Positions 1-64,000 of a stretch of DNA of 64,000 nt are shown here, in pieces. The notes under the pieces are model-generated. The model was not told the origin of the DNA and searched no databases. It worked only from the letters and a program-made list of their open reading frames with translations. A program made the translations under genes and the position numbers. Origin of the DNA: an uncultured Opitutia bacterium (GTDB lineage: Bacteria; Verrucomicrobiota; Verrucomicrobiia; Opitutales; Opitutaceae); the NCBI GenBank assembly GCA_903825285.1, contig CAIJZY010000001.1, positions 1 to 64,000 of the forward strand. Reading direction: 5' to 3'. Positions within the stretch are counted from its first letter, which is position 1. Each line of letters begins with the position of its first letter.

Positions 1-1614
1 GGCCTTGCAACTTTCAACGCTCAACTTTCAACCGCGGCGACGGGCGCGCAAGCGCCCGTCGCCGCCTGGCACGTCCGCAACAAGGCCGAGCACTGCATCA
101 ACGCCACCTTCCACTGCGTGCGCGAGTCCTGCTCCTACCTCGACCAGCTCGAGGCCCGCTGGGCCGCCAGCGGCCTGTCACGGTTCTACCGCTTCGAGGG
201 CCAGGCGCGCGACCTGGCGACCCTGCGCGCCGCCGGCCGCGACGCGCGCCTCTGCCCCTACGAGATCACACGCGCCGCGCTCGCGTTCAACGATCTCTGG
301 ATCGGCGACTACAACTATGTCTTCGCGCCGCGGAACCGCTCGTTGTTCTACCAGCAGCCGGGCTTCGATCCCGCGCGCACGCTGCTGCTGATCGACGAGG
401 CCCACAACCTGCCCGCCCGCGTGGCCGACGCCCATTCGCACGCCGCGCGGGCGGACGACGCCCGCGCCGTCCTGGCGGAGCTCGACCATATCGGCGCGCC
501 CGTCGCCCTGAGCCGCGCCTGGGAAAGCTGGACCCGGCTCCTCGGCGCGCTGCGGCCGGTCGACGCGCTCGACCCGGCGATGGAGGCGGATCTCGCCGAC
601 ACGCTCGACCAGGTCGCCACGCGCGTGGCCGCGGCGCCGCTTGATTTTGCCGCGCTCGGGCCCCACGGCAGCGAGCAGCTCTGGCAGGTGCAGCAGCTCG
701 CCGAGTGGCTCGCCGACGGCCGCCTCCGGAAGCTGCTGTGGTGCCCGCGCGCCGGCGAGCTCGCGTTCACCTGCCTGGATGCCGCGGACGCCATCGGCGC
801 CACGCTTCGCGAGTACGGCGGCGTGGTCCTGGCCAGCGCCACGCTCTCGCCCACCGCGGACTTCGCGCAGGCCTGCGGATTGCCGGCGGAGGCCGGACTG
901 GTGACCAGCGCCGCCGCCCCCGGTCCGGCCCTCGCGCCCATGCACGTCGTCGCCCGCACGCCCTGGCGCGACGGCGCATACAACGTCGCGTTCGACGCGC
1001 GCGTGGACACCACGTTCCAGCACCGCTCGCGTCACTTCGCCACGACCGCCGCGACCGTGGCCGCGCTGCAGTCCGCGGCGCGCGGGGCGGTCGCGGTCTT
1101 CTTCCCGTCCTACGCCTACGCCGAGGCGATCGCCGCCGAGCTCGAGCGGGCCGCGCCGCTGCGCGTGGCGCTGCAGCCCCGGTTGCACGACCTCGCGGCG
1201 CAGGCCGCCTGGGTTGAGGAGTCGCTGGCGTTCGCCGACGCGCTCTTCCTCGTGCTCGGCTCGAGCTTCGCCGAGAGCATCGACGTGCTCGGCGGTCGTG
1301 TGACCCACGCCATGGTGGTCGGGCCCGCGCTGCCCGAGGTCAACGCCGTGCAGCGCGCGCGCCTCGCGAAATTTTCCCATCTCGGACGCGCCGAAGCCTT
1401 CCGCCTCGTCTACCAAATTTTAGGTATGACCAAGGTAAACCAGGCGCTCGGCCGCCTGGTGCGCGCGCCCGGCCAGCGGGCCCGGGTCATCCTGCACTGT
1501 CAGCGCTTCCTCGAGCCCGCTTACGCCCGACTTTTAGCTCCAGAATACCAGCTGGGAACCAATCTGCTGGACGACGCCGATCTCACGCGCTGGCTCGCCG
1601 ACACCGGCCCGTAA
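1..1614 (+). CDS. ATP-dependent DNA helicase, DinG/XPD-like, 5'-truncated by window edge
   Basis: The frame is open from base 1 to the TAA at 1612-1614, so the gene begins upstream; 537 residues are visible. Cysteines at fragment residues 32/39, 44 and 85 resemble the iron-sulfur cluster ligands of the XPD/DinG superfamily-2 helicases. A DEAH box (IDEAHN) follows at about 132-135, and a QxxGRxxR motif VI (QALGRLVRAPG) lies near the C-terminus. The Walker A motif would be upstream. Family role: 5'-3' unwinding of DNA in repair or replication-conflict resolution. The first 20 visible residues are encoded by a CAACTTTCAAC-type repeat and a perfect hairpin (5-63), so this part may be an in-frame insertion. 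Helicase class is firm; the exact subfamily is less so. Confidence 0.85.
   Translation, partial: GLATFNAQLSTAATGAQAPVAAWHVRNKAEHCINATFHCVRESCSYLDQLEARWAASGLSRFYRFEGQARDLATLRAAGRDARLCPYEITRAALAFNDLWIGDYNYVFAPRNRSLFYQQPGFDPARTLLLIDEAHNLPARVADAHSHAARADDARAVLAELDHIGAPVALSRAWESWTRLLGALRPVDALDPAMEADLADTLDQVATRVAAAPLDFAALGPHGSEQLWQVQQLAEWLADGRLRKLLWCPRAGELAFTCLDAADAIGATLREYGGVVLASATLSPTADFAQACGLPAEAGLVTSAAAPGPALAPMHVVARTPWRDGAYNVAFDARVDTTFQHRSRHFATTAATVAALQSAARGAVAVFFPSYAYAEAIAAELERAAPLRVALQPRLHDLAAQAAWVEESLAFADALFLVLGSSFAESIDVLGGRVTHAMVVGPALPEVNAVQRARLAKFSHLGRAEAFRLVYQILGMTKVNQALGRLVRAPGQRARVILHCQRFLEPAYARLLAPEYQLGTNLLDDADLTRWLADTGP
5..63. repeat. Word repeat plus perfect 12-bp hairpin inside helicase frame
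   Basis: Bases 5-33 are a stutter of CAACTTTCAAC-like words. Bases 36-47 and 52-63 are perfect inverted arms (GGCGACGGGCGC) around a GCAA loop. The stretch stays in frame with the helicase. Similar CTCAACTTTCAAC words occur at 29161-29188 just before thrS. Confidence 0.6.
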
Positions 1615-1683
1615 GAAAGCACCGGCTGATGGCGGATTTTCGGGCGTCGCTGGTCAGCATAGGGTACAACCCCTGCACGTACT

Positions 1684-1712
1684 TTGCTTGCCAGCGTTCG
1701 GCGGAATAGAAC
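1684..1712 (+). promoter_or_regulatory. Candidate sigma-70-like promoter of the subtilase gene
   Basis: TTGCTT (1684-1689), a 17-base spacer and TAGAAC (1707-1712) lie in the AT-richer spacer ahead of the subtilase. The match is only moderate; found by eye. Confidence 0.25.
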
Positions 1713-1785
1713 ACTTCGCCCGGTGAGTTCATACTCCTTACAGGTCAGAAATTTCTGGCTTGAGGCGGATAATTTTTTTACACCC

Positions 1786-4700
1786 GTGAAATCTTCACTG
1801 CTCCGATTGCTCGCTCTATTCCTGCTGCTTGGCACGTCCGCGATCGCGGCGCCGGGCACGACGTTCACCGCCAGGGAAATCGCCCAAGGTTTCCGCGACA
1901 CGGTGATTCTCGCCAAGCCCCGTGTCACCCATCGCGCCACCGTGGACGCCGCCGAGGCCGCCGAGGGCCTGCATGTGCGGCGGAAGTTCGACCAGGTCGC
2001 CGACCTGCGCGTGCTGGACGTCAACGGCACGGAGTCCGTGACCAGCGCGATCACCCGCCTGCGCGCCACGGGCCGCTATGAATATGTCGAGCCCGACTAC
2101 ATCGTCTACGCCACCGCCACCACGCCCAATGACACCAATTTCGCCGCCTACCAGTGGGCGCTGAACAATACCGGCTCGAACTATCCCGGCGGCGGCACCG
2201 CGGGTGCGGACATCCACGCGGTGACCGCCTGGGACACGACCCATGATGCCTCCGGCGTGATCGTGGCCGTGATCGACAGCGGCGTCCGCCTCACGCACGA
2301 GGACCTCGTGGCCAACCTCTGGACCAACGGCAGCGGCCAGCACGGCGCCTCCTTCATCAGCGGCAACGGCACGCAGACCGACACCATCCCCAACGACACC
2401 GAGGTCGGCCACGGCTCCCATGTGTCCGGGATCATCGGCGCCGCCGGCAACAACGGCAAGGGCATCACCGGCGTTGCCTGGACCGTCCAGCTGATGGAGC
2501 TGCGGTTCCTCCACGGCGCCAACGGCAGCGGCTCCATCTCTGACGCCATCGGCTGCATCAACTACGCCATCACCAATCACGCCAACATCATCAACGCGAG
2601 CTACGGCAGCCCCGCCTCCTCGAGCGCCGAATACGACGCCATCAACGCCGCCGGCGTCGCCGGCATCATCTTTGTCTGCGCCGCGGGCAACGACACCGTG
2701 AGCGTGGACAAGGGCAACACCTACCCCGCGGGCTATGGCCTCGACAACATCGTCGGCGTCGCCGCGACCACCAACACCGACGCCCTCGCGAGCTACTCCA
2801 ACTTCGGCCCCGGCACGGTCGACCTGGCCGCGCCCGGCAGCTCGGTCTACTCGTGCGGCATCAACGCGGACAACTACTACTTCGCCGCCAGCGGCACCTC
2901 GATGGCGTCGCCGCATGTCGCCGGCGCGCTGGCCCTGCTCAAGGCGAAGTTTCCCGCCGACACCTACCGGCAGCTGATCAACCGCATGCTCCGCTCCGTG
3001 ACGCCGGTCGCCGGACTCGTCGGCAGCGTCCAGTCCGGCGGCCGCCTCAACCTCGCCGCCGCCCTCACCAGCACCGACAGGCGGCCGTTCAACGACGACT
3101 TCGCCAGCCGCGCCGTGCTCGGCAGCATCTCCAATGTCCACATCCGGTCCAACAATGCCGACGCCACCGCCGAGAGCGGCGAGCCCAGCATTGCGGGCGT
3201 CGCCCCGTCGAACACGCTGTGGTGGAGCTGGACCGCCCCGGCCACCGCCAACGTCACGTTCAACACCTCCGGCAGTTCCTATGACACCACGCTGGCGATC
3301 TACACCGGCACCAGCCTCGCCTCCCTGGTCCCGGTCGCGGCCAACGACGACGACACCGTCCATTCCAAGAACACGAGCCTGATCACCGTCGGCGTCACCG
3401 CCGGCACCACCTACCAGATCGCCATCTCGCGCAAGAGCGGCACCGCCGGAGTCACCCTGCTCTCCATTGGCGTGATCCCGAACAACGACGACTTCGCCAA
3501 CGCCCAGCTCGTCACCGGCTCCACCTTCAGCCTCAGCGCCACCACGCTCAACGCCGGCACGGAGACCGGCGAGCCCGACGCGACCTCGACCAGCGGCTAC
3601 ACGCCCTACGGCGCCCACCATACCGTGTGGTACAAGTGGGTCGCCCCGTCCACCGCCACCTACTCGCTCTTTGCCTACAGCCCGCTCGTGGACATGCTCG
3701 CCGGAGTCTACACGGGCAGCTCCGTCTCCGCACTCACGAAGGTCGCTTGGAACGATGACGCCGCCGCCCGAATTTCCACCGGCGCCATCAACAGCAGCAG
3801 CCTGGTGCCGTTCTCCGCCACGGCGGGCACGACCTATTACTTCCAGATCGACTCCACCAACGTGGATCCCTTGGGCGGCGACTTCACGCTGTCCCTCTGC
3901 CTGCCCGCCTGGCAGTTCCCGACCTACGGCGGCATCCTGTCGTCGCCGGCCGCCGGCAGCGACGGCACCATCTACATCGGCGCGGGCACGTCCCTCACCG
4001 ACCAGATCCTCACCAGCGGCTATCCGGAGAACAGCCTCTACGCGCTGAACTCCAACGGCACGAAGAAGTGGAGCTACGCCACGGGCAGCCCGGTGGAGCT
4101 CGCCTCGCCGGCCGTCGGCAATGACGGCAACGTCTACATCGGCTCGGGCGACAAGAAGCTCTACGCGCTGACCGCGAGCACGGGCGCGCTCAAGTGGACC
4201 TACACGGCCACAACCGCGATCATCTCGGCGCCGGCCATCGCGTCCGACGGCACGATCTACTTCCGCGACGACACCACGCTCTACGCGCTCACCAACAACG
4301 GCACCAGCGCGACCCTCAAGTGGAGCTTCGCCCTCGCCGGCGCCACGTACGGCTCGCCCGCGATTGCCAACGACGGCACGGTCTATGTCGGCGCCACCGG
4401 CGGCAACTTCTACGCGGTCAACCCCTCCGGCACGCAGAAGTGGAAATTCACCGCCAACGGGGACATCTACACCGCGCCCGCCATCGCGAGCGACGGCACC
4501 GTCTACCTCGCCACGCTCAACGGCTACGTCTACGCCTTGAATCCCAACGGCACGCAGAAGTGGGTGTGGATCCTCCCGAGCTACAGCATCACGTCCTCCC
4601 CGGTCCTCGCCCCCGACGGCACGGTTTATTTCGGTGCGTACGACCACAAGCTCCACGCGCTCTCCAGCAGCGGCACGGAAAAGTGGTCCTGCCTGCTGGG

Positions 4701-6069
4701 CGACGAGGTGCGCGCCGCCACTCCCGCGGTCGGCAACGACGGCAGCATCTACATCCCGGCGTACGACGGCCGGGTCTATGTCGTCAGCGCCGCCGGCGCG
4801 GTCGTGCGCAGCTATGCCACCGCCGGCCTCATCCGCTCGTCGCCGATGATCGCGAACGGCCAGCTCATCGTCGGCAGCTCCGACAGCCTGGTGTACGCGT
4901 TCGCCCTCGACCCGGTGTCCGACCAGAGCCCCGCGAACTCCGCCTGGCCGGTGTACCAGCACAACCAGCGCCACGACGGCCAGTACACGGACAACGTCAT
5001 CACCATCACCGTAGCCCCGCTCGGCACGTCCGTCGCCATCGGCGGCACCATAAACTTGAGCGTGACCGCGACCGGCCCCGGCACGTTCTCCTACCAGTGG
5101 TACAAGGACGGCGTGGCCATCAGCGGCGCCACCAGCTCCACCTACACCAAGACCAACGCCCAGGCCTCCGACTCCGGCTCCTATACCGTAAGGATCACCA
5201 GCACGTCCGGCGCCACCACCACGTCCGGCGCCGCCACCGTGACCGTGGCCGCGGGCTCGCTCGGCAAGCTGTCCGCCCTGTCCGCGCGCGCCAGCATCGG
5301 CACGGGCAACAACGTGCTCATCGCCGGCTTCGTCATCGCCGGCGGCACCAAGTCCGTGATCGTCCGGGGCATCGGGCCCAACCTGTCCTCGCAGCTCTCC
5401 TCGGGTTACTTGCCCGACCCCACGCTCGAGATCTACGACGCCGGTGCCGTGAACTACACCTACTCCAACTCGTTCTGGGGCGGATCGGCCACGCTGATCA
5501 ACGCCTTCACGGCCGTCGGCGCCCAGGCTATCAACAACGGCTCATCGCATGACGACGCCCTGCTGCTCTCGCTCTCCGGCGTGCACACCGCCGTCGTGCG
5601 GGGCCAGAGCGGCGACACGGGTGTCGCCCTCGCCGAGGTGTTCGACGCCGACGCCGCCAACGCCCCGAGCCACCTCACGGCCATCTCCGCGCGGGCCAAC
5701 GTGGGCACGGGCAACGACGTGCTCATCGCCGGCTTCGTCATCACCGGCTCAGTCAACAAGAGCGTGCTGATCCGCGGCCTCGGCCCGGCGCTCACCGCGC
5801 AGGGCGTCACCTCCGGCTACCTGCCCGATCCGCGGGTGGAGATTTATCCGGCCGGCTCGTCCACCTACACGTACGCCAACCAGAAATGGGGCGGCACTGC
5901 GCAGCTCCTCGCCGCGTTCAACGCGACGGGCGCGAGCCCGATTGCCGACACGAACTCGAACGATGCCGCGCTGCTCCTCTCGCTCCCGCCCGGTGCCTAC
6001 ACCGCCATCCTGAAGAGCGCCAGCGGCGCCACCGGCGTCGGCCTGGTCGAGGTCTACGAGATGCCGTGA
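1786..6069 (+). CDS. Secreted S8 subtilisin-like protease with PPC-like, PQQ-like propeller and Ig-like domains
   Basis: Secreted serine endopeptidase of 1427 residues. I start at GTG 1786 because it directly precedes a signal peptide (MKSSLLRLLALFLLLGTSA, cleavage after AIAA); an upstream ATG at 1684 would bury it. A fervidolysin-like prodomain spans about 25-115. The catalytic triad is D164 (VIDSG), H209 (GHGSH) and S372 (GTSMASPH). Two pre-peptidase C-terminal-like beta domains follow (about 435-570 and 570-705), then 7-8 PQQ-like propeller repeats (about 705-1065, each with DGTVY and L-Y-AL), an Ig-like domain (1070-1158) and two homologous C-terminal modules (about 1160-1290 and 1295-1427) starting LSARA and with GFVI and RGxGP. 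Substrate is unknown; the propeller and tail modules suggest surface or matrix binding. It converges on the ABC permease gene at 6094. Confidence 0.9.
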   Translation: MKSSLLRLLALFLLLGTSAIAAPGTTFTAREIAQGFRDTVILAKPRVTHRATVDAAEAAEGLHVRRKFDQVADLRVLDVNGTESVTSAITRLRATGRYEYVEPDYIVYATATTPNDTNFAAYQWALNNTGSNYPGGGTAGADIHAVTAWDTTHDASGVIVAVIDSGVRLTHEDLVANLWTNGSGQHGASFISGNGTQTDTIPNDTEVGHGSHVSGIIGAAGNNGKGITGVAWTVQLMELRFLHGANGSGSISDAIGCINYAITNHANIINASYGSPASSSAEYDAINAAGVAGIIFVCAAGNDTVSVDKGNTYPAGYGLDNIVGVAATTNTDALASYSNFGPGTVDLAAPGSSVYSCGINADNYYFAASGTSMASPHVAGALALLKAKFPADTYRQLINRMLRSVTPVAGLVGSVQSGGRLNLAAALTSTDRRPFNDDFASRAVLGSISNVHIRSNNADATAESGEPSIAGVAPSNTLWWSWTAPATANVTFNTSGSSYDTTLAIYTGTSLASLVPVAANDDDTVHSKNTSLITVGVTAGTTYQIAISRKSGTAGVTLLSIGVIPNNDDFANAQLVTGSTFSLSATTLNAGTETGEPDATSTSGYTPYGAHHTVWYKWVAPSTATYSLFAYSPLVDMLAGVYTGSSVSALTKVAWNDDAAARISTGAINSSSLVPFSATAGTTYYFQIDSTNVDPLGGDFTLSLCLPAWQFPTYGGILSSPAAGSDGTIYIGAGTSLTDQILTSGYPENSLYALNSNGTKKWSYATGSPVELASPAVGNDGNVYIGSGDKKLYALTASTGALKWTYTATTAIISAPAIASDGTIYFRDDTTLYALTNNGTSATLKWSFALAGATYGSPAIANDGTVYVGATGGNFYAVNPSGTQKWKFTANGDIYTAPAIASDGTVYLATLNGYVYALNPNGTQKWVWILPSYSITSSPVLAPDGTVYFGAYDHKLHALSSSGTEKWSCLLGDEVRAATPAVGNDGSIYIPAYDGRVYVVSAAGAVVRSYATAGLIRSSPMIANGQLIVGSSDSLVYAFALDPVSDQSPANSAWPVYQHNQRHDGQYTDNVITITVAPLGTSVAIGGTINLSVTATGPGTFSYQWYKDGVAISGATSSTYTKTNAQASDSGSYTVRITSTSGATTTSGAATVTVAAGSLGKLSALSARASIGTGNNVLIAGFVIAGGTKSVIVRGIGPNLSSQLSSGYLPDPTLEIYDAGAVNYTYSNSFWGGSATLINAFTAVGAQAINNGSSHDDALLLSLSGVHTAVVRGQSGDTGVALAEVFDADAANAPSHLTAISARANVGTGNDVLIAGFVITGSVNKSVLIRGLGPALTAQGVTSGYLPDPRVEIYPAGSSTYTYANQKWGGTAQLLAAFNATGASPIADTNSNDAALLLSLPPGAYTAILKSASGATGVGLVEVYEMP

Positions 6070-6073
6070 CCCC

Positions 6074-6094
6074 GGGAGCGCCGCTGGGCGCTCC
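6074..6094. terminator. Convergent hairpin between subtilase and ABC permease genes
   Basis: GGAGCGCC (6075-6082) and GGCGCTCC (6087-6094) form a perfect 8-bp stem with a 4-base loop, in the 24-base gap between two converging stop codons. A second small palindrome (GGCGCCTCGGCGCC) follows at 6102. There is no T tract, so an intrinsic terminator is plausible but not proven. Confidence 0.45.
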
Positions 6095-7764
6095 TAGGGC
6101 CGGCGCCTCGGCGCCGTGCGCTGCTGCCGCGAGAAGTCCGACTCGATCAGGGCGTCGGTGCGCACGTCGCGGTTCACCGTGCCCACGCGGCGGAAGGCGA
6201 CCTTCACGATCACCGCGTCGTCGAGCCAGTTGGGGTGGGCCGGATCGGCCAGCTGCTCCGCCGTGAAGCTGAACTTGCGCCGCTCCAGGCCCACCGTGCC
6301 GGCGAGCGTGTAGAGCTGACGGGCCTCGGCCAGGGGGAGGCACTTGGTCCGGTCGCGGCTGCAGAGGGCGTAAAACATGCCCTGCACCCCCACTCGGCCG
6401 GAGGCGCCAAAGCCCATGAGACTGTAAAATCCGGGAATGAGATCGAGGGCCAGCACCGGCTCGGATTCGGCCGTGTCCACCAGCAGCCCGCCGTTGGCCG
6501 CATGCTCCAGGCTCAGCACCTGCACGCGGTGACCTTTGCGCCCGTCCTGCGCCCCGGCCTTGAGCGGCACCTCGGCCACGACCTCGCCCAGGAATACGTA
6601 CAGCTGCAAGTGTCCTTGCCAGACCGGAGTCTGGTTCCGCAGCTTTTCCACGAATGAGCGCGGGAGGCGCGCCGTGACGAGCATGCTCGGTGCGCGGCTC
6701 AGGGCCTGCATCCGGCCTGCACCCTCTTCGGGCGCATGCACCGCACCCATGAGCTGCCAAGCGACCGGGCCGGGATACGTGTTCACCCAGCCGGACCGCT
6801 CCAGCTTCATCCCGTCTGGCCAGCGCAAGGTGCCCTGGAATTCTCCACCGGTGAAGGCGAAGCCGACGGGAACGTGGTCGGCCCGCACGCCGATGCGCAT
6901 GTTGACGATCGACTCGTCCGCCTCCGCCGTTCGACCATTATCGAGAAAGTCCACTTGGCCGACCTGGAGCGAGACGGCCGCGAGTTCGGACGGCTCGCTG
7001 CCAGCCCAGGAATATCGGCCCATCCAATCCGCCGTGGAGAACCGCACCACCAGCAGCGTGAGGGCAAAGCCCGCCCCTAGCATCGCCCACGACCGCAGGG
7101 TCCGGCGCGTCAGGAACTGGTGGACGCTGATCGCCACCAAAGTTCCCAGTGCGATCAGGATCGCCAGGCAGAATCGCGTGAGCGACACGATCGGAGCGAC
7201 CGGCGGAGAGTCCACCAGGATCGTCGTCACGCAGCAGATCCACGCAAAGATCAGCACCCCGTTGGCCACCACGAAGCTCGCGGCCGTGGTGGTGACCGTC
7301 GCCAGCCCGAAGGCAAACAGCGAAAGCCCCCCCTGCGCCACGGTCAGCTGGAGCGAGGCCAGCGCCATCTCGCGGCCATCGTAGCCGCGGTTCAGCCACC
7401 ACGGCAGCATCACCACGAGCGGCAGCACCCAGAAGCAGAGCACCAACGCGGCCAGCTTTGCGCCCAGGAGCCGCGCGCCGGAGATCGGCCGCGTCACCCA
7501 CCAGGCCCGTTGGTCCGACAAGGGATCCTCCTGAACCAGGGCGGCGACCAGGATGTACCCGAAGAACACCTGCCCCACCCACAGGATGAGGCGCAGGCCG
7601 TCGAGCATCTCCAGGGTTCGCCGGAGCACGATGGGTTCGCTTTCGACCTGCCGCAGGATCTGCGCGCCGAGCAAGAACTGGCCGGCGATCAGCGCCGCCC
7701 AGAACACCAGCGGCCAGCGGAGGCGCCGGCAGTCCTTCCAGACAATTTGCCAGGTGGGGCTCAT
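6094..7764 (-). CDS. ABC-2-type transporter permease with large C-terminal soluble part
   Basis: 556-residue membrane protein. The N-terminal half holds about six hydrophobic segments, beginning LVFWAALIAGQFLLGA and continuing to about residue 250. The rest (about 270-556) is mostly soluble and beta-rich, without the second membrane bundle of a full exporter. The gene overlaps the ATPase gene upstream by ATGA (7761-7764), so the two are translationally coupled and probably form one exporter, controlled by the GntR-type regulator at 8686. The soluble part is not a family I recognise. Substrate unknown. Confidence 0.75.
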   Translation of the reverse strand: MSPTWQIVWKDCRRLRWPLVFWAALIAGQFLLGAQILRQVESEPIVLRRTLEMLDGLRLILWVGQVFFGYILVAALVQEDPLSDQRAWWVTRPISGARLLGAKLAALVLCFWVLPLVVMLPWWLNRGYDGREMALASLQLTVAQGGLSLFAFGLATVTTTAASFVVANGVLIFAWICCVTTILVDSPPVAPIVSLTRFCLAILIALGTLVAISVHQFLTRRTLRSWAMLGAGFALTLLVVRFSTADWMGRYSWAGSEPSELAAVSLQVGQVDFLDNGRTAEADESIVNMRIGVRADHVPVGFAFTGGEFQGTLRWPDGMKLERSGWVNTYPGPVAWQLMGAVHAPEEGAGRMQALSRAPSMLVTARLPRSFVEKLRNQTPVWQGHLQLYVFLGEVVAEVPLKAGAQDGRKGHRVQVLSLEHAANGGLLVDTAESEPVLALDLIPGFYSLMGFGASGRVGVQGMFYALCSRDRTKCLPLAEARQLYTLAGTVGLERRKFSFTAEQLADPAHPNWLDDAVIVKVAFRRVGTVNRDVRTDALIESDFSRQQRTAPRRRP

Positions 7765-8675
7765 GCGGCCGCTCCTTTCCGCGCCGCGCGGCCCGCCCGG
7801 GCCAGCGCGATGGAAATTTCCCGCAGGGTCAGCGGCTGCGCCGTGACGGTCCCGGTCGGGAACCGCTCGCGGCAGGCCCGCTCCGTTGCCTCGCGCTGAT
7901 AGCGTGAGTCAATCACGCGGACCAGGTCGCCGGTCCGCTCCAGGCCCAGCCAGCCCGGCGGCGGCGAGCCCAGCTCGGCCGGCCCGCCCTGCAGCGAGAC
8001 CTCGATCCGGCGAAACCGCGCCAGCAAACCCTCGGTGGCCTCCGCAAACTGCAGCCGGCCCTCGTCCATCACCGCGATCCAGTCGCACAGCCGCTCGACC
8101 TCCTCGATGTCATGGGAGGAAATCAGCACGGTCCAGCCGCCCTGCTCCGAGACCTCGAGCATCCCGCGCACCAGCTCGTCCCGCACCAGCGGGTCGAGGC
8201 CACTGAAGGGCTCGTCCAGCACGAGCAGCTTCGGCCGGTAGGCCAGGGAGGAAAGCAGCGCCACCTTCATCAGCATGCCCCGCGACAGCTTGGCCAGCGT
8301 CCGCGTTTCCGGCAGCTCGAACCGCGTGAGCATGGTCTGCTCCAGCGTTCGGTCCCACGACGGATAGAACGCCCGGCAATAGTCGAGATACTCCCGCACC
8401 GTCATCCAAAGCGGCAGCGCCTGGTTCTCCGCGACGTAGCCGATCTGGGCGCGCTGCCGCGGTCCCAGGGCCGTCGACGCCACGCCCAGCACCCGCGCCT
8501 CGCCGGCCGTCGGCGGGATCAGGTTCATGAGCAGCTTGATCGTCGTGGACTTGCCCGCTCCGTTCGGTCCAAGCAGGGCGAACACGCTGCCCTCCGGCAC
8601 CGCCAGCGCGAGCCCGTGCACCGCCTCGGTGCGCCCGAACCGCCGTGTCAGATTGATGGTTTCAATGATGTTCAT
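7761..8675 (-). CDS. ABC transporter ATP-binding protein
   Basis: 304-residue ABC ATPase. I start at ATG 8675 (MNIIETINL), which opens the ABC domain; longer versions run into the upstream regulator gene. Walker A is GPNGAGKST (36-44), the signature is a degenerate LSRGMLMK (about 130-137) and Walker B is LLVLDEP (about 150-156). Arrangement and length resemble exporter ATPases of the YtrB/CcmA-like group paired with ABC-2 permeases. It sits 10 bases after the regulator and overlaps the permease by 4, so GntR-ATPase-permease form one operon. Confidence 0.9.
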   Translation of the reverse strand: MNIIETINLTRRFGRTEAVHGLALAVPEGSVFALLGPNGAGKSTTIKLLMNLIPPTAGEARVLGVASTALGPRQRAQIGYVAENQALPLWMTVREYLDYCRAFYPSWDRTLEQTMLTRFELPETRTLAKLSRGMLMKVALLSSLAYRPKLLVLDEPFSGLDPLVRDELVRGMLEVSEQGGWTVLISSHDIEEVERLCDWIAVMDEGRLQFAEATEGLLARFRRIEVSLQGGPAELGSPPPGWLGLERTGDLVRVIDSRYQREATERACRERFPTGTVTAQPLTLREISIALARAGRAARKGAAA

Positions 8676-8685
8676 GGAAAGTTCC

Positions 8686-9069
8686 TCATTTGCCGCCGAG
8701 CTTCCGCCAGTGCGAGGCGACCGCGCCCTGCACGTCGTCCAGCTCCAGCCCGAGCTTGCGGGCCTCCACCACCAGCCGCTCGACATCGCCGCCCAGCAGC
8801 TCCGCGCGCTCCCGGCGGCCGCCCGCCTCCCGCGCCGCCACCACGCTGCCCACGGCCGGGGTCGTCACCAGGACGCCCTCCGCCACCAGCGCGGCCACCA
8901 CCTTGTGCGCCGTGTTCGGGTTCACCTTCAGCTCCTGGCTGAGCACCCGCACCGAGGGAAACTTGTCCCCCGGCCGCAGCTGGCCCGCCACCACCGCGCG
9001 CTTCACGGCGAACAGGATCTGCTCCGCCAGCGGGAGACCCGCTTTCAGTTCGATCGAGAAAGGCAGCAT
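8686..9069 (-). CDS. GntR family transcriptional regulator, YtrA subfamily
   Basis: 127-residue DNA-binding repressor type. The N-terminal winged helix (about 10-75) has the GntR pattern, with PSVRVLSQELKVNPNTAHKV as the recognition part. The short remaining tail (about 50 residues) lacks the large effector domain of FadR/HutC types, which defines the YtrA group, usually genetically linked to ABC exporter genes as here. Its ATG is 4 bases downstream of a perfect inverted repeat (9073-9091), the likely autoregulatory operator. Confidence 0.88.
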   Translation of the reverse strand: MLPFSIELKAGLPLAEQILFAVKRAVVAGQLRPGDKFPSVRVLSQELKVNPNTAHKVVAALVAEGVLVTTPAVGSVVAAREAGGRRERAELLGGDVERLVVEARKLGLELDDVQGAVASHWRKLGGK

Positions 9070-9072
9070 GCT

Positions 9073-9091
9073 GTACTATGTGATATAGTAC
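9073..9091 (-). promoter_or_regulatory. Candidate GntR operator overlapping promoter
   Basis: GTACTAT (9073-9079) and ATAGTAC (9085-9091) are perfect 7-bp inverted arms with a 5-base spacer. On the minus strand the right arm reads GTACTAT and could double as a -10 element, putting the transcript start only a few bases before the ATG at 9069. Position and symmetry fit autorepression by the adjacent gene. Confidence 0.6.
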
Positions 9092-9231
9092 GGATAGGAC
9101 GGCAAGAAAATTTTTGCGGCGGCTGCGCGGCCCGGGACAGGACAAGGATTTGAGTCACATCTTCGGGGCCGCGGAAGGTCGGCAAAAAAAGTCCTTCCCT
9201 CGCCCTCGCGGAACCGTCACAAAGGTGTCTC

Positions 9232-9816
9232 GTGGCCACGTCCCAGACCATTGGCTCGGCGGAGATTCGCGCTGCGATCGAGCGGCTGGCCGGAGCCATT
9301 TCCCGACGCCACGGACCCGGCCGGAAGCTCCTGCTCCTCGGCATCGCCAACGGCGGAGTCGAGCTGGCCCGCCGCCTGGCGCTGAGCCTGGCAAAGGGGC
9401 CGAAGGCCCTCCACCCGGTCGCCGGCACGGTGGACATCTCCTTTCACCGCGACGACATCGGGCGCCATCCGATCCCCAAGGAGTTCGCCCCGACCCACAT
9501 TCCCGCCGAGGTTTCCGGGGCCACGATCATCCTGGTGGATGACGTGCTCTTCTCCGGCCGGACGGTGAAGGCGGCCCTCGACGAGCTCTTCGACCACGGC
9601 CGCCCGGCCAAGGTGGAGCTGGCGGTGCTCGTCGACCGGGGCTGCCGCCTGCTGCCCGTCGCCGCCGACTACGCCGGCCTGACGCTCACCGCCGGTGCCA
9701 GCGAGCAAGTGGCCGTCCATCTCGATGCCGCGGATCCGCGCCGGGACCAGATCGAGGTCCGGGCGAAGCATCCAGCCGGCGACGGCGCCCAGCCGCGGCG
9801 ACGCCGCAAATCCTAG
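9232..9816 (+). CDS. pyrR: PyrR-type uracil phosphoribosyltransferase / pyr operon regulator
   Basis: 194 residues, GTG start at 9232. The PRPP-binding loop is ILVDDVLFSGRT (about 100-111), the PyrR form of the type-I phosphoribosyltransferase signature; an RGCRLLPV segment also matches PyrR. The family converts uracil and PRPP to UMP and in Firmicutes regulates pyr operons by binding leader RNA. It heads a pyrR-pyrB-pyrC run, with pyrB starting 18 bases after its stop. I could not confirm a PyrR-binding attenuator in the 140-base leader, so regulation here is open. Confidence 0.88.
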   Translation: MATSQTIGSAEIRAAIERLAGAISRRHGPGRKLLLLGIANGGVELARRLALSLAKGPKALHPVAGTVDISFHRDDIGRHPIPKEFAPTHIPAEVSGATIILVDDVLFSGRTVKAALDELFDHGRPAKVELAVLVDRGCRLLPVAADYAGLTLTAGASEQVAVHLDAADPRRDQIEVRAKHPAGDGAQPRRRRKS

Positions 9817-9834
9817 CTCCCCAGTAAATTTCCC

Positions 9835-10788
9835 ATGCCCTGGACCCGCCGCCACCTCCTCACGCTCGAGGAACTCTCCCTTGCAGAGATCGAGCAGATC
9901 CACGCCACCGCCGCGGCCTTCAAGCGCACCCTCGCGCGCAGCGTGAAAAAGGTCCCCGCCCTCCGCGGCAAGACCATCGTCAACCTCTTCCTCGAGCCCA
10001 GCACGCGGACCCGCACCGCCTTCGCCATGGCCGCCATGCGGCTCAGCGCCGACGTCATCTCGCTCGACGGCACGAGCTCGAGCACGACGAAGGGCGAGAC
10101 CCTCCGCGACACGGCGCAGAACATCCAGGCGCTCCAGGCCGACATGATCGTCCTCCGCCACTCCGCCGCCGGCTCGCCGCTCTACCTGTCGAAGATCCTG
10201 GACATCCCGGTGATCAACGCCGGCGACGGCGCGCACGAGCACCCGACGCAGGGCCTCCTCGACACGTTCACGATGAAGGAGCACCTCGGCCGCCTCAAGG
10301 GCCGCAAGGTCGTCATCCTCGGCGACATCCTCTTCAGCCGCGTCGCCCGCTCCAACATCTACGCGCTCAACAAGCTCGGCGCCGCCGTCACGCTCGTCGG
10401 CCCCTCCACCCTCGTCCCGCACTGGTTCACCGACCTCGGCGTCAAGGTCTCGCACGACCTGAAATCCGCCCTGGCCGACGCCGAGGTGGTCATGCTCCTG
10501 CGCATCCAGCACGAGCGCCAGGCCAGCAGCCACTTCCCGTCGCTGGGCGAGTACACGAGCATGTTCGGGCTCAACAAGACCCGCGCCTCCTGGCTCAACC
10601 CCAAGGCCATCATCATGCACCCCGGCCCCATCAACCGCGGCGTCGAGATCGACAGCGAGCTCGCCGACGGCGAGCGCAGCGTGATCCTGCAGCAGGTCAC
10701 CAACGGCATCGCCGTCCGCATGGCCGTCCTCTACCTCTGCTCCGGCGGCCAGCCGGAGAATGTCTATGCCGGGTCGGACCCGGCCTGA
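9835..10788 (+). CDS. pyrB: Aspartate carbamoyltransferase catalytic subunit
   Basis: 317 residues, typical length for PyrB. It condenses carbamoyl phosphate and aspartate to carbamoyl-aspartate, the second step of UMP synthesis. The carbamoyl-phosphate loop STRTRT is at 56-61, the catalytic Lys of TTKGET at 86 and the HEHPTQ motif at about 134-139. No pyrI regulatory subunit is nearby. It is co-directional with pyrR and pyrC; the 149-base gap to pyrC contains a word repeat. Confidence 0.95.
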   Translation: MPWTRRHLLTLEELSLAEIEQIHATAAAFKRTLARSVKKVPALRGKTIVNLFLEPSTRTRTAFAMAAMRLSADVISLDGTSSSTTKGETLRDTAQNIQALQADMIVLRHSAAGSPLYLSKILDIPVINAGDGAHEHPTQGLLDTFTMKEHLGRLKGRKVVILGDILFSRVARSNIYALNKLGAAVTLVGPSTLVPHWFTDLGVKVSHDLKSALADAEVVMLLRIQHERQASSHFPSLGEYTSMFGLNKTRASWLNPKAIIMHPGPINRGVEIDSELADGERSVILQQVTNGIAVRMAVLYLCSGGQPENVYAGSDPA

Positions 10789-10802
10789 GCCGGGCGTGGC
10801 CC

Positions 10803-10935
10803 GGAAACACGAAAACCGAAATCCTACATCCGACTGATTCACCTGCCACTCGGCGCCTCGCTCACCCGAACCCCTTCTCCCATGCTGGAAGCCAGAATTT
10901 TCCTCGAATTTCGTGCTTTGACCTTCGTGCTTTGA
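10803..10935. repeat. Inverted word repeat, TTCGTGCTTTGA family
   Basis: The left arm (10803-10824) contains AAACACGAAAACCGAAATCC. The right arm (10901-10935) is the opposite orientation, with CGAATTTCGTGCTTT then TTCGTGCTTTGACC, ending 2 bases before the pyrC ATG. The central 75 bases are unrelated. Related arms occur at 25289, 51890 and 52653. Confidence 0.6.
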
Positions 10936-10937
10936 CC

Positions 10938-12239
10938 ATGTCCACCCTCTGGATCCGCCACGCCCGCGTCATCGACCCCGCCACCCGGCGCAACGCCGTC
11001 GGCGACCTCTTCATCCGCGACGGGAAGATCGTCCCCTCGCTGTCCGCCGCCGCCCGGCAGTCCGCGCGGCAGATTGACGCCCGCGGCCTCGTCGCCTGCC
11101 CCGGCCTGGTCGACATCCATGTCCATTTCCGCGAGCCCGGCCAGACCCACAAGGAGACCATCGCCACCGGCTCCCGCGCCGCCGCCGCCGGCGGGTTCAC
11201 CACCGTCGTCTGCATGCCGAACACATCCCCGGTCGCGGACAACGCCGGCACCATCCAGTACATCCACGACGCCACGCGCCGCGACGCCGTCGTGAAGGTG
11301 CTCCCCACCGGCTGCATCACCGTCGGCCAGAAGGGCGCCGCGCTCGCGCCGTTCGGCTCGCTCAAGCGCGCGGGCGTCGTCGCGCTCACCGACGACGGCG
11401 ACTGCGTGCAGAGCAACGAGCTCATGCGCCGCGCCTGCGAGTACGCCAAGATGTTCGACCTGCCGATCATGGACCACTGTCAGGACGCGTCGCTGACGCA
11501 GGGCGCGGTCATGAACGAGGGCGTCGTCTCCACCCGGCTCGGCCTGCGCGGCTGGCCCCACGCGGCGGAGGACATCATCGTCGCCCGCAACGTCATCCTC
11601 TCCGAGTACACCGGCGCCCACCTGCACCTGCAGCACATCTCGTCGAAGTACGCCGTCAGCATCCTCCGCCGCGCCAAGACCCGCGGCGTGCGGATCACCG
11701 CCGAGGCCACGCCGCACCACCTCGCCTTCACGGAGGAGGAGCTCGGCACCTACGACACGCACTTCAAGATGAACCCGCCGCTGCGCACCGCGTCCGACCG
11801 GCGGGCGATCATCGCGGGCCTGCGCGACGGCACGCTCGACTGCATCGCCACCGACCACGCGCCCCACACCGACTACGAGAAGGACAAGGAGTTCGACTAC
11901 GCCCCCAACGGCATCCTCGGCCTTGAGACCGCCCTCGCCGTCGCGCTCGGCGTCCTGGTCCGCCAGCACAAGTTCAAGCTGACGCACGTCGTCGACCTGA
12001 TGACCCGCCAGCCCGCCCGCGTCCTCGGCCTGCCCGCCGGGTCGCTCGCCGCCGGGTCCGCCGCGGACGTCTGCCTCTTCCATCCCACGGAGACGTGGCG
12101 CTACGACGCCAAGTCCGGCTTCAGCAAGTCGAGCAACTCCCCGTGGCACGGGCGCAACCTGACCGGCCGGGTGAAGCTGACGATCGTCGACGGCCGCGTG
12201 GTGTTCGAGCACGGGCAGATCGTGGCCCCGGCCCACTGA
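10938..12239 (+). CDS. pyrC: Dihydroorotase
   Basis: 433 residues, class-I dihydroorotase; it cyclises carbamoyl-aspartate to dihydroorotate in pyrimidine synthesis. I use ATG 10938 rather than the TTG two codons earlier. The metal-binding HVHFREPG lies at about 61-68 and the DHAPH motif at about 306-310, with NGILGLET following as usual in the family. Third gene of the pyrR-B-C run; pyrD is separate at 19554. Confidence 0.95.
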   Translation: MSTLWIRHARVIDPATRRNAVGDLFIRDGKIVPSLSAAARQSARQIDARGLVACPGLVDIHVHFREPGQTHKETIATGSRAAAAGGFTTVVCMPNTSPVADNAGTIQYIHDATRRDAVVKVLPTGCITVGQKGAALAPFGSLKRAGVVALTDDGDCVQSNELMRRACEYAKMFDLPIMDHCQDASLTQGAVMNEGVVSTRLGLRGWPHAAEDIIVARNVILSEYTGAHLHLQHISSKYAVSILRRAKTRGVRITAEATPHHLAFTEEELGTYDTHFKMNPPLRTASDRRAIIAGLRDGTLDCIATDHAPHTDYEKDKEFDYAPNGILGLETALAVALGVLVRQHKFKLTHVVDLMTRQPARVLGLPAGSLAAGSAADVCLFHPTETWRYDAKSGFSKSSNSPWHGRNLTGRVKLTIVDGRVVFEHGQIVAPAH

Positions 12240-12248
12240 TTCCCGGGA

Positions 12249-12285
12249 GGTTGGCATTGCGCCGGTGCGGGATTTCCTCCGCACT
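12249..12285 (+). promoter_or_regulatory. Shared upstream element, copy 1
   Basis: The 37-base stretch starting GGTTGGCATTGCGC and ending TCCGCACT matches 14423-14459 at 28 of 37 positions by hand alignment. It contains a perfect GTGCGG/CCGCAC hairpin and lies 33 bases before the ATG of the glycosyltransferase-like gene. Function unknown. Confidence 0.35.
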
Positions 12286-12318
12286 CGGGCGCCGTCCGCC
12301 GAGGCGCATCCCCTCCCC

Positions 12319-14406
12319 ATGACCCAGCCCGCCCCTGCCACCCGCGCCCGGCCGCTCGACGCCCGCGTCACGTTCGCGCTCTTCGCCCTCGTCCTCGCGC
12401 TGCATTTCGCCGCCGCCACGGTCGGCTGGAACAAGGACGCGCTGGCGGGAAACACCTTCCGCCAGACGCAGACGGCCATCTCCACCTATTTCATCCAGCA
12501 GGAGCCCGGCCTCTCCCTGGCCTACCCCACGCCCGTCCTCGGCAAGCAGTGGTCCATCCCGATGGAGTTTCCGCTCTACCAGTGGACCGTCGTCGCCGCG
12601 AACCACCTCACCGGCGGCTCGCTGGTGGCCTCCGCCCGGCTGGTCTCGCTGGTGTGCTTCTACCTGGCGCTGCCGGGCCTTTGGCTGCTCCTGCGCGAGG
12701 CCGGCGTCGAACCGGCGCGGCGCTGGATTGTGGGCGCCTTCGTCCTCGTCTGCCCGGTCTATGTCTTCTACTCGCGCGCCTTCCTGATCGAGTCGATGGC
12801 CCTGATGTTCTCCGTGTGGTTCCTCGCCACGCTGTACCCGGGCCTGAGGCGCAGTCACCGTGGCTGGCTCGCCGCGGCCTTCGCCACGGGCACCGCCGCC
12901 ATCCTCGTCAAGGTCAGCACGTTTCTCCTGTTCCTCGTGCCGGTGGGCGTCGCGTTCGCCTGGCAGGTTTGGCTCGCCCTGCGCGGGCCCGCAGCCGGGC
13001 GTCCGCCGGCCCGACACTGGCTGCGCCAGGCCGTGGTCACGCTGGTCCCGGTGGCCGTCATCGGCGCGGCGTGGTTCCTCTACACCGACACCGTCAAGGC
13101 CCGGAATCCCGCCGCCGACATGCTCATGGCCGGCCCGCAGCGTCTCTACAATTTCGGCCACCTCGCGGACCGGTTCTCCGGCGATAACTGGTCGCGCTGG
13201 CTGAATCTCAGCACCCACGCGGCGATCCACCCCGCGGTGTTCGCGGCGGCGCTCCTCGCCGCCCTCCTCGGGCCGCGCCGCTGGCGCGGCTGGGTCCTCG
13301 GCGGGCTGGCGCTCTTCCTCCTCGCCCCGCTGGTGTTCCCCTTCCTCTACGCGTGGCACGACTACTATTACTACGCCAACGCCGGCTTCATGGCGGTGGC
13401 CGCCGGCTTCGCCGCGGTCGGGGTCCTCGACAGCCGCCTGCCCCGCTGGCTGGGCGGCCTGCTGGTCGTGGGCGCCCTGCTCCTGCAGGCCCGCTTGTTC
13501 ACCACCCACTACCTCCCGGACGAGCGCGGCGAGGGCAATGGCGACTCGGGACTCACCCAGATCCTGTCCGACCTGACCGATCCCAATGACGTCCTCGTCG
13601 TCGCGGGCCAGGACTGGAGCTCGGAGCTGCCGTGGGAAACCCGCCGGCGCGCGCTCATGATCCGCCACGGCTTCGAGACCAATACGGCCTACCTGGAGCG
13701 TGCCTTTCAGGACCTGCACGGGGAGTTTGTCGCGGTGCTGATCCTCACCGGCGACACCCGGAGCAACGCGGCGCTGCTCGCCCTGGCGGCGTCGCGGCTG
13801 AACATCCACCCGGAGCCGTTTCTCGAGTACCGTGACTCCCTCGTCTATGTGAACCGCGCGCTCCGCGACGAATGGTCGGGCCGCGCGCCCGGCTTCGCCT
13901 ACGACCACGTCAGTGTGCTGCGGCGCAACGAGTCCGCCCCGCCGGGGCTGTCTGGAGACGTCAAGAATCTGCACGGCAAGTCGGTGTTCAACGGGCTCAG
14001 CCCACGGCCGGTCAAATTCGAGGTGCCCTTCATGCTGGCTTTGCTCGGGCCCACCACGCAGCACATGCTGAACGCGCATGCGACGACCCGCCTGTGGTTC
14101 GAACTGCCTCCCGGCCCGCGTCACGCGCAGCTGGACTACGGGATCCTCGACTCGGCCTGGCAGAACGCCGGCAAGACCGACGGCGTCGATTTCCTGCTCC
14201 TCGCCGAATCGGCGGGCGGGCATGCCCGCCCGCTCTGGCGCCGGCTGCTTGATCCCGCGAACGCCGTGGGCGACCGCGGCCGCCAGTCCGCGGCCATCAA
14301 CTTCGAGCTCAAGCCCGGCGAGCGCCTGATCCTTGCCACCGGCCCCGGACCCAGCGGGGCCAACGCCTTCGACTGGGCGTACGTCGCGCACTTCGAGGCC
14401 CGGTAG
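12319..14406 (+). CDS. Multi-pass membrane glycosyltransferase-like protein (GT39/ArnT-like)
   Basis: 695 residues starting at ATG 12319. Many hydrophobic helices fill residues 12 to about 400, followed by a soluble stretch of about 300 residues. The early loop with NTFRQTQTAIS and the overall layout resemble lipid-phosphate-sugar-dependent glycosyltransferases of the GT39/PMT/ArnT superfamily, common in Verrucomicrobiota. Such enzymes move a sugar from a lipid carrier to a lipid or protein on the outer face of the cytoplasmic membrane. I did not identify a definite catalytic Asp pair, so the activity is inference. It is followed 61 bases later by the CPBP protease gene, which carries a similar upstream element. 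Confidence 0.6.
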   Translation: MTQPAPATRARPLDARVTFALFALVLALHFAAATVGWNKDALAGNTFRQTQTAISTYFIQQEPGLSLAYPTPVLGKQWSIPMEFPLYQWTVVAANHLTGGSLVASARLVSLVCFYLALPGLWLLLREAGVEPARRWIVGAFVLVCPVYVFYSRAFLIESMALMFSVWFLATLYPGLRRSHRGWLAAAFATGTAAILVKVSTFLLFLVPVGVAFAWQVWLALRGPAAGRPPARHWLRQAVVTLVPVAVIGAAWFLYTDTVKARNPAADMLMAGPQRLYNFGHLADRFSGDNWSRWLNLSTHAAIHPAVFAAALLAALLGPRRWRGWVLGGLALFLLAPLVFPFLYAWHDYYYYANAGFMAVAAGFAAVGVLDSRLPRWLGGLLVVGALLLQARLFTTHYLPDERGEGNGDSGLTQILSDLTDPNDVLVVAGQDWSSELPWETRRRALMIRHGFETNTAYLERAFQDLHGEFVAVLILTGDTRSNAALLALAASRLNIHPEPFLEYRDSLVYVNRALRDEWSGRAPGFAYDHVSVLRRNESAPPGLSGDVKNLHGKSVFNGLSPRPVKFEVPFMLALLGPTTQHMLNAHATTRLWFELPPGPRHAQLDYGILDSAWQNAGKTDGVDFLLLAESAGGHARPLWRRLLDPANAVGDRGRQSAAINFELKPGERLILATGPGPSGANAFDWAYVAHFEAR

Positions 14407-14422
14407 CGCCGCGGCCGGGGGA

Positions 14423-14459
14423 AGTTGGCGTTGCGCGTCCGGGGGTTTTCGTCCGCACT
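14423..14459 (+). promoter_or_regulatory. Shared upstream element, copy 2
   Basis: Starts AGTTGGCGTTGCGC and ends TCCGCACT, 8 bases before the CPBP start codon. Partner of 12249-12285 (28 of 37 identical). The central hairpin of copy 1 is not preserved here. Confidence 0.35.
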
Positions 14460-14467
14460 GGAGCCGC

Positions 14468-15289
14468 ATGCCCGCCGACGCCAGTCCCCTGCTCCTCGCC
14501 GCCCAGATTGGCCTGATCCTGGGTGGGCTGGCGGCGCTGTGGCGGTGGGCGCTGCGCCCGGAGGCACGGCGAAGCGCGGCCGCGCTGGCGCCCTGGGACA
14601 TCACGGTGACCGACTTTTTCCTCTTCCTGTGGCTGGTGCTCTGCAGCGGCCTGCTGGTCCCGTTCGCGGCCGGCGCCTGGTTCAAGCACGCCGGCCTCGA
14701 CACGACGATGAAGCTCATCCTCGGCACGGCGGCCTTCCAGCTGGGCCTGCTCGGGGGCGTGCTGCTGTTTCGCTATGGATTCCGGCGCCACGCGGGCGCG
14801 GCGGCCCCGGCGGCGACTCCGCCCGCGGGACCAAACCCGGTGCTCGCCGGCGGGGCGGTGTTCCTCATGGCCGTGCCGGTGGTCTTCGTGGTCAGCCTGG
14901 CCTGGCAGGGCCTGCTCGACCTCGCGCACATCCCGGCGCCGCCGCAGGAGGCGATCGACGTGCTGCGCCACGCCAAGGCCGGCCTGCCCGTCACCCTCCT
15001 GCTCATCTGCGCCCTCGGGCTGGCCCCGCTCACCGAGGAGCTGATTTTCCGCGCCGGCATCTTCCGGTATGCCCGCACGCGGCTGCCGCGCTGGGCGGCG
15101 CTGCTCGGGCCGTCCTGCATCTTCGGCGCCATGCACGTCAACCTCGCCAGCTTCGCCCCGCTCGTCGCGCTGGGCGTGCTCTTCTCGCTCGCCTACGAGC
15201 GCACCGGCCGCATCACGACCACCATCGTGGCGCACGCCTTGTTCAACCTGACCGCCACGCTGTTCGTGCTGGGCGGCGTGAACCTCTAG
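14468..15289 (+). CDS. CPBP family intramembrane metalloprotease
   Basis: 273-residue membrane protein starting at ATG 14468. The three CPBP/ABI motifs are present: EE at 190-191 followed by FR (TEELIFRAGIF), a His in GAMHVN (H223) and a C-terminal HALFN (H256). These form the metal site of CAAX-type and related intramembrane proteases. Six to eight hydrophobic segments. Substrate unknown. thiL begins 5 bases after its stop, so the genes are probably co-transcribed. Confidence 0.88.
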   Translation: MPADASPLLLAAQIGLILGGLAALWRWALRPEARRSAAALAPWDITVTDFFLFLWLVLCSGLLVPFAAGAWFKHAGLDTTMKLILGTAAFQLGLLGGVLLFRYGFRRHAGAAAPAATPPAGPNPVLAGGAVFLMAVPVVFVVSLAWQGLLDLAHIPAPPQEAIDVLRHAKAGLPVTLLLICALGLAPLTEELIFRAGIFRYARTRLPRWAALLGPSCIFGAMHVNLASFAPLVALGVLFSLAYERTGRITTTIVAHALFNLTATLFVLGGVNL

Positions 15290-15294
15290 AGCCC

Positions 15295-16239
15295 ATGCAC
15301 CCGTTCGCCTCCCGACCTGCGGATTCCGTCTCGGCCCTGGGCGAGGAGCGGCTCATCGCCGCCATCCGCCGCTGGCTCGGGTCCGCCTCGCCGCGCGCGC
15401 CATTCGGGATCGGCGACGACTGCGCCGTCCTGCCCGCGCAGCGCGGCCGCCAGCTCATCACCGTCGACCCGGTGATCCACGGCCGGCACTTCGACTCCGG
15501 CGTGCCGCCCCGCGCCGTCGGCGCCAAGCTCCTCAAGCGCAACCTCAGCGACCTCGCCGCCATGGGCGGGCGCCCGACCGCCGCCGTGCTCGCGCTCACG
15601 CTCGACGCGCGGGTCAGCCGGCGTTGGCTGGAACAGTTCTACCGCGGGCTCGCCGCCTGCGCCCGCCAGTACGGCGTGCCGATCGTGGGCGGCGATGTCG
15701 CGCAGGCCAACGGCGTGCTCGCCGCGAGCCTCACCCTGCTGGGGGTTCCCGCCGGGCAGCGCATCGTCACGCGCACCGGCGCCCGGCGCGGCGACGCGCT
15801 CTACGTCACCGGCCAGCTCGGCCGCAGCCGGCCCAGCGCGCACCACTACCGCTTCACGCCGCGGCTCGCCGAGGGCGCGTGGCTGGCCCGCCAGCCCGCG
15901 GTGCGCGCCATGATGGACGTGAGCGACGGGCTGGCGAAGGACCTCCGGGCGCTGGTGCCCGCCGGGGCCGTCGCGGCCCTCGACCCCGCCGCGCTCCCGC
16001 GCCGGGCCGGCGCCTCGCTGGCCGCGGCCTGCGGCGACGGCGAGGACTACGAACTCGTCTTCGCGCTCGCGGCGCAGGCCGACCCCGCCGCCTTCGCCCG
16101 CGCCTGGCGCCGGGCCTTCCCCCGCACGCGGCTCACCTGCATCGGCCGGCTGGTCGCGCCCGGCCGCCGGCCGCCCGGCTCGCTGGACCCGGCACGGTAT
16201 CGCGGCTACGAGCACCTGCGGCGCGGCCGGACCGCATGA
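15295..16239 (+). CDS. thiL: Thiamine-monophosphate kinase
   Basis: 314 residues, ATG 15295. Phosphorylates thiamine monophosphate to the active diphosphate cofactor. The N-terminal FGIGDDCAVL, the central GGDVAQAN and the MDVSDGLAKDL motif are those of ThiL (AIRS/PurM fold, ATP and Mg binding), as is the late GDGEDYELVFAL. The stop overlaps the start of tsaE by ATGA (16236-16239), so the two are coupled. Confidence 0.93.
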   Translation: MHPFASRPADSVSALGEERLIAAIRRWLGSASPRAPFGIGDDCAVLPAQRGRQLITVDPVIHGRHFDSGVPPRAVGAKLLKRNLSDLAAMGGRPTAAVLALTLDARVSRRWLEQFYRGLAACARQYGVPIVGGDVAQANGVLAASLTLLGVPAGQRIVTRTGARRGDALYVTGQLGRSRPSAHHYRFTPRLAEGAWLARQPAVRAMMDVSDGLAKDLRALVPAGAVAALDPAALPRRAGASLAAACGDGEDYELVFALAAQADPAAFARAWRRAFPRTRLTCIGRLVAPGRRPPGSLDPARYRGYEHLRRGRTA

Positions 16240-16685
16240 CGATTTTGGAACAGCTCCGGGGCGGGGTGACGACTGCCTCAGCCGACGAGACCCGGGCGCT
16301 CGCCGCGCGGCTCGCCGCCGTGCTCCCGCCCGACACCACGCTGGCCCTGCACGGCAACCTCGGCGCCGGCAAGACCACCTTCGTCCAGGGGCTGGCCCGC
16401 GGCTTCGGCCTCAACGAGCCGGTCACCAGCCCGACGTTCAACATCTACACCGTGCACCGGCCCGGGTCCGCCGCGGCCGGCGGCCGCACGCTGGTGCACC
16501 TCGACGCCTACCGCCTCGAGGGCCCCCGCGAGCTCGAGGACCTGCTGCTGGAGGAATTCCTCACGTCACCGTGGTGTCTCGCGGTCGAGTGGCCCGAGAA
16601 GGTCGCGGCGTGGCTGCCACCTGGCGCGCTGCATCTCGAACTCGACATCGGTCCCGACGAGCGCCACCGGCTCCGCCTGCGCTGA
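16236..16685 (+). CDS. tsaE: tRNA threonylcarbamoyladenosine biosynthesis protein TsaE
   Basis: 149-residue P-loop ATPase required with TsaB/TsaD for the t6A37 modification of ANN-decoding tRNAs. Walker A is GNLGAGKTT (40-48), followed by the family SPTFNIYTVH segment and a LVHLDAYRLEG segment. Typical length. Starts within the thiL stop. The facing thioesterase gene ends 19 bases later. Confidence 0.93.
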   Translation: MTILEQLRGGVTTASADETRALAARLAAVLPPDTTLALHGNLGAGKTTFVQGLARGFGLNEPVTSPTFNIYTVHRPGSAAAGGRTLVHLDAYRLEGPRELEDLLLEEFLTSPWCLAVEWPEKVAAWLPPGALHLELDIGPDERHRLRLR

Positions 16686-16703
16686 CGCGCCGCGGCCGCG
16701 GGC

Positions 16704-17162
16704 TCAGGCGCCGGGCACCGCGACGTACTCGCCGGTGAAGGTCGCCGCCTTTTTCCCGCCGCAGGTGAGGTCCGCCACGAGGGTGGCGCGGGCCTTGCCG
16801 TGACGGTCCAGCGTGCGCAGAAACCGCTCCAGCTGCGCCGCGGACAGGCCCGGGCAATGCGCCTCGAAGGCCGAGCCGATGGGCGCGAGGTATTCGACCG
16901 TGTTGCGCTGGATCACCAGCCGCGAGGCGTGGCCGGCGGTCCGCAGGGAAAAATGCAGCCAGGTCCACGCGGCGAGGATCGCCACCGCCGAGACGCTGCC
17001 GCCGAAGACGGTGGCGCGATGGTTGATGTTCGGCGCCAGCGGGGCGCGCAGCGTCACGCCCGCGGCGCCGCAGGCCACGACCGTGACGCCCATGTCGGCG
17101 GACAGCGGGATGTGCCGGTGCAGGTAGGCCTCGACCTCCGCAGGCGCGGGCACCGGGCGCAT
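16704..17162 (-). CDS. YiiD_C-type hotdog thioesterase
   Basis: 152 residues, single domain. It matches the C-terminal thioesterase part of YiiD: the NHRATVFGGSVSAVAILAAW region is the hotdog-fold helix region and RNTVEYLAPI the following strand. No acetyltransferase domain is attached, unlike E. coli YiiD. The presumed role is hydrolysis of an acyl thioester of unknown identity. It lies 13 bases beyond the stop of the large Arg/Gly-rich gene on the same strand. Confidence 0.7.
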   Translation of the reverse strand: MRPVPAPAEVEAYLHRHIPLSADMGVTVVACGAAGVTLRAPLAPNINHRATVFGGSVSAVAILAAWTWLHFSLRTAGHASRLVIQRNTVEYLAPIGSAFEAHCPGLSAAQLERFLRTLDRHGKARATLVADLTCGGKKAATFTGEYVAVPGA

Positions 17163-17175
17163 GACTCAGGCCGGC

Positions 17176-19071
17176 TCAGCTGGCGGAGCCGGGGGATTCC
17201 GCGGCCGGAGCCGGGGCCTCGGGCGCCACGTCAGGCGCAGCCGGAGCCGGTGCCGCCGCGGGGACCGGAGCCGTTTCCGTTGGCTCTGGGGCGGCCTTGC
17301 CCTCGAAGGGCGCGGCCGAGGCCGGGGCCTCGGGGAAGTTCTCGGGATCGTGCTCCTCGGCCTCCGCCTCCTTCTTGCGGGCCTCGGCCATCGGCGGCGG
17401 CGCGAACAGGCGGCCGTCGATGAACTCGGTCACGTAGCCCTCGGTCACGAGCCAGCGCAGGTCGCCCTGCATCCGGGAGAGCTTCGCGCGTTCGTCGAGG
17501 GTGAGCGTCGGCTCCGGGGCCAGCGGCGTCGCCGGGTCCCCGGCGGGCGCGGCCTCGGGCAACTTGAGACCCAGGAACTTGGTCGCGAGCTCGCTGGCCC
17601 GGATCATGGGATGGGCCTCGATAAAGGAGATCAGCGTGCCAATGGACTCGGCGAAAACCTGGCCGGGCACGCGGAATTTGCGCTTCACGGCGCACACGTA
17701 GGAGATGCCCTTCGAGCCCTTCTTGAAGATGGTGAAGCGCTCGCGGCGGAGGCGTCCGCGCAGTGCGTTGGCCGTGTCGAGCGGGAAGCGGCGCTGGCGG
17801 TCCAGCGCGCCCTCGGTCGCGCGGCGGATCTCGCCGGCCGGGAGCTGCTCGGCGATCTTGCCGTGGAAGCGCGCGGAGTCGGCCTGCCGCACCACCTTGT
17901 CGCGGGCGTTGGTCAGGAGGTACATCCGCGCCTCCTCAAAGGTGTCAAAGGTCAGGGCCTCCTCGGCAGGCTCAGCCGCTGGCGCCTCGGCCGGAGCGGC
18001 TGTGGGTGCAGCGGGAGCGGCGGACTCCACCGGGGTGGATTCGGCGGGAGCAGTTTCGGCGGGGGCCGCCGCGACCGGCTCGGCTGCCGGGGCCGCCTCG
18101 GTGGCGGCCGGGGACTCGGCCGCGGGCTTCGCCGGCTTGGACGCGGTCTTCCACGTGTAGCGCGTGGTCTTCTTCATCTTCTCGAGCCACTGCGCCACGA
18201 CCTCCGGGTCGCGAAGGGTCTCGATGCGGCTGCGGTAGGCCTCCAGCGACATGCCGCGGATCTTCGCGGCGTGGTGCTGCTGCACGATCTGGTTGTACCG
18301 GTGGTAATTCGGCGGCCCGAGGAGCTCGCCGGTGATGGTGCACTTGTTGATGACGAGGAAATTGCCCTTCGGGGGCTCGATTTCCGCCTCGGCGCGGTCG
18401 AAGAAGCGGTCGAGGTGCTGGCTCAGCACGTGGGAGATCGCGGCCTCGTCCGACTCGAACGGCAGGCCGTCGGGCACCGAGATGGAGAGCGGAGCGGGCT
18501 TGGCCTCGGGTGCGCCGGGCGCGGCCGCGGCGGCCGGCTTGCGGGTGAGCACGACGACGAAGCGGTCCAGCTTGTCGATCACCGTGCGCGCGATCTCGAA
18601 CAGCTCGATCGTGCGGCAGGAGGACCGGATGGTCTTGGCGAGGGCGTTGAAGCTCGTGTCCTCGGGATAGAACGTCGCGCTGAAATAGGGGCTGTCGTAC
18701 GGGCCGCGATCCAAGGCGTCGCCCTGGCGCGGGCCACGGTCGTCGCGGCGGGGGCCGCCGGTGTAGCCGCCCTGGCGGCGGTCGCCGGTGCTGCGGCGAT
18801 CCCCGGCCGGTTCACGCCGCTCACCCTCGCCCGCCGGGGCGCCGGCGGGGGCGCCGGGTCCGGACGGACGGCGGAAGGCCCGGCGGTCGCGCGGGCCGTC
18901 CCGACGGTCGCCGCCCTCCCGCGGCGGACGGTCGCCGCGCGAATCCGCGCGGTCGGACGGGGAGGTTTTGTCCTGGGCCCATTGGGTACCGAAGCTGAAT
19001 CCCTGGAGCTGGCTCAGGTCGAGTTTGTTGAAATCCTTGGCGGGATTTTCCTTGGCAGGCGTGTCGTCCAT
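17176..19071 (-). CDS. Large unknown protein with Arg/Gly/Asp-rich N-terminus and Ala/Pro/Glu linkers
   Basis: 631 residues from ATG 19071 (MDDTPAKENPAKDF); an in-frame ATG at 19173 is less likely. Residues about 30-130 are rich in R, G, D and P (repeated GDRR, GGPRRDDRG), like RNA-binding tails. A folded part (about 135-330) contains YFSATFYPEDTSFNALAKTI and an EARMYLLTNARDK helix appears after an Ala/Pro/Glu linker (about 340-410). The second folded part (about 410-570) includes RERFTIFKKGSKGISYVCAV and looks basic and possibly winged-helix-like. A second acidic Ala/Pro linker ends the protein. I do not recognise a named family; a nucleic-acid-binding role is inference from composition. Confidence 0.75.
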   Translation of the reverse strand: MDDTPAKENPAKDFNKLDLSQLQGFSFGTQWAQDKTSPSDRADSRGDRPPREGGDRRDGPRDRRAFRRPSGPGAPAGAPAGEGERREPAGDRRSTGDRRQGGYTGGPRRDDRGPRQGDALDRGPYDSPYFSATFYPEDTSFNALAKTIRSSCRTIELFEIARTVIDKLDRFVVVLTRKPAAAAAPGAPEAKPAPLSISVPDGLPFESDEAAISHVLSQHLDRFFDRAEAEIEPPKGNFLVINKCTITGELLGPPNYHRYNQIVQQHHAAKIRGMSLEAYRSRIETLRDPEVVAQWLEKMKKTTRYTWKTASKPAKPAAESPAATEAAPAAEPVAAAPAETAPAESTPVESAAPAAPTAAPAEAPAAEPAEEALTFDTFEEARMYLLTNARDKVVRQADSARFHGKIAEQLPAGEIRRATEGALDRQRRFPLDTANALRGRLRRERFTIFKKGSKGISYVCAVKRKFRVPGQVFAESIGTLISFIEAHPMIRASELATKFLGLKLPEAAPAGDPATPLAPEPTLTLDERAKLSRMQGDLRWLVTEGYVTEFIDGRLFAPPPMAEARKKEAEAEEHDPENFPEAPASAAPFEGKAAPEPTETAPVPAAAPAPAAPDVAPEAPAPAAESPGSAS

Positions 19072-19385
19072 GTAGTCGGAGGCAAAGCGGGCAATGGCCC
19101 GCGGTGGTTTGCGGAAGCGCGGTAGCGCCGGTGTAGTCGCTGCGGAGTGTTCACGCGCCCCGGGGTGAGGCAAGCGATTTCCCGGGTGGGAATTCTATGC
19201 GCGCAGGGAACATTTTACGCAGGAAGGGAAAGTCGCGGAACGAGCCATCGGCGGCGCACCTGCTATAACCGACTGGCTTGCCGAGTCGTAGCCGCTGCTA
19301 GAGTCGTTGCCCGCCTTCGCTCTTCGAGCTACGGCGCGACAGGACGGCGCGGCAGTCTTCTGGCCGCTTTCGCGGCGGCGAAGAC
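19072..19385. other. Non-coding spacer between the Arg/Gly-rich gene and tRNA-Leu
   Basis: 314 bases with no convincing gene. It should hold the promoter of the minus-strand gene ending at 17176. Near its right end (19313-19345) is CGCCTTCGCTCTTCGAGC followed by TACGGCG, a short interrupted palindrome of a type I associate with Verrucomicrobiota spacers. Confidence 0.4.
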
Positions 19386-19470
19386 TGGTGCTCGGGACAG
19401 GACTCGAACCTGCACGCCTTACGGCACACGCCCCTCAAACGTGTGTGTCTACCAATTCCACCACCCGAGC
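19386..19470 (-). tRNA. tRNA-Leu (anticodon GAG)
   Basis: The minus strand folds into a class-II-length tRNA. The acceptor stem pairs GCTCGGG with CCCGAGC, the D region is TGGTGGAATTGGTAGACAC, the anticodon stem is CACGT/GCGTG around loop TTGAGGG, giving GAG, then a short variable arm (TGCCGTAAGGCG) and a T arm CAGGTTCGAGTCCTG. The CCA end is encoded (TGG at 19386-19388 on the plus strand). Reads CUC and CUU. Confidence 0.95.
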
Positions 19471-19553
19471 AGAGAAATCCAAGGGGAAGGCGGACTAAGA
19501 GGAATCGCCCCAGCCTTGTAAAGCCCTGAAATCTGATTTCCCCGGCGCGCCCC

Positions 19554-20615
19554 TCAAACCAGCTGCCGGTCGCCCAGCGCGCGCGCGATGTCCGCGGCAA
19601 AAAACGGGCCGCGATAGACGAGCCCGGTGTAAACCTGCACCAGCGTGGCGCCGGCATCGAGCTTCTCGCCGGCGGAGGCGGGATCCATGATGCCGCCGAC
19701 GCCGATGATCGGCAGGCGGCCGGCGGTGGCGCGGGAGATGTAGTTGATGACCTCCGTCGCGCGCCGGGTCAGCGGCGCGCCGCTCAGGCCGCCGGCCTCG
19801 GCGACCTGCGCGAACCCGCCCGGCCGGGCCAGCGTGGTGTTGGTCGCGATGATGCCGTCGAGGCCGAACTCCGCGATCGTCGCCAGCACCGCGTCGATCT
19901 GCCGGTAGGTGAGGTCGGGGGCGATCTTGAGCAGGATCGGCCGGCGCGTCGCGCCGGGCTGCGCGGCGCGGTCGCGGTTGGCGGCGGTCACGGCGCCAAG
20001 CAGCTCGCGGAGCCGGTCGCCATCCTGCAGATCACGCAGCCCGGGGGTGTTCGGGCTGCTGACATTGAGCACGAGGTAGTCGGCGTGGTCGGCGAGAAGG
20101 TGGAAGCTGGAGAGGTAGTCCGTCACGGCCTGGTCGAGCGGGACGACCTTGGATTTGCCGAGGTTGATGCCGAGCGGGATCGGGCGGTGGCCGGGCCGGG
20201 GCTGGCGGGCGAGGCGCGCGGCGACGGCCGCGGCGCCCTCGTTGTTGAAGCCCATCCGGTTGATCACGGCCTCCTGCCGCGGGTAGCGGAACACGCGGGG
20301 CCGGTCGTTGCCGGGCTGCGCCAGGGCGGTCAGGGTGCCGATCTCGACGTGACCGAAGCCGAGCGCGGCGGCCGCCGGCCAGACGCGGGCGTTCTTGTCG
20401 TAGCCCGCGGCCAGCCCGACCGCGTTGGGAAACCTCAGGCCGAACGCCTCGACGGGCCGCGCCGCGGAGGGCAGCGCCGTCCACGCGGCCATGAGCCGGG
20501 CGAGCGGCGGCAGCGCCGCCAGCAGGGACAGGGCGTGCACGCTCAGTTCATGCGCATGCTCGGGATCGAGCCGGAACAGCGCGCGCCGGGCCAGTTTCTC
20601 GTAAAGGAACCCCAT
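19554..20615 (-). CDS. pyrD: Dihydroorotate dehydrogenase (quinone), class 2
   Basis: 353 residues from ATG 20615. Membrane-associated flavoenzyme oxidising dihydroorotate to orotate with quinone as acceptor. The N-terminal helices (about 1-45) are the class-2 quinone tunnel. The motif NVSSPNTPGLR (184-194) gives Ser187 as catalytic base, the class-2 hallmark; FMN-binding GVGGI appears late. It is not in the pyrR-B-C run. Divergent from the acidic-tail gene at 20805. Confidence 0.95.
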   Translation of the reverse strand: MGFLYEKLARRALFRLDPEHAHELSVHALSLLAALPPLARLMAAWTALPSAARPVEAFGLRFPNAVGLAAGYDKNARVWPAAAALGFGHVEIGTLTALAQPGNDRPRVFRYPRQEAVINRMGFNNEGAAAVAARLARQPRPGHRPIPLGINLGKSKVVPLDQAVTDYLSSFHLLADHADYLVLNVSSPNTPGLRDLQDGDRLRELLGAVTAANRDRAAQPGATRRPILLKIAPDLTYRQIDAVLATIAEFGLDGIIATNTTLARPGGFAQVAEAGGLSGAPLTRRATEVINYISRATAGRLPIIGVGGIMDPASAGEKLDAGATLVQVYTGLVYRGPFFAADIARALGDRQLV

Positions 20616-20691
20616 GGTGGCCGACTGTGAAATCGCGGAGACAAAAGGCAAGGTCCACCGTGTTAAACCTCCGAGAGCAAGGATTTTGGCT

Positions 20692-20735
20692 CGGCGCCCG
20701 GCGAAATTTTCCCCGGGCGCCGGACGGGCCTTTTT
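20692..20735 (+). terminator. Strong hairpin with T tracts in divergent leader (attenuator or terminator candidate)
   Basis: CGGCGCCCGG (20692-20701) and CCGGGCGCCG (20713-20722) form a perfect 10-bp stem with an 11-base loop. They are followed after 8 bases by TTTTT (20731-20735) and soon TTTTTT (20743-20748). It stands between pyrD (leftward) and the gene at 20805 (rightward), where no upstream plus-strand gene needs terminating, so a leader attenuator or a small RNA end is possible. Confidence 0.45.
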
Positions 20736-20804
20736 GTGCTTGTTTTTTACCTCCCCCCTAGCACGCTGCGCCAAAAATCTCCTTCCGCCCCTCGAACAAC
20801 GACT

Positions 20805-21584
20805 ATGGCCAAAGCTACTTCCACTCTCGATTGGTGCGTCATCCGTCTCGGTGATGATCACAATTGGTGGGTTCATGAGACCAGCGACCCCGTGCGCTGG
20901 GATGTCGACGGGCTCAGCATCATCGACCCGCGCCAGCGCGACCACCTGATCGAGCTCGTCGATCCGCTCCGCGACTACGGCTTCGACCAGGACCTGATGG
21001 AGCGGGCCTTCATCCCCTTCCGCATCGAGAAGGACCTCGGCAGCGGCAAGGTCCGCCTCAAGCGCACGAAGGAGTCGATCTTCGAGTCCGAGGAGAAACT
21101 TTTCCTGCTGCCCGACATCCTCGACGAGGAGAACGGGCCGTACGCCGACCTGCTTGACCACCTCACGCGCTGCCGCGTGAAGATGCTCAACGACCTCTTC
21201 GAGTTCGAGTCGAAGCTCACCGTCGACGAGGTCGAGGACGAGCTCCGCGAGGACCAGAACTCCAGCTTCATCGAGGGCAAGGCCGTCCACTCCTTCGAGG
21301 AGATCACCGCCATCCTCGACTTCATGCCCGCGGGCTACGAGTCCGACGACGAGAAGCCGGCCAAGAGCACCGAGGAGGACGACGACCTGCCCGAGCTCGA
21401 CGCGGCCGAGGAGGAGAAGCTCAAGAACGACGAGTCGCTCAAGTGGGACGAGGATGAGGACGACGAGGACAAGGACGAGGAGAAGGAAAAGGACGAGGAC
21501 GACGAGGAGGGCGACGACGCGACCCCCCGCAAGGGCGAGGACGAGGACGAAAAGCCCCGAGCCCGAACCCGCGGCAAACGCTAG
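20805..21584 (+). CDS. Unknown protein with long acidic C-terminal tail
   Basis: 259 residues from ATG 20805 (MAKATSTLDW). Residues 1 to about 170 look folded, with a conserved-looking start (VIRLGDDHNWWVH) and helices containing LLDHLTRCRVKMLNDLFEFE. The tail (about 180-245) is almost all Asp and Glu with Lys, ending in a basic RARTRGKR. Such tails occur in nucleic-acid mimics, histone-like partners and RNA polymerase subunits, but I do not recognise the family. Preceded by the hairpin at 20692. The export lipoprotein gene starts 39 bases after its stop. Confidence 0.75.
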   Translation: MAKATSTLDWCVIRLGDDHNWWVHETSDPVRWDVDGLSIIDPRQRDHLIELVDPLRDYGFDQDLMERAFIPFRIEKDLGSGKVRLKRTKESIFESEEKLFLLPDILDEENGPYADLLDHLTRCRVKMLNDLFEFESKLTVDEVEDELREDQNSSFIEGKAVHSFEEITAILDFMPAGYESDDEKPAKSTEEDDDLPELDAAEEEKLKNDESLKWDEDEDDEDKDEEKEKDEDDEEGDDATPRKGEDEDEKPRARTRGKR

Positions 21585-21623
21585 CATTGCGTTTTGCAGC
21601 GGTTGGCCCACCCCTTCCCTTTC

Positions 21624-22217
21624 ATGGATTTTCCGCGCCGCCCGCTGCTCCTGTGCCTCTCGGCACTGATGGCGCTCTGGGCGGGCTGCGAAACCACCGG
21701 CGGAGTCGACGCGAACCCCGCGGTCCCCGCCGCCGACACCGCCTCGGCCCAGCTGCGGCCCGGCGACAGCCTGACGATCTCGCTGCAGGGCGTGCCGGAT
21801 CCCAGCGTGAATGCCGTGCAGATTGATGACCGCGGCACCATCACCCTGCCCTACATCGGCACCGTCAGCACCGCGGACTGCACGCCCGGCGGGCTCACGG
21901 AGCGCATCCGCGCCGCCTACCTGGCCAAGCAGATCTACCGCACCGTCGACGTCTCGGTGACCGTCACCGAGCGCTATGTCTACGTTGGCGGCGAGGTCAC
22001 CCGCCCGGGCCGCGTGGTCTGGACGCCCGACCTCTCCGTCAGCAAGGCCATCCAGGCCGCCGGCGGCTTCACGCTGTACGCCAAGGAGACGAAGGTCAGC
22101 CTCACGCGCGGCCAGAAGGCGTACGACGTCAACATCACGCTCGCCCAGAAAAATCCCGCGCAGGATATCCATCTCATGCCCGGTGACTCGGTGCAGGTGC
22201 CCCGGTCGCCGTTCTGA
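21624..22217 (+). CDS. Polysaccharide export lipoprotein, Wza/Poly_export and SLBB type
   Basis: 197 residues from ATG 21624. A hydrophobic leader ends LMALWAGC, a lipobox-like site (Trp at -3 is atypical). Residues about 45-125 form a Poly_export domain (RPGDSLTISLQGV, RGTITLPYIGTV) and about 125-195 an SLBB domain (YVYVGGEVTRPG, ending MPGDSVQVP). The family forms the outer-membrane polysaccharide channel or its adaptor. No other capsule gene is nearby, so it stands alone here. The permease gene follows 32 bases later. Confidence 0.85.
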   Translation: MDFPRRPLLLCLSALMALWAGCETTGGVDANPAVPAADTASAQLRPGDSLTISLQGVPDPSVNAVQIDDRGTITLPYIGTVSTADCTPGGLTERIRAAYLAKQIYRTVDVSVTVTERYVYVGGEVTRPGRVVWTPDLSVSKAIQAAGGFTLYAKETKVSLTRGQKAYDVNITLAQKNPAQDIHLMPGDSVQVPRSPF

Positions 22218-22249
22218 GCCCCGCATCGTCCGACATCGCCACCCTCACC

Positions 22250-23710
22250 ATGCGTCTATTCCAAACGAAATCCATCGCCTCGCTCCAGCAGGAGGCCGCC
22301 ACCGACCAGGGTCTGCGCCGCAGCCTGGGCAAGCTGAACCTCGTCAGCCTGGGCGTCGGCGCGATCATCGGCGCCGGCATCTTCGTGCTGACCGGCCAGG
22401 CCGCCGCGCAGTACGCCGGCCCGGCCATCGCGATTTCGTTCGTCATCTCGGGCCTCGGCTGCCTCTTCGCGGGGCTCTGCTACGCGGAGTTCGCCGCGAT
22501 GATCCCGATCGCCGGCAGCGCGTACACCTACGCCTATGCCACCATGGGAGAGTTCCTCGCCTGGATCATCGGCTGGGACCTCATTCTCGAGTACCTCTTC
22601 ACCGCCCCGACCGTGGCGGTCGGCTGGTCCGGGCACTTCGTCGCCTTCCTCAAGGAGTTCGGCCTCGTGATCCCGCCCGCGCTGACCAACGCCCCGCTCA
22701 ACTTCGTGAACGGCCACTTCGTGGCCACCGGCGCGGTGCTCAACGTGCCCGCCATGGCCATCATCGTGCTCCTCACCGCGCTGCTCTACATCGGCATCAA
22801 GGAGTCGGCCACGTTCAACAACCTGATGGTCATCACCAAGGTGTCCGTGCTGCTCGCCGTGATCGGCTTCGGCGTGTGGTACCTGCTGCAGCACCCGAGC
22901 CTGGCGATCAAGAACTGGACGCCCTTCATCCCGGCGAACACCGGCGTCGAGGGCCAGTTCGGCTGGAGCGGCATCTGGCGCGGCGCGGGCGTGATCTTCT
23001 TCGCCTACATCGGCTTTGACGCCGTCTCCACCTCCGCCCAGGAGGCCAAGAACCCGCAGAAGGACATGCCCATTGGCATCCTCGGCTCGCTGGCCGTCTG
23101 CACCGTGCTCTTCATCACCATCTCGCTCGTGCTGACCGGCATGTCGAAGTACACCGAGCTCAACAACGCCGCCCCGGTCGTCAACGCCCTGCAGGCCGCC
23201 GGCGCCCCGGTCGCGCTCCGCTTCGTGGTCGAGATCGCCGCCATCGCCGGCCTGAGTTCGGTCATCCTCGTGATGCTGATGGGCCAGCCGCGCATCTTCT
23301 TCTCGATGGCCAACGACGGCCTGCTGCCCGCGGTCTTCGCCAAGGTGCATCCGCGCTTCCACACGCCGTACGTCACCACGGTTGTCACCGGCATCGCCGC
23401 CACGATCATCGGCGGCGTCTTCCCCCTCGCCCTCCTCGGCGAGCTGGTCTCGATCGGCACGCTCTTCGCCTTCGTCATTGTCTGCCTCGCCATCCCGATC
23501 CTGCGCTACAAGCAGCCCAACCTCGTCCGGAGCTTCCGCACGCCGTGGGTCCCGCTCGTCCCGATCCTCGGCGCCGGCCTCTGCTTCTGGCAGATGAAGG
23601 CCCTGCCGCACGACACCTGGATGCGGCTGATCGTCTGGATGGCCATCGGCTTTGTCATCTACTTCGGCTACAGCCGCCGGCACAGCAAGCTGAGCCTAGC
23701 GACGAAGTGA
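22250..23710 (+). CDS. APC superfamily amino acid permease (CAT/YfnA-like), first of tandem pair
   Basis: 486 residues with about 12-14 hydrophobic helices. The GAIIGAGIFVLTG motif in TM1 and the cytoplasmic loop QPRIFFSMANDG are signatures of the cationic amino acid transporter-like group. It imports amino acids by proton coupling in characterised members; substrate here unknown. Strongly similar along its length to the next gene at 23822, pointing to tandem duplication. Confidence 0.9.
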   Translation: MRLFQTKSIASLQQEAATDQGLRRSLGKLNLVSLGVGAIIGAGIFVLTGQAAAQYAGPAIAISFVISGLGCLFAGLCYAEFAAMIPIAGSAYTYAYATMGEFLAWIIGWDLILEYLFTAPTVAVGWSGHFVAFLKEFGLVIPPALTNAPLNFVNGHFVATGAVLNVPAMAIIVLLTALLYIGIKESATFNNLMVITKVSVLLAVIGFGVWYLLQHPSLAIKNWTPFIPANTGVEGQFGWSGIWRGAGVIFFAYIGFDAVSTSAQEAKNPQKDMPIGILGSLAVCTVLFITISLVLTGMSKYTELNNAAPVVNALQAAGAPVALRFVVEIAAIAGLSSVILVMLMGQPRIFFSMANDGLLPAVFAKVHPRFHTPYVTTVVTGIAATIIGGVFPLALLGELVSIGTLFAFVIVCLAIPILRYKQPNLVRSFRTPWVPLVPILGAGLCFWQMKALPHDTWMRLIVWMAIGFVIYFGYSRRHSKLSLATK

Positions 23711-23767
23711 GGACGCCGGCGTCTCCGACCTGCGCTCCGTCCCCGTCGGTCCCCGGTGAGTTGCTTG

Positions 23768-23802
23768 GAGGTTGAATGTTGAGGGTTGAGCGTTGAGCGT
23801 TC
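23768..23802. repeat. Word repeat, GTTGAG family
   Basis: A stutter of GGTTGAATGTTGAGGGTTGA and GCGTTGAGCGTT just upstream of the second permease gene. It is the complement of the CTCAAC words at 5-33, 29161-29188 and 32401-32452. Only one arm is obvious here. Confidence 0.5.
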
Positions 23803-23821
23803 GCCCGCCTCTCTTTCCCAC

Positions 23822-25279
23822 ATGAAGCTCTTCCAGGCCAAGCCCGTCGGCACGCTGATCGCGGAATCCGAGGGGGCGCACGGCATGAAGCGCGAGCTGA
23901 ACGCGCTCAACCTCGTCAGCCTCGGCATCGGCTCGGTCGTTGGCGCCGGCATCTTCGTCCTCGCCGGCACCTCCGCCGCCCAGTACGCCGGCCCGGCGAT
24001 CGTCTTCTCGTTCATCATCTCTGGCCTCGGCTGCCTGTTCGCCGGACTCTGCTACGCGGAGTTCGCCACGATGATTCCCGTCGCCGGCAGCGCGTACACC
24101 TACACGTATGCGACGATGGGCGAGTTCGTCGCCTGGATCATCGGCTGGGACCTCATCCTTGAGTACCTGTTCTCCGGCGCCGCCGTCGCCGTGAGCTGGT
24201 CGGCCAGCGTGCAGGGGTTCCTGGCGGAATTCGGCCTCACGATCCCGTCCAGCGTCGGCTCCGCGCCGTTCGCGCTCGACCACGGGCACCTCGTCGCCAC
24301 CGGCGCGATCGTCAACCTGCCCGCCGTCTTCGTCTCGGTCGCGCTGACCGTGATCCTCGTGATCGGCATCAAGGAATCCGCGCGGTTCAACAACCTGATG
24401 GTCTTCATCAAGGTCGGCGTGCTGCTCGTGCTGATCGTCTACGGCGCGTGGTGGATCTCGCGCCACCTGGCCCTCGCCACCAGCAACCTCACGCCGTTCA
24501 TCCCGCCCAACACCGGCCGCTTCGGCGAGTTCGGCTGGAGCGGCGTCTTCAAGGGCGCCGCCGTCATCTTCTTCGCCTACGTCGGCTTCGACAACGTGTC
24601 CTGCGCCGCGCAGGAGACGCGGAATCCGCAGCGCGACATGCCCATCGGCCTGCTCGCCTGCCTCGGCGTGTGCTCCTTCCTTTTCATCGCCGTCGCCCTG
24701 GTGCTGACGGCCATGGTCAAGTACCCCGGCCTCAACGTCGAGGCGCCGTTCATCTTCGTGCTGCAGGAGATCAAGGCCCCCGCCGCCCTGCGGTTCAGCA
24801 TCGAGGTCGCGACCATCGCCGGCCTCACCTCGGTGGCGCTGGTCTCGCTGCTGGGTCAGCCGCGGATCTTCTTTTCGATGGCCAAGGACGGGCTGCTGCC
24901 CGCGGCGTTCAGCAAGCTGCATCCGCGCTTCCGCACGCCGCACCTCGCCACGATGCTCACCGGCCTGGTCTGCTCGATCGTCGCCGGACTGCTGCCGCTC
25001 GACCTGCTCGGCGAACTCATCTCGATTGGCACGCTCATGGCCTTCGCCATCGTCTGCCTCGGCATCCTTGTCCTGCGCCGCACGCGGCCCGATCTGCCCC
25101 GCCCGTTCCGCACGCCCTGGGTGCCCCTCATCCCGCTGCTCGGCGCCTTCACCTGCGTGGGCATGATGTTCACCCTGCCGCCGGACACCTGGCTGCGGCT
25201 GGCCATCTGGATGGCCATCGGCTTCGCCGTCTACTTCGGCTACAGCGTCCGGCACAGCACCCTGCGGAAGCAGGGGTGA
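23822..25279 (+). CDS. APC superfamily amino acid permease (CAT/YfnA-like), second of tandem pair
   Basis: 485 residues from ATG 23822 (MKLFQAKPVGTL); an earlier GTG lies in the repeat. Same motifs as its neighbour: GSVVGAGIFVLAG in TM1, GSAYTYTYATMGEF in TM3 and QPRIFFSMAKDG later. The paralogues differ most in the loop after TM5 and at the N-terminus, suggesting a different substrate. Its stop converges on hemB across a short inverted repeat. Confidence 0.9.
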   Translation: MKLFQAKPVGTLIAESEGAHGMKRELNALNLVSLGIGSVVGAGIFVLAGTSAAQYAGPAIVFSFIISGLGCLFAGLCYAEFATMIPVAGSAYTYTYATMGEFVAWIIGWDLILEYLFSGAAVAVSWSASVQGFLAEFGLTIPSSVGSAPFALDHGHLVATGAIVNLPAVFVSVALTVILVIGIKESARFNNLMVFIKVGVLLVLIVYGAWWISRHLALATSNLTPFIPPNTGRFGEFGWSGVFKGAAVIFFAYVGFDNVSCAAQETRNPQRDMPIGLLACLGVCSFLFIAVALVLTAMVKYPGLNVEAPFIFVLQEIKAPAALRFSIEVATIAGLTSVALVSLLGQPRIFFSMAKDGLLPAAFSKLHPRFRTPHLATMLTGLVCSIVAGLLPLDLLGELISIGTLMAFAIVCLGILVLRRTRPDLPRPFRTPWVPLIPLLGAFTCVGMMFTLPPDTWLRLAIWMAIGFAVYFGYSVRHSTLRKQG

Positions 25280-25288
25280 TTTCGCCGG

Positions 25289-25316
25289 GAATCACGAATC
25301 TCGGATTTCGTGCTTC
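25289..25316. repeat. Inverted repeat at hemB stop, TTCGTGCTTCA family
   Basis: CACGAA (25293-25298) pairs with TTCGTG (25307-25312), and the right arm continues CTTCA, whose TCA is the minus-strand hemB stop codon. It sits in the 35-base gap between convergent genes and could act as a bidirectional hairpin. The same TTCGTGCTTCA supplies stops at 51983 and 52683. Confidence 0.6.
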
Positions 25317-26328
25317 AGCGGCGCAGCAGCTGCGCCATCTCCTTCGCGAAGTAGGTCAGGATCAGGTCGGCGCCGGCGCGCTTGATCGCGAGCAGGGACT
25401 CATGCCGGCAGCGCGCAAGGTCGAGCCAGCCCAGCCGCGCCGCGGCGTGGATCTGCGCGTATTCGCCTGAAATCTGGTAGGCCGCCACCGGCTTCCGCGT
25501 CACCTCGCGGACGTCGCGGATGATGTCAAGGTACAGGCCCGCCGGCTTGACCATGATGATGTCCGCGCCCTCGGCCTCGTCGAGGAGCGCCTCGCTGATC
25601 GCCTCGCGGCGGTTCGCCGGGTTCAGCTGGTAGGTCGCCTTGCTGAGCAGCCGCGTGCCCGCCGCCTGGGCGCTGCCCACCGCGTCGCGGAACGGGCCGT
25701 AGTAGCCCGAGTTGAATTTCGCCGAGTAGGCCACGATGCCCGTGCCGGTGTAGCCCGCGGCATCCAGCGCCTTCCGGATCGCGCCGACGCGGCCGTCCAT
25801 CATGTCCGACGGCGCCACCAGGTCCACGCCCGCGCGCGCCTGCATGACGGCCATCTTCGTCAGGATGCCCACGGTGCGGTCGTTCTCGACGTCGTCCTGC
25901 GCCGCGTTCAGCACGCCGTCGTGCCCATGAGTCGTATAGGGATCGAGCGCGACGTCCGTCAGGATCGTGATCTCGGGCACGGCCTGCTTCACGGCCCGCA
26001 CCGCGCGGAGGATGAGCGTCTCCTCGTTCAGCGCCTGGGTGCCCTCATGGTCCTTGAGGCGCGGGTCGAGCTTGGGAAACAGTGCCACCGCCGGGACGCC
26101 CAGCTTGTGCAGCGCGCGGCACTCCTTCACGAGGTCCGCAAGGTTCAGCCGGAACACGCCGGGCATGGACTTGATCTCCTCCGGCCGGGGCTTGCCGTCC
26201 ACGACGAACAGGGGGGCGATGAAATCCGCCGGGCGCAGGACGGTCTCCTCCGTCATGGCGCGCAGGCTCGCCGTGCGGCGCAGGCGGCGGGGACGATGAG
26301 TCAGGTCGAGCTTGAAGGAGTCGGGCAT
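25315..26328 (-). CDS. hemB: Delta-aminolevulinic acid dehydratase (porphobilinogen synthase)
   Basis: 337 residues from ATG 26328. Condenses two 5-aminolevulinates to porphobilinogen in heme synthesis. The two Schiff-base lysines are K204 (AYSAKFNSGYYG) and K261 (MVKPAG). The metal loop reads DVALDPYTTHGHDG (125-138), the Asp/Ala form of Mg-type enzymes rather than the Cys-rich Zn form. hemH lies apart at 39710. The stop codon TGA lies in the TTCGTGCTTCA repeat arm. Confidence 0.96.
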   Translation of the reverse strand: MPDSFKLDLTHRPRRLRRTASLRAMTEETVLRPADFIAPLFVVDGKPRPEEIKSMPGVFRLNLADLVKECRALHKLGVPAVALFPKLDPRLKDHEGTQALNEETLILRAVRAVKQAVPEITILTDVALDPYTTHGHDGVLNAAQDDVENDRTVGILTKMAVMQARAGVDLVAPSDMMDGRVGAIRKALDAAGYTGTGIVAYSAKFNSGYYGPFRDAVGSAQAAGTRLLSKATYQLNPANRREAISEALLDEAEGADIIMVKPAGLYLDIIRDVREVTRKPVAAYQISGEYAQIHAAARLGWLDLARCRHESLLAIKRAGADLILTYFAKEMAQLLRR

Positions 26329-26393
26329 GGGAGGGAGTTTGTAGGTCGGGGGGCGAAATGTCGGAAGCCTAAAGTCGCGGCCCACCGTGCCGG

Positions 26394-27485
26394 CTACGGG
26401 AGCGTCCGCGCGGCCACCACCTGAAAAGTCAGCACCGGACCCGTCCCATCCGGCGCGCCCGCCGCCAGCCCGATGATGCCCGCGCACACCGTGAGCGGCG
26501 GCTTGGGCGCCACGAGCGCCAGCTGGAAGATGAGCGAGGGCTTGCCGTTGATGGAGAGGAGGAACGGCGAGGAGTAGACCTTTTCCGAGGCCGGCAGGCC
26601 CCAGTCCGCCGGCGAGAGCTCGCGCTCCATGGGCAGTCCCTCGAGGTTGAAGTTCAGCTTGCCGCCGCTGCGGATGATGGCCCACCACGGGATGTCGAGC
26701 ACGCTCATCAGCACGTCCTGCAATCCGGGCGTGCGGCTGGCGAGCTGCAGGAACTCCTGCAGCGCCAGCATCGACCCAATGGCCGCGCGCTCGTCGGCGG
26801 CGGTGACGCCGAGCACGTCGGCCGTCTTGGCGTCGCGCGCGACGACCTCCGCCGGGAAGGGCTGGTCCGCGATCGACATGTCCCCGCGCGGCAGATTCGG
26901 CTCCCGCTGGCGGCGTGCCCGCATGGCGACCATCATCGCCGGCACGCGCTCCAGCCCGAGTGCCAGGTAGTCGGCGCTGACGTGCGTGCGCAGCCGCCGG
27001 ACCTCCGGCGCCGTGGCCGCCTTCCGGCCGGCCGCGTCGGCCGCCAGGGGACCCAGCATGGCGAGGGCGATGGTGGCGCTGCCGCCGTCGAAGCGGAACT
27101 CGCGGCCGGTCGAGGTGTACAGCCGGGCCGAGTTGGGCGTGCGCAGCGGGTCGCCCGCGCGCGGCTCCGCCATCGCCAGGTCAATCAGCCACTGCTGCAG
27201 CTTCGCGCCCTTCGAGAGGCTCACGAGAACCGTCACCCCATCGCCGGGCGCCATCTTCTCGCGCGCCGTCGGCGGCGGCAGCCCCTCGCACGCCAGGCCC
27301 GCGGCCGCGGCGGCCTGCCGGATCGCGGGCAGCGGCGCGACGTGGCGGTACGCCGGCGGCTCGGCGGAAAACCCCGGCACGGCGGCGGTCAAAAACAGCG
27401 CGAGCCAAGCCCGCCGGACGCGTCCGGGCCGGTGGTCCGGCGAGCCCGCGCCCGCGGGCAGATCATGCTTGAAGTCGCCGGGCAT
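26394..27485 (-). CDS. Secreted protein of unknown function
   Basis: 363 residues from ATG 27485 (MPGDFKHDLP), or 374 from ATG 27518. A basic stretch and hydrophobic segment (WLALFLTAAVPGFSA) make a signal peptide, so it is exported. The mature part shows no catalytic motif I recognise. It has ARLYTSTGREFRFDGGSATI near residue 120, a Thr/Ser-rich central region and a beta-rich end. It is divergent from cysS and ends 66 bases before the hemB start, so it may be co-transcribed with hemB. Confidence 0.65.
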   Translation of the reverse strand: MPGDFKHDLPAGAGSPDHRPGRVRRAWLALFLTAAVPGFSAEPPAYRHVAPLPAIRQAAAAAGLACEGLPPPTAREKMAPGDGVTVLVSLSKGAKLQQWLIDLAMAEPRAGDPLRTPNSARLYTSTGREFRFDGGSATIALAMLGPLAADAAGRKAATAPEVRRLRTHVSADYLALGLERVPAMMVAMRARRQREPNLPRGDMSIADQPFPAEVVARDAKTADVLGVTAADERAAIGSMLALQEFLQLASRTPGLQDVLMSVLDIPWWAIIRSGGKLNFNLEGLPMERELSPADWGLPASEKVYSSPFLLSINGKPSLIFQLALVAPKPPLTVCAGIIGLAAGAPDGTGPVLTFQVVAARTLP

Positions 27486-27695
27486 ATTCGCGTTCTTCAG
27501 GCCACAAGAGCACGCCATGTTCCGGTCCGCCACACGTTTTTGCACCCCCTCGCGCCGCGTCACCACGACGCGAACGACGAGTTGCGGTTGTTGAGCCCGA
27601 CAACCGCCGGCGCCCGTTGGCGTCGTCTGCAAATACAGGATTCCGCTGCGGCGGAATTTCCCCCAGCGTAACCCACCCTCTTTCCCTCCTTCTTC

Positions 27696-29150
<1,455 letters not shown>

Positions 29151-29160
29151 CTTGGCTTTC

Positions 29161-29188
29161 ACCTCTCAACCTTCAACTTTCAACTCCC
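29161..29188. repeat. Word repeat, CTCAACTTTCAAC family
   Basis: ACCTCTCAACCTTCAACTTT followed by CAACTCC fills most of the spacer between cysS and thrS, ending 4 bases before the thrS ATG. Same vocabulary as 5-33. Confidence 0.5.
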
Positions 29189-29192
29189 CGTG

Positions 29193-31097
29193 ATGACTCC
29201 CCTCGAAGAACTCCGCCACTCGGCCTCGCACATCCTCGCGACCGCCGTTCTCCGGCTCTGGCCGGACGCCAAGCTCGACATCGGACCGCCGACGGAGACC
29301 GGGTTCTACTACGACATCGACCTCGACCACAAATTCACCGCCGAGGATCTGCTGAGGATCGAGGCCGAGATGAAGAAGGTCGCCGACGAGAACCAGCCGT
29401 TCCTGCGCAAGGAGGTCTCGCGCGACGAGGCCGTCGAGATCATCAAGGCCCGCGGCCAGGAGCGCTACAAGCTGGGCCGCCTCGCCGACATCCCCGAGGG
29501 CGAGAAGATCTCGTTCTACCAGAACGGCGAGTTCATGGACCTCTGCGCCGGCACGCACGTGCGCTATTCCTCGAAGCTGAAGGCGTTCAAGCTGCTCTCC
29601 ATCGCCGGCGCCTACCACCGCGGCGACGAAAAGAACAAGCAGCTCCAGCGCATCTACGGCACCGCGTTCCCGACCAAGGACGAGCTGGCCGCCTACCTCG
29701 AGCAGCAGGAGCAGGCCAAGCTCCGCGACCACCGCAAGCTCGGCAAGGACCTCAAGCTTTTCGTCATCGACGAGGACGTCGGCCAGGGGCTGATCCTCTG
29801 GACGCCCCACGGCTCGATCATCCGCCAGGAACTGCAGGACTTCATCGGCGGCGAGCTGCGCAAGCAGGGCTACTCGCAGGTCTTCACCCCGCACATCGGC
29901 AAGCTCGAGCTCTACAAGACCTCCGGCCACTTCCCCTATTACAAGGAGTCGCAGTTCGCCCCCGTCCTCGAGAACGAGTCCCTCGCCAAGGTGCTCGCCG
30001 AGGGCTGCGCCTGCGGCGAGGTCTTTGCGCGCCTCGAGGCCGTCTCCGCCCGCCTCGCCGCGCAGGTCAACGCCCGCACCGGCCGCGAGACCATCACGCC
30101 GGACCGCGTGAAGCCCGACGACCAGCTGCTCGACGGCTTCATGCTGAAGCCGATGAACTGCCCGCATCACATCAAGATCTTCGCCTCGCAGCCGCACTCC
30201 TATCGCGACCTGCCCGTGCGGCTCGCCGAGTTCGGCACCGTCTACCGCTGGGAGCAGTCCGGCGAGCTCAACGGCATGACCCGCGTCCGCGGCTTCACCC
30301 AGGACGACGCCCACCTGTTCTGCACCGAGGAACAGGTCGCCTCGGAGGTGCTCGGCTGCCTCTCGCTGGTGAAGACCGTGCTCTCCACCCTCGGCATGGC
30401 CGATTACCGCGTGCGCGTCGGCCTGCGCGACCCCGACTCCCAGAAATACACCGGCGACTCCGCCAACTGGGACAAGGCCGAGCACGCCTGCCGCGAGGCC
30501 GCCAAGACCCTCGGCGTGCCCTTCACCGAGGAACCCGGCGAGGCCGCCTTCTACGGCCCCAAGATCGACTTCGTGGTCAAGGACGTCATCGGGCGCGAAT
30601 GGCAGCTCGGCACCGTCCAGGTGGACTACAACCTGCCCGTGCGCTTCGACCTCTCGTACATCGGCGCCGACAACCAGTCGCACCGCCCGGTGATGATCCA
30701 CCGTGCGCCGTTCGGCTCGATGGAGCGGTTCTGCGGCGTGCTGATCGAGCACTTCGGCGGCGACTTCCCCGCCTGGCTCGCCCCCGAGCAGGTCCGGCTC
30801 GTCACGATCAGCGACAAGCTCAACGACTACGCCCTCGCCCTCCTCGCCCGCCTCAAGGCCGAGGGCCTGCGCGCGACCGTTGACACCCACAGCGACAAGC
30901 TCGGCGCCAAGATCCGCCGCGCGGAGCTCGACAAGGTGCCGTACACGCTCGTCATCGGCCAGAAGGAGGCGGACGCGAACAGCGTCTCCGTCCGCAGCCG
31001 TGCCCGTGGCGACGAGGGCGTGATGACCGCCGACGCCTACGTCGCCAAGCTGAAGGCTGAGGTCGCCACCCGCGCCCTGCCGGCAAAGAAGGCCTGA
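29193..31097 (+). CDS. thrS: Threonyl-tRNA synthetase lacking the TGS domain
   Basis: 634 residues from ATG 29193 (a GTG lies directly before). The protein opens with the second, editing-type domain (ELRHSASHILATAVL; HSASH-like zinc-hydrolase motif), so the usual N-terminal TGS domain (about 60 residues) is absent. Length is kept by an insertion of about 50 residues (roughly 256-308, with a GCACGEVFARLEAVS segment) just before the catalytic DGFMLKPMNCPHH, where C323 is a zinc ligand. The other ligands are the His of DDAHLF and of MIHRAPFGS. Anticodon-binding domain at the end. Confidence 0.93.
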   Translation: MTPLEELRHSASHILATAVLRLWPDAKLDIGPPTETGFYYDIDLDHKFTAEDLLRIEAEMKKVADENQPFLRKEVSRDEAVEIIKARGQERYKLGRLADIPEGEKISFYQNGEFMDLCAGTHVRYSSKLKAFKLLSIAGAYHRGDEKNKQLQRIYGTAFPTKDELAAYLEQQEQAKLRDHRKLGKDLKLFVIDEDVGQGLILWTPHGSIIRQELQDFIGGELRKQGYSQVFTPHIGKLELYKTSGHFPYYKESQFAPVLENESLAKVLAEGCACGEVFARLEAVSARLAAQVNARTGRETITPDRVKPDDQLLDGFMLKPMNCPHHIKIFASQPHSYRDLPVRLAEFGTVYRWEQSGELNGMTRVRGFTQDDAHLFCTEEQVASEVLGCLSLVKTVLSTLGMADYRVRVGLRDPDSQKYTGDSANWDKAEHACREAAKTLGVPFTEEPGEAAFYGPKIDFVVKDVIGREWQLGTVQVDYNLPVRFDLSYIGADNQSHRPVMIHRAPFGSMERFCGVLIEHFGGDFPAWLAPEQVRLVTISDKLNDYALALLARLKAEGLRATVDTHSDKLGAKIRRAELDKVPYTLVIGQKEADANSVSVRSRARGDEGVMTADAYVAKLKAEVATRALPAKKA

Positions 31098-31119
31098 GCC
31101 CTCCGTCGGCCCGCGGCCG

Positions 31120-32385
31120 TTAGCCGAACCGATCCGGCTGGAGCAGCTCCAGCGGGACGGACGGCGGCCGCCCGCCCAGCACCTCGCTGACGATCAGCCC
31201 GGTCACGGGCGCCATCGTCACGCCGAGCATCGCGTGTCCACAGGCGGCGGTCAGGTTAGGATGGCGGCCAAAGCGGCCCAGATACGGCAGGCCGTCGGGT
31301 GAGACCGGCCGGTAGCCGAACCAGGGCTGGATCCCGGCAAAGTCCTCCGGCGTGAAGTCGGGGAAGAACGCCTGCGCCGCCGCGATGATCTGCGCAACCC
31401 GCTCCGGCCGCACCTGATCGCGGTGGCCGGAGATCTCCATCGTCCCGCCGAAGCGCAGGGTCTCGCCCATCGGCGTCACCGCCACGCGGCGCTCGGTGAG
31501 GATCATCGGCTTCGTCACGCGGCAGCGCGGCCGCTCAAGCGTCAGGCTGTAACCCTTGCCGGCCTGCAGCGGCAGCCGGACCCCGAGTCCGGCGAGCATC
31601 CCGCCCGACCACGATCCGCCCGCCAGCACGAACTCGTCGGCCTGCAACTCGCCGTTCGCCGTCCGCGCCGCCGTCACCCGGCCGCCCTCGGTGCGCCAGC
31701 CCGTGACGGACGTCTGCCAGTGGAACTGCACGCCCAATCCCGCCAGCAGCCCGCGCAGCGCGGGGATGAACTTGCGCGGCGAGAGGTGCGCATCGATCGG
31801 GAAATAAACCGAGCCGGCGATGTCCATCCGCACGCCGGGCTCCAGCACGGCCGTGGCGCGGGCATCGAGCACGCGCGCCTCGACGCCCAGCTCGTTGGCG
31901 AGGGCCGCCAGCCCGTGCGCCTCGTGGTCGAGTCCCGCCGCGGTCTGGCAGAGGTTGAGCAACCCCTCCGTCCGCAGCTCGAAGGCGTTGCCCGTCGCGG
32001 CGGCCAGCTCGACAAACAGCCGCCGGCCCCCGAGGCAGAGGTCGCGCAGCAGCGGCGCGGCCCGGCGCGTGTGCTCCGGCGTGCAGGACCGCGCGAATTG
32101 CCAGCCCCAGCGCAGCAGCTCCGAGTCGAGCCGCGGCTGGATGTAGAACGGGCTCCGCGAGCTCAGCATCCACTTCAGCCCCTTCCACACCATGCCGGGT
32201 GCCGCGAGCGGGATGACATGACTGGGCGAGACATACCCGGCGCTGCCCTGCGCGCAGGAGTCCGCCGTCTCGGCGCCGCGCTCCACGACGGTCACGGCCC
32301 AGCCGTCGCGGGCCAGGTAGTAGGCGCAGCTCAGGCCGACGATGCCGCCGCCGCAGATCAGGACGGATTTCGGGGCGCGGGGCAT
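31120..32385 (-). CDS. FAD-dependent D-amino acid dehydrogenase-like oxidoreductase (DadA/DAO family)
   Basis: 421 residues from ATG 32385. An N-terminal dinucleotide fold (LICGGGIVGLSCAYYLA, about 8-24) is followed by VVERG and a C-terminal PWFGYRPVSPDGLPYLG, which match DadA-type enzymes. These oxidise D-amino acids to 2-oxo acids and ammonia at the membrane. Proximity to P-II and amt genes fits nitrogen metabolism, but substrate is not proven; glycine oxidase-like alternatives remain. Confidence 0.85.
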   Translation of the reverse strand: MPRAPKSVLICGGGIVGLSCAYYLARDGWAVTVVERGAETADSCAQGSAGYVSPSHVIPLAAPGMVWKGLKWMLSSRSPFYIQPRLDSELLRWGWQFARSCTPEHTRRAAPLLRDLCLGGRRLFVELAAATGNAFELRTEGLLNLCQTAAGLDHEAHGLAALANELGVEARVLDARATAVLEPGVRMDIAGSVYFPIDAHLSPRKFIPALRGLLAGLGVQFHWQTSVTGWRTEGGRVTAARTANGELQADEFVLAGGSWSGGMLAGLGVRLPLQAGKGYSLTLERPRCRVTKPMILTERRVAVTPMGETLRFGGTMEISGHRDQVRPERVAQIIAAAQAFFPDFTPEDFAGIQPWFGYRPVSPDGLPYLGRFGRHPNLTAACGHAMLGVTMAPVTGLIVSEVLGGRPPSVPLELLQPDRFG

Positions 32386-32400
32386 GATGGGGAGACGATG

Positions 32401-32452
32401 CGGACAACGCTCAACGTCCGCCGGCCATCGCTCAACGTCCAATTTCCGCCGG
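32401..32452. repeat. Word repeat, CGCTCAACGTCC family
   Basis: ACAACGCTCAACGTCCGCC and ATCGCTCAACGTCCAATTT are two near-copies of one word, in the same orientation, between the oxidoreductase start and the P-II terminator. Confidence 0.5.
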
Positions 32453-32461
32453 GCCCGCGCG

Positions 32462-32496
32462 AAAAAAACGCCGGCCCCGTTTGCACGGAGCCGGCG
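32462..32496 (-). terminator. Intrinsic terminator of amt-P-II transcript
   Basis: On the minus strand a stem of 11 paired positions (CGCCGGCTCCG with CGGGGCCGGCG, allowing mismatches) is followed by seven T residues (32462-32468). It lies 49 bases after the P-II stop. Confidence 0.85.
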
Positions 32497-32544
32497 GTGG
32501 TTTGCCTGGGGTGGTCAGACCCCATCAGGCCCATGGCAGGACGG

Positions 32545-32901
<357 letters not shown>

Positions 32902-34359
32902 TTAGGAGACGTAGCCCTCTTCGCCGTGTTCGTTGATGTCGAGACCCTGGCGCTCGACTTCCTCGGTGGGACGCAGGCCGATGACGGCCTTGAGGATGTA
33001 GGCGATGACCACGGTGGAGACCACCGCGAGCACCAGCGTGAGGCTGATGGCCTTGAGCTGCGCGAGCCAGAGGCCGCCGTCGGTCACCAGCTTGGCCAGG
33101 CCGTTCTTCACGGCCGGGGCGCCGGTGAGGTTGGCGTTGACGGACGCGGTGGCGAGGAAGCCCGTGACGAGCGCGCCCAGCGTGCCGCCGACGGCGTGGA
33201 CGCCGAAGGTGTCGAGGGCGTCGTCATAGCCGAAGGCCGCCTTGAGCTTGGTGCACGCGAGGTACGGCACGACCGCGGCGAGGACGCCGATGATCACCGC
33301 GCCCGTGCTGTCGACGAAGCCGCAGGCGGGCGTGATGACGACCAGGCCGGCGACGGCGCCCGAGCAGAAGCCCAGGATGGAGGCGTGCCCGCGGAAGAGG
33401 CGCTCGATCGCGCCCCAGGTGAACGCGGCCACGGCGGTGGCGAGCGTGGTGGTGGTGAAGGCGTTGGCCGCGATGCCGTCGGCGGCGACCGCGGAGCCGG
33501 CGTTGAAGCCGTACCAGCCGACCCAGAGCATGCCGGTGCCGACCATACAGAGCACCATGCTGTGCGGGGCCATCTTGTCCTTCCCGAAGCCCACGCGCGG
33601 CCCGAGGATCAGGCAGAGGAGCAGCGCGGACCAGCCGGAGCTCATGTGCACCACGGTGCCGCCCGCGAAGTCGATCGCCGGGATGTGCGCATCACCGTTC
33701 CAGACGCCGTTCATGTAGCCGGTCGAGCCCCAGACCATGTGGGCCAGCGGGAAGTACACGACAAACATCCAGACGGTGACGAAGGCGATGATCGCGTTGA
33801 ACTTCATGCGCTCCGCGATCGCGCCGACGATCAGCGCCGGGGTGATGATCGCGAACATCAGCTGGTACATCGCAAAGACGTTCTGCGAGACCCAGTACGC
33901 GTAGTTCGTGTTCGGCGCCGAGGTCACGCCCTTGAGGAAGAAGTACTCCGTCCCGCCCAGGAACGGGCTGTTGAAGTTGGAGCCGAATACCAGGCTGTAG
34001 CCGAAGGCCCACCACAGGAGGGTGACGAGCCCCGTGATGCCGAGGCACTGGGCCAGCACGGAGAGCACGTTCTTCTTGCGGACCAGGCCGCCGTAGAACA
34101 GCGCCAGGCCGGGCAGGGTCATGAAGAGCACCAGCGCCGCGCTGGTCATCATCCAGCCGTTGTGGCCCGGGCCGGCCACGCCGGTCAGGGCTTTGCCGGG
34201 ATCACCGTTGTTGACGTAGGCTTCGAGCGCCGCAAGGCGCTCGTCAGTCGTGGGGGCGGCCGGCGCGGCCGTCTGCGCCGCAGCGGTCAGGCAGAACAGT
34301 CCTGCCAGACACGCGAAGAAACACCATCGTAGGGAACGTAGGGGAGTATGCATGGTCAT
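32902..34359 (-). CDS. amt: Ammonium transporter
   Basis: 485 residues, trimeric ammonium channel. A signal peptide (LRSLRWCFFACLAGLFCLTA) precedes 11 membrane helices, as in many Amt proteins. Family motifs include DFAGGTVVHMSSGWSALLLC, the conserved twin-His region and FGVHAVGGTLGAL. ATG 34353 would give an 8-base shorter N-terminus. A candidate sigma-54 element sits 13 bases upstream, fitting nitrogen control. Co-transcribed with the P-II gene at 32545. Confidence 0.95.
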   Translation of the reverse strand: MTMHTPLRSLRWCFFACLAGLFCLTAAAQTAAPAAPTTDERLAALEAYVNNGDPGKALTGVAGPGHNGWMMTSAALVLFMTLPGLALFYGGLVRKKNVLSVLAQCLGITGLVTLLWWAFGYSLVFGSNFNSPFLGGTEYFFLKGVTSAPNTNYAYWVSQNVFAMYQLMFAIITPALIVGAIAERMKFNAIIAFVTVWMFVVYFPLAHMVWGSTGYMNGVWNGDAHIPAIDFAGGTVVHMSSGWSALLLCLILGPRVGFGKDKMAPHSMVLCMVGTGMLWVGWYGFNAGSAVAADGIAANAFTTTTLATAVAAFTWGAIERLFRGHASILGFCSGAVAGLVVITPACGFVDSTGAVIIGVLAAVVPYLACTKLKAAFGYDDALDTFGVHAVGGTLGALVTGFLATASVNANLTGAPAVKNGLAKLVTDGGLWLAQLKAISLTLVLAVVSTVVIAYILKAVIGLRPTEEVERQGLDINEHGEEGYVS

Positions 34360-34371
34360 CGCCGACCCTTA

Positions 34372-34387
34372 AGCAGCACCCGTGCCA
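34372..34387 (-). promoter_or_regulatory. Candidate sigma-54 (-24/-12) promoter of amt
   Basis: The minus strand reads TGGCACGGGTGCTGCT, with GG and GC spaced by exactly 10 bases and only CTGC in place of TTGC against the sigma-54 consensus. The predicted start would be near 34361, only a few bases before the annotated ATG, which weakens it or implies a near-leaderless mRNA. Confidence 0.45.
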
Positions 34388-34466
34388 CCGGTATCCGATG
34401 GCGAGTGATTGCGGCAAAATCGGCCTTGGCTAGGGCGCGGAGCCCCAACGTGTTCCGTCGGGACAC

Positions 34467-34494
34467 AAAAAGGGCGGGGCCGACGGCCCCGCCC
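34467..34494 (-). terminator. Intrinsic terminator of second P-II gene
   Basis: Perfect 10-bp stem GGGCGGGGCC (34472-34481) and GGCCCCGCCC (34485-34494) with a 3-base loop, then TTTTT on the minus strand (34467-34471). It separates this P-II gene from amt. Confidence 0.9.
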
Positions 34495-34521
34495 GGAGTA
34501 AAATGGGAGTTTCCTGCGACC

Positions 34522-34869
<348 letters not shown>

Positions 34870-35011
34870 CTACATTTGGATGGGTTGGACCAGTGGCGCA
34901 AGCCCCCGTTGAGTGATATCGGTGAATTAATCCGCACTACAGGACGCTGGTAGCGCTGGATATACCGTGGCGCAGGAGCCTTGGGGATTTCAGGGCGACG
35001 GGGAGCGTTAA

Positions 35012-35126
35012 CTTCAAACGCCAAATCCCAAGCGCCAAACAAACCCCAGGACAGGAGTATCCAACGTCCGCCGGCATCAGCCGCACAAAGTTTGGCGTTT
35101 GCCCGCTTGGTGTTTGCCGTTTGCCG
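35012..35126. repeat. Inverted word repeat, GCCAAAC/GTTTGGC family
   Basis: The left arm (35012-35045) contains TTCAAACGCCAAATCCCAAG and GCGCCAAACAAACC. The right arm (35090-35125) is the opposite orientation: GTTTGGCGTTTGCC, GCTTGGTGTTTGCC, GTTTGCC. It lies between a P-II gene and aspS, ending 16 bases before the aspS stop. Confidence 0.65.
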
Positions 35127-35141
35127 CCGCGTCCGCGGCGG

Positions 35142-36929
35142 TTACTCCGGCATCACCGTCTGGATGTGCAGCTCCTTGAGCTGCTTCGCAGTGACCGGGG
35201 TCGGGCTCTGCGCCATGAGGTCCTGGCCCTTCTGGGTCTTGGGGAAGGCGATGACGTCGCGGATGCTCGTCGTGCCGCAGAGCAGCGCGACCATGCGGTC
35301 GAGGCCGAAGGCGATGCCGCCGTGCGGCGGCGCACCGTAGGTGAAGGCCTTGAGCATGTAGCCGAAGCGGCTCTCGACGACGTCCGCCGGGATCTTCAGC
35401 ACGTCCTCGAAGACCTTCTTCTGCAGCGCGGGCTGGTGAATCCGGATCGAGCCGCCGCCGAGCTCCATGCCGTTCAGCACGACATCGTAGTGCTGGCCGC
35501 GGACCTTCTTCGGGTCGGAATCGAGGAACGCCGCGTCCGCCTCCACCGGCGCGGTGAAGGGATGGTGCGTCGCCACGTAGCGGTTCTCCGCCTCGTCATA
35601 GCTCATCAGCGGGAAATCCACCACCCACAGGAAGCGCCAGTCGTCGGGGCGCAGGGTCAGCTTGCCGCGCTTCACCAGCAGCGCCGCCGCCTCGAGCCGC
35701 AGGCGGCCGAGGATCGCGCAGGCCTTCTCCCACGGCGCCGCCGCGAAGAACACGATGTCGCCGTCGGCCAGGCCCAGCCGGGTCGTGAGCTCCGCCTTCT
35801 CCGCGTCGGAGAAGAATTTCACGATCGGCGACTTCCACTCGCCACCCTCGATCTTGATGAACGCGAGGCCCTTCGCGCCGAGCGACTTCGCGATCTCCTC
35901 GAGGCTCTTGGTCTCGCCCTGCGTGAGGTCGGCGAGGCCCTTGGCGTTGAGCGCCTTGACCACGCCACCGTCGGCGACGGTGGAGGCGAAGACCTTGAAC
36001 GAGGACTTCCGGAAGGTCTCCGAGAAGTCCACCAGCTCCAGCGCGAAGCGCACGTCGGGCTTGTCCACGCCGTAGCGGTTCATCGCGTCGTGGAACGCCA
36101 GCCGCGGGAACGGCGTGGGCAGGTCGTGGTTCAGCACGTCCTTCCACACCTTCTTCAGCATGCCCTCGAACAGCGCGTAGATGCCCTCGCGGTCGATGAA
36201 CGACGCCTCGACGTCCACCTGCGTGAACTCCATCTGGCGGTCCGCGCGCAGGTCCTCGTCGCGGAAGCAGCGCGCGATCTGGAAATACTTCTCCACGCCG
36301 GCGACCATCAGGATCTGCTTGAACTGCTGGGGCGACTGCGAGAGCGCGTAGAACTGGCCCGGGTGGATGCGCGACGGCACGAGGTACTCGCGCGCGCCCT
36401 CGGGCGTGCTCTTGAACAGCGCCGGGGTCTCCACCTCGATGAATTCCTGCGCGTCAAAGTAGTCGCGGATCGACTTCGAGACCCGGTGCCGCACCTGCAG
36501 GTTCTTGCGCATCTTCGGGCGGCGCAGGTCGAGGTAGCGGTAGGTGAGGCGGAGGTCCTCGTTGACCTTGTCGCCGCCGGCGTCGTCGAGCGGGAACGGC
36601 GGCGTCTCCGAGACGTTGAGGATCTCCAGGGTGCTGGCCGCGATCTCGACCTCGCCGGTGGGCAGCGAGGGGTTCACGGTGCCCTCGGGCCGCGGCTCGA
36701 CCAGGCCGGCGACGGCGATGACCGACTCCGGCTTGAGGTGCGCCGCGCGGGTGCCGAGCTCGGCGTTGTCCTGCGGGTCGAACTTCACCTGCGTGATGCC
36801 CTTCCGGTCGCGCAGGTCGATGAAGATGATGCCGCCATGGTCGCGGATGGAGTCGACCCAGCCTACCAGCGCGGCTTGGGAGCCGAGGTTAGCGGAGGTC
36901 AGCTGGGCGCAATGATGGGTGCGTTTCAT
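35142..36929 (-). CDS. aspS: Aspartyl-tRNA synthetase, bacterial type, likely non-discriminating
   Basis: 595 residues, class-II synthetase with N-terminal OB fold, catalytic core and inserted GAD domain (about 300-420), typical of bacterial AspRS. Motif 2 is FRDEDLRADRQMEFTQVD and motif 3 GIAFGLDRMVALLCG. H31 (IRDHGG) and G83 (RPEGTVN) match the His and Gly reported for non-discriminating Pseudomonas AspRS, where discriminating enzymes have Leu and Lys. If so it also charges tRNA-Asn, requiring GatCAB. That property is inference. Confidence 0.95.
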   Translation of the reverse strand: MKRTHHCAQLTSANLGSQAALVGWVDSIRDHGGIIFIDLRDRKGITQVKFDPQDNAELGTRAAHLKPESVIAVAGLVEPRPEGTVNPSLPTGEVEIAASTLEILNVSETPPFPLDDAGGDKVNEDLRLTYRYLDLRRPKMRKNLQVRHRVSKSIRDYFDAQEFIEVETPALFKSTPEGAREYLVPSRIHPGQFYALSQSPQQFKQILMVAGVEKYFQIARCFRDEDLRADRQMEFTQVDVEASFIDREGIYALFEGMLKKVWKDVLNHDLPTPFPRLAFHDAMNRYGVDKPDVRFALELVDFSETFRKSSFKVFASTVADGGVVKALNAKGLADLTQGETKSLEEIAKSLGAKGLAFIKIEGGEWKSPIVKFFSDAEKAELTTRLGLADGDIVFFAAAPWEKACAILGRLRLEAAALLVKRGKLTLRPDDWRFLWVVDFPLMSYDEAENRYVATHHPFTAPVEADAAFLDSDPKKVRGQHYDVVLNGMELGGGSIRIHQPALQKKVFEDVLKIPADVVESRFGYMLKAFTYGAPPHGGIAFGLDRMVALLCGTTSIRDVIAFPKTQKGQDLMAQSPTPVTAKQLKELHIQTVMPE

Positions 36930-37035
36930 GGTTCAGTCCCGGAGGGAGGGGAAGCTAAGGGCAGCGGCCGCCCGGCGAGCAATAGCAAATGCCGGGGAGC
37001 ATGTCCTATGCGGGGGCCGGGTCGCCGGTCCCCAG

Positions 37036-37146
37036 ACGAACGTCGAACTTCGAACGCCCAACATCGAACGTCGAAGGATCGTCCCGCGGCGCGGCCGCGC
37101 TGGAGTCCACCTCGATGTTGGACGTTCGATGTTCGGCGTTCGCCCG
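37036..37146. repeat. Dispersed inverted word repeat with conserved core, copy A
   Basis: Arms of CGAACATCGAACGTC-like words (37036-37076 and 37112-37146) in opposite orientation flank a core. On the minus strand the core reads GTGGACTCCAGCGCGGCC then CGCGGGACGATCCTTCGA. Copy B at 57391-57496 has the same core and differently arranged arms. Confidence 0.8.
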
Positions 37147-37155
37147 CAGCCTTCC

Positions 37156-37323
37156 CTACCCGATCTCCTCCGCCATCTGCAGCAGCTGGCGCGCAAGCTC
37201 GCGCGCGGCGTCGGGTGTCAGGTCCACGGGATCGTCAAAGGTGGCCACGGCCTTCAGGCGAAGCAGCCCGGCGGAGGCGTCGAGTTCCAGGGTCAGGTCG
37301 CCATCGGCATCGGTGTAGGTCAT
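37156..37323 (-). CDS. Small protein of unknown function
   Basis: 55 residues from ATG 37323. It is acidic, with a beta-like first half (TLELDASAGLLRLKAVATF) and a helical second half (AARELARQLLQMAEEIG). The start overlaps the stop of the upstream secreted-protein gene by ATGA (37320-37323), the main support that it is real. No family recognised. Confidence 0.6.
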   Translation of the reverse strand: MTYTDADGDLTLELDASAGLLRLKAVATFDDPVDLTPDAARELARQLLQMAEEIG

Positions 37324-37814
37324 AGGCGGTTGGTCTCCGTGATAATGGGGGCTTCGTAGGAAATGCTGAGCGTGGCGATGTCGCGGCCCTGCGGCGCCCA
37401 GGTGAGCTGGATCACGGTCTGCACCGCCTTCCAGGTGACCTGGATGTATTCCGAGCTGCGCGTGGAGTACTCGAGCCCGTACTTGCCGCGCAGCAGGTCC
37501 CGGAACTTGTCGAGGTCCTTGTTCGGGATCTCGCCCGTCTCCGTGAGCACGACCGCCACGAGCTGCTGGCCCTTGAAGAAAAACTGCACGTGGAACGGAT
37601 GGCCGGCGATCACCGTCTCGTCGATCCGCAGGAGCTCGACGCCACGGCCGTTGGGCAGCTCCACGGCGCTGTCGCCGGGCGCGTGCGCCTCGGGACACTC
37701 GTGCTGCACCTGGTCGAGCGTCATGCCCGCCGCCGTGCCGGGCCAGAGCATCTGCGCCCGCAGCGGCAGGGCCGCGAGCAGGGCCAGGAACGGGAGGTAT
37801 TTCACCGGGAGCAT
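37320..37814 (-). CDS. Small secreted protein of unknown function
   Basis: 164 residues from ATG 37814. A signal peptide (MLPVKYLPFLALLAALPLRA, cut before QMLWPG) exports it. The mature part begins WPGTAAGMTLDQVQ, a pattern seen in small periplasmic proteins that compare reference and observed sequence parameters (SmpA/BamE-like start), followed by beta strands such as GHPFHVQFFFKGQQLVAVVL. No firm family. Coupled to the 55-residue gene that follows. Its upstream spacer contains the GGCGGGGTC repeat. Confidence 0.65.
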   Translation of the reverse strand: MLPVKYLPFLALLAALPLRAQMLWPGTAAGMTLDQVQHECPEAHAPGDSAVELPNGRGVELLRIDETVIAGHPFHVQFFFKGQQLVAVVLTETGEIPNKDLDKFRDLLRGKYGLEYSTRSSEYIQVTWKAVQTVIQLTWAPQGRDIATLSISYEAPIITETNRL

Positions 37815-37899
37815 GGGCAGCGGTGACCACGAAGCACACGAACCGCCCGCAGGCCAAGCCGTTTTGCGGGTGGGAGGACCGCGCCGGCAGCAGTCCTGT

Positions 37900-37977
37900 T
37901 GGGCGGGGTCGCTGACCCCGCCTTCGTGCCCCACCCTTTGCCTGCGACCTGAAGGCGGGTCGGCGACCCCGCCCTAC
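37900..37977. repeat. Inverted repeat, GGCGGGGTCGC family
   Basis: GGCGGGGTC (37902-37910) and GACCCCGCC (37914-37922) form a perfect 9-bp stem; about 30 bases later AGGCGGGTCGGCGACCCCGCC repeats it. A two-hairpin element between the small secreted gene and gpmI. Confidence 0.65.
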
Positions 37978-38012
37978 TCCCAGCCATCCGGGCAGCGGCG
38001 TTGATCCCCGCG

Positions 38013-39596
38013 CTAGCCGACGATCAGGCTGCGGCCGGTCATCTCAACCGGCTGGGGCAGGCCCATCAGCGCGAGCAGCGTGGGGGCGATGTCCGCGAGC
38101 CGGCCGCCATCGCGGAGCTTCGGTTTTACCGCGGTGAAGCCCGGGGCGATGACGAAGGCCTCGACGAGGTTCAGCGTGTGCGAGGTGTGGGGCACGTTGT
38201 GCACCGGGTCCCACATCTGCTCGCAGTTGCCATGGTCGGCGGTGACCAGCGCCTTGCCGCCCACCTGGGCCAGCGCGGCGAGCAGCTCGCCCACCCCGCG
38301 GTCGGTGGTCTCGACGGCCTTGACCGCCGCCGGCAGCGAGCCGGTGTGGCCGACCATGTCGGGGTTGGCGTAATTGACCACAATCAGGCCGTACTTGCCC
38401 GACAGGATCGCGGCCTTCGCCGCCGCCGTGACGGCCGGGGCCGACATCTCGGGCTGCAGGTCATAGGTCGCCACCTTCGGGCTCGGCGGACACGCGCGGT
38501 CCTCGCCGGGGAACGGCGTGGCGCGGTAGTTGTTGAAGAAAAACGTGACGTGCGGGTTCTTCTCCGTCTCGGCGCAGCGGAACTGCGCGAGCCCCGCGGC
38601 GCTCACAACCTGACCGAGGATATTGGGCAGCGGCTCCGGCTTCGGCGAAACCACGTGCACGGGCAGGCCCGCCTCGTACTCCGTCATGGTCGCATAGTAG
38701 AGATCGAGCTTCTTGCCGCGGTCGAAGCCCTTGAAGTCATCCATCACGAACGCCTTCGTGATCTCGCGCGGACGGTCGCCGCGGTAGTTGTAGAACAGGA
38801 CTGCGTCGCCGTCCGCGATCACGGCCACCGGCCGGCCGTCGGCGCCGGTGATCGCCGTCGGCGTCACGAACTCGTCGCCGTTCTGCGTCACCGACAGCGG
38901 CGCGTCGTAGTACTGCTGCACCGCCGCGGCGGCGTCGCGCGCGGTCGCGCCGGCCTTGCGGCCGGTCAGGACGTCATAGGCCTGCTGCACGCGCTCCCAG
39001 CGGTTGTCGCGGTCCATCGCCCAGAACCGTCCGCTGACCGTCGCGATGCGGCCCACGCCGATCTTCGCGCACTCGGCGTCCACCTGCCGGACATAGCCCA
39101 GACCGCTCGACGGCGGCGTGTCGCGGCCGTCGGTGAAGGCGTGGATGAACACGTCCTTGATGCCGTCGGCCTTCGCCTGGCGAAGGATGCCGTAAAGATG
39201 CTCGAGCATGCCGTGGACGCCGGCGTCGGAGACGATGCCCATGAGGTGGAGCCGGGACTTCCGCGTCTTGACGCGCTCGACGACCGCGCGCCAGACCGGA
39301 TTGGCGGGGAGGCGCTTCTCGGAGAACAGCTTGTTCAGGCGGACCAGCTCCTGGTCCACGATGCGGCCCGCGCCGATGTTCTCGTGGCCGACCTCGCTGT
39401 TGCCCATCACGCCGTCGGGCAGGCCGACATCGAGCCCGCTGGCCCGGAGCAGCGTGCACGGGTACTGCGCGTGCAGGGCGTCGTCGCAGGCCTTCTTCGC
39501 CTGGACGACGGCATTGGTCGGGTCCTGGGAAGGATCGGGATTCTTGCCCCAGCCATCACGGATGACGAGGAGGACGGGTTGGCGCGGAGTGCTCAT
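38013..39596 (-). CDS. gpmI: Phosphoglycerate mutase, 2,3-bisphosphoglycerate-independent
   Basis: 527 residues from ATG 39596. Interconverts 2- and 3-phosphoglycerate in glycolysis with two Mn ions. The phospho-accepting Ser67 is in MGNSEVGHENIGAGR, an early metal ligand is D14 (VIRDGWG), and the late YANPDMVGHTG and TADHGNCEQM motifs bind metal. Length and order match GpmI. Divergent from hemH with a 113-base shared spacer. Confidence 0.96.
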   Translation of the reverse strand: MSTPRQPVLLVIRDGWGKNPDPSQDPTNAVVQAKKACDDALHAQYPCTLLRASGLDVGLPDGVMGNSEVGHENIGAGRIVDQELVRLNKLFSEKRLPANPVWRAVVERVKTRKSRLHLMGIVSDAGVHGMLEHLYGILRQAKADGIKDVFIHAFTDGRDTPPSSGLGYVRQVDAECAKIGVGRIATVSGRFWAMDRDNRWERVQQAYDVLTGRKAGATARDAAAAVQQYYDAPLSVTQNGDEFVTPTAITGADGRPVAVIADGDAVLFYNYRGDRPREITKAFVMDDFKGFDRGKKLDLYYATMTEYEAGLPVHVVSPKPEPLPNILGQVVSAAGLAQFRCAETEKNPHVTFFFNNYRATPFPGEDRACPPSPKVATYDLQPEMSAPAVTAAAKAAILSGKYGLIVVNYANPDMVGHTGSLPAAVKAVETTDRGVGELLAALAQVGGKALVTADHGNCEQMWDPVHNVPHTSHTLNLVEAFVIAPGFTAVKPKLRDGGRLADIAPTLLALMGLPQPVEMTGRSLIVG

Positions 39597-39709
39597 GGAA
39601 AGTGTAGTCCAGCACGGTTGCCCCGGAAGGCCACGGATAAAAGTCAAAAAGACGGGGAACCGGCCCGGCGCATTTGACTTCGCCGCGTTTCTTCCGGTCA
39701 ATTTCCGCC

Positions 39710-40744
39710 ATGTCCAAGCGCGCCGTCCTGCTCGTCAACCTGGGTTCGCCCGATTCCCCGTCCGTCCCGGATGTGCGCCGCTACCTGCGCGAGTTCCTTG
39801 GCGACGAGCGCGTCCTCGACCTCCCCGCCCCGGCGCGCTGGCTGCTCCTCGAGGGCATCATCCTGCGCACCCGGCCCAAGCACTCGGCCCACGCCTACGC
39901 GTCGGTCTGGACCAAGGATGGCTCCCCGCTGATTGCCATGTCGCGAAGCGTCCAGCGGCAGCTCGCGGCCCAGCTCGGGCCCGATCTCCCCGTCTACCTC
40001 GCGATGCGCTACGGCTCGCCGTCCATCGCCAGCATCGTCGGCCAGCTGGCCGCGGACGGCATCGAGGAGGTCCTGCTCTTCCCGCAGTACCCGCACTACG
40101 CCATGTCCTCCTGGGAGACCGTCGTGGTGAAGGTGATGCAGGAGGTCGCCCGCCAGGCGCCCGCGCTGCGCGTGACCACCGTCCAGCCGTTCTACGCCGA
40201 CGCCGACTACATCGAGGTCCTGCACGCCGTCTGCGCGCCCTACCTGGCCGGCGGCTACGACCACCTGCTGTTCAGCTACCACGGCCTGCCCGTGCGCCAC
40301 CTGCGCAAGGCCGACTCGTCCCGCGCCCACTGCACCGTGACCGCCGACTGCTGCGCCACCTGCTCGCCGGCCCACGCCACGTGCTACAAGGCCCAGTGCC
40401 TCGCCACCACGCGCGCGCTCGCCGCCCGCGCCGGGCTCGACCCCAGGCGGTACTCGGTCGCGTTCCAGTCGCGGCTCGCCGGCGAGCCCTGGCTGGAGCC
40501 CTTCACCGACCACGAGCTCGAGCGCCTGCCCCGCGAAGGCCGGAAAAACCTGCTCGTGCTCTGCCCGGCATTCGTCACCGACTGCCTCGAGACCCTCGAG
40601 GAGATCGCCGTGCGCGGCCGCGAGTCGTTCCTCGCCGCCGGCGGCGTGCAGTTCCAGCAGATCCCCTGCCCGAACGATCATCCGGCGTTCATCGATTTTC
40701 TCGCCAAGCGGACACAGGACTGGTTAAAGGGCGGCCAACTTTGA
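39710..40744 (+). CDS. hemH: Ferrochelatase
   Basis: 344 residues from ATG 39710. Inserts iron (or, in some taxa, acts on coproporphyrin III) in the last part of heme synthesis. The catalytic His191 lies in FSYHGLP. A Cys-rich run follows (HCTVTADCCATC, then TCYKAQC), common in bacterial ferrochelatases of this type. LVLCPAFVTDCLETLEEI is the C-terminal signature. A TTGACT (39674) could be its -35, but no good -10 follows. The kinase gene starts within its stop. Confidence 0.94.
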   Translation: MSKRAVLLVNLGSPDSPSVPDVRRYLREFLGDERVLDLPAPARWLLLEGIILRTRPKHSAHAYASVWTKDGSPLIAMSRSVQRQLAAQLGPDLPVYLAMRYGSPSIASIVGQLAADGIEEVLLFPQYPHYAMSSWETVVVKVMQEVARQAPALRVTTVQPFYADADYIEVLHAVCAPYLAGGYDHLLFSYHGLPVRHLRKADSSRAHCTVTADCCATCSPAHATCYKAQCLATTRALAARAGLDPRRYSVAFQSRLAGEPWLEPFTDHELERLPREGRKNLLVLCPAFVTDCLETLEEIAVRGRESFLAAGGVQFQQIPCPNDHPAFIDFLAKRTQDWLKGGQL

Positions 40745-43407
40745 GCCCGCCTGTCCCCGACCCATCCCACCCCTCCCCCGCTCCGCCGGTCCCGCCGGGG
40801 AGCTGCGCGGTTGTGCTGCTGGATGCGGCCGGGCGGGTGACCGCCGCCAACGCCACCGCCCAGGCCCTGTGGCAGGCCGAGCCCGGCGCGCTGGTCGGGG
40901 CCCATTTCGCCAGCCTGCTCGCCTTCGATGTGGTGTCCGACGATGCCGACTGGCTGGAGTCGCAGTGGGAGGTCATCCTCGCCACCGCCCTCGACCAGAC
41001 CGTCCCGCTCGACGTGCAGCCGAAGGGGGGCGCCCCGTGCGACATGCGCGTGCGCATCGAGGAGACCCTCGGCAACCCGCCCGGCTTCATCGCCACGGTG
41101 CTGCCGCCCGCCGGGGCCGCGACGCCGGCCGATGACGACGGCTTCCGGCTGCTCGCCGAGAAGGGCGCCGTCGGGTTCTTCGACCTCAACGTCCAGAGCG
41201 GCCGCGCCCGCTACTCGCCGGCCTGGAAGAAGCTCCTGGGCTATGCCGACGCCGAGCTGCCCGACACGATTGACCACTGGCGGCAGCTGATCCACCCCGA
41301 CGACTCCGGCGCCGCCCCCGACCAGCTCGGCAAGAAGCTCGCCGTCAGCTCCCGGCCCTTCGGCGTCGAGTTCCGCATGAAGCACCGGCTCGGCCACTGG
41401 GTCTGGATCCAGTGCCTCGGCCTCCAGGTGGTCGGCGCCGGTGGTGCGCTCGAGCGCGTGGTCGGACTCCACCTCGACATCTCCGAGCGCAAGGAGCTCG
41501 AGGAGACCAGCATCGCGAACGACACGCGCATGCAGGAGCTTTCCAGCACCGGCCCGCTCGGCGCCTTCGAGTTCGATTTCGGGACCAAGACGTTCTGGTA
41601 TTCGCCCGCCTTTCAGAAGCTCCTCGGCTGGGAGGAAAAGGACGCCGCCGCCGGCCTCGCCGCCTTCACCGCCGCGCTGCCTGCCGCCGAGACGGCCGCC
41701 GGGCCCGAGGTCTGGCTGCTCAAGCACGCCGTCGGGCAGAACCCCTTCATCGTCCCGGTCCAGCTGCAGGACAAGGCCGGCCGGACCGTGGACCTCGTGC
41801 TCGGGGCCAACCGCATGCTCACCCGCAAGCGCGACCTGGCGCGCGTGACCGGCTTCATCTGCCCCCTCCCCGCCGGCCTTGGCGCCGCGTCCACCGCCGG
41901 CCTGCCCGAGGGTCTTGCCGCCGTGGCGCTCGCGGCCCTCGCCGAGGGCGTCATCCTGGTCGACGACCGCGGCAAGATCGCGTTCGTCAACGCCGTCGCC
42001 GCCCGTCTCCTCTGTCGCAGCGCCGAGTCGGCCCGCGGCCAGGCGGTCAACGAGATCTTCCGCCTCGTCAACCGCGAGAGCGGCCGCGCGGGCGAAGACC
42101 CGCTCGACCGCGTGCTCGCGGCGGACCAGCCCCTCCCGCTGATCGCCGAGGACGCGCTGGTGGCCACCGCCGAGGGCCTGGCGCCGACGCCGATCGTCTG
42201 GACCGCCCGCACTGCGCTCGACCCGTCGGGCAAGCCCTTCGGCGCGGTCTTCGTGTTCCGCGACCCCAACGAGATGAACCTCACGCCCGAGGAGCTCGTG
42301 AAGGCCAACCGCTTCGAGACCCTCGGCCTGCTCGCCGGCGGCATCGCGCACGACTTCAACAACCTGCTCACGACGATCATGGGCGGCATCTCGCTGGGCA
42401 AGGACACGCGCGACTACTCGTCACTCGACGACAGCGAGAAGGCCTGCATGACGGCCAAGGGCCTGACGCGGCAGCTGCTGACGTTTGCCAAGGGCGGCGC
42501 CGGCACGATCACGGTGCAGCCGGTGACGGACATCCTCACCGACACCATCAAGATCGCCGCCGCCGGCTCGACGGCCGAGGTCACGGTCGAGGTCGCGCCC
42601 GGCACCTCGCCCATCGCGGTGGATCGCGCGCAGATCCTGCAGGTTTTCCAGAATCTCGTCGTCAACGCCATCCAGGCCATGCCGCCGCCGCCGCACCGCC
42701 CGCGCGTCCAGCTGCGCGCGCGGAACCTCGCCCTCGCCGAGGGCCAGGTCGCGCCCCTGCCGGCGGGCGACTACGTGGAGTTCGAGGTGCGCGACAACGG
42801 CGCGGGCATCCCGCCGGAGTACGTGGCCAAGATCTTCGACCCGTTCTTCACCACGAAGAAGCACGGCACCGGCCTCGGCCTCGCCACCGTGCTCTCGATC
42901 GTGCGCCGGTACGGCGGGCAGATCGGCCTCGACACCGCCGTCGGCGTCGGCACCGCATTCACCCTCTACCTGCCCACCGCCGACCGGCCCGTGGAGGTCC
43001 AGGCCCGCCGCGCCGCCTCGCTCCGCTTCGGCACCGGGCGCGTGCTGTTCATGGACGACGACCCGAAGATCTCGTCCATCACCGCCGCCATGCTCAAGAG
43101 CCTCGACTACAAGTTCGACCTCGCGAAGAACGGCGAGGAGGCGATCACCTTCTACAAGCGCTACCTCAACATCGGGCGGCCGTACGACGCCGTGATCATG
43201 GACATCAGCGTGGTCGGCGGCATGGGCGGCGAGGAGACCTTCAAGGCGCTCCGCGAGCTCGACCCCGACATCCGCGCCATCGTCTCGAGCGGTTACGACA
43301 ACGACGACATGGCCAAGAAGTTCCTCGAGCTGGGCTTCTGCGGCTATCTGACCAAGCCCTACCGCGTCGCGGACCTGGGCAAGGTCCTGAAGACGGTGCT
43401 CGGCTGA
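40741..43407 (+). CDS. Hybrid histidine kinase with PAS domains and C-terminal receiver
   Basis: 888 residues from TTG 40741, which overlaps the hemH stop (TTGA); earlier starts would run through hemH. Four PAS-like domains fill about 15-520 (one with PAC tail near ERVVGLHLDISERK). The H-box is GGIAHDFNNLLTT with H537. The ATPase domain has DNGAGIPPEYVAKIFDPFF and GTGLGLATV. A receiver domain (about 765-888) has VLFMDDDPKI, phospho-acceptor D821 and KPYR. No membrane segment is seen, so it is cytoplasmic. No response regulator or output gene is adjacent. Its signal is unknown. Confidence 0.9.
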   Translation: MSPPVPDPSHPSPAPPVPPGSCAVVLLDAAGRVTAANATAQALWQAEPGALVGAHFASLLAFDVVSDDADWLESQWEVILATALDQTVPLDVQPKGGAPCDMRVRIEETLGNPPGFIATVLPPAGAATPADDDGFRLLAEKGAVGFFDLNVQSGRARYSPAWKKLLGYADAELPDTIDHWRQLIHPDDSGAAPDQLGKKLAVSSRPFGVEFRMKHRLGHWVWIQCLGLQVVGAGGALERVVGLHLDISERKELEETSIANDTRMQELSSTGPLGAFEFDFGTKTFWYSPAFQKLLGWEEKDAAAGLAAFTAALPAAETAAGPEVWLLKHAVGQNPFIVPVQLQDKAGRTVDLVLGANRMLTRKRDLARVTGFICPLPAGLGAASTAGLPEGLAAVALAALAEGVILVDDRGKIAFVNAVAARLLCRSAESARGQAVNEIFRLVNRESGRAGEDPLDRVLAADQPLPLIAEDALVATAEGLAPTPIVWTARTALDPSGKPFGAVFVFRDPNEMNLTPEELVKANRFETLGLLAGGIAHDFNNLLTTIMGGISLGKDTRDYSSLDDSEKACMTAKGLTRQLLTFAKGGAGTITVQPVTDILTDTIKIAAAGSTAEVTVEVAPGTSPIAVDRAQILQVFQNLVVNAIQAMPPPPHRPRVQLRARNLALAEGQVAPLPAGDYVEFEVRDNGAGIPPEYVAKIFDPFFTTKKHGTGLGLATVLSIVRRYGGQIGLDTAVGVGTAFTLYLPTADRPVEVQARRAASLRFGTGRVLFMDDDPKISSITAAMLKSLDYKFDLAKNGEEAITFYKRYLNIGRPYDAVIMDISVVGGMGGEETFKALRELDPDIRAIVSSGYDNDDMAKKFLELGFCGYLTKPYRVADLGKVLKTVLG

Positions 43408-43471
43408 GCGGATTTCGCCGACGCTTCAGGAGCTGCCGCCCCGGCCCTTTGTTCCATCCCCCCACCTTGTC

Positions 43472-45226
43472 ATGAGTTCCAATACGATCCCCGGCCTGAT
43501 GCCGGCCTCGGTGTTCCGATTCCGCCCCCGCGCACTCGAGCTGCTGCGGCAGCGCTACACGCGGCATGACGCGCTGGTGGACGGCATGGCGGGCATCACC
43601 GTCGGCCTGATCGCGCTCCCGCTCGCCCTCGCGCTGGGCGTCGCGAGCATCCCGACGGGCCTCGCCACGCCCAGCCCGGCGCCGGCCATCGGCATCTTCA
43701 CCGCCATTATCGGCGGCTTCATCGTCTCGCTGCTCGGCGGCAGCCGCGTGCAGATCGCCGGCCCGACCGCGGCGTTCGTCACCGTCGTGCTCTTCGTCAT
43801 CACCAAGCACGGGTTCGACGGCCTCCTGCTCGCGACCCTCATGGCCGGCGTGATCCTCGTCGTGATGGGCCTCACCGGCATGGGGAACCTGATCAAGTAC
43901 ATCCCCTATCCGGTCACCAGCGGCTTCACCACCGGCATCGCCATCGTGCTGATCGTCGGCCAGTCGGTGAGCTTCCTCGGGCTCACCGCCGCCGCGCCCA
44001 CGGAGTTCTTCGACAAGGTCGGGTGGATCCTCACCCACCTGCCGCAGGTGAACATCACCACCCTGCTCATCGGCCTGGGCTCGGCGGTGTTCATTTACTA
44101 TTGGCCCAACGTCCGCGACCGGCTTCACCTCGGCCGCGTGCCCGGGCCGATCGCCGCGATGGTCGTCTCCGCCGTGGTGGTCGCCGTGTTCGGCTGGGAG
44201 CAGTCGCGGGGCGTCGCGACCGTGGGTTCGCAGTTCGGGCCGATGGCCATCCCGCGCGGCCTGCCGCCGATGGTCTGGCCGGAGATCTCGCTCAGCCGCA
44301 TCCGCGACCTGCTCGGGCCCGCCACCACCATCGCCCTGCTCGGCGCGATCGAGTCGCTGCTGTCCGCCGTGGTCGCCGACGGCCTGGCCGACGACCGCCA
44401 TGACTCCAACACCGAGCTGGTCGCCCAGGGCATCGCCAACCTCACCACGCCGTTCTTCGGCGGCCTGCCCGTCACCGGAGCCATCGCCCGCACCTCCGCC
44501 AACGTCAAGGCCGGCGGCCGCAGCCCCGTCGCCGGCATGGTCCACTCGGTCACGCTGCTCCTCATCGTCCTGTTCTTCGCCCCCTTCGCCCGGTACGTGC
44601 CGATGGGCGCCATCGCCGCCGTCCTCATTGTCGTCGCGCTGCGCATGGGCGAATGGCACGAGCTGACCCGCCTGCGCAAGATGCCGGGCAGCGACGCGCT
44701 CGTGCTGCTGACCACCTTCGGCCTCACGGTGGTCTTCGACCTCGTCGTCGCCGTCGAGGTGGGCATGGTCCTCGCCGCCGTTCTCTTCATCCGGCGCATG
44801 GCCGACACGACCGAGATCTCGCAGGTCACGTCGGCCGACGAGCTCGAGACCGCCGAGCAGGTCGCCCACGGCAAGGACATCCCCGAGGGCGTGCTGGTCT
44901 ACCGCATCTTCGGCGCCTTCTTCTTCGGCGCCGCCGAGAAGATGGAGGACGCGCTGCTCCGCGCCGGGAAGCTGCCCAAGGTGCTGATCCTGCGGCTGCA
45001 GCTGGTGCCGGCGATGGACGCCACCGCGCTGAACGCGCTTGAGAGCATCGTTGAGCGCATGCAGAAGGCCGGCGGCACCGTCATCCTCAGCGGCCCGCAC
45101 CGGCAGCCGCTCGAGATGATGGTCAAGGACGGTTTCATCGAGCGCCTCGGACGCCGCAACGTCCGCGCCCACTTTGACGATGCCCTGACCCGCGCGCGGG
45201 AGGTGCTGGCCACCACGGGCAAGTAG
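43472..45226 (+). CDS. SulP family anion transporter with STAS domain
   Basis: 584 residues. About 12 membrane helices (25-425), including the family GIIAGLTVG-like ITVGLIALPLALALGVAS and AGPTAAF, are followed by a cytoplasmic STAS domain (about 450-584). Family members move sulfate, bicarbonate or C4-dicarboxylates. Substrate not determined. It is 64 bases after the hybrid kinase and converges on ruvC across an inverted repeat. Confidence 0.92.
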   Translation: MSSNTIPGLMPASVFRFRPRALELLRQRYTRHDALVDGMAGITVGLIALPLALALGVASIPTGLATPSPAPAIGIFTAIIGGFIVSLLGGSRVQIAGPTAAFVTVVLFVITKHGFDGLLLATLMAGVILVVMGLTGMGNLIKYIPYPVTSGFTTGIAIVLIVGQSVSFLGLTAAAPTEFFDKVGWILTHLPQVNITTLLIGLGSAVFIYYWPNVRDRLHLGRVPGPIAAMVVSAVVVAVFGWEQSRGVATVGSQFGPMAIPRGLPPMVWPEISLSRIRDLLGPATTIALLGAIESLLSAVVADGLADDRHDSNTELVAQGIANLTTPFFGGLPVTGAIARTSANVKAGGRSPVAGMVHSVTLLLIVLFFAPFARYVPMGAIAAVLIVVALRMGEWHELTRLRKMPGSDALVLLTTFGLTVVFDLVVAVEVGMVLAAVLFIRRMADTTEISQVTSADELETAEQVAHGKDIPEGVLVYRIFGAFFFGAAEKMEDALLRAGKLPKVLILRLQLVPAMDATALNALESIVERMQKAGGTVILSGPHRQPLEMMVKDGFIERLGRRNVRAHFDDALTRAREVLATTGK

Positions 45227-45240
45227 GGCGCGGGTAAGGA

Positions 45241-45324
45241 TCAGGTAACAAGTGGCAGGTGTCAGGTAGCGACCGCTGGCCGCATTCTGCCTCCTGCCAC
45301 TGGTCCCTTGTTACTTGTCCCTTC
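45241..45324. repeat. Inverted word repeat containing ruvC stop
   Basis: The left arm has GGTAACAAGTGGCAGGTGTC (45244-45263). The right arm (45287-45324) is the opposite orientation: CTGCCTCCTGCCACTGG then TCCCTTGTTACTTGTCCC. The TTA at 45311-45313 is the ruvC stop, so the last RuvC codons (GRDK) are encoded by the arm. Confidence 0.7.
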
Positions 45325-45907
45325 CTTCCGCGCCGCGCCACGTGAAGGCATGGCAGAGGGCCACGCCGGCGGCGTCGGCCTCGTCGGACGCCAGCGGCCG
45401 GCCGTGGCCGAGCAGCGCCATCACGGTCCGCGCCATCTGGTCCTTGCTGGCGCCACCCGCGCCGACCACCGCCTGCTTCACGCGCATGGGCGGATACTCG
45501 AACACCGGCCGGTCGTGCAGCGCGACCGCGGCGATCGCCGCGCCGCGGGCGGCGCCGAGGATCTGGGCGGTCTGGAAATTCTGCACGTAGATCGTCTGCT
45601 CCAGCGCCACATGGCGGACGTCGTGGCCGGCCACGAAGGCCGTCACCGCCCGGTGGATCTCCGCCAGCGCCGCTGACATCGGCACCTTCGCCGGCACCTT
45701 CACGGTCTGCGCGCGCAGCAGCAGCGGCGTTCGCCCGGGCGTGAACTCCAGCAGTGCCAGGCCGGTCCCGCGCAGCGAGGGGTCGATCCCCAGCACGCGG
45801 CCGGCGAACGGCGGGCGCTGCAGCGAGACCACGGCCGCGGAGCGCGCCGGGACCGCCCGGCCCTCGAGCTTCGCCTTCCACATCTCCCGGACCGTCATGC
45901 GCGCCAT
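45311..45907 (-). CDS. ruvC: Crossover junction endodeoxyribonuclease RuvC
   Basis: 198 residues from ATG 45907. Resolves Holliday junctions in recombination with RuvAB. The catalytic acids are visible: D42 (LGIDPSLRGTG), E103 (ALEQTIY) and D175/D178 (SDEADAAG). About 36 residues precede the usual family start, so a shorter protein is possible (second Met at 45898 or M9). Its last four codons come from the repeat arm at 45287-45324. Confidence 0.9.
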   Translation of the reverse strand: MARMTVREMWKAKLEGRAVPARSAAVVSLQRPPFAGRVLGIDPSLRGTGLALLEFTPGRTPLLLRAQTVKVPAKVPMSAALAEIHRAVTAFVAGHDVRHVALEQTIYVQNFQTAQILGAARGAAIAAVALHDRPVFEYPPMRVKQAVVGAGGASKDQMARTVMALLGHGRPLASDEADAAGVALCHAFTWRGAEGRDK

Positions 45908-46007
45908 GTCGTCATGCTGAAGGGGAATCGGCCGAAAGTGAAAGGGCGAAAGTGCGGGCGCCGACCGCCAAGATCGCGAAGTCCAATCCCCGATGATTTT
46001 GCCACGC

Positions 46008-46071
46008 AGGTGGGAGCGAGCTTGCTCGCGACTTGACCCGTTCGGTCGCGAGCAAGCTCGCTCCCACACCT
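46008..46071. repeat. REP-like palindrome, GTGGGAGCGAGCTTGCTCGC type
   Basis: Bases 46011-46032 and 46045-46066 are perfect 22-bp inverted arms with a 12-base loop (TTGACCCGTTCG). Flanking bases extend the pairing loosely. The arm itself contains the palindromic GCGAGCTTGCTCGC. The sequence closely resembles REP elements I know from Pseudomonas. Confidence 0.85.
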
Positions 46072-46112
46072 GATCTCGTCCGCTTCGTGTCCTTCGTGGT
46101 AACAACCACCCG

Positions 46113-46850
46113 TCACAGCAGCAGCTTCATCCCGGCGAGCGCCGCGAGGGCGAGGGCGAGCTGCTCGAAGAGCTTCTGGTCGAGGTGCGCGAGCAGGCGC
46201 CGGCCGAGCAGCGCCCCCGCGATCACCGCCGGGGCCAGGACCAGGTTGAGCCCGAGGCTGGAGGCGTTGACCAGCCCGAGGTGCGCCATGAACGGCACCT
46301 TGAAGAGGTTCAGCAGGAGGAAGAACATCGCGCCGGTGCCCATGTACTCCATCTTCGGCAGGCGCATCGCGATGAGGTAGATCGCCATCAGCGGCCCCGC
46401 CGCGTTGGCCACCAGGGTCGTGAAGCCCGCGAGCACGCCGATCGTCGGTGCGAACCAGATCGGGTGCGCCTCGCCCTCGGCCGCCGGCCGGCGCCGCCGC
46501 CAGAGGTGCATGGCCAGCATGCCGAGGATGATGACCGCGATCAGCACGCTCGCCTGCCGGTCGTTGACCCGGCCGAGCGCGCAATAGCCCGCCACGACGC
46601 CCGCCGCCGTCCACGGGAACAGCCGCCAGAGGTGCGACCACACCGCATGCTGCCGGTACGACGCCACGGCCACCACGTCGGCCATCACCAGCATCGGCAG
46701 CACCACGCCGCTCGCCTGCCGCGCCGGCAGGAGGTTCGCGAAGATCACCACCGCCAGCATGGCGACGCCGTTGATGCCCGTCTTGGACAGCCCGATCGCC
46801 AGTGCGCCGACGGCCGCCAGCGCCCATTGCCATGGCTCGAGGTGGGTCAC
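46113..46850 (-). CDS. TauE/SafE (TSUP) family membrane permease
   Basis: 245 residues, about 8 hydrophobic helices. [18 protein letters not shown] near the start is the family signature, and [20 protein letters not shown] is the repeat in the second half. Members export sulfite, sulfoacetate or other organic anions. The ATG overlaps the recF stop (46847-46850), so it is coupled to recF without an obvious functional link. Confidence 0.9.
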
Positions 46851-47932
46851 GCGGCCGGTCCCTCCGTGAAGGTGCCGTCGGCCACGGTGAACACCTGCCA
46901 GTCGCCGCGGGCCACGTCGGGCAGGCTCGTGCCGGTGGCGATGATCTGCGCCTCCGGGTCCACCGCCGCCCAGAACCGGCGCCGGCGCTCCGGGTCCAGC
47001 TCGCCGAGCACGTCATCCGCCAGCAGGACCGGCCGGATGCCGCTGCGCGCGTGGAACCACGCCGCCTGCGCCAGCCGCAGCGCCAGCACGAGCGAGCGCT
47101 GCTGGCCCTCGGACGCGAAGTCCTTCGCCGCGGTGCCGCGGACGTGAAACTGGAAATCGTCCCGGTGCGGGCCGGTCAGCGTCGTGCGGAACTGGAGATC
47201 GCGGGCGCGCCCCGACTCGAGCCGCGCCAGCAGGGCCTCGGCGGACGCCTCCGCGCAGTTCGGCTCGTAGGTGATGGCCGCGGGCTCGGCGGAGTCGCAC
47301 ACCTGCGCGTAGGCCTGCGCCAGCGAGGCCGCGAGCTCGCGCACCGCGGCCGTCCGCCGCGCGACCAGCTCCGCCGCCGCCGGCGCCAGCAGCTGCTCGA
47401 AGGCCGAGAGTTGTCCGTCGGCGGCCCGGCCCGAGCGCAGCAGCGCGTTGCGCTCGGCCAGCGCGCGGGCGTAGGTCTGCAGCACGCGCAGATACCCCGC
47501 GTCCATCGCCGCCAGCGTGAGGTCGAGCCACCGCCGCCGCGCCGCCGGCGCGCCGCGCACCAGCAGCAGGTCCTGCGAGGAGAAGACCACCGTCGGGAAT
47601 TTTCCCAGGTGATCCGCCAGCCGCGTCACGCGCGCCTGGTCGCACCACAGCTCCTTGCCGTCGCGGCGCAGCTTCACCGTCACCTGCGTCGCGCCCTGCC
47701 GCTCATGGTCCAGGTCGGCCGCGATGGCCGCGACGTTCTGCCCGTGGCCGATGAGCGGCTTGGGATCGGCGGCCCGGAACGACCGCAGCGCGGTGAGGAA
47801 CCCCGCCGCCTCCAGCAGGTTGGTCTTCCCCTGCCCGTTCGCGCCGACCAGGTACTGCTGCCGCCCCGCCAGCTCGAGCGTGGCGAAGCCCACATTCCGG
47901 AAGTGCCGCAGCGTGATTTTCCGAAGGCGCAT
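46847..47932 (-). CDS. recF: DNA replication and repair protein RecF
   Basis: 361 residues. SMC-like ATPase that loads RecA at gaps with RecO/RecR. Walker A is GANGQGKTN (30-38), the signature [16 protein letters not shown] lies near residue 280 and Walker B is [13 protein letters not shown]. Usual length. It is not next to dnaA, dnaN or gyrB, unlike the common arrangement. Its start is 4 bases from the ATTTACG repeat arm. Confidence 0.95.
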
Positions 47933-47935
47933 GGG

Positions 47936-48108
47936 GATTTACGATTTACGAGTTACGATTGGGCGGACGCAAGCGTGGGGCAGGATCTGGTTACATGCCG
48001 CCCCAACAGCATCGGCCAAGTCGCGCACTGCATAGCCGACTGCAAACCCACCCCGCCACAAGCGCAGTTCTCCCAAATCGTAAATCGTACCTCGTAAATC
48101 GTAAATCT
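47936..48108. repeat. Inverted word repeat, ATTTACG/CGTAAAT family
   Basis: The left arm (47936-47960) has GATTTACGATTTACGAG and TTACGATT. The right arm (48075-48107) is the reverse: AAATCGTAAATCGTACC then TCGTAAATCGTAAATC. It fills nearly all the divergent spacer between recF and the gmhA-like gene. The centre of about 110 bases is GC-rich and unexplained. Confidence 0.75.
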
Positions 48109-48161
48109 CCCATGGTGGTTCAGCTTGTCCCCAACTGCTCCGTCCCCTATCACCCTCGGCA

Positions 48162-48719
48162 ATGACCTTTGAAGCCTCGCTTGCCGAATCCGTCCGCACC
48201 CTGCAGGCGCTGTCCACGATCCGCCCGGCCATCGACCAGGCCGGCCAGATGATCGTCGAGACGCTGAAGCACGACAAGAAGCTCCTCGTCTGCGGCAACG
48301 GCGGCAGCGCGGCCGAGGCGGCGCATTTCTCGACCGAGCTGGTGGGGCGCTACCAGAAGAACCGCGCGTCGCTGCCGGCGATCGCGCTCTCGGCCGACGG
48401 CTCGCTCGTCACCTGCATCGGGAACGACTACGGCTACGACCAGGTGTTCTCGCGCCAGATCACCGGCCTCGCCCACCCGGGCGACCTGGTGGTGGTCCTC
48501 ACGTCCAGCGGCAACTCCGCCAACATCGTGGCGGCGCTGCGCGAGGCGAACAACCTCGGCCTGCGCAGCCTCGCCTTCCTCGGCCGCGGCGGCGGCAAGG
48601 CCAAGGGCCTCGCCACATGCGAGCTGATCATCCCCGGCCACAGCGGCGCCTCCGCCCAGGAGGCCCACCTGTTCCTCATCCACCACTTCTGCGAGCTCGT
48701 GGACGAGGCCTTCGCGTAG
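48162..48719 (+). CDS. gmhA: Sedoheptulose 7-phosphate isomerase-like SIS protein (GmhA family)
   Basis: 185 residues, single SIS domain (about 35-175). LLVCGNGGSAAEAAHFSTEL and VLTSSGNSANIV are the phosphosugar-binding loops and HLFLIHHFCELVD the C-terminal helix of the GmhA type. The enzyme makes D-glycero-D-manno-heptose 7-phosphate for lipopolysaccharide core or similar glycans. DiaA-like roles are possible but the Cys/His pattern fits GmhA. A hairpin directly follows the stop. Confidence 0.85.
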   Translation: MTFEASLAESVRTLQALSTIRPAIDQAGQMIVETLKHDKKLLVCGNGGSAAEAAHFSTELVGRYQKNRASLPAIALSADGSLVTCIGNDYGYDQVFSRQITGLAHPGDLVVVLTSSGNSANIVAALREANNLGLRSLAFLGRGGGKAKGLATCELIIPGHSGASAQEAHLFLIHHFCELVDEAFA

Positions 48720-48739
48720 GCCGGCGCGGCGCGCCGGCC
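48719..48739. terminator. Perfect hairpin at gmhA stop
   Basis: GGCCGGCGC (48719-48727) and GCGCCGGCC (48731-48739) form a perfect 9-bp stem with a 3-base loop, starting at the last base of the stop codon. No T tract. Confidence 0.4.
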
Positions 48740-48740
48740 G

Positions 48741-48893
48741 CAGCGAGCAGCGGGTAGCGAGTGGCGCGCATCTGGCTCACTCGGTCCTGAGTGGCAAAGA
48801 TACCGGTACGCCCAATGGCGCGATCCCTGATTCTCCCAAGTGTCACCCAAGCTGGATCCATGCTCGCTACGCGCTGCCCACTACTCGCTACGC
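48741..48893. repeat. Inverted word repeat, GCGAGTAGCGAG family
   Basis: The left arm (48741-48767) reads AGCGAGCAGCGGGTAGCGAG then TGGCGCG. The right arm (48862-48893) is the reverse: GCTCGCTACGCGCTGCCC then ACTACTCGCTACGCC. The centre is about 95 bases. It occupies most of the spacer between gmhA and the cyclophilin gene. Confidence 0.7.
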
Positions 48894-48951
48894 CCCGCCG
48901 CCGCCGCTTTTCCTTGCCGAGCGGCGAAGGCTTAGGTTCGCTGCGCGCCTC

Positions 48952-49470
48952 ATGAGCACTCCCGCCCCCGTTGAACACGCCCTGATCAAGACCTCCTACG
49001 GTGAGATGACGATCGCCTTCTGGCCCGACGTCGCGCCCAAGACCGTCGAGAACTTCAAGCAGCTCGCGAACGCCAAGTTTTACGACGGCACCGCGTTCCA
49101 CCGCATCATCAAGGGCTTCATGATCCAGGGCGGCTGCCCCAACACCCGCAAGGGCGAGACCGGCATGCCCGGCACCGGCGGCCCCGGCCACAAGGTGAAG
49201 GCCGAGTTCAACGCGAAGTCCCATGTCCGCGGCGTGATCTCGATGGCGCGTTCCTCGCATCCCGACTCCGCCGGCAGCCAGTTCTTCATCTGCCACGGCG
49301 ACGCCAAGTTCCTCGACCGCCAGTACACCGCCTTCGGCCAGTTGGTGAAGGGCGACGACGTCCTCGAGCGCATCGCCACGGTGCCCACGACCGGCGGCGG
49401 CGGCGGCGAGAAGAGCACCCCGATCGACCGCATCGAGGTGGAGAGCATCACCATCGTCCCGGCCAGCTAA
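48952..49470 (+). CDS. Peptidyl-prolyl cis-trans isomerase, cyclophilin type
   Basis: 172 residues, no signal peptide, so cytoplasmic. The active-site stretch FHRIIKGFMIQGG (about 45-57) carries the catalytic Arg, and the GSQFFI motif follows near residue 103. Catalyses proline isomerisation in protein folding (PpiB-like). Converges with the next gene, the two reading frames overlapping by 4 bases at their stops (49467-49470). Confidence 0.94.
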   Translation: MSTPAPVEHALIKTSYGEMTIAFWPDVAPKTVENFKQLANAKFYDGTAFHRIIKGFMIQGGCPNTRKGETGMPGTGGPGHKVKAEFNAKSHVRGVISMARSSHPDSAGSQFFICHGDAKFLDRQYTAFGQLVKGDDVLERIATVPTTGGGGGEKSTPIDRIEVESITIVPAS

Positions 49471-51248
49471 GGCGCCGCTTTCGCCGCCTGCGCCTTCGCC
49501 GCTGCGATCTGGTCCGACAGCGCCTTGAGCTGGGCGCGGATCGGGGCCGGCGGATTGTCCTGGAGGGTCTGGTCGATGAGGGCCGCGGCCGAGCCATAGC
49601 GTTTCCGGCCAATCTCCGCCTGGATGTTACGCAGCGTCTCGATGCCTTGCTCGATGTCCTGCAGCGCCGCGAGATCACTCGGGGACAGCGATTCGCGCGG
49701 GATCTTGGCCAGTGCCTCGCTCGCCTGATCCAGCTGGCCGCTTTCGTATAATTGCTGGAGCCGCCGGCGGCTGTCGCTCCCATGCGCCCGGAGCTCGAGC
49801 TGATGAACCCAGATCTCAAGGTTGGGGGACAGGGTCTTGGAGTTCTGGCGGATTTTTTCCAGGCAGGCCCGGGCCCCGTCCTGGTCGCCGTGCCTTAGCA
49901 TCAATGCAACCCAGCCCAGTTCCGCGGTGACACCGCTGGGAAAGAGCAGGCGGCCGCGCTTCACCACCTCCTCGTCGCCGGCGGTCACATCGCGCAGCGC
50001 CCCGATCAGCCCAGCATAGCATTCGTAACTCGGATAGTAATAGGGATTCAGCCGCATCAGCTCCTGCAGGGCATCCGCGCTCCGGCGGGCCAAGGTGGTA
50101 TCCGCGCCGTCCGCCACGTCCACTCCGAGCACCGGTCGACTCATGGCGATGTCCCGGTAGCCATGCGCGATGTACCAGCGTGACCCGGCGGCAACCGCCC
50201 GCTGGAAGGCATTCTCCGCGTCCGGCATGTTGCCCTGCGTCAGGGCGAGAAAGCCCTCGGCCTCATGGAGCATGACCGGATTGGCCGCGAGGGAACCCGC
50301 GCGATCCAGGTGACTCTGGGCCTGGATGGCGGATCCCGCCACTGCCCCCATGTAGCCCATCACCACCTCCACCTCCGCCTCGGACACGGTTTCCGTCTGG
50401 ATCTTCGCCACGGTCTCCGCCGTGAGCGTCACGGTTTCACCCCGGTAGCTATCCTCCTTGAGGTACTTCGCCACGCGATGACCCAGTGCCTCCAGCCCCT
50501 CGGGAAACGCCGCGGCGATGGCCTCGTCATGCGTGTGACCAGACTCCCAGGTCGTGATGAAGCGCAGCAGCGCCGGCCGGTTCGCGCCATTGTCGCCCCA
50601 CAGGAGAAAATGCACCAGGACCCAGTCTTCCGCGTAGTCCGAGGACGCGAAACTGCTGTGGTGCAGCAGCTGGTCGAGGGGTTGCACGAGCTTTCCATCC
50701 AGCACGTCCAAATTCACCTTGGAGCGACGGCCCAGCTCCACCTGGGAACCATGCGCCACCCCCTCGACGCAAATCTGCTGCAGGCCGGTGGCCAGCCAGA
50801 TGGGCAGCGTGCGGGGAAAAGTCTGCGCACCCCAGAGCCCCGCCTGCAGCAGGAAGGACGCCTCCGCCAGGTTGGCCCGCGTCGGGTTCATCGCACAGAA
50901 GGTCCGGCCAAACTTGTCGCAGTTCTGCGCGGCCATGTAGTACGTGATGACAGCCCGCCCGAGCTTCTTGGCTTCTGGCGGCAGGAAGAATTCCTCAAAC
51001 GCGGCCTGGTCCGGAAACACCACCCCGATCATCGGGTCGAGCGCCCGCTCGTCGGCGGGACCCAGCCCATTCACAAGCGCCCGAAAGGCCTCCACCTTGA
51101 TCAGCCACTCGTGGGCCGTGGTCGCCGAGCCGGCGGTGTAAACGGCCACGTGCGGGGTGGCGACTTTCGTCCAGCCGGGCGACTGGGCGGACAGGGGAAG
51201 CACGGCGGCCAGCAGAACCGCGCCGAAGCCGAGGAGCGAACGTTTCAT
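49467..51248 (-). CDS. Secreted protein with peptidase-MA-like and TPR-like regions
   Basis: 593 residues from ATG 51248 (a second ATG precedes it). The signal peptide KRSLLGFGAVLLAAVLPLSA is clear. The N-terminal half resembles DUF1570/peptidase-MA proteins: a VAVYTAGS start, an YYMAAQN middle and LPIWLATGLQQI, where the family usually has AWLxEGLAE. I do not see an HExxH zinc motif, so it may be inactive. The second half (about 300-590) is helical with TPR-like Ala/Leu spacing. Role unknown. Confidence 0.7.
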   Translation of the reverse strand: MKRSLLGFGAVLLAAVLPLSAQSPGWTKVATPHVAVYTAGSATTAHEWLIKVEAFRALVNGLGPADERALDPMIGVVFPDQAAFEEFFLPPEAKKLGRAVITYYMAAQNCDKFGRTFCAMNPTRANLAEASFLLQAGLWGAQTFPRTLPIWLATGLQQICVEGVAHGSQVELGRRSKVNLDVLDGKLVQPLDQLLHHSSFASSDYAEDWVLVHFLLWGDNGANRPALLRFITTWESGHTHDEAIAAAFPEGLEALGHRVAKYLKEDSYRGETVTLTAETVAKIQTETVSEAEVEVVMGYMGAVAGSAIQAQSHLDRAGSLAANPVMLHEAEGFLALTQGNMPDAENAFQRAVAAGSRWYIAHGYRDIAMSRPVLGVDVADGADTTLARRSADALQELMRLNPYYYPSYECYAGLIGALRDVTAGDEEVVKRGRLLFPSGVTAELGWVALMLRHGDQDGARACLEKIRQNSKTLSPNLEIWVHQLELRAHGSDSRRRLQQLYESGQLDQASEALAKIPRESLSPSDLAALQDIEQGIETLRNIQAEIGRKRYGSAAALIDQTLQDNPPAPIRAQLKALSDQIAAAKAQAAKAAP

Positions 51249-51393
51249 CATGGGGTGGGATGTCTCGTTGGTGGATACTAAGCTACTAAGGCCTTCCTGC
51301 CCAAAACAATCCTGAATCGCGCCTCAGCCCGGCGCCAAGACAAAGCTCGAAATCCGCCCCCGGCTGGCATCGGATTCCGTCCCCTCCCTCGCC

Positions 51394-51888
51394 GTGCCGA
51401 AGCTCCTCCATCTCCAGGTCGCCTGTGCCGAAAACCGCGTCATCGGCCGGGACCAGCGCCTGCCCTGGAGCATTCCGGAGGACCTGGCGTTTTTCCACGC
51501 GCAGACCGCCGGGCAGGTGGTCGTGCTCGGCCGGATCTGCTTCACGCACTGGCCACGCGCGGCCCTCGACGGCCGGCGCCCGGTCGTGATCACGCGCCAG
51601 GCCGACCTTGCCGCCCCGGGCGTGCAGGTGGCCCCTTCCCTGCCCGCCGCGCTCGCGATTGCCGAGACGCTGCCGGGCGAGATCCACATCTGCGGCGGCG
51701 AGCGCATCTACGCCGAGACCCTCGCCCTCGAACGGCCCATGCGGCTGCACCTCACGCTCGTGCACGCCGACATCCCGGGCGACACGCATTTCCCCGAGTG
51801 GCGCCACCTCGCCTGGCGCGAGCTGGACCGCCGCGACCGCGCCGACGCGAACTACCGCTACACCTTCTTCACGCTGGAGAGACCGTAG
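51394..51888 (+). CDS. folA: Dihydrofolate reductase
   Basis: 164 residues. Reduces dihydrofolate with NADPH for one-carbon metabolism. The VACAENRVIGRDQRLPW start, the ED that supplies the active-site acid (SIPEDLAFF), VVVLGRICF and the ICGGERIYAE nucleotide-binding segment match DHFR. Length is typical. Its stop is followed at once by a repeat arm. Confidence 0.93.
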   Translation: MPKLLHLQVACAENRVIGRDQRLPWSIPEDLAFFHAQTAGQVVVLGRICFTHWPRAALDGRRPVVITRQADLAAPGVQVAPSLPAALAIAETLPGEIHICGGERIYAETLALERPMRLHLTLVHADIPGDTHFPEWRHLAWRELDRRDRADANYRYTFFTLERP

Positions 51889-51889
51889 T

Positions 51890-52000
51890 TTGGAAATTCG
51901 AGGAAATCGCCTGCGAACCTAGGTCAATTCTTCAAATCCTGGCAGATTGGGTCTGGCTGGTGCTGCTCTCGGAATTCGTGCTTCAGCCTTGGTGCTTCCT
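51890..52000. repeat. Inverted word repeat, TTCGTGCTTCA family, at gamma-CA stop
   Basis: The left arm (51890-51909) has GGAAATTCGAGG; the right arm (51966-52000) has CTCGGAATTCGTGCTTCA then TTGGTGCTTCC. The TCA at 51983-51985 is the stop codon of the gene that follows on the minus strand. Confidence 0.6.
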
Positions 52001-52522
52001 CTGCAGCTCCGCGTGCGCCTTCGCCGTCGCCACATACTTCTCGGCCCACACGCGCAGGCCGGCGATCTCCTCGGGCTTGAGCGGACGCACCACCTTGGCC
52101 GGCGTGCCGAGGACCATCGAGCCGGGCGGGCACTCGAAGCGCTGCGGCACCAATGTGTTCGCGCCCACGATGCTCTGCGCCCCGATCTTCGCGCCGTCGA
52201 GGACCGTCGCGCCCATCCCGATCAGGCACTCGTCGCCGATCGTGCAAGCATGGACAATCGCCGCATGGCCGATCGTGCACCACTTCCCGATGTAGGCGCC
52301 GTAGTCGTCGGCCAGGTGGACGATCGCGTTGTCCTGGATGTTCGTGCCCTCGCCCACCCGGATCTCGTGGATGTCGCCCCGCAGCACGGCGCCGTAGAAC
52401 ACGCTGGTCTGCGGGCCGAGCACGACGTCGCCCTGCACCGTCGCGTTCGCCGCAATGAAGAGCGCGCCGGCCGTGTCGGGCGTCCGGGACAGGTGGCGGG
52501 ACAGGCGTTCTTCAATTGTCAT
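51983..52522 (-). CDS. Gamma-carbonic anhydrase-like hexapeptide-repeat protein
   Basis: 179 residues forming a left-handed beta helix. The three zinc-binding histidines of gamma-carbonic anhydrases are all present: H69 (IVHL), H86 (IGHAA) and H91 (IVHAC). The C-terminal helix (EIAGLRVWAEKYVATAKAH) closes the trimer. May hydrate carbon dioxide, but many YrdA-like relatives have no proven activity. The stop lies in a repeat arm. Confidence 0.88.
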   Translation of the reverse strand: MTIEERLSRHLSRTPDTAGALFIAANATVQGDVVLGPQTSVFYGAVLRGDIHEIRVGEGTNIQDNAIVHLADDYGAYIGKWCTIGHAAIVHACTIGDECLIGMGATVLDGAKIGAQSIVGANTLVPQRFECPPGSMVLGTPAKVVRPLKPEEIAGLRVWAEKYVATAKAHAELQRKHQG

Positions 52523-52538
52523 GTCTTACTCCTAAGGG

Positions 52539-52686
52539 AGGAAATCCACAGGATAAAATCCGAAACTCAAGGTATCCGGAAATATTTTGCATCCACCTCA
52601 GCCACTGAGCTACCCCAACCGCAGAATTTGAACTTCGATCGTGCGTTCTCTGGCCTCGGATTTCGAAATTCGCCTTCGTGCTTCAC
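52539..52686. repeat. Inverted word repeat enclosing a tRNA remnant
   Basis: The left arm (52539-52573) has GGATAAAATCCGAAACTCAA. The right arm (52653-52686) has CCTCGGATTTCGAAATTCG then CTTCGTGCTTCA, supplying the stop of the permease at 52683. Between them lies the 5' tRNA fragment at 52590-52620. Confidence 0.6.
52590..52620 (-). pseudogene. 5'-half tRNA-like remnant
   Basis: The minus strand begins GGTTGGGGTAGCTCAGTGGC, the first acceptor strand and D arm of a tRNA, then continues into unrelated AT-rich sequence. No matching 3' acceptor strand, anticodon or T arm is found nearby, so it is not a functional tRNA. Confidence 0.6.
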
Positions 52687-53660
52687 CGCTCCTTCTCATA
52701 CGGCACCCCGCTGGCCCGCGGCGGCACCGCCGTCCCGACAAAGCCGGCCAGCAACAGCACGGTGAGCACGTAGGGCAGCGCGAGGATGAACTGGACCGGG
52801 ATCACGCCCACCAGCGGCAGGTCCACGCCCTGCAGCCGCGTGGCGAGCGCGTCGGTGAAGGCGAACAGCAGGCAGGCGCCCAGGGTCGGATACGGCCGCC
52901 ATTTCCCGAAGATCAGCGCCGCCAGCGCCAGGTAGCCCTTGCCCGCGGTCATGTCGCGGACAAAGCCCGCGCTGGCCGCGGTGGACAGGTAGGCTCCGGC
53001 CACGCCGCACAGCACGCCGGAGATCATGACCGCCTGGTAGCGCAGCCCCGCCACGCCGATGCCGGCGGTGTCGACGGCCTGGGGATTTTCGCCGACCGCC
53101 CGCAGCCGGAGGCCGAAGCGGGTGCGGTAGAGAATCCACGCGCTCACCGGCACGAGTGCGGCGGCCAGATAAACGATGAGGTTGTGCCCGCTCAGCAGCT
53201 GGGAATAGAGCAGCCCGGGAAACGGCGCCGTCCGCGCCGCCGCGGCCGCGCCGGGCCAGGCCAGGCCGAGAAAACGCTGGCCGGCGCCCTCGAGCTGGGG
53301 CGTCTGGCCGCCGAGGTCGAACCACGCCAGCGCCAGCGCCGGGCCGAGTCCCGCGACCATGATGTTCACCGCCATGCCGGCCACAACCTGGTTGCCCCGC
53401 TGCGTCACGCAGGCAAAGCCCAGCAGCAGCGCCAGCGCCACCGCGACCGCGATCCCCGCCCCCAGCCCGACCCACGCCGAACCGCTCACCGCCGAGGCCG
53501 CCGCCGCCGCAAAGGCCGCGCCGAGCATCATGCCCTCCAACCCCAGGGCGATCACCCCCGCGCGTTCCGAGAACAGCCCGGCCAGCGCCGCCAGCAGCAG
53601 CGGCGTCGCCACCCGGAGGGTCGCGGCCAGCAGCAGGACGATGAGAGTGTAGGTTTCCAT
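52683..53660 (-). CDS. BMP-type ABC transporter permease, second subunit
   Basis: 325 residues, about 8-10 hydrophobic helices. It matches the BPD_transp_2 permease family (NupQ/YufQ type), with MAVNIMVAGLGPALA and the RAVGENPQAVDTAG segment characteristic of these importers. Partner of the permease at 53673, the double ATPase at 54779 and the binding protein at 56340; together they form a nucleoside- or purine-type uptake system. It is 12 bases after its neighbour. Confidence 0.9.
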   Translation of the reverse strand: METYTLIVLLLAATLRVATPLLLAALAGLFSERAGVIALGLEGMMLGAAFAAAAASAVSGSAWVGLGAGIAVAVALALLLGFACVTQRGNQVVAGMAVNIMVAGLGPALALAWFDLGGQTPQLEGAGQRFLGLAWPGAAAAARTAPFPGLLYSQLLSGHNLIVYLAAALVPVSAWILYRTRFGLRLRAVGENPQAVDTAGIGVAGLRYQAVMISGVLCGVAGAYLSTAASAGFVRDMTAGKGYLALAALIFGKWRPYPTLGACLLFAFTDALATRLQGVDLPLVGVIPVQFILALPYVLTVLLLAGFVGTAVPPRASGVPYEKER

Positions 53661-53672
53661 GCGCGGAGCCGC

Positions 53673-54782
53673 TTACCGGTTCGAGCCCTCCGGTTTCCCT
53701 CTGCCCAGCAGTGCCGCCAGCGGCGTCCGGAAGACGTTCTCCAGCGCGCCGCAGAACAGGATCACAAGGCCCTGGATCACCACGACCATGTCCCGGTTCA
53801 CATGCGGCATGTCGAACGACAGCTGCGACCCGCCCTGCACGAGGGCGCCGAACAGCACCGACGCGAGCAGGATGCCCACGGGATGGTTGCGGCCCATCAG
53901 CGCGACCGCGATGCCGACGAAGCCCGCGCCGCCGGGAAAATCGAGCAGGATGCGGTGCTGCGAGCCCATGAGCTCGTTCAAGCCGAGCGAGCCGGCCAGC
54001 GCGCCCGAGAGCAGCATGGCGCCGATCGTGACGCGCTCGGGCCGGATGCCGGCGTAGCGGGCCGCCGCCGGGTTGATTCCGGCCACGCGCAGCGCATAGC
54101 CCCAGCGGGTGCGCCAGACGAAGAGCCACACCAGCACCGATGCCGCCAGGGCGAGCAGGAAGGCAAGGTTGAGTGGTGTGGCGGCGAACGGGATCCCGAT
54201 CCGGCCGAGCAGCGTGTGCAGGCCGGGCATGAAGGCGTTGGGCGCGAACTCCCGCGACTCGGGCGACTGCTGCCCCGGGCGGATCAGCACGTTCACCAGC
54301 AGCCAGGTCATCAGCGCCGACGCGATGAAGTTGAACATGATCGTGGTGATCACGATGTGGCTGCCGCGCCGCGCCTGCAGCCAGGCGGGGAGGAACGCCC
54401 ACGCCGCCCCGCCCGCCGCGCCGGCCAGCACCGCGAGCGGCAGCACCGCCCAGAACGGCCAGTGGCCGAGCGCCAGGCAGACCAGGCCGGTGCCGAGCCC
54501 GCCGATGTAGGCCTGGCCCTCGGCGCCGATGTTGAACAGCCCGGCGTGGTAGGCGACCGCCACGCCGAGGCCGGTGAAGATGAAACTCGTCGCGTAGAAC
54601 AGCGTGTAGCCGATCGCCTCCTGCGAGCCGAATGCGCCGTCGGCCATCAGCCGCAGCGCCGCCCAGGGACTCTCGCCGATGAGCCGGATGATCGCGCCCG
54701 ACAGCAGCAGGGCCGCGAGCAGGTTGACGGCGGGGAGCAGGCCGAACTCGGCCCAGCGCGGCAGCTTGGCGGCGGGACTCAT
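53673..54782 (-). CDS. BMP-type ABC transporter permease, first subunit
   Basis: 369 residues from ATG 54782. Hydrophobic helices throughout, with GLFNIGAEGQAYIGG, the motif of NupP/YufP-like permeases, and RVAGINPAAARYAGI later. The start overlaps the ATPase stop (54779-54782). Membrane channel of the importer. Confidence 0.92.
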   Translation of the reverse strand: MSPAAKLPRWAEFGLLPAVNLLAALLLSGAIIRLIGESPWAALRLMADGAFGSQEAIGYTLFYATSFIFTGLGVAVAYHAGLFNIGAEGQAYIGGLGTGLVCLALGHWPFWAVLPLAVLAGAAGGAAWAFLPAWLQARRGSHIVITTIMFNFIASALMTWLLVNVLIRPGQQSPESREFAPNAFMPGLHTLLGRIGIPFAATPLNLAFLLALAASVLVWLFVWRTRWGYALRVAGINPAAARYAGIRPERVTIGAMLLSGALAGSLGLNELMGSQHRILLDFPGGAGFVGIAVALMGRNHPVGILLASVLFGALVQGGSQLSFDMPHVNRDMVVVIQGLVILFCGALENVFRTPLAALLGRGKPEGSNR

Positions 54783-56326
54783 GCGGGCGCCTCCGTCCTC
54801 ACGCCGGCCATCATCAGGCCGAGCCGCTCCTCGGTGGCGTCGGCGCGGGCCACCTCGCCCATGATTTCGCCGTCGTGCATCACCAGGATCCGGTCCGCCA
54901 GGCCGAGGATCTCCTCCAGCTCGACCGAGACGAGCAGGATCGCCTTGCCGGAGTCGCGGAGCGCGACCAGCTGGCGGTGGATGAACTCGATCGCCCCGAT
55001 GTCCACGCCGCGCGTGGGCTGGCCAACGAGCAGCACGCGGGGGTCCGACTCGATTTCCCGCGCCAGCACGAGCTTCTGCTGGTTGCCGCCGGAGAACGCC
55101 GCGATGCGCCGGCGCGGCTCCGGCGGACGCACGTCGTACGCGGACATCTTGCGGGCACAGCCCGCGCTGATCGCGGCGCGATTCAGGAAACCGCCCTGCT
55201 GGTAGGCCGCGAGGTCGTGGTAGCCGAGGATGGCGTTGTCCTCCGCCGAGAAGCTCGCGACCACCCCCATGCGCAGCCGGTCCTCCGGCACATGGGCCAG
55301 GCCGAGCCGGCGACGCGCGCGGGCATCGAGCCCCTCGCGCACGAGGTCGCGGCCGCCCAGCGAGATTTCGCCCCGCGTCGGGGTGCACAGTCCGGCGATC
55401 GCCTCGAGCAGTTCCGACTGGCCGTTGCCGGCCACGCCGGCCACGCCCACGATCTCGCCGGCGCGCAGCGTGAAGGAGGCGGATTTCACCCGTGCCACGC
55501 CCCGGCGGTCGCGCACCGCGAGATCCCGCACCGTCAGCAAGGTCGCGCCCGGCTGCGCCGGGCCCTTTTCCACCGACAGCAGCACCGCGCGCCCGACCAT
55601 CCGCTCGGCAAGCTCGCGGGGCGAGGTGGCGGCGGTGGCGACCTCCGCGACGACCGCCCCCTGCCGCATGACGGTCACGCGGTCGGTCGCGGCCATGACC
55701 TCGCGGAGCTTGTGGGTGACGAGGATGACGCTCTTCCCCTGGGCGCGCAGCCGGGCCAGCATGCGGAAGAGCTGGTCGGCCTCCTGCGGCGCGAGCACGG
55801 CGGTCGGCTCGTCGAGGATGAGCAGCTCCGCCCCGCGGTGCAGGGCCTTGAGGATCTCGACGCGCTGCTGCAGCCCGACCGGCAGCTCGCCCACGACGGT
55901 GTCGAGCGGCACCTCGAGACCGTAGTCGCGGGCCAGCTGCTCCAGCCCGGCCCGGGCGCGGGCGAGTCCGCCGGCCAGCCGGGCGCCACCCTCGGCGCCG
56001 AGCAGCACGTTCTCCAGCACCGTGAAATTCTCCACCAGCATGAAGTGCTGGTGCACCATGCCGATGCCGGCCGCGATCGCAGCCTGGGGCGAGTCGAGCT
56101 CCACCCGGCGACCCCGCACGTGGATCTCGCCAGCGTCGGCCCGGTGGAGGCCATAGACGATGTTCATCAGCGTGGACTTGCCCGCGCCATTCTCGCCGAT
56201 GAGCCCGTGGATCGTGCCCGGGGCGACGGTCAGCGAGACCGCATGGTTGGCGTGGACCGCGCCGAAGCGCTTGTCGATGCCCCGCAGCTCGAGCGCGGGC
56301 GCGGCCGGATCGGGAGTCAGGGCCAC
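54779..56326 (-). CDS. BMP-type ABC transporter ATPase, two ABC domains
   Basis: 515 residues; I use GTG 56326, since longer ORFs run through the binding-protein gene. The first ABC domain has Walker A GENGAGKST (44-52), the HQHFMLV Q-loop and a LILDEPTAVL Walker B. The second is of the usual degenerate kind (GVAGNGQSELLEAI) with SGGNQQKLVLAREIE signature. This two-domain layout is that of NupO/YufO and sugar ATPases. Coupled by overlap to the permease. Confidence 0.92.
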   Translation of the reverse strand: MALTPDPAAPALELRGIDKRFGAVHANHAVSLTVAPGTIHGLIGENGAGKSTLMNIVYGLHRADAGEIHVRGRRVELDSPQAAIAAGIGMVHQHFMLVENFTVLENVLLGAEGGARLAGGLARARAGLEQLARDYGLEVPLDTVVGELPVGLQQRVEILKALHRGAELLILDEPTAVLAPQEADQLFRMLARLRAQGKSVILVTHKLREVMAATDRVTVMRQGAVVAEVATAATSPRELAERMVGRAVLLSVEKGPAQPGATLLTVRDLAVRDRRGVARVKSASFTLRAGEIVGVAGVAGNGQSELLEAIAGLCTPTRGEISLGGRDLVREGLDARARRRLGLAHVPEDRLRMGVVASFSAEDNAILGYHDLAAYQQGGFLNRAAISAGCARKMSAYDVRPPEPRRRIAAFSGGNQQKLVLAREIESDPRVLLVGQPTRGVDIGAIEFIHRQLVALRDSGKAILLVSVELEEILGLADRILVMHDGEIMGEVARADATEERLGLMMAGVRTEAPA

Positions 56327-56339
56327 GCGGATGTCGGGG

Positions 56340-57320
56340 TTACGGTTTGTACTCCGACACCTTGATCCGGCCCGCGACGATGTCCGCGCGCGCCTGGTCA
56401 AGCCGCTGCTTCATCGTCGGGGTCAGGATGCCGCGGTTGTACTCGTCGTACGAGTAGTCCACGCCGTTCTCGGCGAGTCCGAGCGCGACCTGCCCGGCCC
56501 GCCACGTGCCCGACCGGGCGTCCGAGAACGCCTTGTAGACCGCGACGTCCACGCGTTTCACCGCCGAGGTGAGCACGCTGCCGGGATGGAGGTAATCCTG
56601 GTTGCTGTCGCAGCCGATGCTGAGCATCCCGGCGTCCTGCGCCGCCTGCATCACGCCGATCCCGGTGGCGCCGGCGGCATGGAAGACGACGTCGGCGCCG
56701 CGGCCGAACTGGCTGCGGGCCAGCTCGCCGCCCTTGGTCGGGTCGCCCCAGGCCGTGGGCGTGGTGCCGGTCATGTTCTGGAACACCTCGACCGTTGGGT
56801 TCACGTGGCGCGCGCCCTCAACGTAGCCGAGGGCGAACTTGCGGATGAGGGGGATGTCCATGCCACCCACGAAACCAATCTTGCCGGTCTTGGACGCGAG
56901 CGCGGCGGCCATGCCGCAGAGGAACGAGGACTCCTGCTCGCGGAAGTTGATCGACTGGACGTTGGGCAGGTCGACGACCGCGTCGATGATGGTGAACTTC
57001 ACCTCGGGGAACTGCCGGGCGACCTTCTCCACGGCCGAGGCCTGGGTGAAGCCGACGGCGACGATGATGGTGGCGCCGCGGCGGGCGAGCTGCGCCATGA
57101 TCTGCTCGCGCTGGGCGGCGTTGGTGATCTCGAACTCGCGGTAGGCGATGCCGGTGTCGGCCTTGAATTTCTGCGCGCCCTCGCTGGCCGACTGGTTGAA
57201 CGAGCGGTCGAATTTGCCGCCGAAGTCGTAGACGATCGCGGGCGAGAACTCGTTCGCGACACCCGCCGCCGCGGCGGCGAGACCGGCCAGGAACGCGAGG
57301 GAAAAACGGGAAAAGGACAT
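56340..57320 (-). CDS. BMP family ABC substrate-binding protein
   Basis: 326 residues from ATG 57320. A signal peptide (MSFSRFSLAFLAGLAAAAAG) exports it; there is no lipobox Cys, so it is periplasmic rather than a lipoprotein. The family hallmarks are YDFGGKFDRSFNQSASEG at the N-terminus and the GCDSNQDYL segment near residue 235. Known relatives (Med/PnrA, BmpA) bind nucleosides. First gene of the transporter operon. Upstream spacer holds repeat copy B. Confidence 0.93.
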   Translation of the reverse strand: MSFSRFSLAFLAGLAAAAAGVANEFSPAIVYDFGGKFDRSFNQSASEGAQKFKADTGIAYREFEITNAAQREQIMAQLARRGATIIVAVGFTQASAVEKVARQFPEVKFTIIDAVVDLPNVQSINFREQESSFLCGMAAALASKTGKIGFVGGMDIPLIRKFALGYVEGARHVNPTVEVFQNMTGTTPTAWGDPTKGGELARSQFGRGADVVFHAAGATGIGVMQAAQDAGMLSIGCDSNQDYLHPGSVLTSAVKRVDVAVYKAFSDARSGTWRAGQVALGLAENGVDYSYDEYNRGILTPTMKQRLDQARADIVAGRIKVSEYKP

Positions 57321-57390
57321 GGGCGAAAAGCTGGGCGCGACGCTGCGACAAACCGGGGGGCGAGGCAATGCCCTTTGCGGAAAAACTCGG

Positions 57391-57496
57391 GCGAACGCCC
57401 AACGCCGAACATCGAAGTGAACTCCAGCGTGCGGCCATGCCGCGGACGATCCTTCGATGTTGGGCGTCCGGCGTTCGGCGTTGGGCGTGCGCCCGG
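57391..57496. repeat. Dispersed inverted word repeat with conserved core, copy B
   Basis: Left arm CGAACGCCCAACGCC plus GAACATCGAAG, core GTGAACTCCAGCGTGCGGCC then GCCGCGGACGATCCTTCGA, right arm GATGTTGGGCGTCCGGCG then TTCGGCGTTGGGCG. The core matches copy A (37036-37146, opposite strand) almost base for base; the arms use the same words in a different order. Confidence 0.8.
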
Positions 57497-57507
57497 GGTA
57501 TTTCCCG

Positions 57508-60075
57508 CTACCCGATCCGCACCGGCGGCAGGGACCAGATCTGCTCGGCGTACTCGCGGATGGTGCGGTCGCTGGAGAATTTGCCCATGCGCGCGGTGTT
57601 GAGGATCGCCTTGCGCGCCCAGCCCGCCTGGTCGCGGTAGGCGGCGTCCACGCGCGCCTGCGCGTCGCTGTAGGCGCGGAAGTCCGCCAGCACCAGATAG
57701 GGGTCGCCGCCGGCCAGCAGGCTGTGGTGCACGAGGCTGAACGCGCCCGGCGCGCCCGGCGCGAAGTAGTCGCTGCCCAGCCAGTCGATCACGGCGCGCA
57801 GTTCCTCATCCGCGCGGTACAGGTCCCACGGGCTGTAGCCCCGGGCCCAGAGCGCCTCCACCTCGCCGACGTTGAGGCCGAAGATGAAGATGTTGTCGTC
57901 GCCGACCTCCTCGCGGATCTCGACGTTGGCGCCGTCGAGTGTGCCGATGGTGAGCGCGCCGTTGAGCGCGAGCTTCATGTTGCCCGTGCCCGACGCCTCC
58001 TTGCCGGCGGTCGAGATCTGTTCGGAGAGGTCAGCGGCGGGGATGATCTTCTCCGCGAGCGAGACGCGGTAGTTGGGGAGGAAGGCGACCTTGAGCTTCC
58101 CGCCGATGCGGGGGTCGGCGTTGATGCGCGCGCCGATGACGTTGATCGCGTAGATGATGTTCTTGGCGAGGTCGTAGCCCGGCGCGGCCTTGGCGGCGAA
58201 GACGAACACGCGCGGCACCACGTCGAGGTCGGGCCGCTGCAGCAGCCGGCGGTAGAGCGCGAGGATGTGCAGCAGGTTCAGGTGCTGCCGCTTGTACTCG
58301 TGGAGGCGCTTGATCTGGACGTCGAAGAGCGCGTCGGGCGAGACCTCGAGGCCGCACTCGGCCTGGATGACGGCGGCGAAGTCCACCTTGTTGGCGCGCT
58401 TGATGGCCATGAACTCGCGCTGGAAGGCGGGGTCGGCGGCGCGCTTTTCCAGGCCGCGGAGCAGGTCGAGGTCGCGGGGCCAGTCGGCCCGGCCGAGCGC
58501 GTGCGTGATCAGCGCGGCCAGCCGCGGGTTGCTCTTCAGGAGCCAGCGGCGCGGCGTGATGCCGTTGGTCTTGTTCTGGAAGCGGCCGGGGAACAGCGCG
58601 TCGAACTCGGGGAACAGGTGCTTCTTGAGCAGCTCGGTGTGCAGCGCGGCGACGCCGTTGACGGCGTGCGAGCCGGCCACGGCGAGGTTGGCCATGCGGA
58701 CCATCTTGTGGCCGTTCTCCTCGATGAGGGAGCACACGCGCTTCTTCTCGTTGTCGCCGGGCCACTTCGCCTCGACCGCGACGAGCAGGTGCGTGTTGAT
58801 GTCGTAGATGATCTGGAGGTGGCGCGGCAGCACGCGCTCGAAGAGCCCCACGCCCCACTTCTCGAGGGCCTCGGGCAGCAGCGTGTGGTTGGTGTAGGCG
58901 AAGGTCCGGGCGACCACCGCCCAGGCGGCGTCCCAGGCCATGCTTTCCTCGTCGAGGAGGATGCGCATCAGCTCGACCACGGCGATCGCCGGGTGCGTGT
59001 CGTTCAGCTGGATCGCGACCTTGTCGGCGAAGTTCGCCCAGCTGTTGCCCTCCTTGCGGAAATGGCGGCGCACGATGTCGCGCAGCGAGCAGGCCACGAA
59101 GAAATACTGCTGGGTCAGGCGCAGCTCCTTGCCGTTCTCGGTCTTGTCGTTCGGGTAAAGCACCTTCGAGACGGTCTCGCCGAGCGCCTGCTCCTGCACG
59201 GCCTCGACGTAGCCGCCGCGGTTGAAGGCCTCGAGGTCGAAGTCCTCCGAGGTCTTGGAGGCCCAGAGGCGGAGGATGTTGACGGTGTTGGTGCCGTAGC
59301 CCGCGGTGGGGATGTCGTGCGGCACGCCGACGAGGGTCTTGGTGTCGACCCAGCGCGGCCGGTAGTTGCCGCGGTCGTCGAAGACGTTCTCCACGCGGCC
59401 GTAGAGGCGCACCTCCTGCGTGTACTCGGGGCGCACGACCTCCCAGGGCTCGCCGAAGCGGATCCAGTTGTCGGGATGCTCGACCTGCTGGCCGCCGACG
59501 AAGGTCTGCTTAAACAGGCCGAACTCGTAGTAGATGCCGTAGCCAAGCGCGGGGTAGTCCATCGTCGCGAGCGAATCGAGGAAGCACGCTGCCAGCCGGC
59601 CGAGGCCGCCGTTGCCGAGGCCCATGTCCATCTCCGACTCGCGGATCAGCTCAAAGTCCTGCCCGAGCGAGGTCAGCGCCGACTTGGCCGCGTCGAGCAG
59701 CCCGGTCGCGAGGAGGTTGTTGCCGAACAGCCGGCCCATGAGGTACTCGAGCGAGAAGTAGTACAGCCGGCGGACGTTCTGCTCATTGTGCACCGTCTGC
59801 GTCGCGATCATGCGCACGTGGATGGTGTCGCGCACGGCCAGCGCCGTCGCCACCCACCAGTCGCGCGGCGTGGCCGAGCCGGCATGGCGGGCGAGCGTGG
59901 ACACGAGGTGGCGCTGGATGAGCGAGCGCAGGGCGACCTCGGGCGAATCGGGGTGCGGCCGGGCCGTCTCGGCCGGGGCCGGCTTCGTCACCGGGGCCGG
60001 CGCGGGCGCCTTGGGCCGGGAGGCCGGAGCGCGAACCTGGGACTGGGTGGTCTTATTCTTGGCGGCGGGCGGCAT
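57508..60075 (-). CDS. glgP: Glycogen/starch/alpha-glucan phosphorylase
   Basis: 855 residues from ATG 60075. Releases glucose 1-phosphate from alpha-1,4-glucans. The PLP-binding Lys701 lies in [11 protein letters not shown], and the [15 protein letters not shown] segment near residue 125 is the family's N-terminal signature. A Pro/Ala/Lys-rich extension of about 45 residues precedes the fold. No glycogen synthase gene is in view. Confidence 0.95.
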
Positions 60076-60146
60076 GGGACGAGGTGGGTTTGGTACCAAG
60101 AATCATGCCAACGGGCAGGCGAGGCACGCCAATTCTTTCGCCGCTC

Positions 60147-61925
60147 CTAGCGCTGGAAGCGGCGGTCCAGCTCGCCGTGGGACCACTCGATGAAGGTGGG
60201 CCGGCCGGCCGGGCTGGTGAGGGGCGCCCGGGTCGCGAACAGCTGCGCGACAAGGCCCTGCAGCTCGGCCTCGCCTGCGGTGGCGGGGAGGCGCACGGCC
60301 TTGGCGGCCGCGAGCCGGGCGAGCTCCTCGCGGGCGAGGTCGGTGTTGCGGTCGGGCACGCGGCCCTCGCGGAACGCGCCGAGCAGGTCGCGCAGGAACG
60401 GCTCGGCGTCCCCGGGCTCCATCCAGCCCGGCACCGCCTCGATGCGGAAGAAGTTGCGCCCGAACTCGCCGATCTCGAAACCGTGCGCGTTGAGGAACGC
60501 CAGGCGGTCAAGCAGCAGCGCCGCCATGATCGGGTCGAGCTCCACCGGCACCGGCAGCAGCAGCCGCTGGCTCGGCACCGTCCCCGCGCGGAACTGGTCC
60601 TGCAGCCGCTCGAACCACACGCGCTCATGCGCCGCGCGCCGGTCGAGCAGCACGAGCCCCGCCGCCGTCTCGAACAGCGCGTACTGCCCATGGGCCACGG
60701 CGAGGAAGCGCCAGTTCATCGAGACCGGATGGGAGATGCCGGATACCGGAGGTGATACCCGCAGCTGGGGCGCGGCCACGGGGGGAATCATCGCGGGCGA
60801 GGGCCCTGAGGTCACGCGCGCCGGCGGCGTGGCTGAAAACGGGGGAAACTGTGTCGGCGCCGGCTCCGGGCTCCGGGCTCCGGTTTCCGGCATCCGGATT
60901 CCGGCCTCCGGCCTCACCGGCGCGGTCGCCGGCCCGCTCATCTCGCGCAGGCGCTGCAGCACGCTGCGGATGACGAAGGCGCGGACCGCGGGCTCGCTCC
61001 GGAAGCGGACCTCGCGCTTGGCGGGGTGGACGTTGACGTCGACCGCGGCGGGATCGCAGCTGAAGAAGACGAACGCGAGCGGGTAACGGCCCTTCGGGAG
61101 CGACTCGTGGTAGCTCTCGATCAGCGCATAGTTGAGCGTGCGGCTGTCCACCGGGCGCTGGTTGACGAAGACGATCATCTCGTGCCGGGTCGCCCGGCCC
61201 GATCCGGGTCGTCCGATGAGGCCCTCGAGCTGCATGCCCGACTCGGCCGATGCAATCGGCTCCAGCGCCGCGGCGGTCTGCCGGCCGAAGATCTCCCCCA
61301 CCCGCTCCGCCAGCGTGGCGCACTCCGGCGAGCGGAAGCTGACGCGGCCGTCCTCGACCAGCGTGAACGCGACCCCCGGGCAGGCCAGCGCGTAGAGGCG
61401 GACGCACTGCGCGATGTGCGCGGCCTCGGTCTGGTCCGTCTTGAGGAACTTGCGGCGGGCCGGGACGGAGTTGAAGAGATGCGTGACCTCGATGCTGGTG
61501 CCGACGGGCCGGCCGCAGTCGCGCACGTGCACCATCTTGCCGCCGTTGACCAGGACCTCGGTGCCGGCCTCGTTGCCCGCCGCGCGCGTCTGCAGCAGGA
61601 AGCGCGACACGCTCGCGATGGATGGCAGCGCCTCGCCGCGGAAGCCGTAGCTCGCCAGCCGGTCGAGGTCCGCCGCCTCGGCGATCTTGCTTGTGGCGTG
61701 GCGCTCCAATGAGAGCAGGGCGTCGTCGCGCCCCATGCCCGTGCCGTTGTCCTCGACCCGCATCAGCGCGCGCCCGCCGTGGCGGAACTCGACCTCGATG
61801 CGCGTGGCGCCGGCGTCGAGGGCGTTCTCGACGAGTTCCTTGACCACCGCCGCCGGCCGCTCGATGACCTCGCCCGCGGCGATCTGGTTGGCAACCCGGT
61901 CAGGCAGAAGGCGGATCTTGGTCAT
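60147..61925 (-). CDS. mutL: DNA mismatch repair protein MutL with degenerate endonuclease site
   Basis: 592 residues from ATG 61925. The N-terminal GHKL ATPase is intact: ANQIAAGEVIERPA, ENALDAGA, DNGTGM and YGFRGEAL. The linker (about 335-410) is Pro-rich and partly encoded by an inverted repeat (60723-60915). The C-terminal domain has lost the usual metal site: DQHAAHE reads DRRAAHE (from D428), the ACxAA-type motif reads AAAKA (539-543) and CPHGRP reads SPAGRP (571-576). It would couple mismatch recognition by MutS to downstream steps but may lack nicking activity. Confidence 0.92.
   Translation of the reverse strand: MTKIRLLPDRVANQIAAGEVIERPAAVVKELVENALDAGATRIEVEFRHGGRALMRVEDNGTGMGRDDALLSLERHATSKIAEAADLDRLASYGFRGEALPSIASVSRFLLQTRAAGNEAGTEVLVNGGKMVHVRDCGRPVGTSIEVTHLFNSVPARRKFLKTDQTEAAHIAQCVRLYALACPGVAFTLVEDGRVSFRSPECATLAERVGEIFGRQTAAALEPIASAESGMQLEGLIGRPGSGRATRHEMIVFVNQRPVDSRTLNYALIESYHESLPKGRYPLAFVFFSCDPAAVDVNVHPAKREVRFRSEPAVRAFVIRSVLQRLREMSGPATAPVRPEAGIRMPETGARSPEPAPTQFPPFSATPPARVTSGPSPAMIPPVAAPQLRVSPPVSGISHPVSMNWRFLAVAHGQYALFETAAGLVLLDRRAAHERVWFERLQDQFRAGTVPSQRLLLPVPVELDPIMAALLLDRLAFLNAHGFEIGEFGRNFFRIEAVPGWMEPGDAEPFLRDLLGAFREGRVPDRNTDLAREELARLAAAKAVRLPATAGEAELQGLVAQLFATRAPLTSPAGRPTFIEWSHGELDRRFQR
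60723..60915. repeat. Inverted word repeat inside mutL
   Basis: One arm (60723-60752) has GATGCCGGATACCGGAGG. The other (60860-60915), in opposite orientation, has CTCCGGTTTCCGGCATCC, so GATGCCGGA(T/A)ACCGGAG matches 17 of 18 in inverted sense. Both arms and the centre remain in frame in the linker, encoding PETGARSPEPAPTQ and PPVSGISHPVS. Confidence 0.7.
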
Positions 61926-61926
61926 G

Positions 61927-61963
61927 AATCGCGGAAACGCGGAGGGGCGGAGTCGCGGAATCA
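61927..61963. repeat. Right-hand arm of GxxExxY element
   Basis: ATCGCGGAAACGCGGAGG then GGCGGAGTCGCGGAATCA. It fills the entire gap between the GxxExxY stop (TCA at 61961) and the mutL ATG (61925). Inverted partner at 62342-62377. Confidence 0.65.
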
Positions 61964-62341
61964 ATTCGATAGCACGACTCGACGGATTTCCAGCGTGGGT
62001 TTTGAGAAATTAATGACGAGCGCGAGCGGCAGCCAGGTCGCCTTCAGGTACGAGCGCGCCGTGGCCAGATGGACATCCTCGATCATACGGCAGGCCTTCA
62101 GCTCGACCACCACCCGATCAGCAACCAGGAGGTCCAGCCGGTGCTCCCCGATCGGCCGGCCATCGTACATGACGGGGACGGTCTTTTGGCGGTCAAAGCC
62201 GAGTCTGGCCTTGGTCAGCTCCATGGTCAGGGCCTCCGCGTAGATCTTCTCCAAAAACCCCGGTCCCAGCGCGCGGTGCACACGGATGCCGCAGCCGATG
62301 ATTTGCTCGGAAAGCTCCGCCTCCACCAATTCCATCGCCAT
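61961..62341 (-). CDS. GxxExxY family protein, PD-(D/E)XK nuclease-like
   Basis: 126 residues, matching the GxxExxY family. The name motif is G28-x-x-E31-x-x-Y34 (GPGFLEKIY). A second motif, D70 (HRLDLLV) then E80-L-K82 (VVVELKA), has the spacing of a PD-(D/E)XK nuclease core. Family members are common in Verrucomicrobiota, Planctomycetes and others and have no proven function. It lies between argH and mutL, with both spacers fully occupied by inverted arms of the same GCGGAAACGCGGAG word, so the gene and arms look like one inserted unit. Confidence 0.88.
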   Translation of the reverse strand: MAMELVEAELSEQIIGCGIRVHRALGPGFLEKIYAEALTMELTKARLGFDRQKTVPVMYDGRPIGEHRLDLLVADRVVVELKACRMIEDVHLATARSYLKATWLPLALVINFSKPTLEIRRVVLSN

Positions 62342-62377
62342 GCTCCGCGTTTTCGCTGTTCCGCGCTTCCGCGATCA
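62342..62377. repeat. Left-hand arm of GxxExxY element
   Basis: GCTCCGCGTTTTCGCTGTTC then CGCGCTTCCGCGATCA. It spans from the GxxExxY ATG to the argH stop (TCA at 62375-62377), leaving no other spacer. It is the inverted counterpart of 61927-61963. Confidence 0.65.
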
Positions 62378-63775
62378 ACCCAGCCGCCTCTGCCAGCGCT
62401 TGAGCTGCTTTGCGAGCTGGGCGGGGCCGGGCATGCCGGTGCCGGTGCGCAGGGCCAGGCCGCGCGCGGGGTCGAAGACCTGCGTCCAGTCCGGGCCAAA
62501 GGCCTCATGCACCTGCTGCACCTCCTCCAGCGGAAGCTGGTCGAGCTTGATGGTGTGCTGCTCGGCGAGCCGCACGACCGCGCCCACCGCGTGGTGGGCC
62601 TCGCGGAACGGGACGCCCTTCCGCACGAGATAATCCGCCAGGTCCGTCGCCAGCAGCGCCGGGTCGGACACCGCGGCGGCGCAGCGGTCGGGATGAAACT
62701 TGAGCCCGCCCAGCACGCCGGCCAGCACGTCGGCGCAGAGGGCCGCCTGGTCAAAGGTGTCGAACACCGGCGGCTTGTCCTCCTGCAGGTCGCGGTTGTA
62801 CGTCAGCGGCAGGCCCTTCACCAGCGTGAGGAGCGCCTGCAGGTTGCCCTGGAGCCGCGCCGCCTTGCCGCGGAGCAGTTCGCAGGCGTCGGGGTTCCGC
62901 TTCTGCGGCATCAGCGACGAGCCGGTGCTGAACGCGTCGGACACGTCGGCAAAGCGAAATTCCGCCGTGCTCCACAGGATGAGATCCTCCGCGATGCGGG
63001 AAAGGTGCACGCCGAAGAGTGCGCCGGCATTGGCGAACTCGATGAAGACGTCGCGGTCCGCGACCGCGTCCATCGAGTTCTGCGTGACCTGCGGCCGGCC
63101 CTTCGCGTCGGTGAAGCCGAGCAGCTTCGCCGCGTACCCGCGGTCGATGGGCAGCGTGGTGCCGGCGATCGCGCCGGCGCCGAGCGGGCACCAGTTGGCG
63201 TGCGCCGCCACGTCCGCCAGCCGCGCGCGGTCGCGGTCCAGCATCTCGAGCCAGGCCAGGAGGTGGTGCGAGAGGAAGACGGGCTGGGCCCGCTGGAGGT
63301 GGGTGTAGCCGGGGATGAGCACCGTGCGATTCGCCGCGGCGACGCCGAGCAGCGCGCGCTCCGCGGCGGCGATCTTCTCGCCGAGCACGCCGCAGGCCCA
63401 CTTGAACCACAGCCGCATGTCGGTCGCGACCTGGTCGTTGCGGCTCCGGGCGGTGTGCAGCTTGGCGGCGGCGGCCACGCGCTTGGTCAGCGCGTGCTCG
63501 ATGTTCATGTGGACGTCCTCGAGCTTGGTGTCCCACGCGAACTTCCCCGCCGTGATCTCGGCGGCGATGGCGTCGAGCCCGCCGTGAATGGCGTCGCGCT
63601 CCGCGGCCGTGATCAGGCCGACGTGCGCGAGCATGGCGGAGTGCGCCTTGCTGCCGGCGATGTCAAAGAGGGCCAGGCGGCGGTCGAACGAGACGGACTC
63701 GCTGAAACGCAGCATCAACTCGGCGGGGCCCGCGGTGAAGCGGCCGCCCCAGGTCGCTTGGGAAGTCTTGGCCAT
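62375..63775 (-). CDS. argH: Argininosuccinate lyase
   Basis: 466 residues. Splits argininosuccinate to arginine and fumarate, the last step of arginine synthesis. The family signature [11 protein letters not shown], with the catalytic Ser, is near residue 283; the [10 protein letters not shown] and THLQRAQPV motifs bind substrate. Standard length. Its stop overlaps the repeat arm of the GxxExxY element. Confidence 0.96.
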
Positions 63776-63891
63776 GACGCGCAGAGCAGACGCCGCCGCC
63801 CCCCGGCGCGCAAGCGCGAAGCGGGGCGCGCTTTTTCCCGTCGCCCAGCCTTGCGCCTTGCCCCGTGTGCCGCACCTTCCACGCTTTTGCC

Positions 63892-64000
63892 ATGCCGCGC
63901 GTCCCGCTTCTTTTCCTGCTGCTTGGCCTGGCCCTGGCGCCGCTGGCGCGGGCCGGCGAGCTGGACCTCGGCCATTATCAAGCGGTGGAAATCCCGCCCG
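63892..64000 (+). CDS. Start of a secreted protein, cut by window edge
   Basis: The frame from ATG 63892 runs open to the window end (36 complete codons). It encodes a signal peptide ([19 protein letters not shown]) and a mature start [14 protein letters not shown]. Function cannot be judged. It is divergent from argH across a 116-base spacer. Confidence 0.6.

Follow-up and report, generated by a model that had tools for sequence, protein, structure and literature searches.

What are the two similar palindromes, copies A and B, that lie between genes in a 64,000-nucleotide stretch of DNA (the window) from an uncultured Opitutia bacterium, and what, if anything, do they do? The original prediction placed a shared core at both sites and described two dispersed copies with rearranged arms. 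Both copies were located there and the core is present in each (Table 1). On direct reading and parsing, copy A consists of five 7-bp words, a 41-bp core and four mirrored words; in copy B, read on the minus strand, a 42-bp core separates five words from three. The 55-aa ORF beside copy A has an ortholog in the same place, upstream of aspS, in several relatives (L016, L018–L020), and aspS places the relatives of the source genome among Opitutaceae MAGs. As RNA, both copies are predicted to form very stable hairpins (−64 to −75 kcal/mol, z −5.6 to −7.8), with the core of copy A folding as a predicted hairpin in its own right. Rfam 15 at the gathering score returned only a tRNA in the window (19389–19470) and nothing at copies A or B, nor did it match the phage loci or the other element loci described below.

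Table 1. Positions and content of the repeat copies, their neighbours and related features; coordinates are those of the window unless a locus is named.
Feature	Position	Strand	Content or context	Basis
Copy A, whole	37038..37141
Copy A left arm	37038..37072	+	GAACGTC GAACTTC GAACGCC CAACATC GAACGTC (5 words)	read, parsed
Copy A core	37073..37113		GAAGGATCGTCCCGCGGC GCG GCCGCGCTGGAGTCCACCTC; inner hairpin CGCGGC/GCCGCG	read; alignment with 16 other copies; folding
Copy A right arm	37114..37141	-	minus-strand words GAACGCC GAACATC GAACGTC CAACATC (4 words)	read, parsed
Copy B, whole	57393..57490	-
Copy B left arm	57456..57490	-	GCACGCC CAACGCC GAACGCC GGACGCC CAACATC	read, parsed
Copy B core	57414..57455		minus strand GAAGGATCGTCCGCGGC ATG GCCGCACGCTGGAGTTCACTTC	read, aligned
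Copy B right arm	57393..57413	+	plus-strand words GAACGCC CAACGCC GAACATC	read, parsed
aspS (aspartate--tRNA ligase)	35142..36929	-	start 106 nt from copy A	NCBIfam TIGR00459, 734 bits (cut-off 374)
55-aa ORF	37156..37323	-	end 9 nt from copy A	gene call
Glycogen/starch phosphorylase	57508..60075	-	end 11 nt from copy B	TIGR02093, 1145 bits
BMP-family substrate-binding protein	56340..57320	-	start 70 nt from copy B	NF047927, below cut-off, family level only
Second-dialect heptad array	8..32	+	window edge
Second-dialect single array	23764..23802	-	CAACNYT-type words; ends shortly before a start codon
Second-dialect heptad site	29167..29184
REP-like palindromes at Y1 genes	L010 1362-1430, 2640-2690; L011 1343-1363, 1924-1944
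Phage contig G333			IMGVR_UViG_3300012347_000602; head protease, major head protein and head-tail adaptor in a row
Phage contig G334			IMGVR_UViG_3300012347_000612; terminase and portal
Phage contig G336			terminase, portal and head protease genes
Phage contig G337			IMGVR_UViG_3300033145_001804; terminase, portal, head protease, phage transposase and head morphogenesis gene

Copies A and B come from a family of dispersed, non-coding repeats in which two inverted rows of 7-bp words enclose a GC-rich core. The family comprises at least 37 dispersed hairpin-like repeats in the 3.74 Mb genome (62 contigs), a lower bound as copies were collected through searches. BLAST with copy A alone gave 51 matches in the genome and 36 copies were examined in context, one more (C41:70593) being seen but left out of that reading; dispersal within the genome, as originally proposed, is therefore strongly supported and the alternative of only two copies fails. 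In a full copy, up to five words make up one arm, and a second, mirrored arm follows the core hairpin of about 40 bp; approximately nine copies are solo or degenerate arms. The window contains 20 matches to the 7-bp arm pattern where 0.9 would be expected, and none of 100 dinucleotide shuffles reached 20; genome-wide the pattern gave 35/45 strand matches compared with 1/1 for the reversed control pattern.

Searching the genome with the core showed that its exact long form is private to A and B. A looser version, GGATCGTCCCGCGGC nnn GCCGCGCGCTGGAATCCACTTCG, retains the inner hairpin and is alignable in about 17 copies, with other cores present in about half of the copies here and in most copies of the congener G008, hence the proposed conserved centre holds for part of the family only. 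The words follow the consensus S-R-A-C-R-Y-C (S-A/G-A-C-R-Y-C). Among 235 parsed words A3 is invariant, C4 occurs in 228 and C7 in 223, with variability concentrated at positions 1 (G/C), 2 (A/G), 5 (G/A) and 6 (C/T). Words also occupy ordered slots, the first being GAACGCC in 36 of 50 arms and the second GAACATC in 19 of 50, with C-initial words placed near the core. Arms were expected to carry the same words in a different order and number; gain and loss of words was indeed observed, but the order is not free, and arms differ through slot-by-slot substitution instead of shuffling. The proposed contrast between fast arms and a slow centre is blurred further, as the outermost words and the A3/C4/C7 scaffold are among the best-conserved letters. 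The genome also contains a second dialect (GAAAGTT, GAACGTT and CAACGCT words; L125–L131), arranged in palindromes or in single rows near start codons.

Selected hairpins should have arms which match best within one copy. This was not seen: arms of the same copy were no better matched than arms of different copies in word identity, duplex energy or longest perfect match, a result which holds in this genome (G000) and in the distantly related G218. Compensatory change was at or below shuffled levels in the 17-copy alignment, and the roughly 81–83% of cells that are paired are accounted for by the shared word scaffold alone. An RNA hairpin maintained by compensatory change was therefore unsupported in either possible arm register or in the core, and the absence of covariation counts against an RNA hairpin function of each copy, which would usually show it. 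Avoidance of perfect matches between arms, as an escape from palindrome processing, was also unsupported. The conserved or recognised unit appears to be the row of words, not the exact base pair, and the independence of the arms argues against the default view of such palindromes as selected RNA hairpins.

Comparison with close relatives indicates how the family changes. Among 12 congeners searched, the first dialect occurs in numbers only in this genome and G008, and empty sites were found in relatives for both copy A (L016) and copy B (G010/L141). Around seven intergenic sites orthologous with G008 hold elements in both genomes, with flanks mostly 81–88% identical, against a fraction of one expected (a rough estimate from approximately 25 and 38 elements and 1500 intergenic regions). 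At nearly all of these sites the words, the word number and the core differ, so that the place is kept while the letters are replaced and homogenised within each genome; differing words between aligned flanks also agree with the fast-changing arms of the original prediction. Elements at orthologous sites were marginally more similar than non-orthologs (0.35 vs 0.29, p 0.05, n = 7), and GGACGCC fills slot 3 in 18 arms of G008 vs 8 here. Separately, the aspS site of G008 (L012, ~4600–5000) carries a palindrome of a further dialect, with CCAAACG-type words, enclosing a second palindrome (CCACGAAGGGCGCGAAG ... CTTCGTGGT).

Arms thus change word by word, each independently, under genome-specific dialects, and copying or slippage of whole words within and between arrays may spread and homogenise the copies. 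Replication slippage alone, generating local 7-bp microsatellites with inverted pairs from template switching and no dispersal, would yield the heptad unit, the variable word number and the changes at orthologous sites. It is highly improbable, however: without copying between loci, the slot order would not be fixed, dialects would not be shared and about 17 unlinked copies would not have a common core. Template switching also predicts arms more alike within a copy than between copies, which was not observed.

The position of the copies relative to genes was read from gene calls made with a caller retrained to exclude antisense ORFs. Nearly all copies (35 of 36) are intergenic, lying a median of 14 nt from a facing stop codon and about 69–70 nt from a facing start codon; of the 16 copies flanked by codirectional genes, 14 are closer to the stop than to the start. 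The preference for stops is not exclusive, because about 10 of the 36 copies, near the share expected from background, have divergent neighbours and no stop before them. Long GC-rich hairpins 5–30 nt past stop codons could be intrinsic (Rho-independent) terminators, but a T-rich tail follows only 2 of 33 copies, at the background rate of about 5%, no terminator-like site was found at copy A, and the 10 copies between divergent genes do not fit this role. Terminators of the U-tract type are mostly refuted, and we regard intrinsic termination as hardly credible for this family.

The reading we tentatively lean towards is a class of heptad-word repeats that is tolerated or used at the 3′ ends of genes and probably acts in RNA. 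In the short untranslated segment behind a gene, elements would be tolerated or put to use, and read-through from that gene would place the array and hairpin in a 3′-UTR. There they would most likely work through RNA, marking a transcript boundary or offering a site to an RNA-binding or ribosome-associated protein, and not as a U-tract terminator. Function of the hairpin itself is doubtful because covariation is absent and some copies lie between divergent genes, and copies may lie close to stops simply because insertions are tolerated there.

Similar word arrays occur just after stop codons in many related bacteria. The pattern SAACNYCSAACNYCSAAC was detected in 89 of 289 Verrucomicrobiota genomes, at up to hundreds of places in each and with few control matches. 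Its distribution is patchy, with genome-specific dialects (for example GAACACC, CAACTTC, GAACATC), and the distant examples are again palindromes. One Verrucomicrobiota contig (L341, G121 contig 72, 1178–3460) carries three near-identical arrays (CAACATC CAACATC CAACATT ...) within 2.3 kb, all in a single orientation and each in a similar sequence context.

BLAST with copy A found no plasmid or curated-phage homologs, and arrays in phages surfaced only through the word pattern in IMG/VR, where a longer version matched at least 120 stretches of contigs. Several array-bearing contigs are genuine tailed phages by PHROGs (Table 1). Phages G333, G334 and G337 (L326–L331) carry heptad arrays at many structural-gene junctions, mostly in sense orientation, with approximately 9–12 array sites per 36–40 kb compared with none or almost none in simulated sequence, a density roughly 25–30 times that of the bacterial genome studied here. 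All nine arrays of G337 are on the coding strand; most begin −2 to +10 nt relative to the end of a stop codon, and three supply the GA of a TGA stop. Among the usable IMG/VR matches listed, a sense-strand stop falls within −12 to +25 nt of 48 of the 124 single arrays, vs 18 with an antisense stop and 11.7 expected by chance. Gene calls of G338 and of parts of G333 and G334 look strand-inverted and were not relied upon. A further viral contig (L261, 10655–10964) contains around 35 heptads in a row (GTTCGGC, GTTCAGT), far above the usual five.

Relatives of the G333 head protein were found in 28 of 388 Verrucomicrobiota genomes, the best at 55–59% identity. Arrays occur in 16 of 26 genomes with a head protein of this type vs 73 of 263 without (p 0.0007, uncorrected for phylogeny). 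Most prophage relatives of this head protein had no array near the gene, and a relative in G211 has an array of another dialect. A contig with a phage major head gene in that genome (L346, G211 contig 267) bears arrays at 443 and 3400 in the dialect GAATTTT, GAATGTC.

A role at the RNA level is supported mainly by the sense bias of the phage arrays. This bias also bears on the proposal that each word is the site of a DNA-binding protein, the whole forming an inverted double array of operator, iteron or nucleoid-protein sites on double-stranded DNA. Fixed A3, C4 and C7 beside variable S1, R5 and Y6 resemble a degenerate recognition motif, and independent variation of inverted arms would suit such sites. 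Binding to double-stranded DNA does not, however, predict that most placed phage arrays lie in sense after stops, and the dialects differ greatly among genomes, which makes this proposal improbable.

A purely selfish, non-autonomous palindrome (MITE- or REPIN-like), moved by a transposase and without host function, would sit behind stops since insertion elsewhere harms promoters. The family is multicopy, intergenic and lineage-patchy (2 of 12 congeners), has empty sites in relatives, includes solo arms and degenerate copies and has spread into phages, all of which such an element would show. MITE-like inverted ends are also present, but no target duplication is visible in the diverged empty sites, the copies vary word by word, unlike the near-identical copies left by recent insertion, and sense orientation is favoured in phages. 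Mobilisation by a RAYT/Y1 transposase was rejected: none of the three Y1_Tnp genes in the genome has an element within 1.5 kb, and Y1_Tnp is lacking in the family-bearing G008 and present in eight congeners without the family. A non-exhaustive search found no autonomous parent or mobilising enzyme. Overall a purely selfish origin is somewhat unlikely, and it remains a serious rival to the preferred reading of 3′-end repeats acting in RNA.

A bolder extension, which we consider unlikely, is that heptad arrays are a genetic signal common to bacteria and phages, comprising about five sense words at stops that are read in RNA, with dialects that differ between lineages and match between phage and host. 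Each palindrome of this genome would then combine two such signals in a back-to-back arrangement, and conservation of words rather than base pairs would follow. If the word array is a signal, it represents a repeat class recognised by word content, with fast-changing letters and a stable place, found both in Verrucomicrobiota chromosomes and in tailed phages. If the array is purely selfish, then a palindrome family with whole-word turnover and no visible transposase has entered the structural operons of phages.

The 7-bp core of integron attC sites made these another candidate for comparison. No description of the word sequences reported here was found in the open-access literature searched, by term or by sequence string. 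The nearest functional resemblance is to the GGGNATC heptamers of Xanthomonas and Nostoc, whose intergenic arrays occur singly or in inverted pairs, usually lie no more than 50 bp from a stop and keep their position between species while repeat number varies (PMC4692102). The present family shares the 7-bp unit, the inverted pairs, the intergenic location near stops, the kept position and the variable number. GGGNATC units, however, are G-rich, near-identical and G-quadruplex-forming (PMC4692102), whereas SRACRYC words have no G-tract per word on either strand and the family has a degenerate lexicon, a conserved hairpin core, genome-wise dialects and occurrence in phages. TAACTGA heptamers of Beggiatoaceae, Cyanobacteria and Bacteroidetes consist of one invariant word, almost never inverted, just upstream of starts (PMC4679880); the unit length and patchiness of the Beggiatoaceae repeats are shared, but our words are variable, their arms are inverted (palindromic in the bacterial genome) and they lie nearer stops.

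REP and BIME sequences (GTAG and CGTC superfamilies) are dispersed intergenic palindromes often located downstream of genes, including in Opitutus terrae (PMC3733652), and are similar in palindromy and location. REPs measure 20–40 bp with a terminal unpaired GTAG or CGTC tag, the GTAG types accompanying RAYT genes (PMC3733652), whereas our element is heptad-armed, approximately 100–120 bp long and has no RAYT link. CGTC precedes the inner stem in about half of the aligned cores; however, the stem here measures 6 bp, closes a 3-nt loop and lies inside a palindrome of about 110 bp, in contrast to the 8–9 bp stems and 4–5 nt loops of CGTC-type REPs (PMC3733652). Classic short REP-like palindromes do occur in the genome (GTGGGAGCGAGCTTGCTCGCGAC; GGCGGGGTCGGCGACCCCGCC), on either side of two Y1 transposase genes, but they have no relation to the heptad family. 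As the G-tracts of heptamer repeats are lacking, the RAYT link fails and the defining features of TAACTGA repeats and REPs do not apply, the elements represented by copies A and B are therefore dispersed repeats of the heptameric kind which fall outside any named family.
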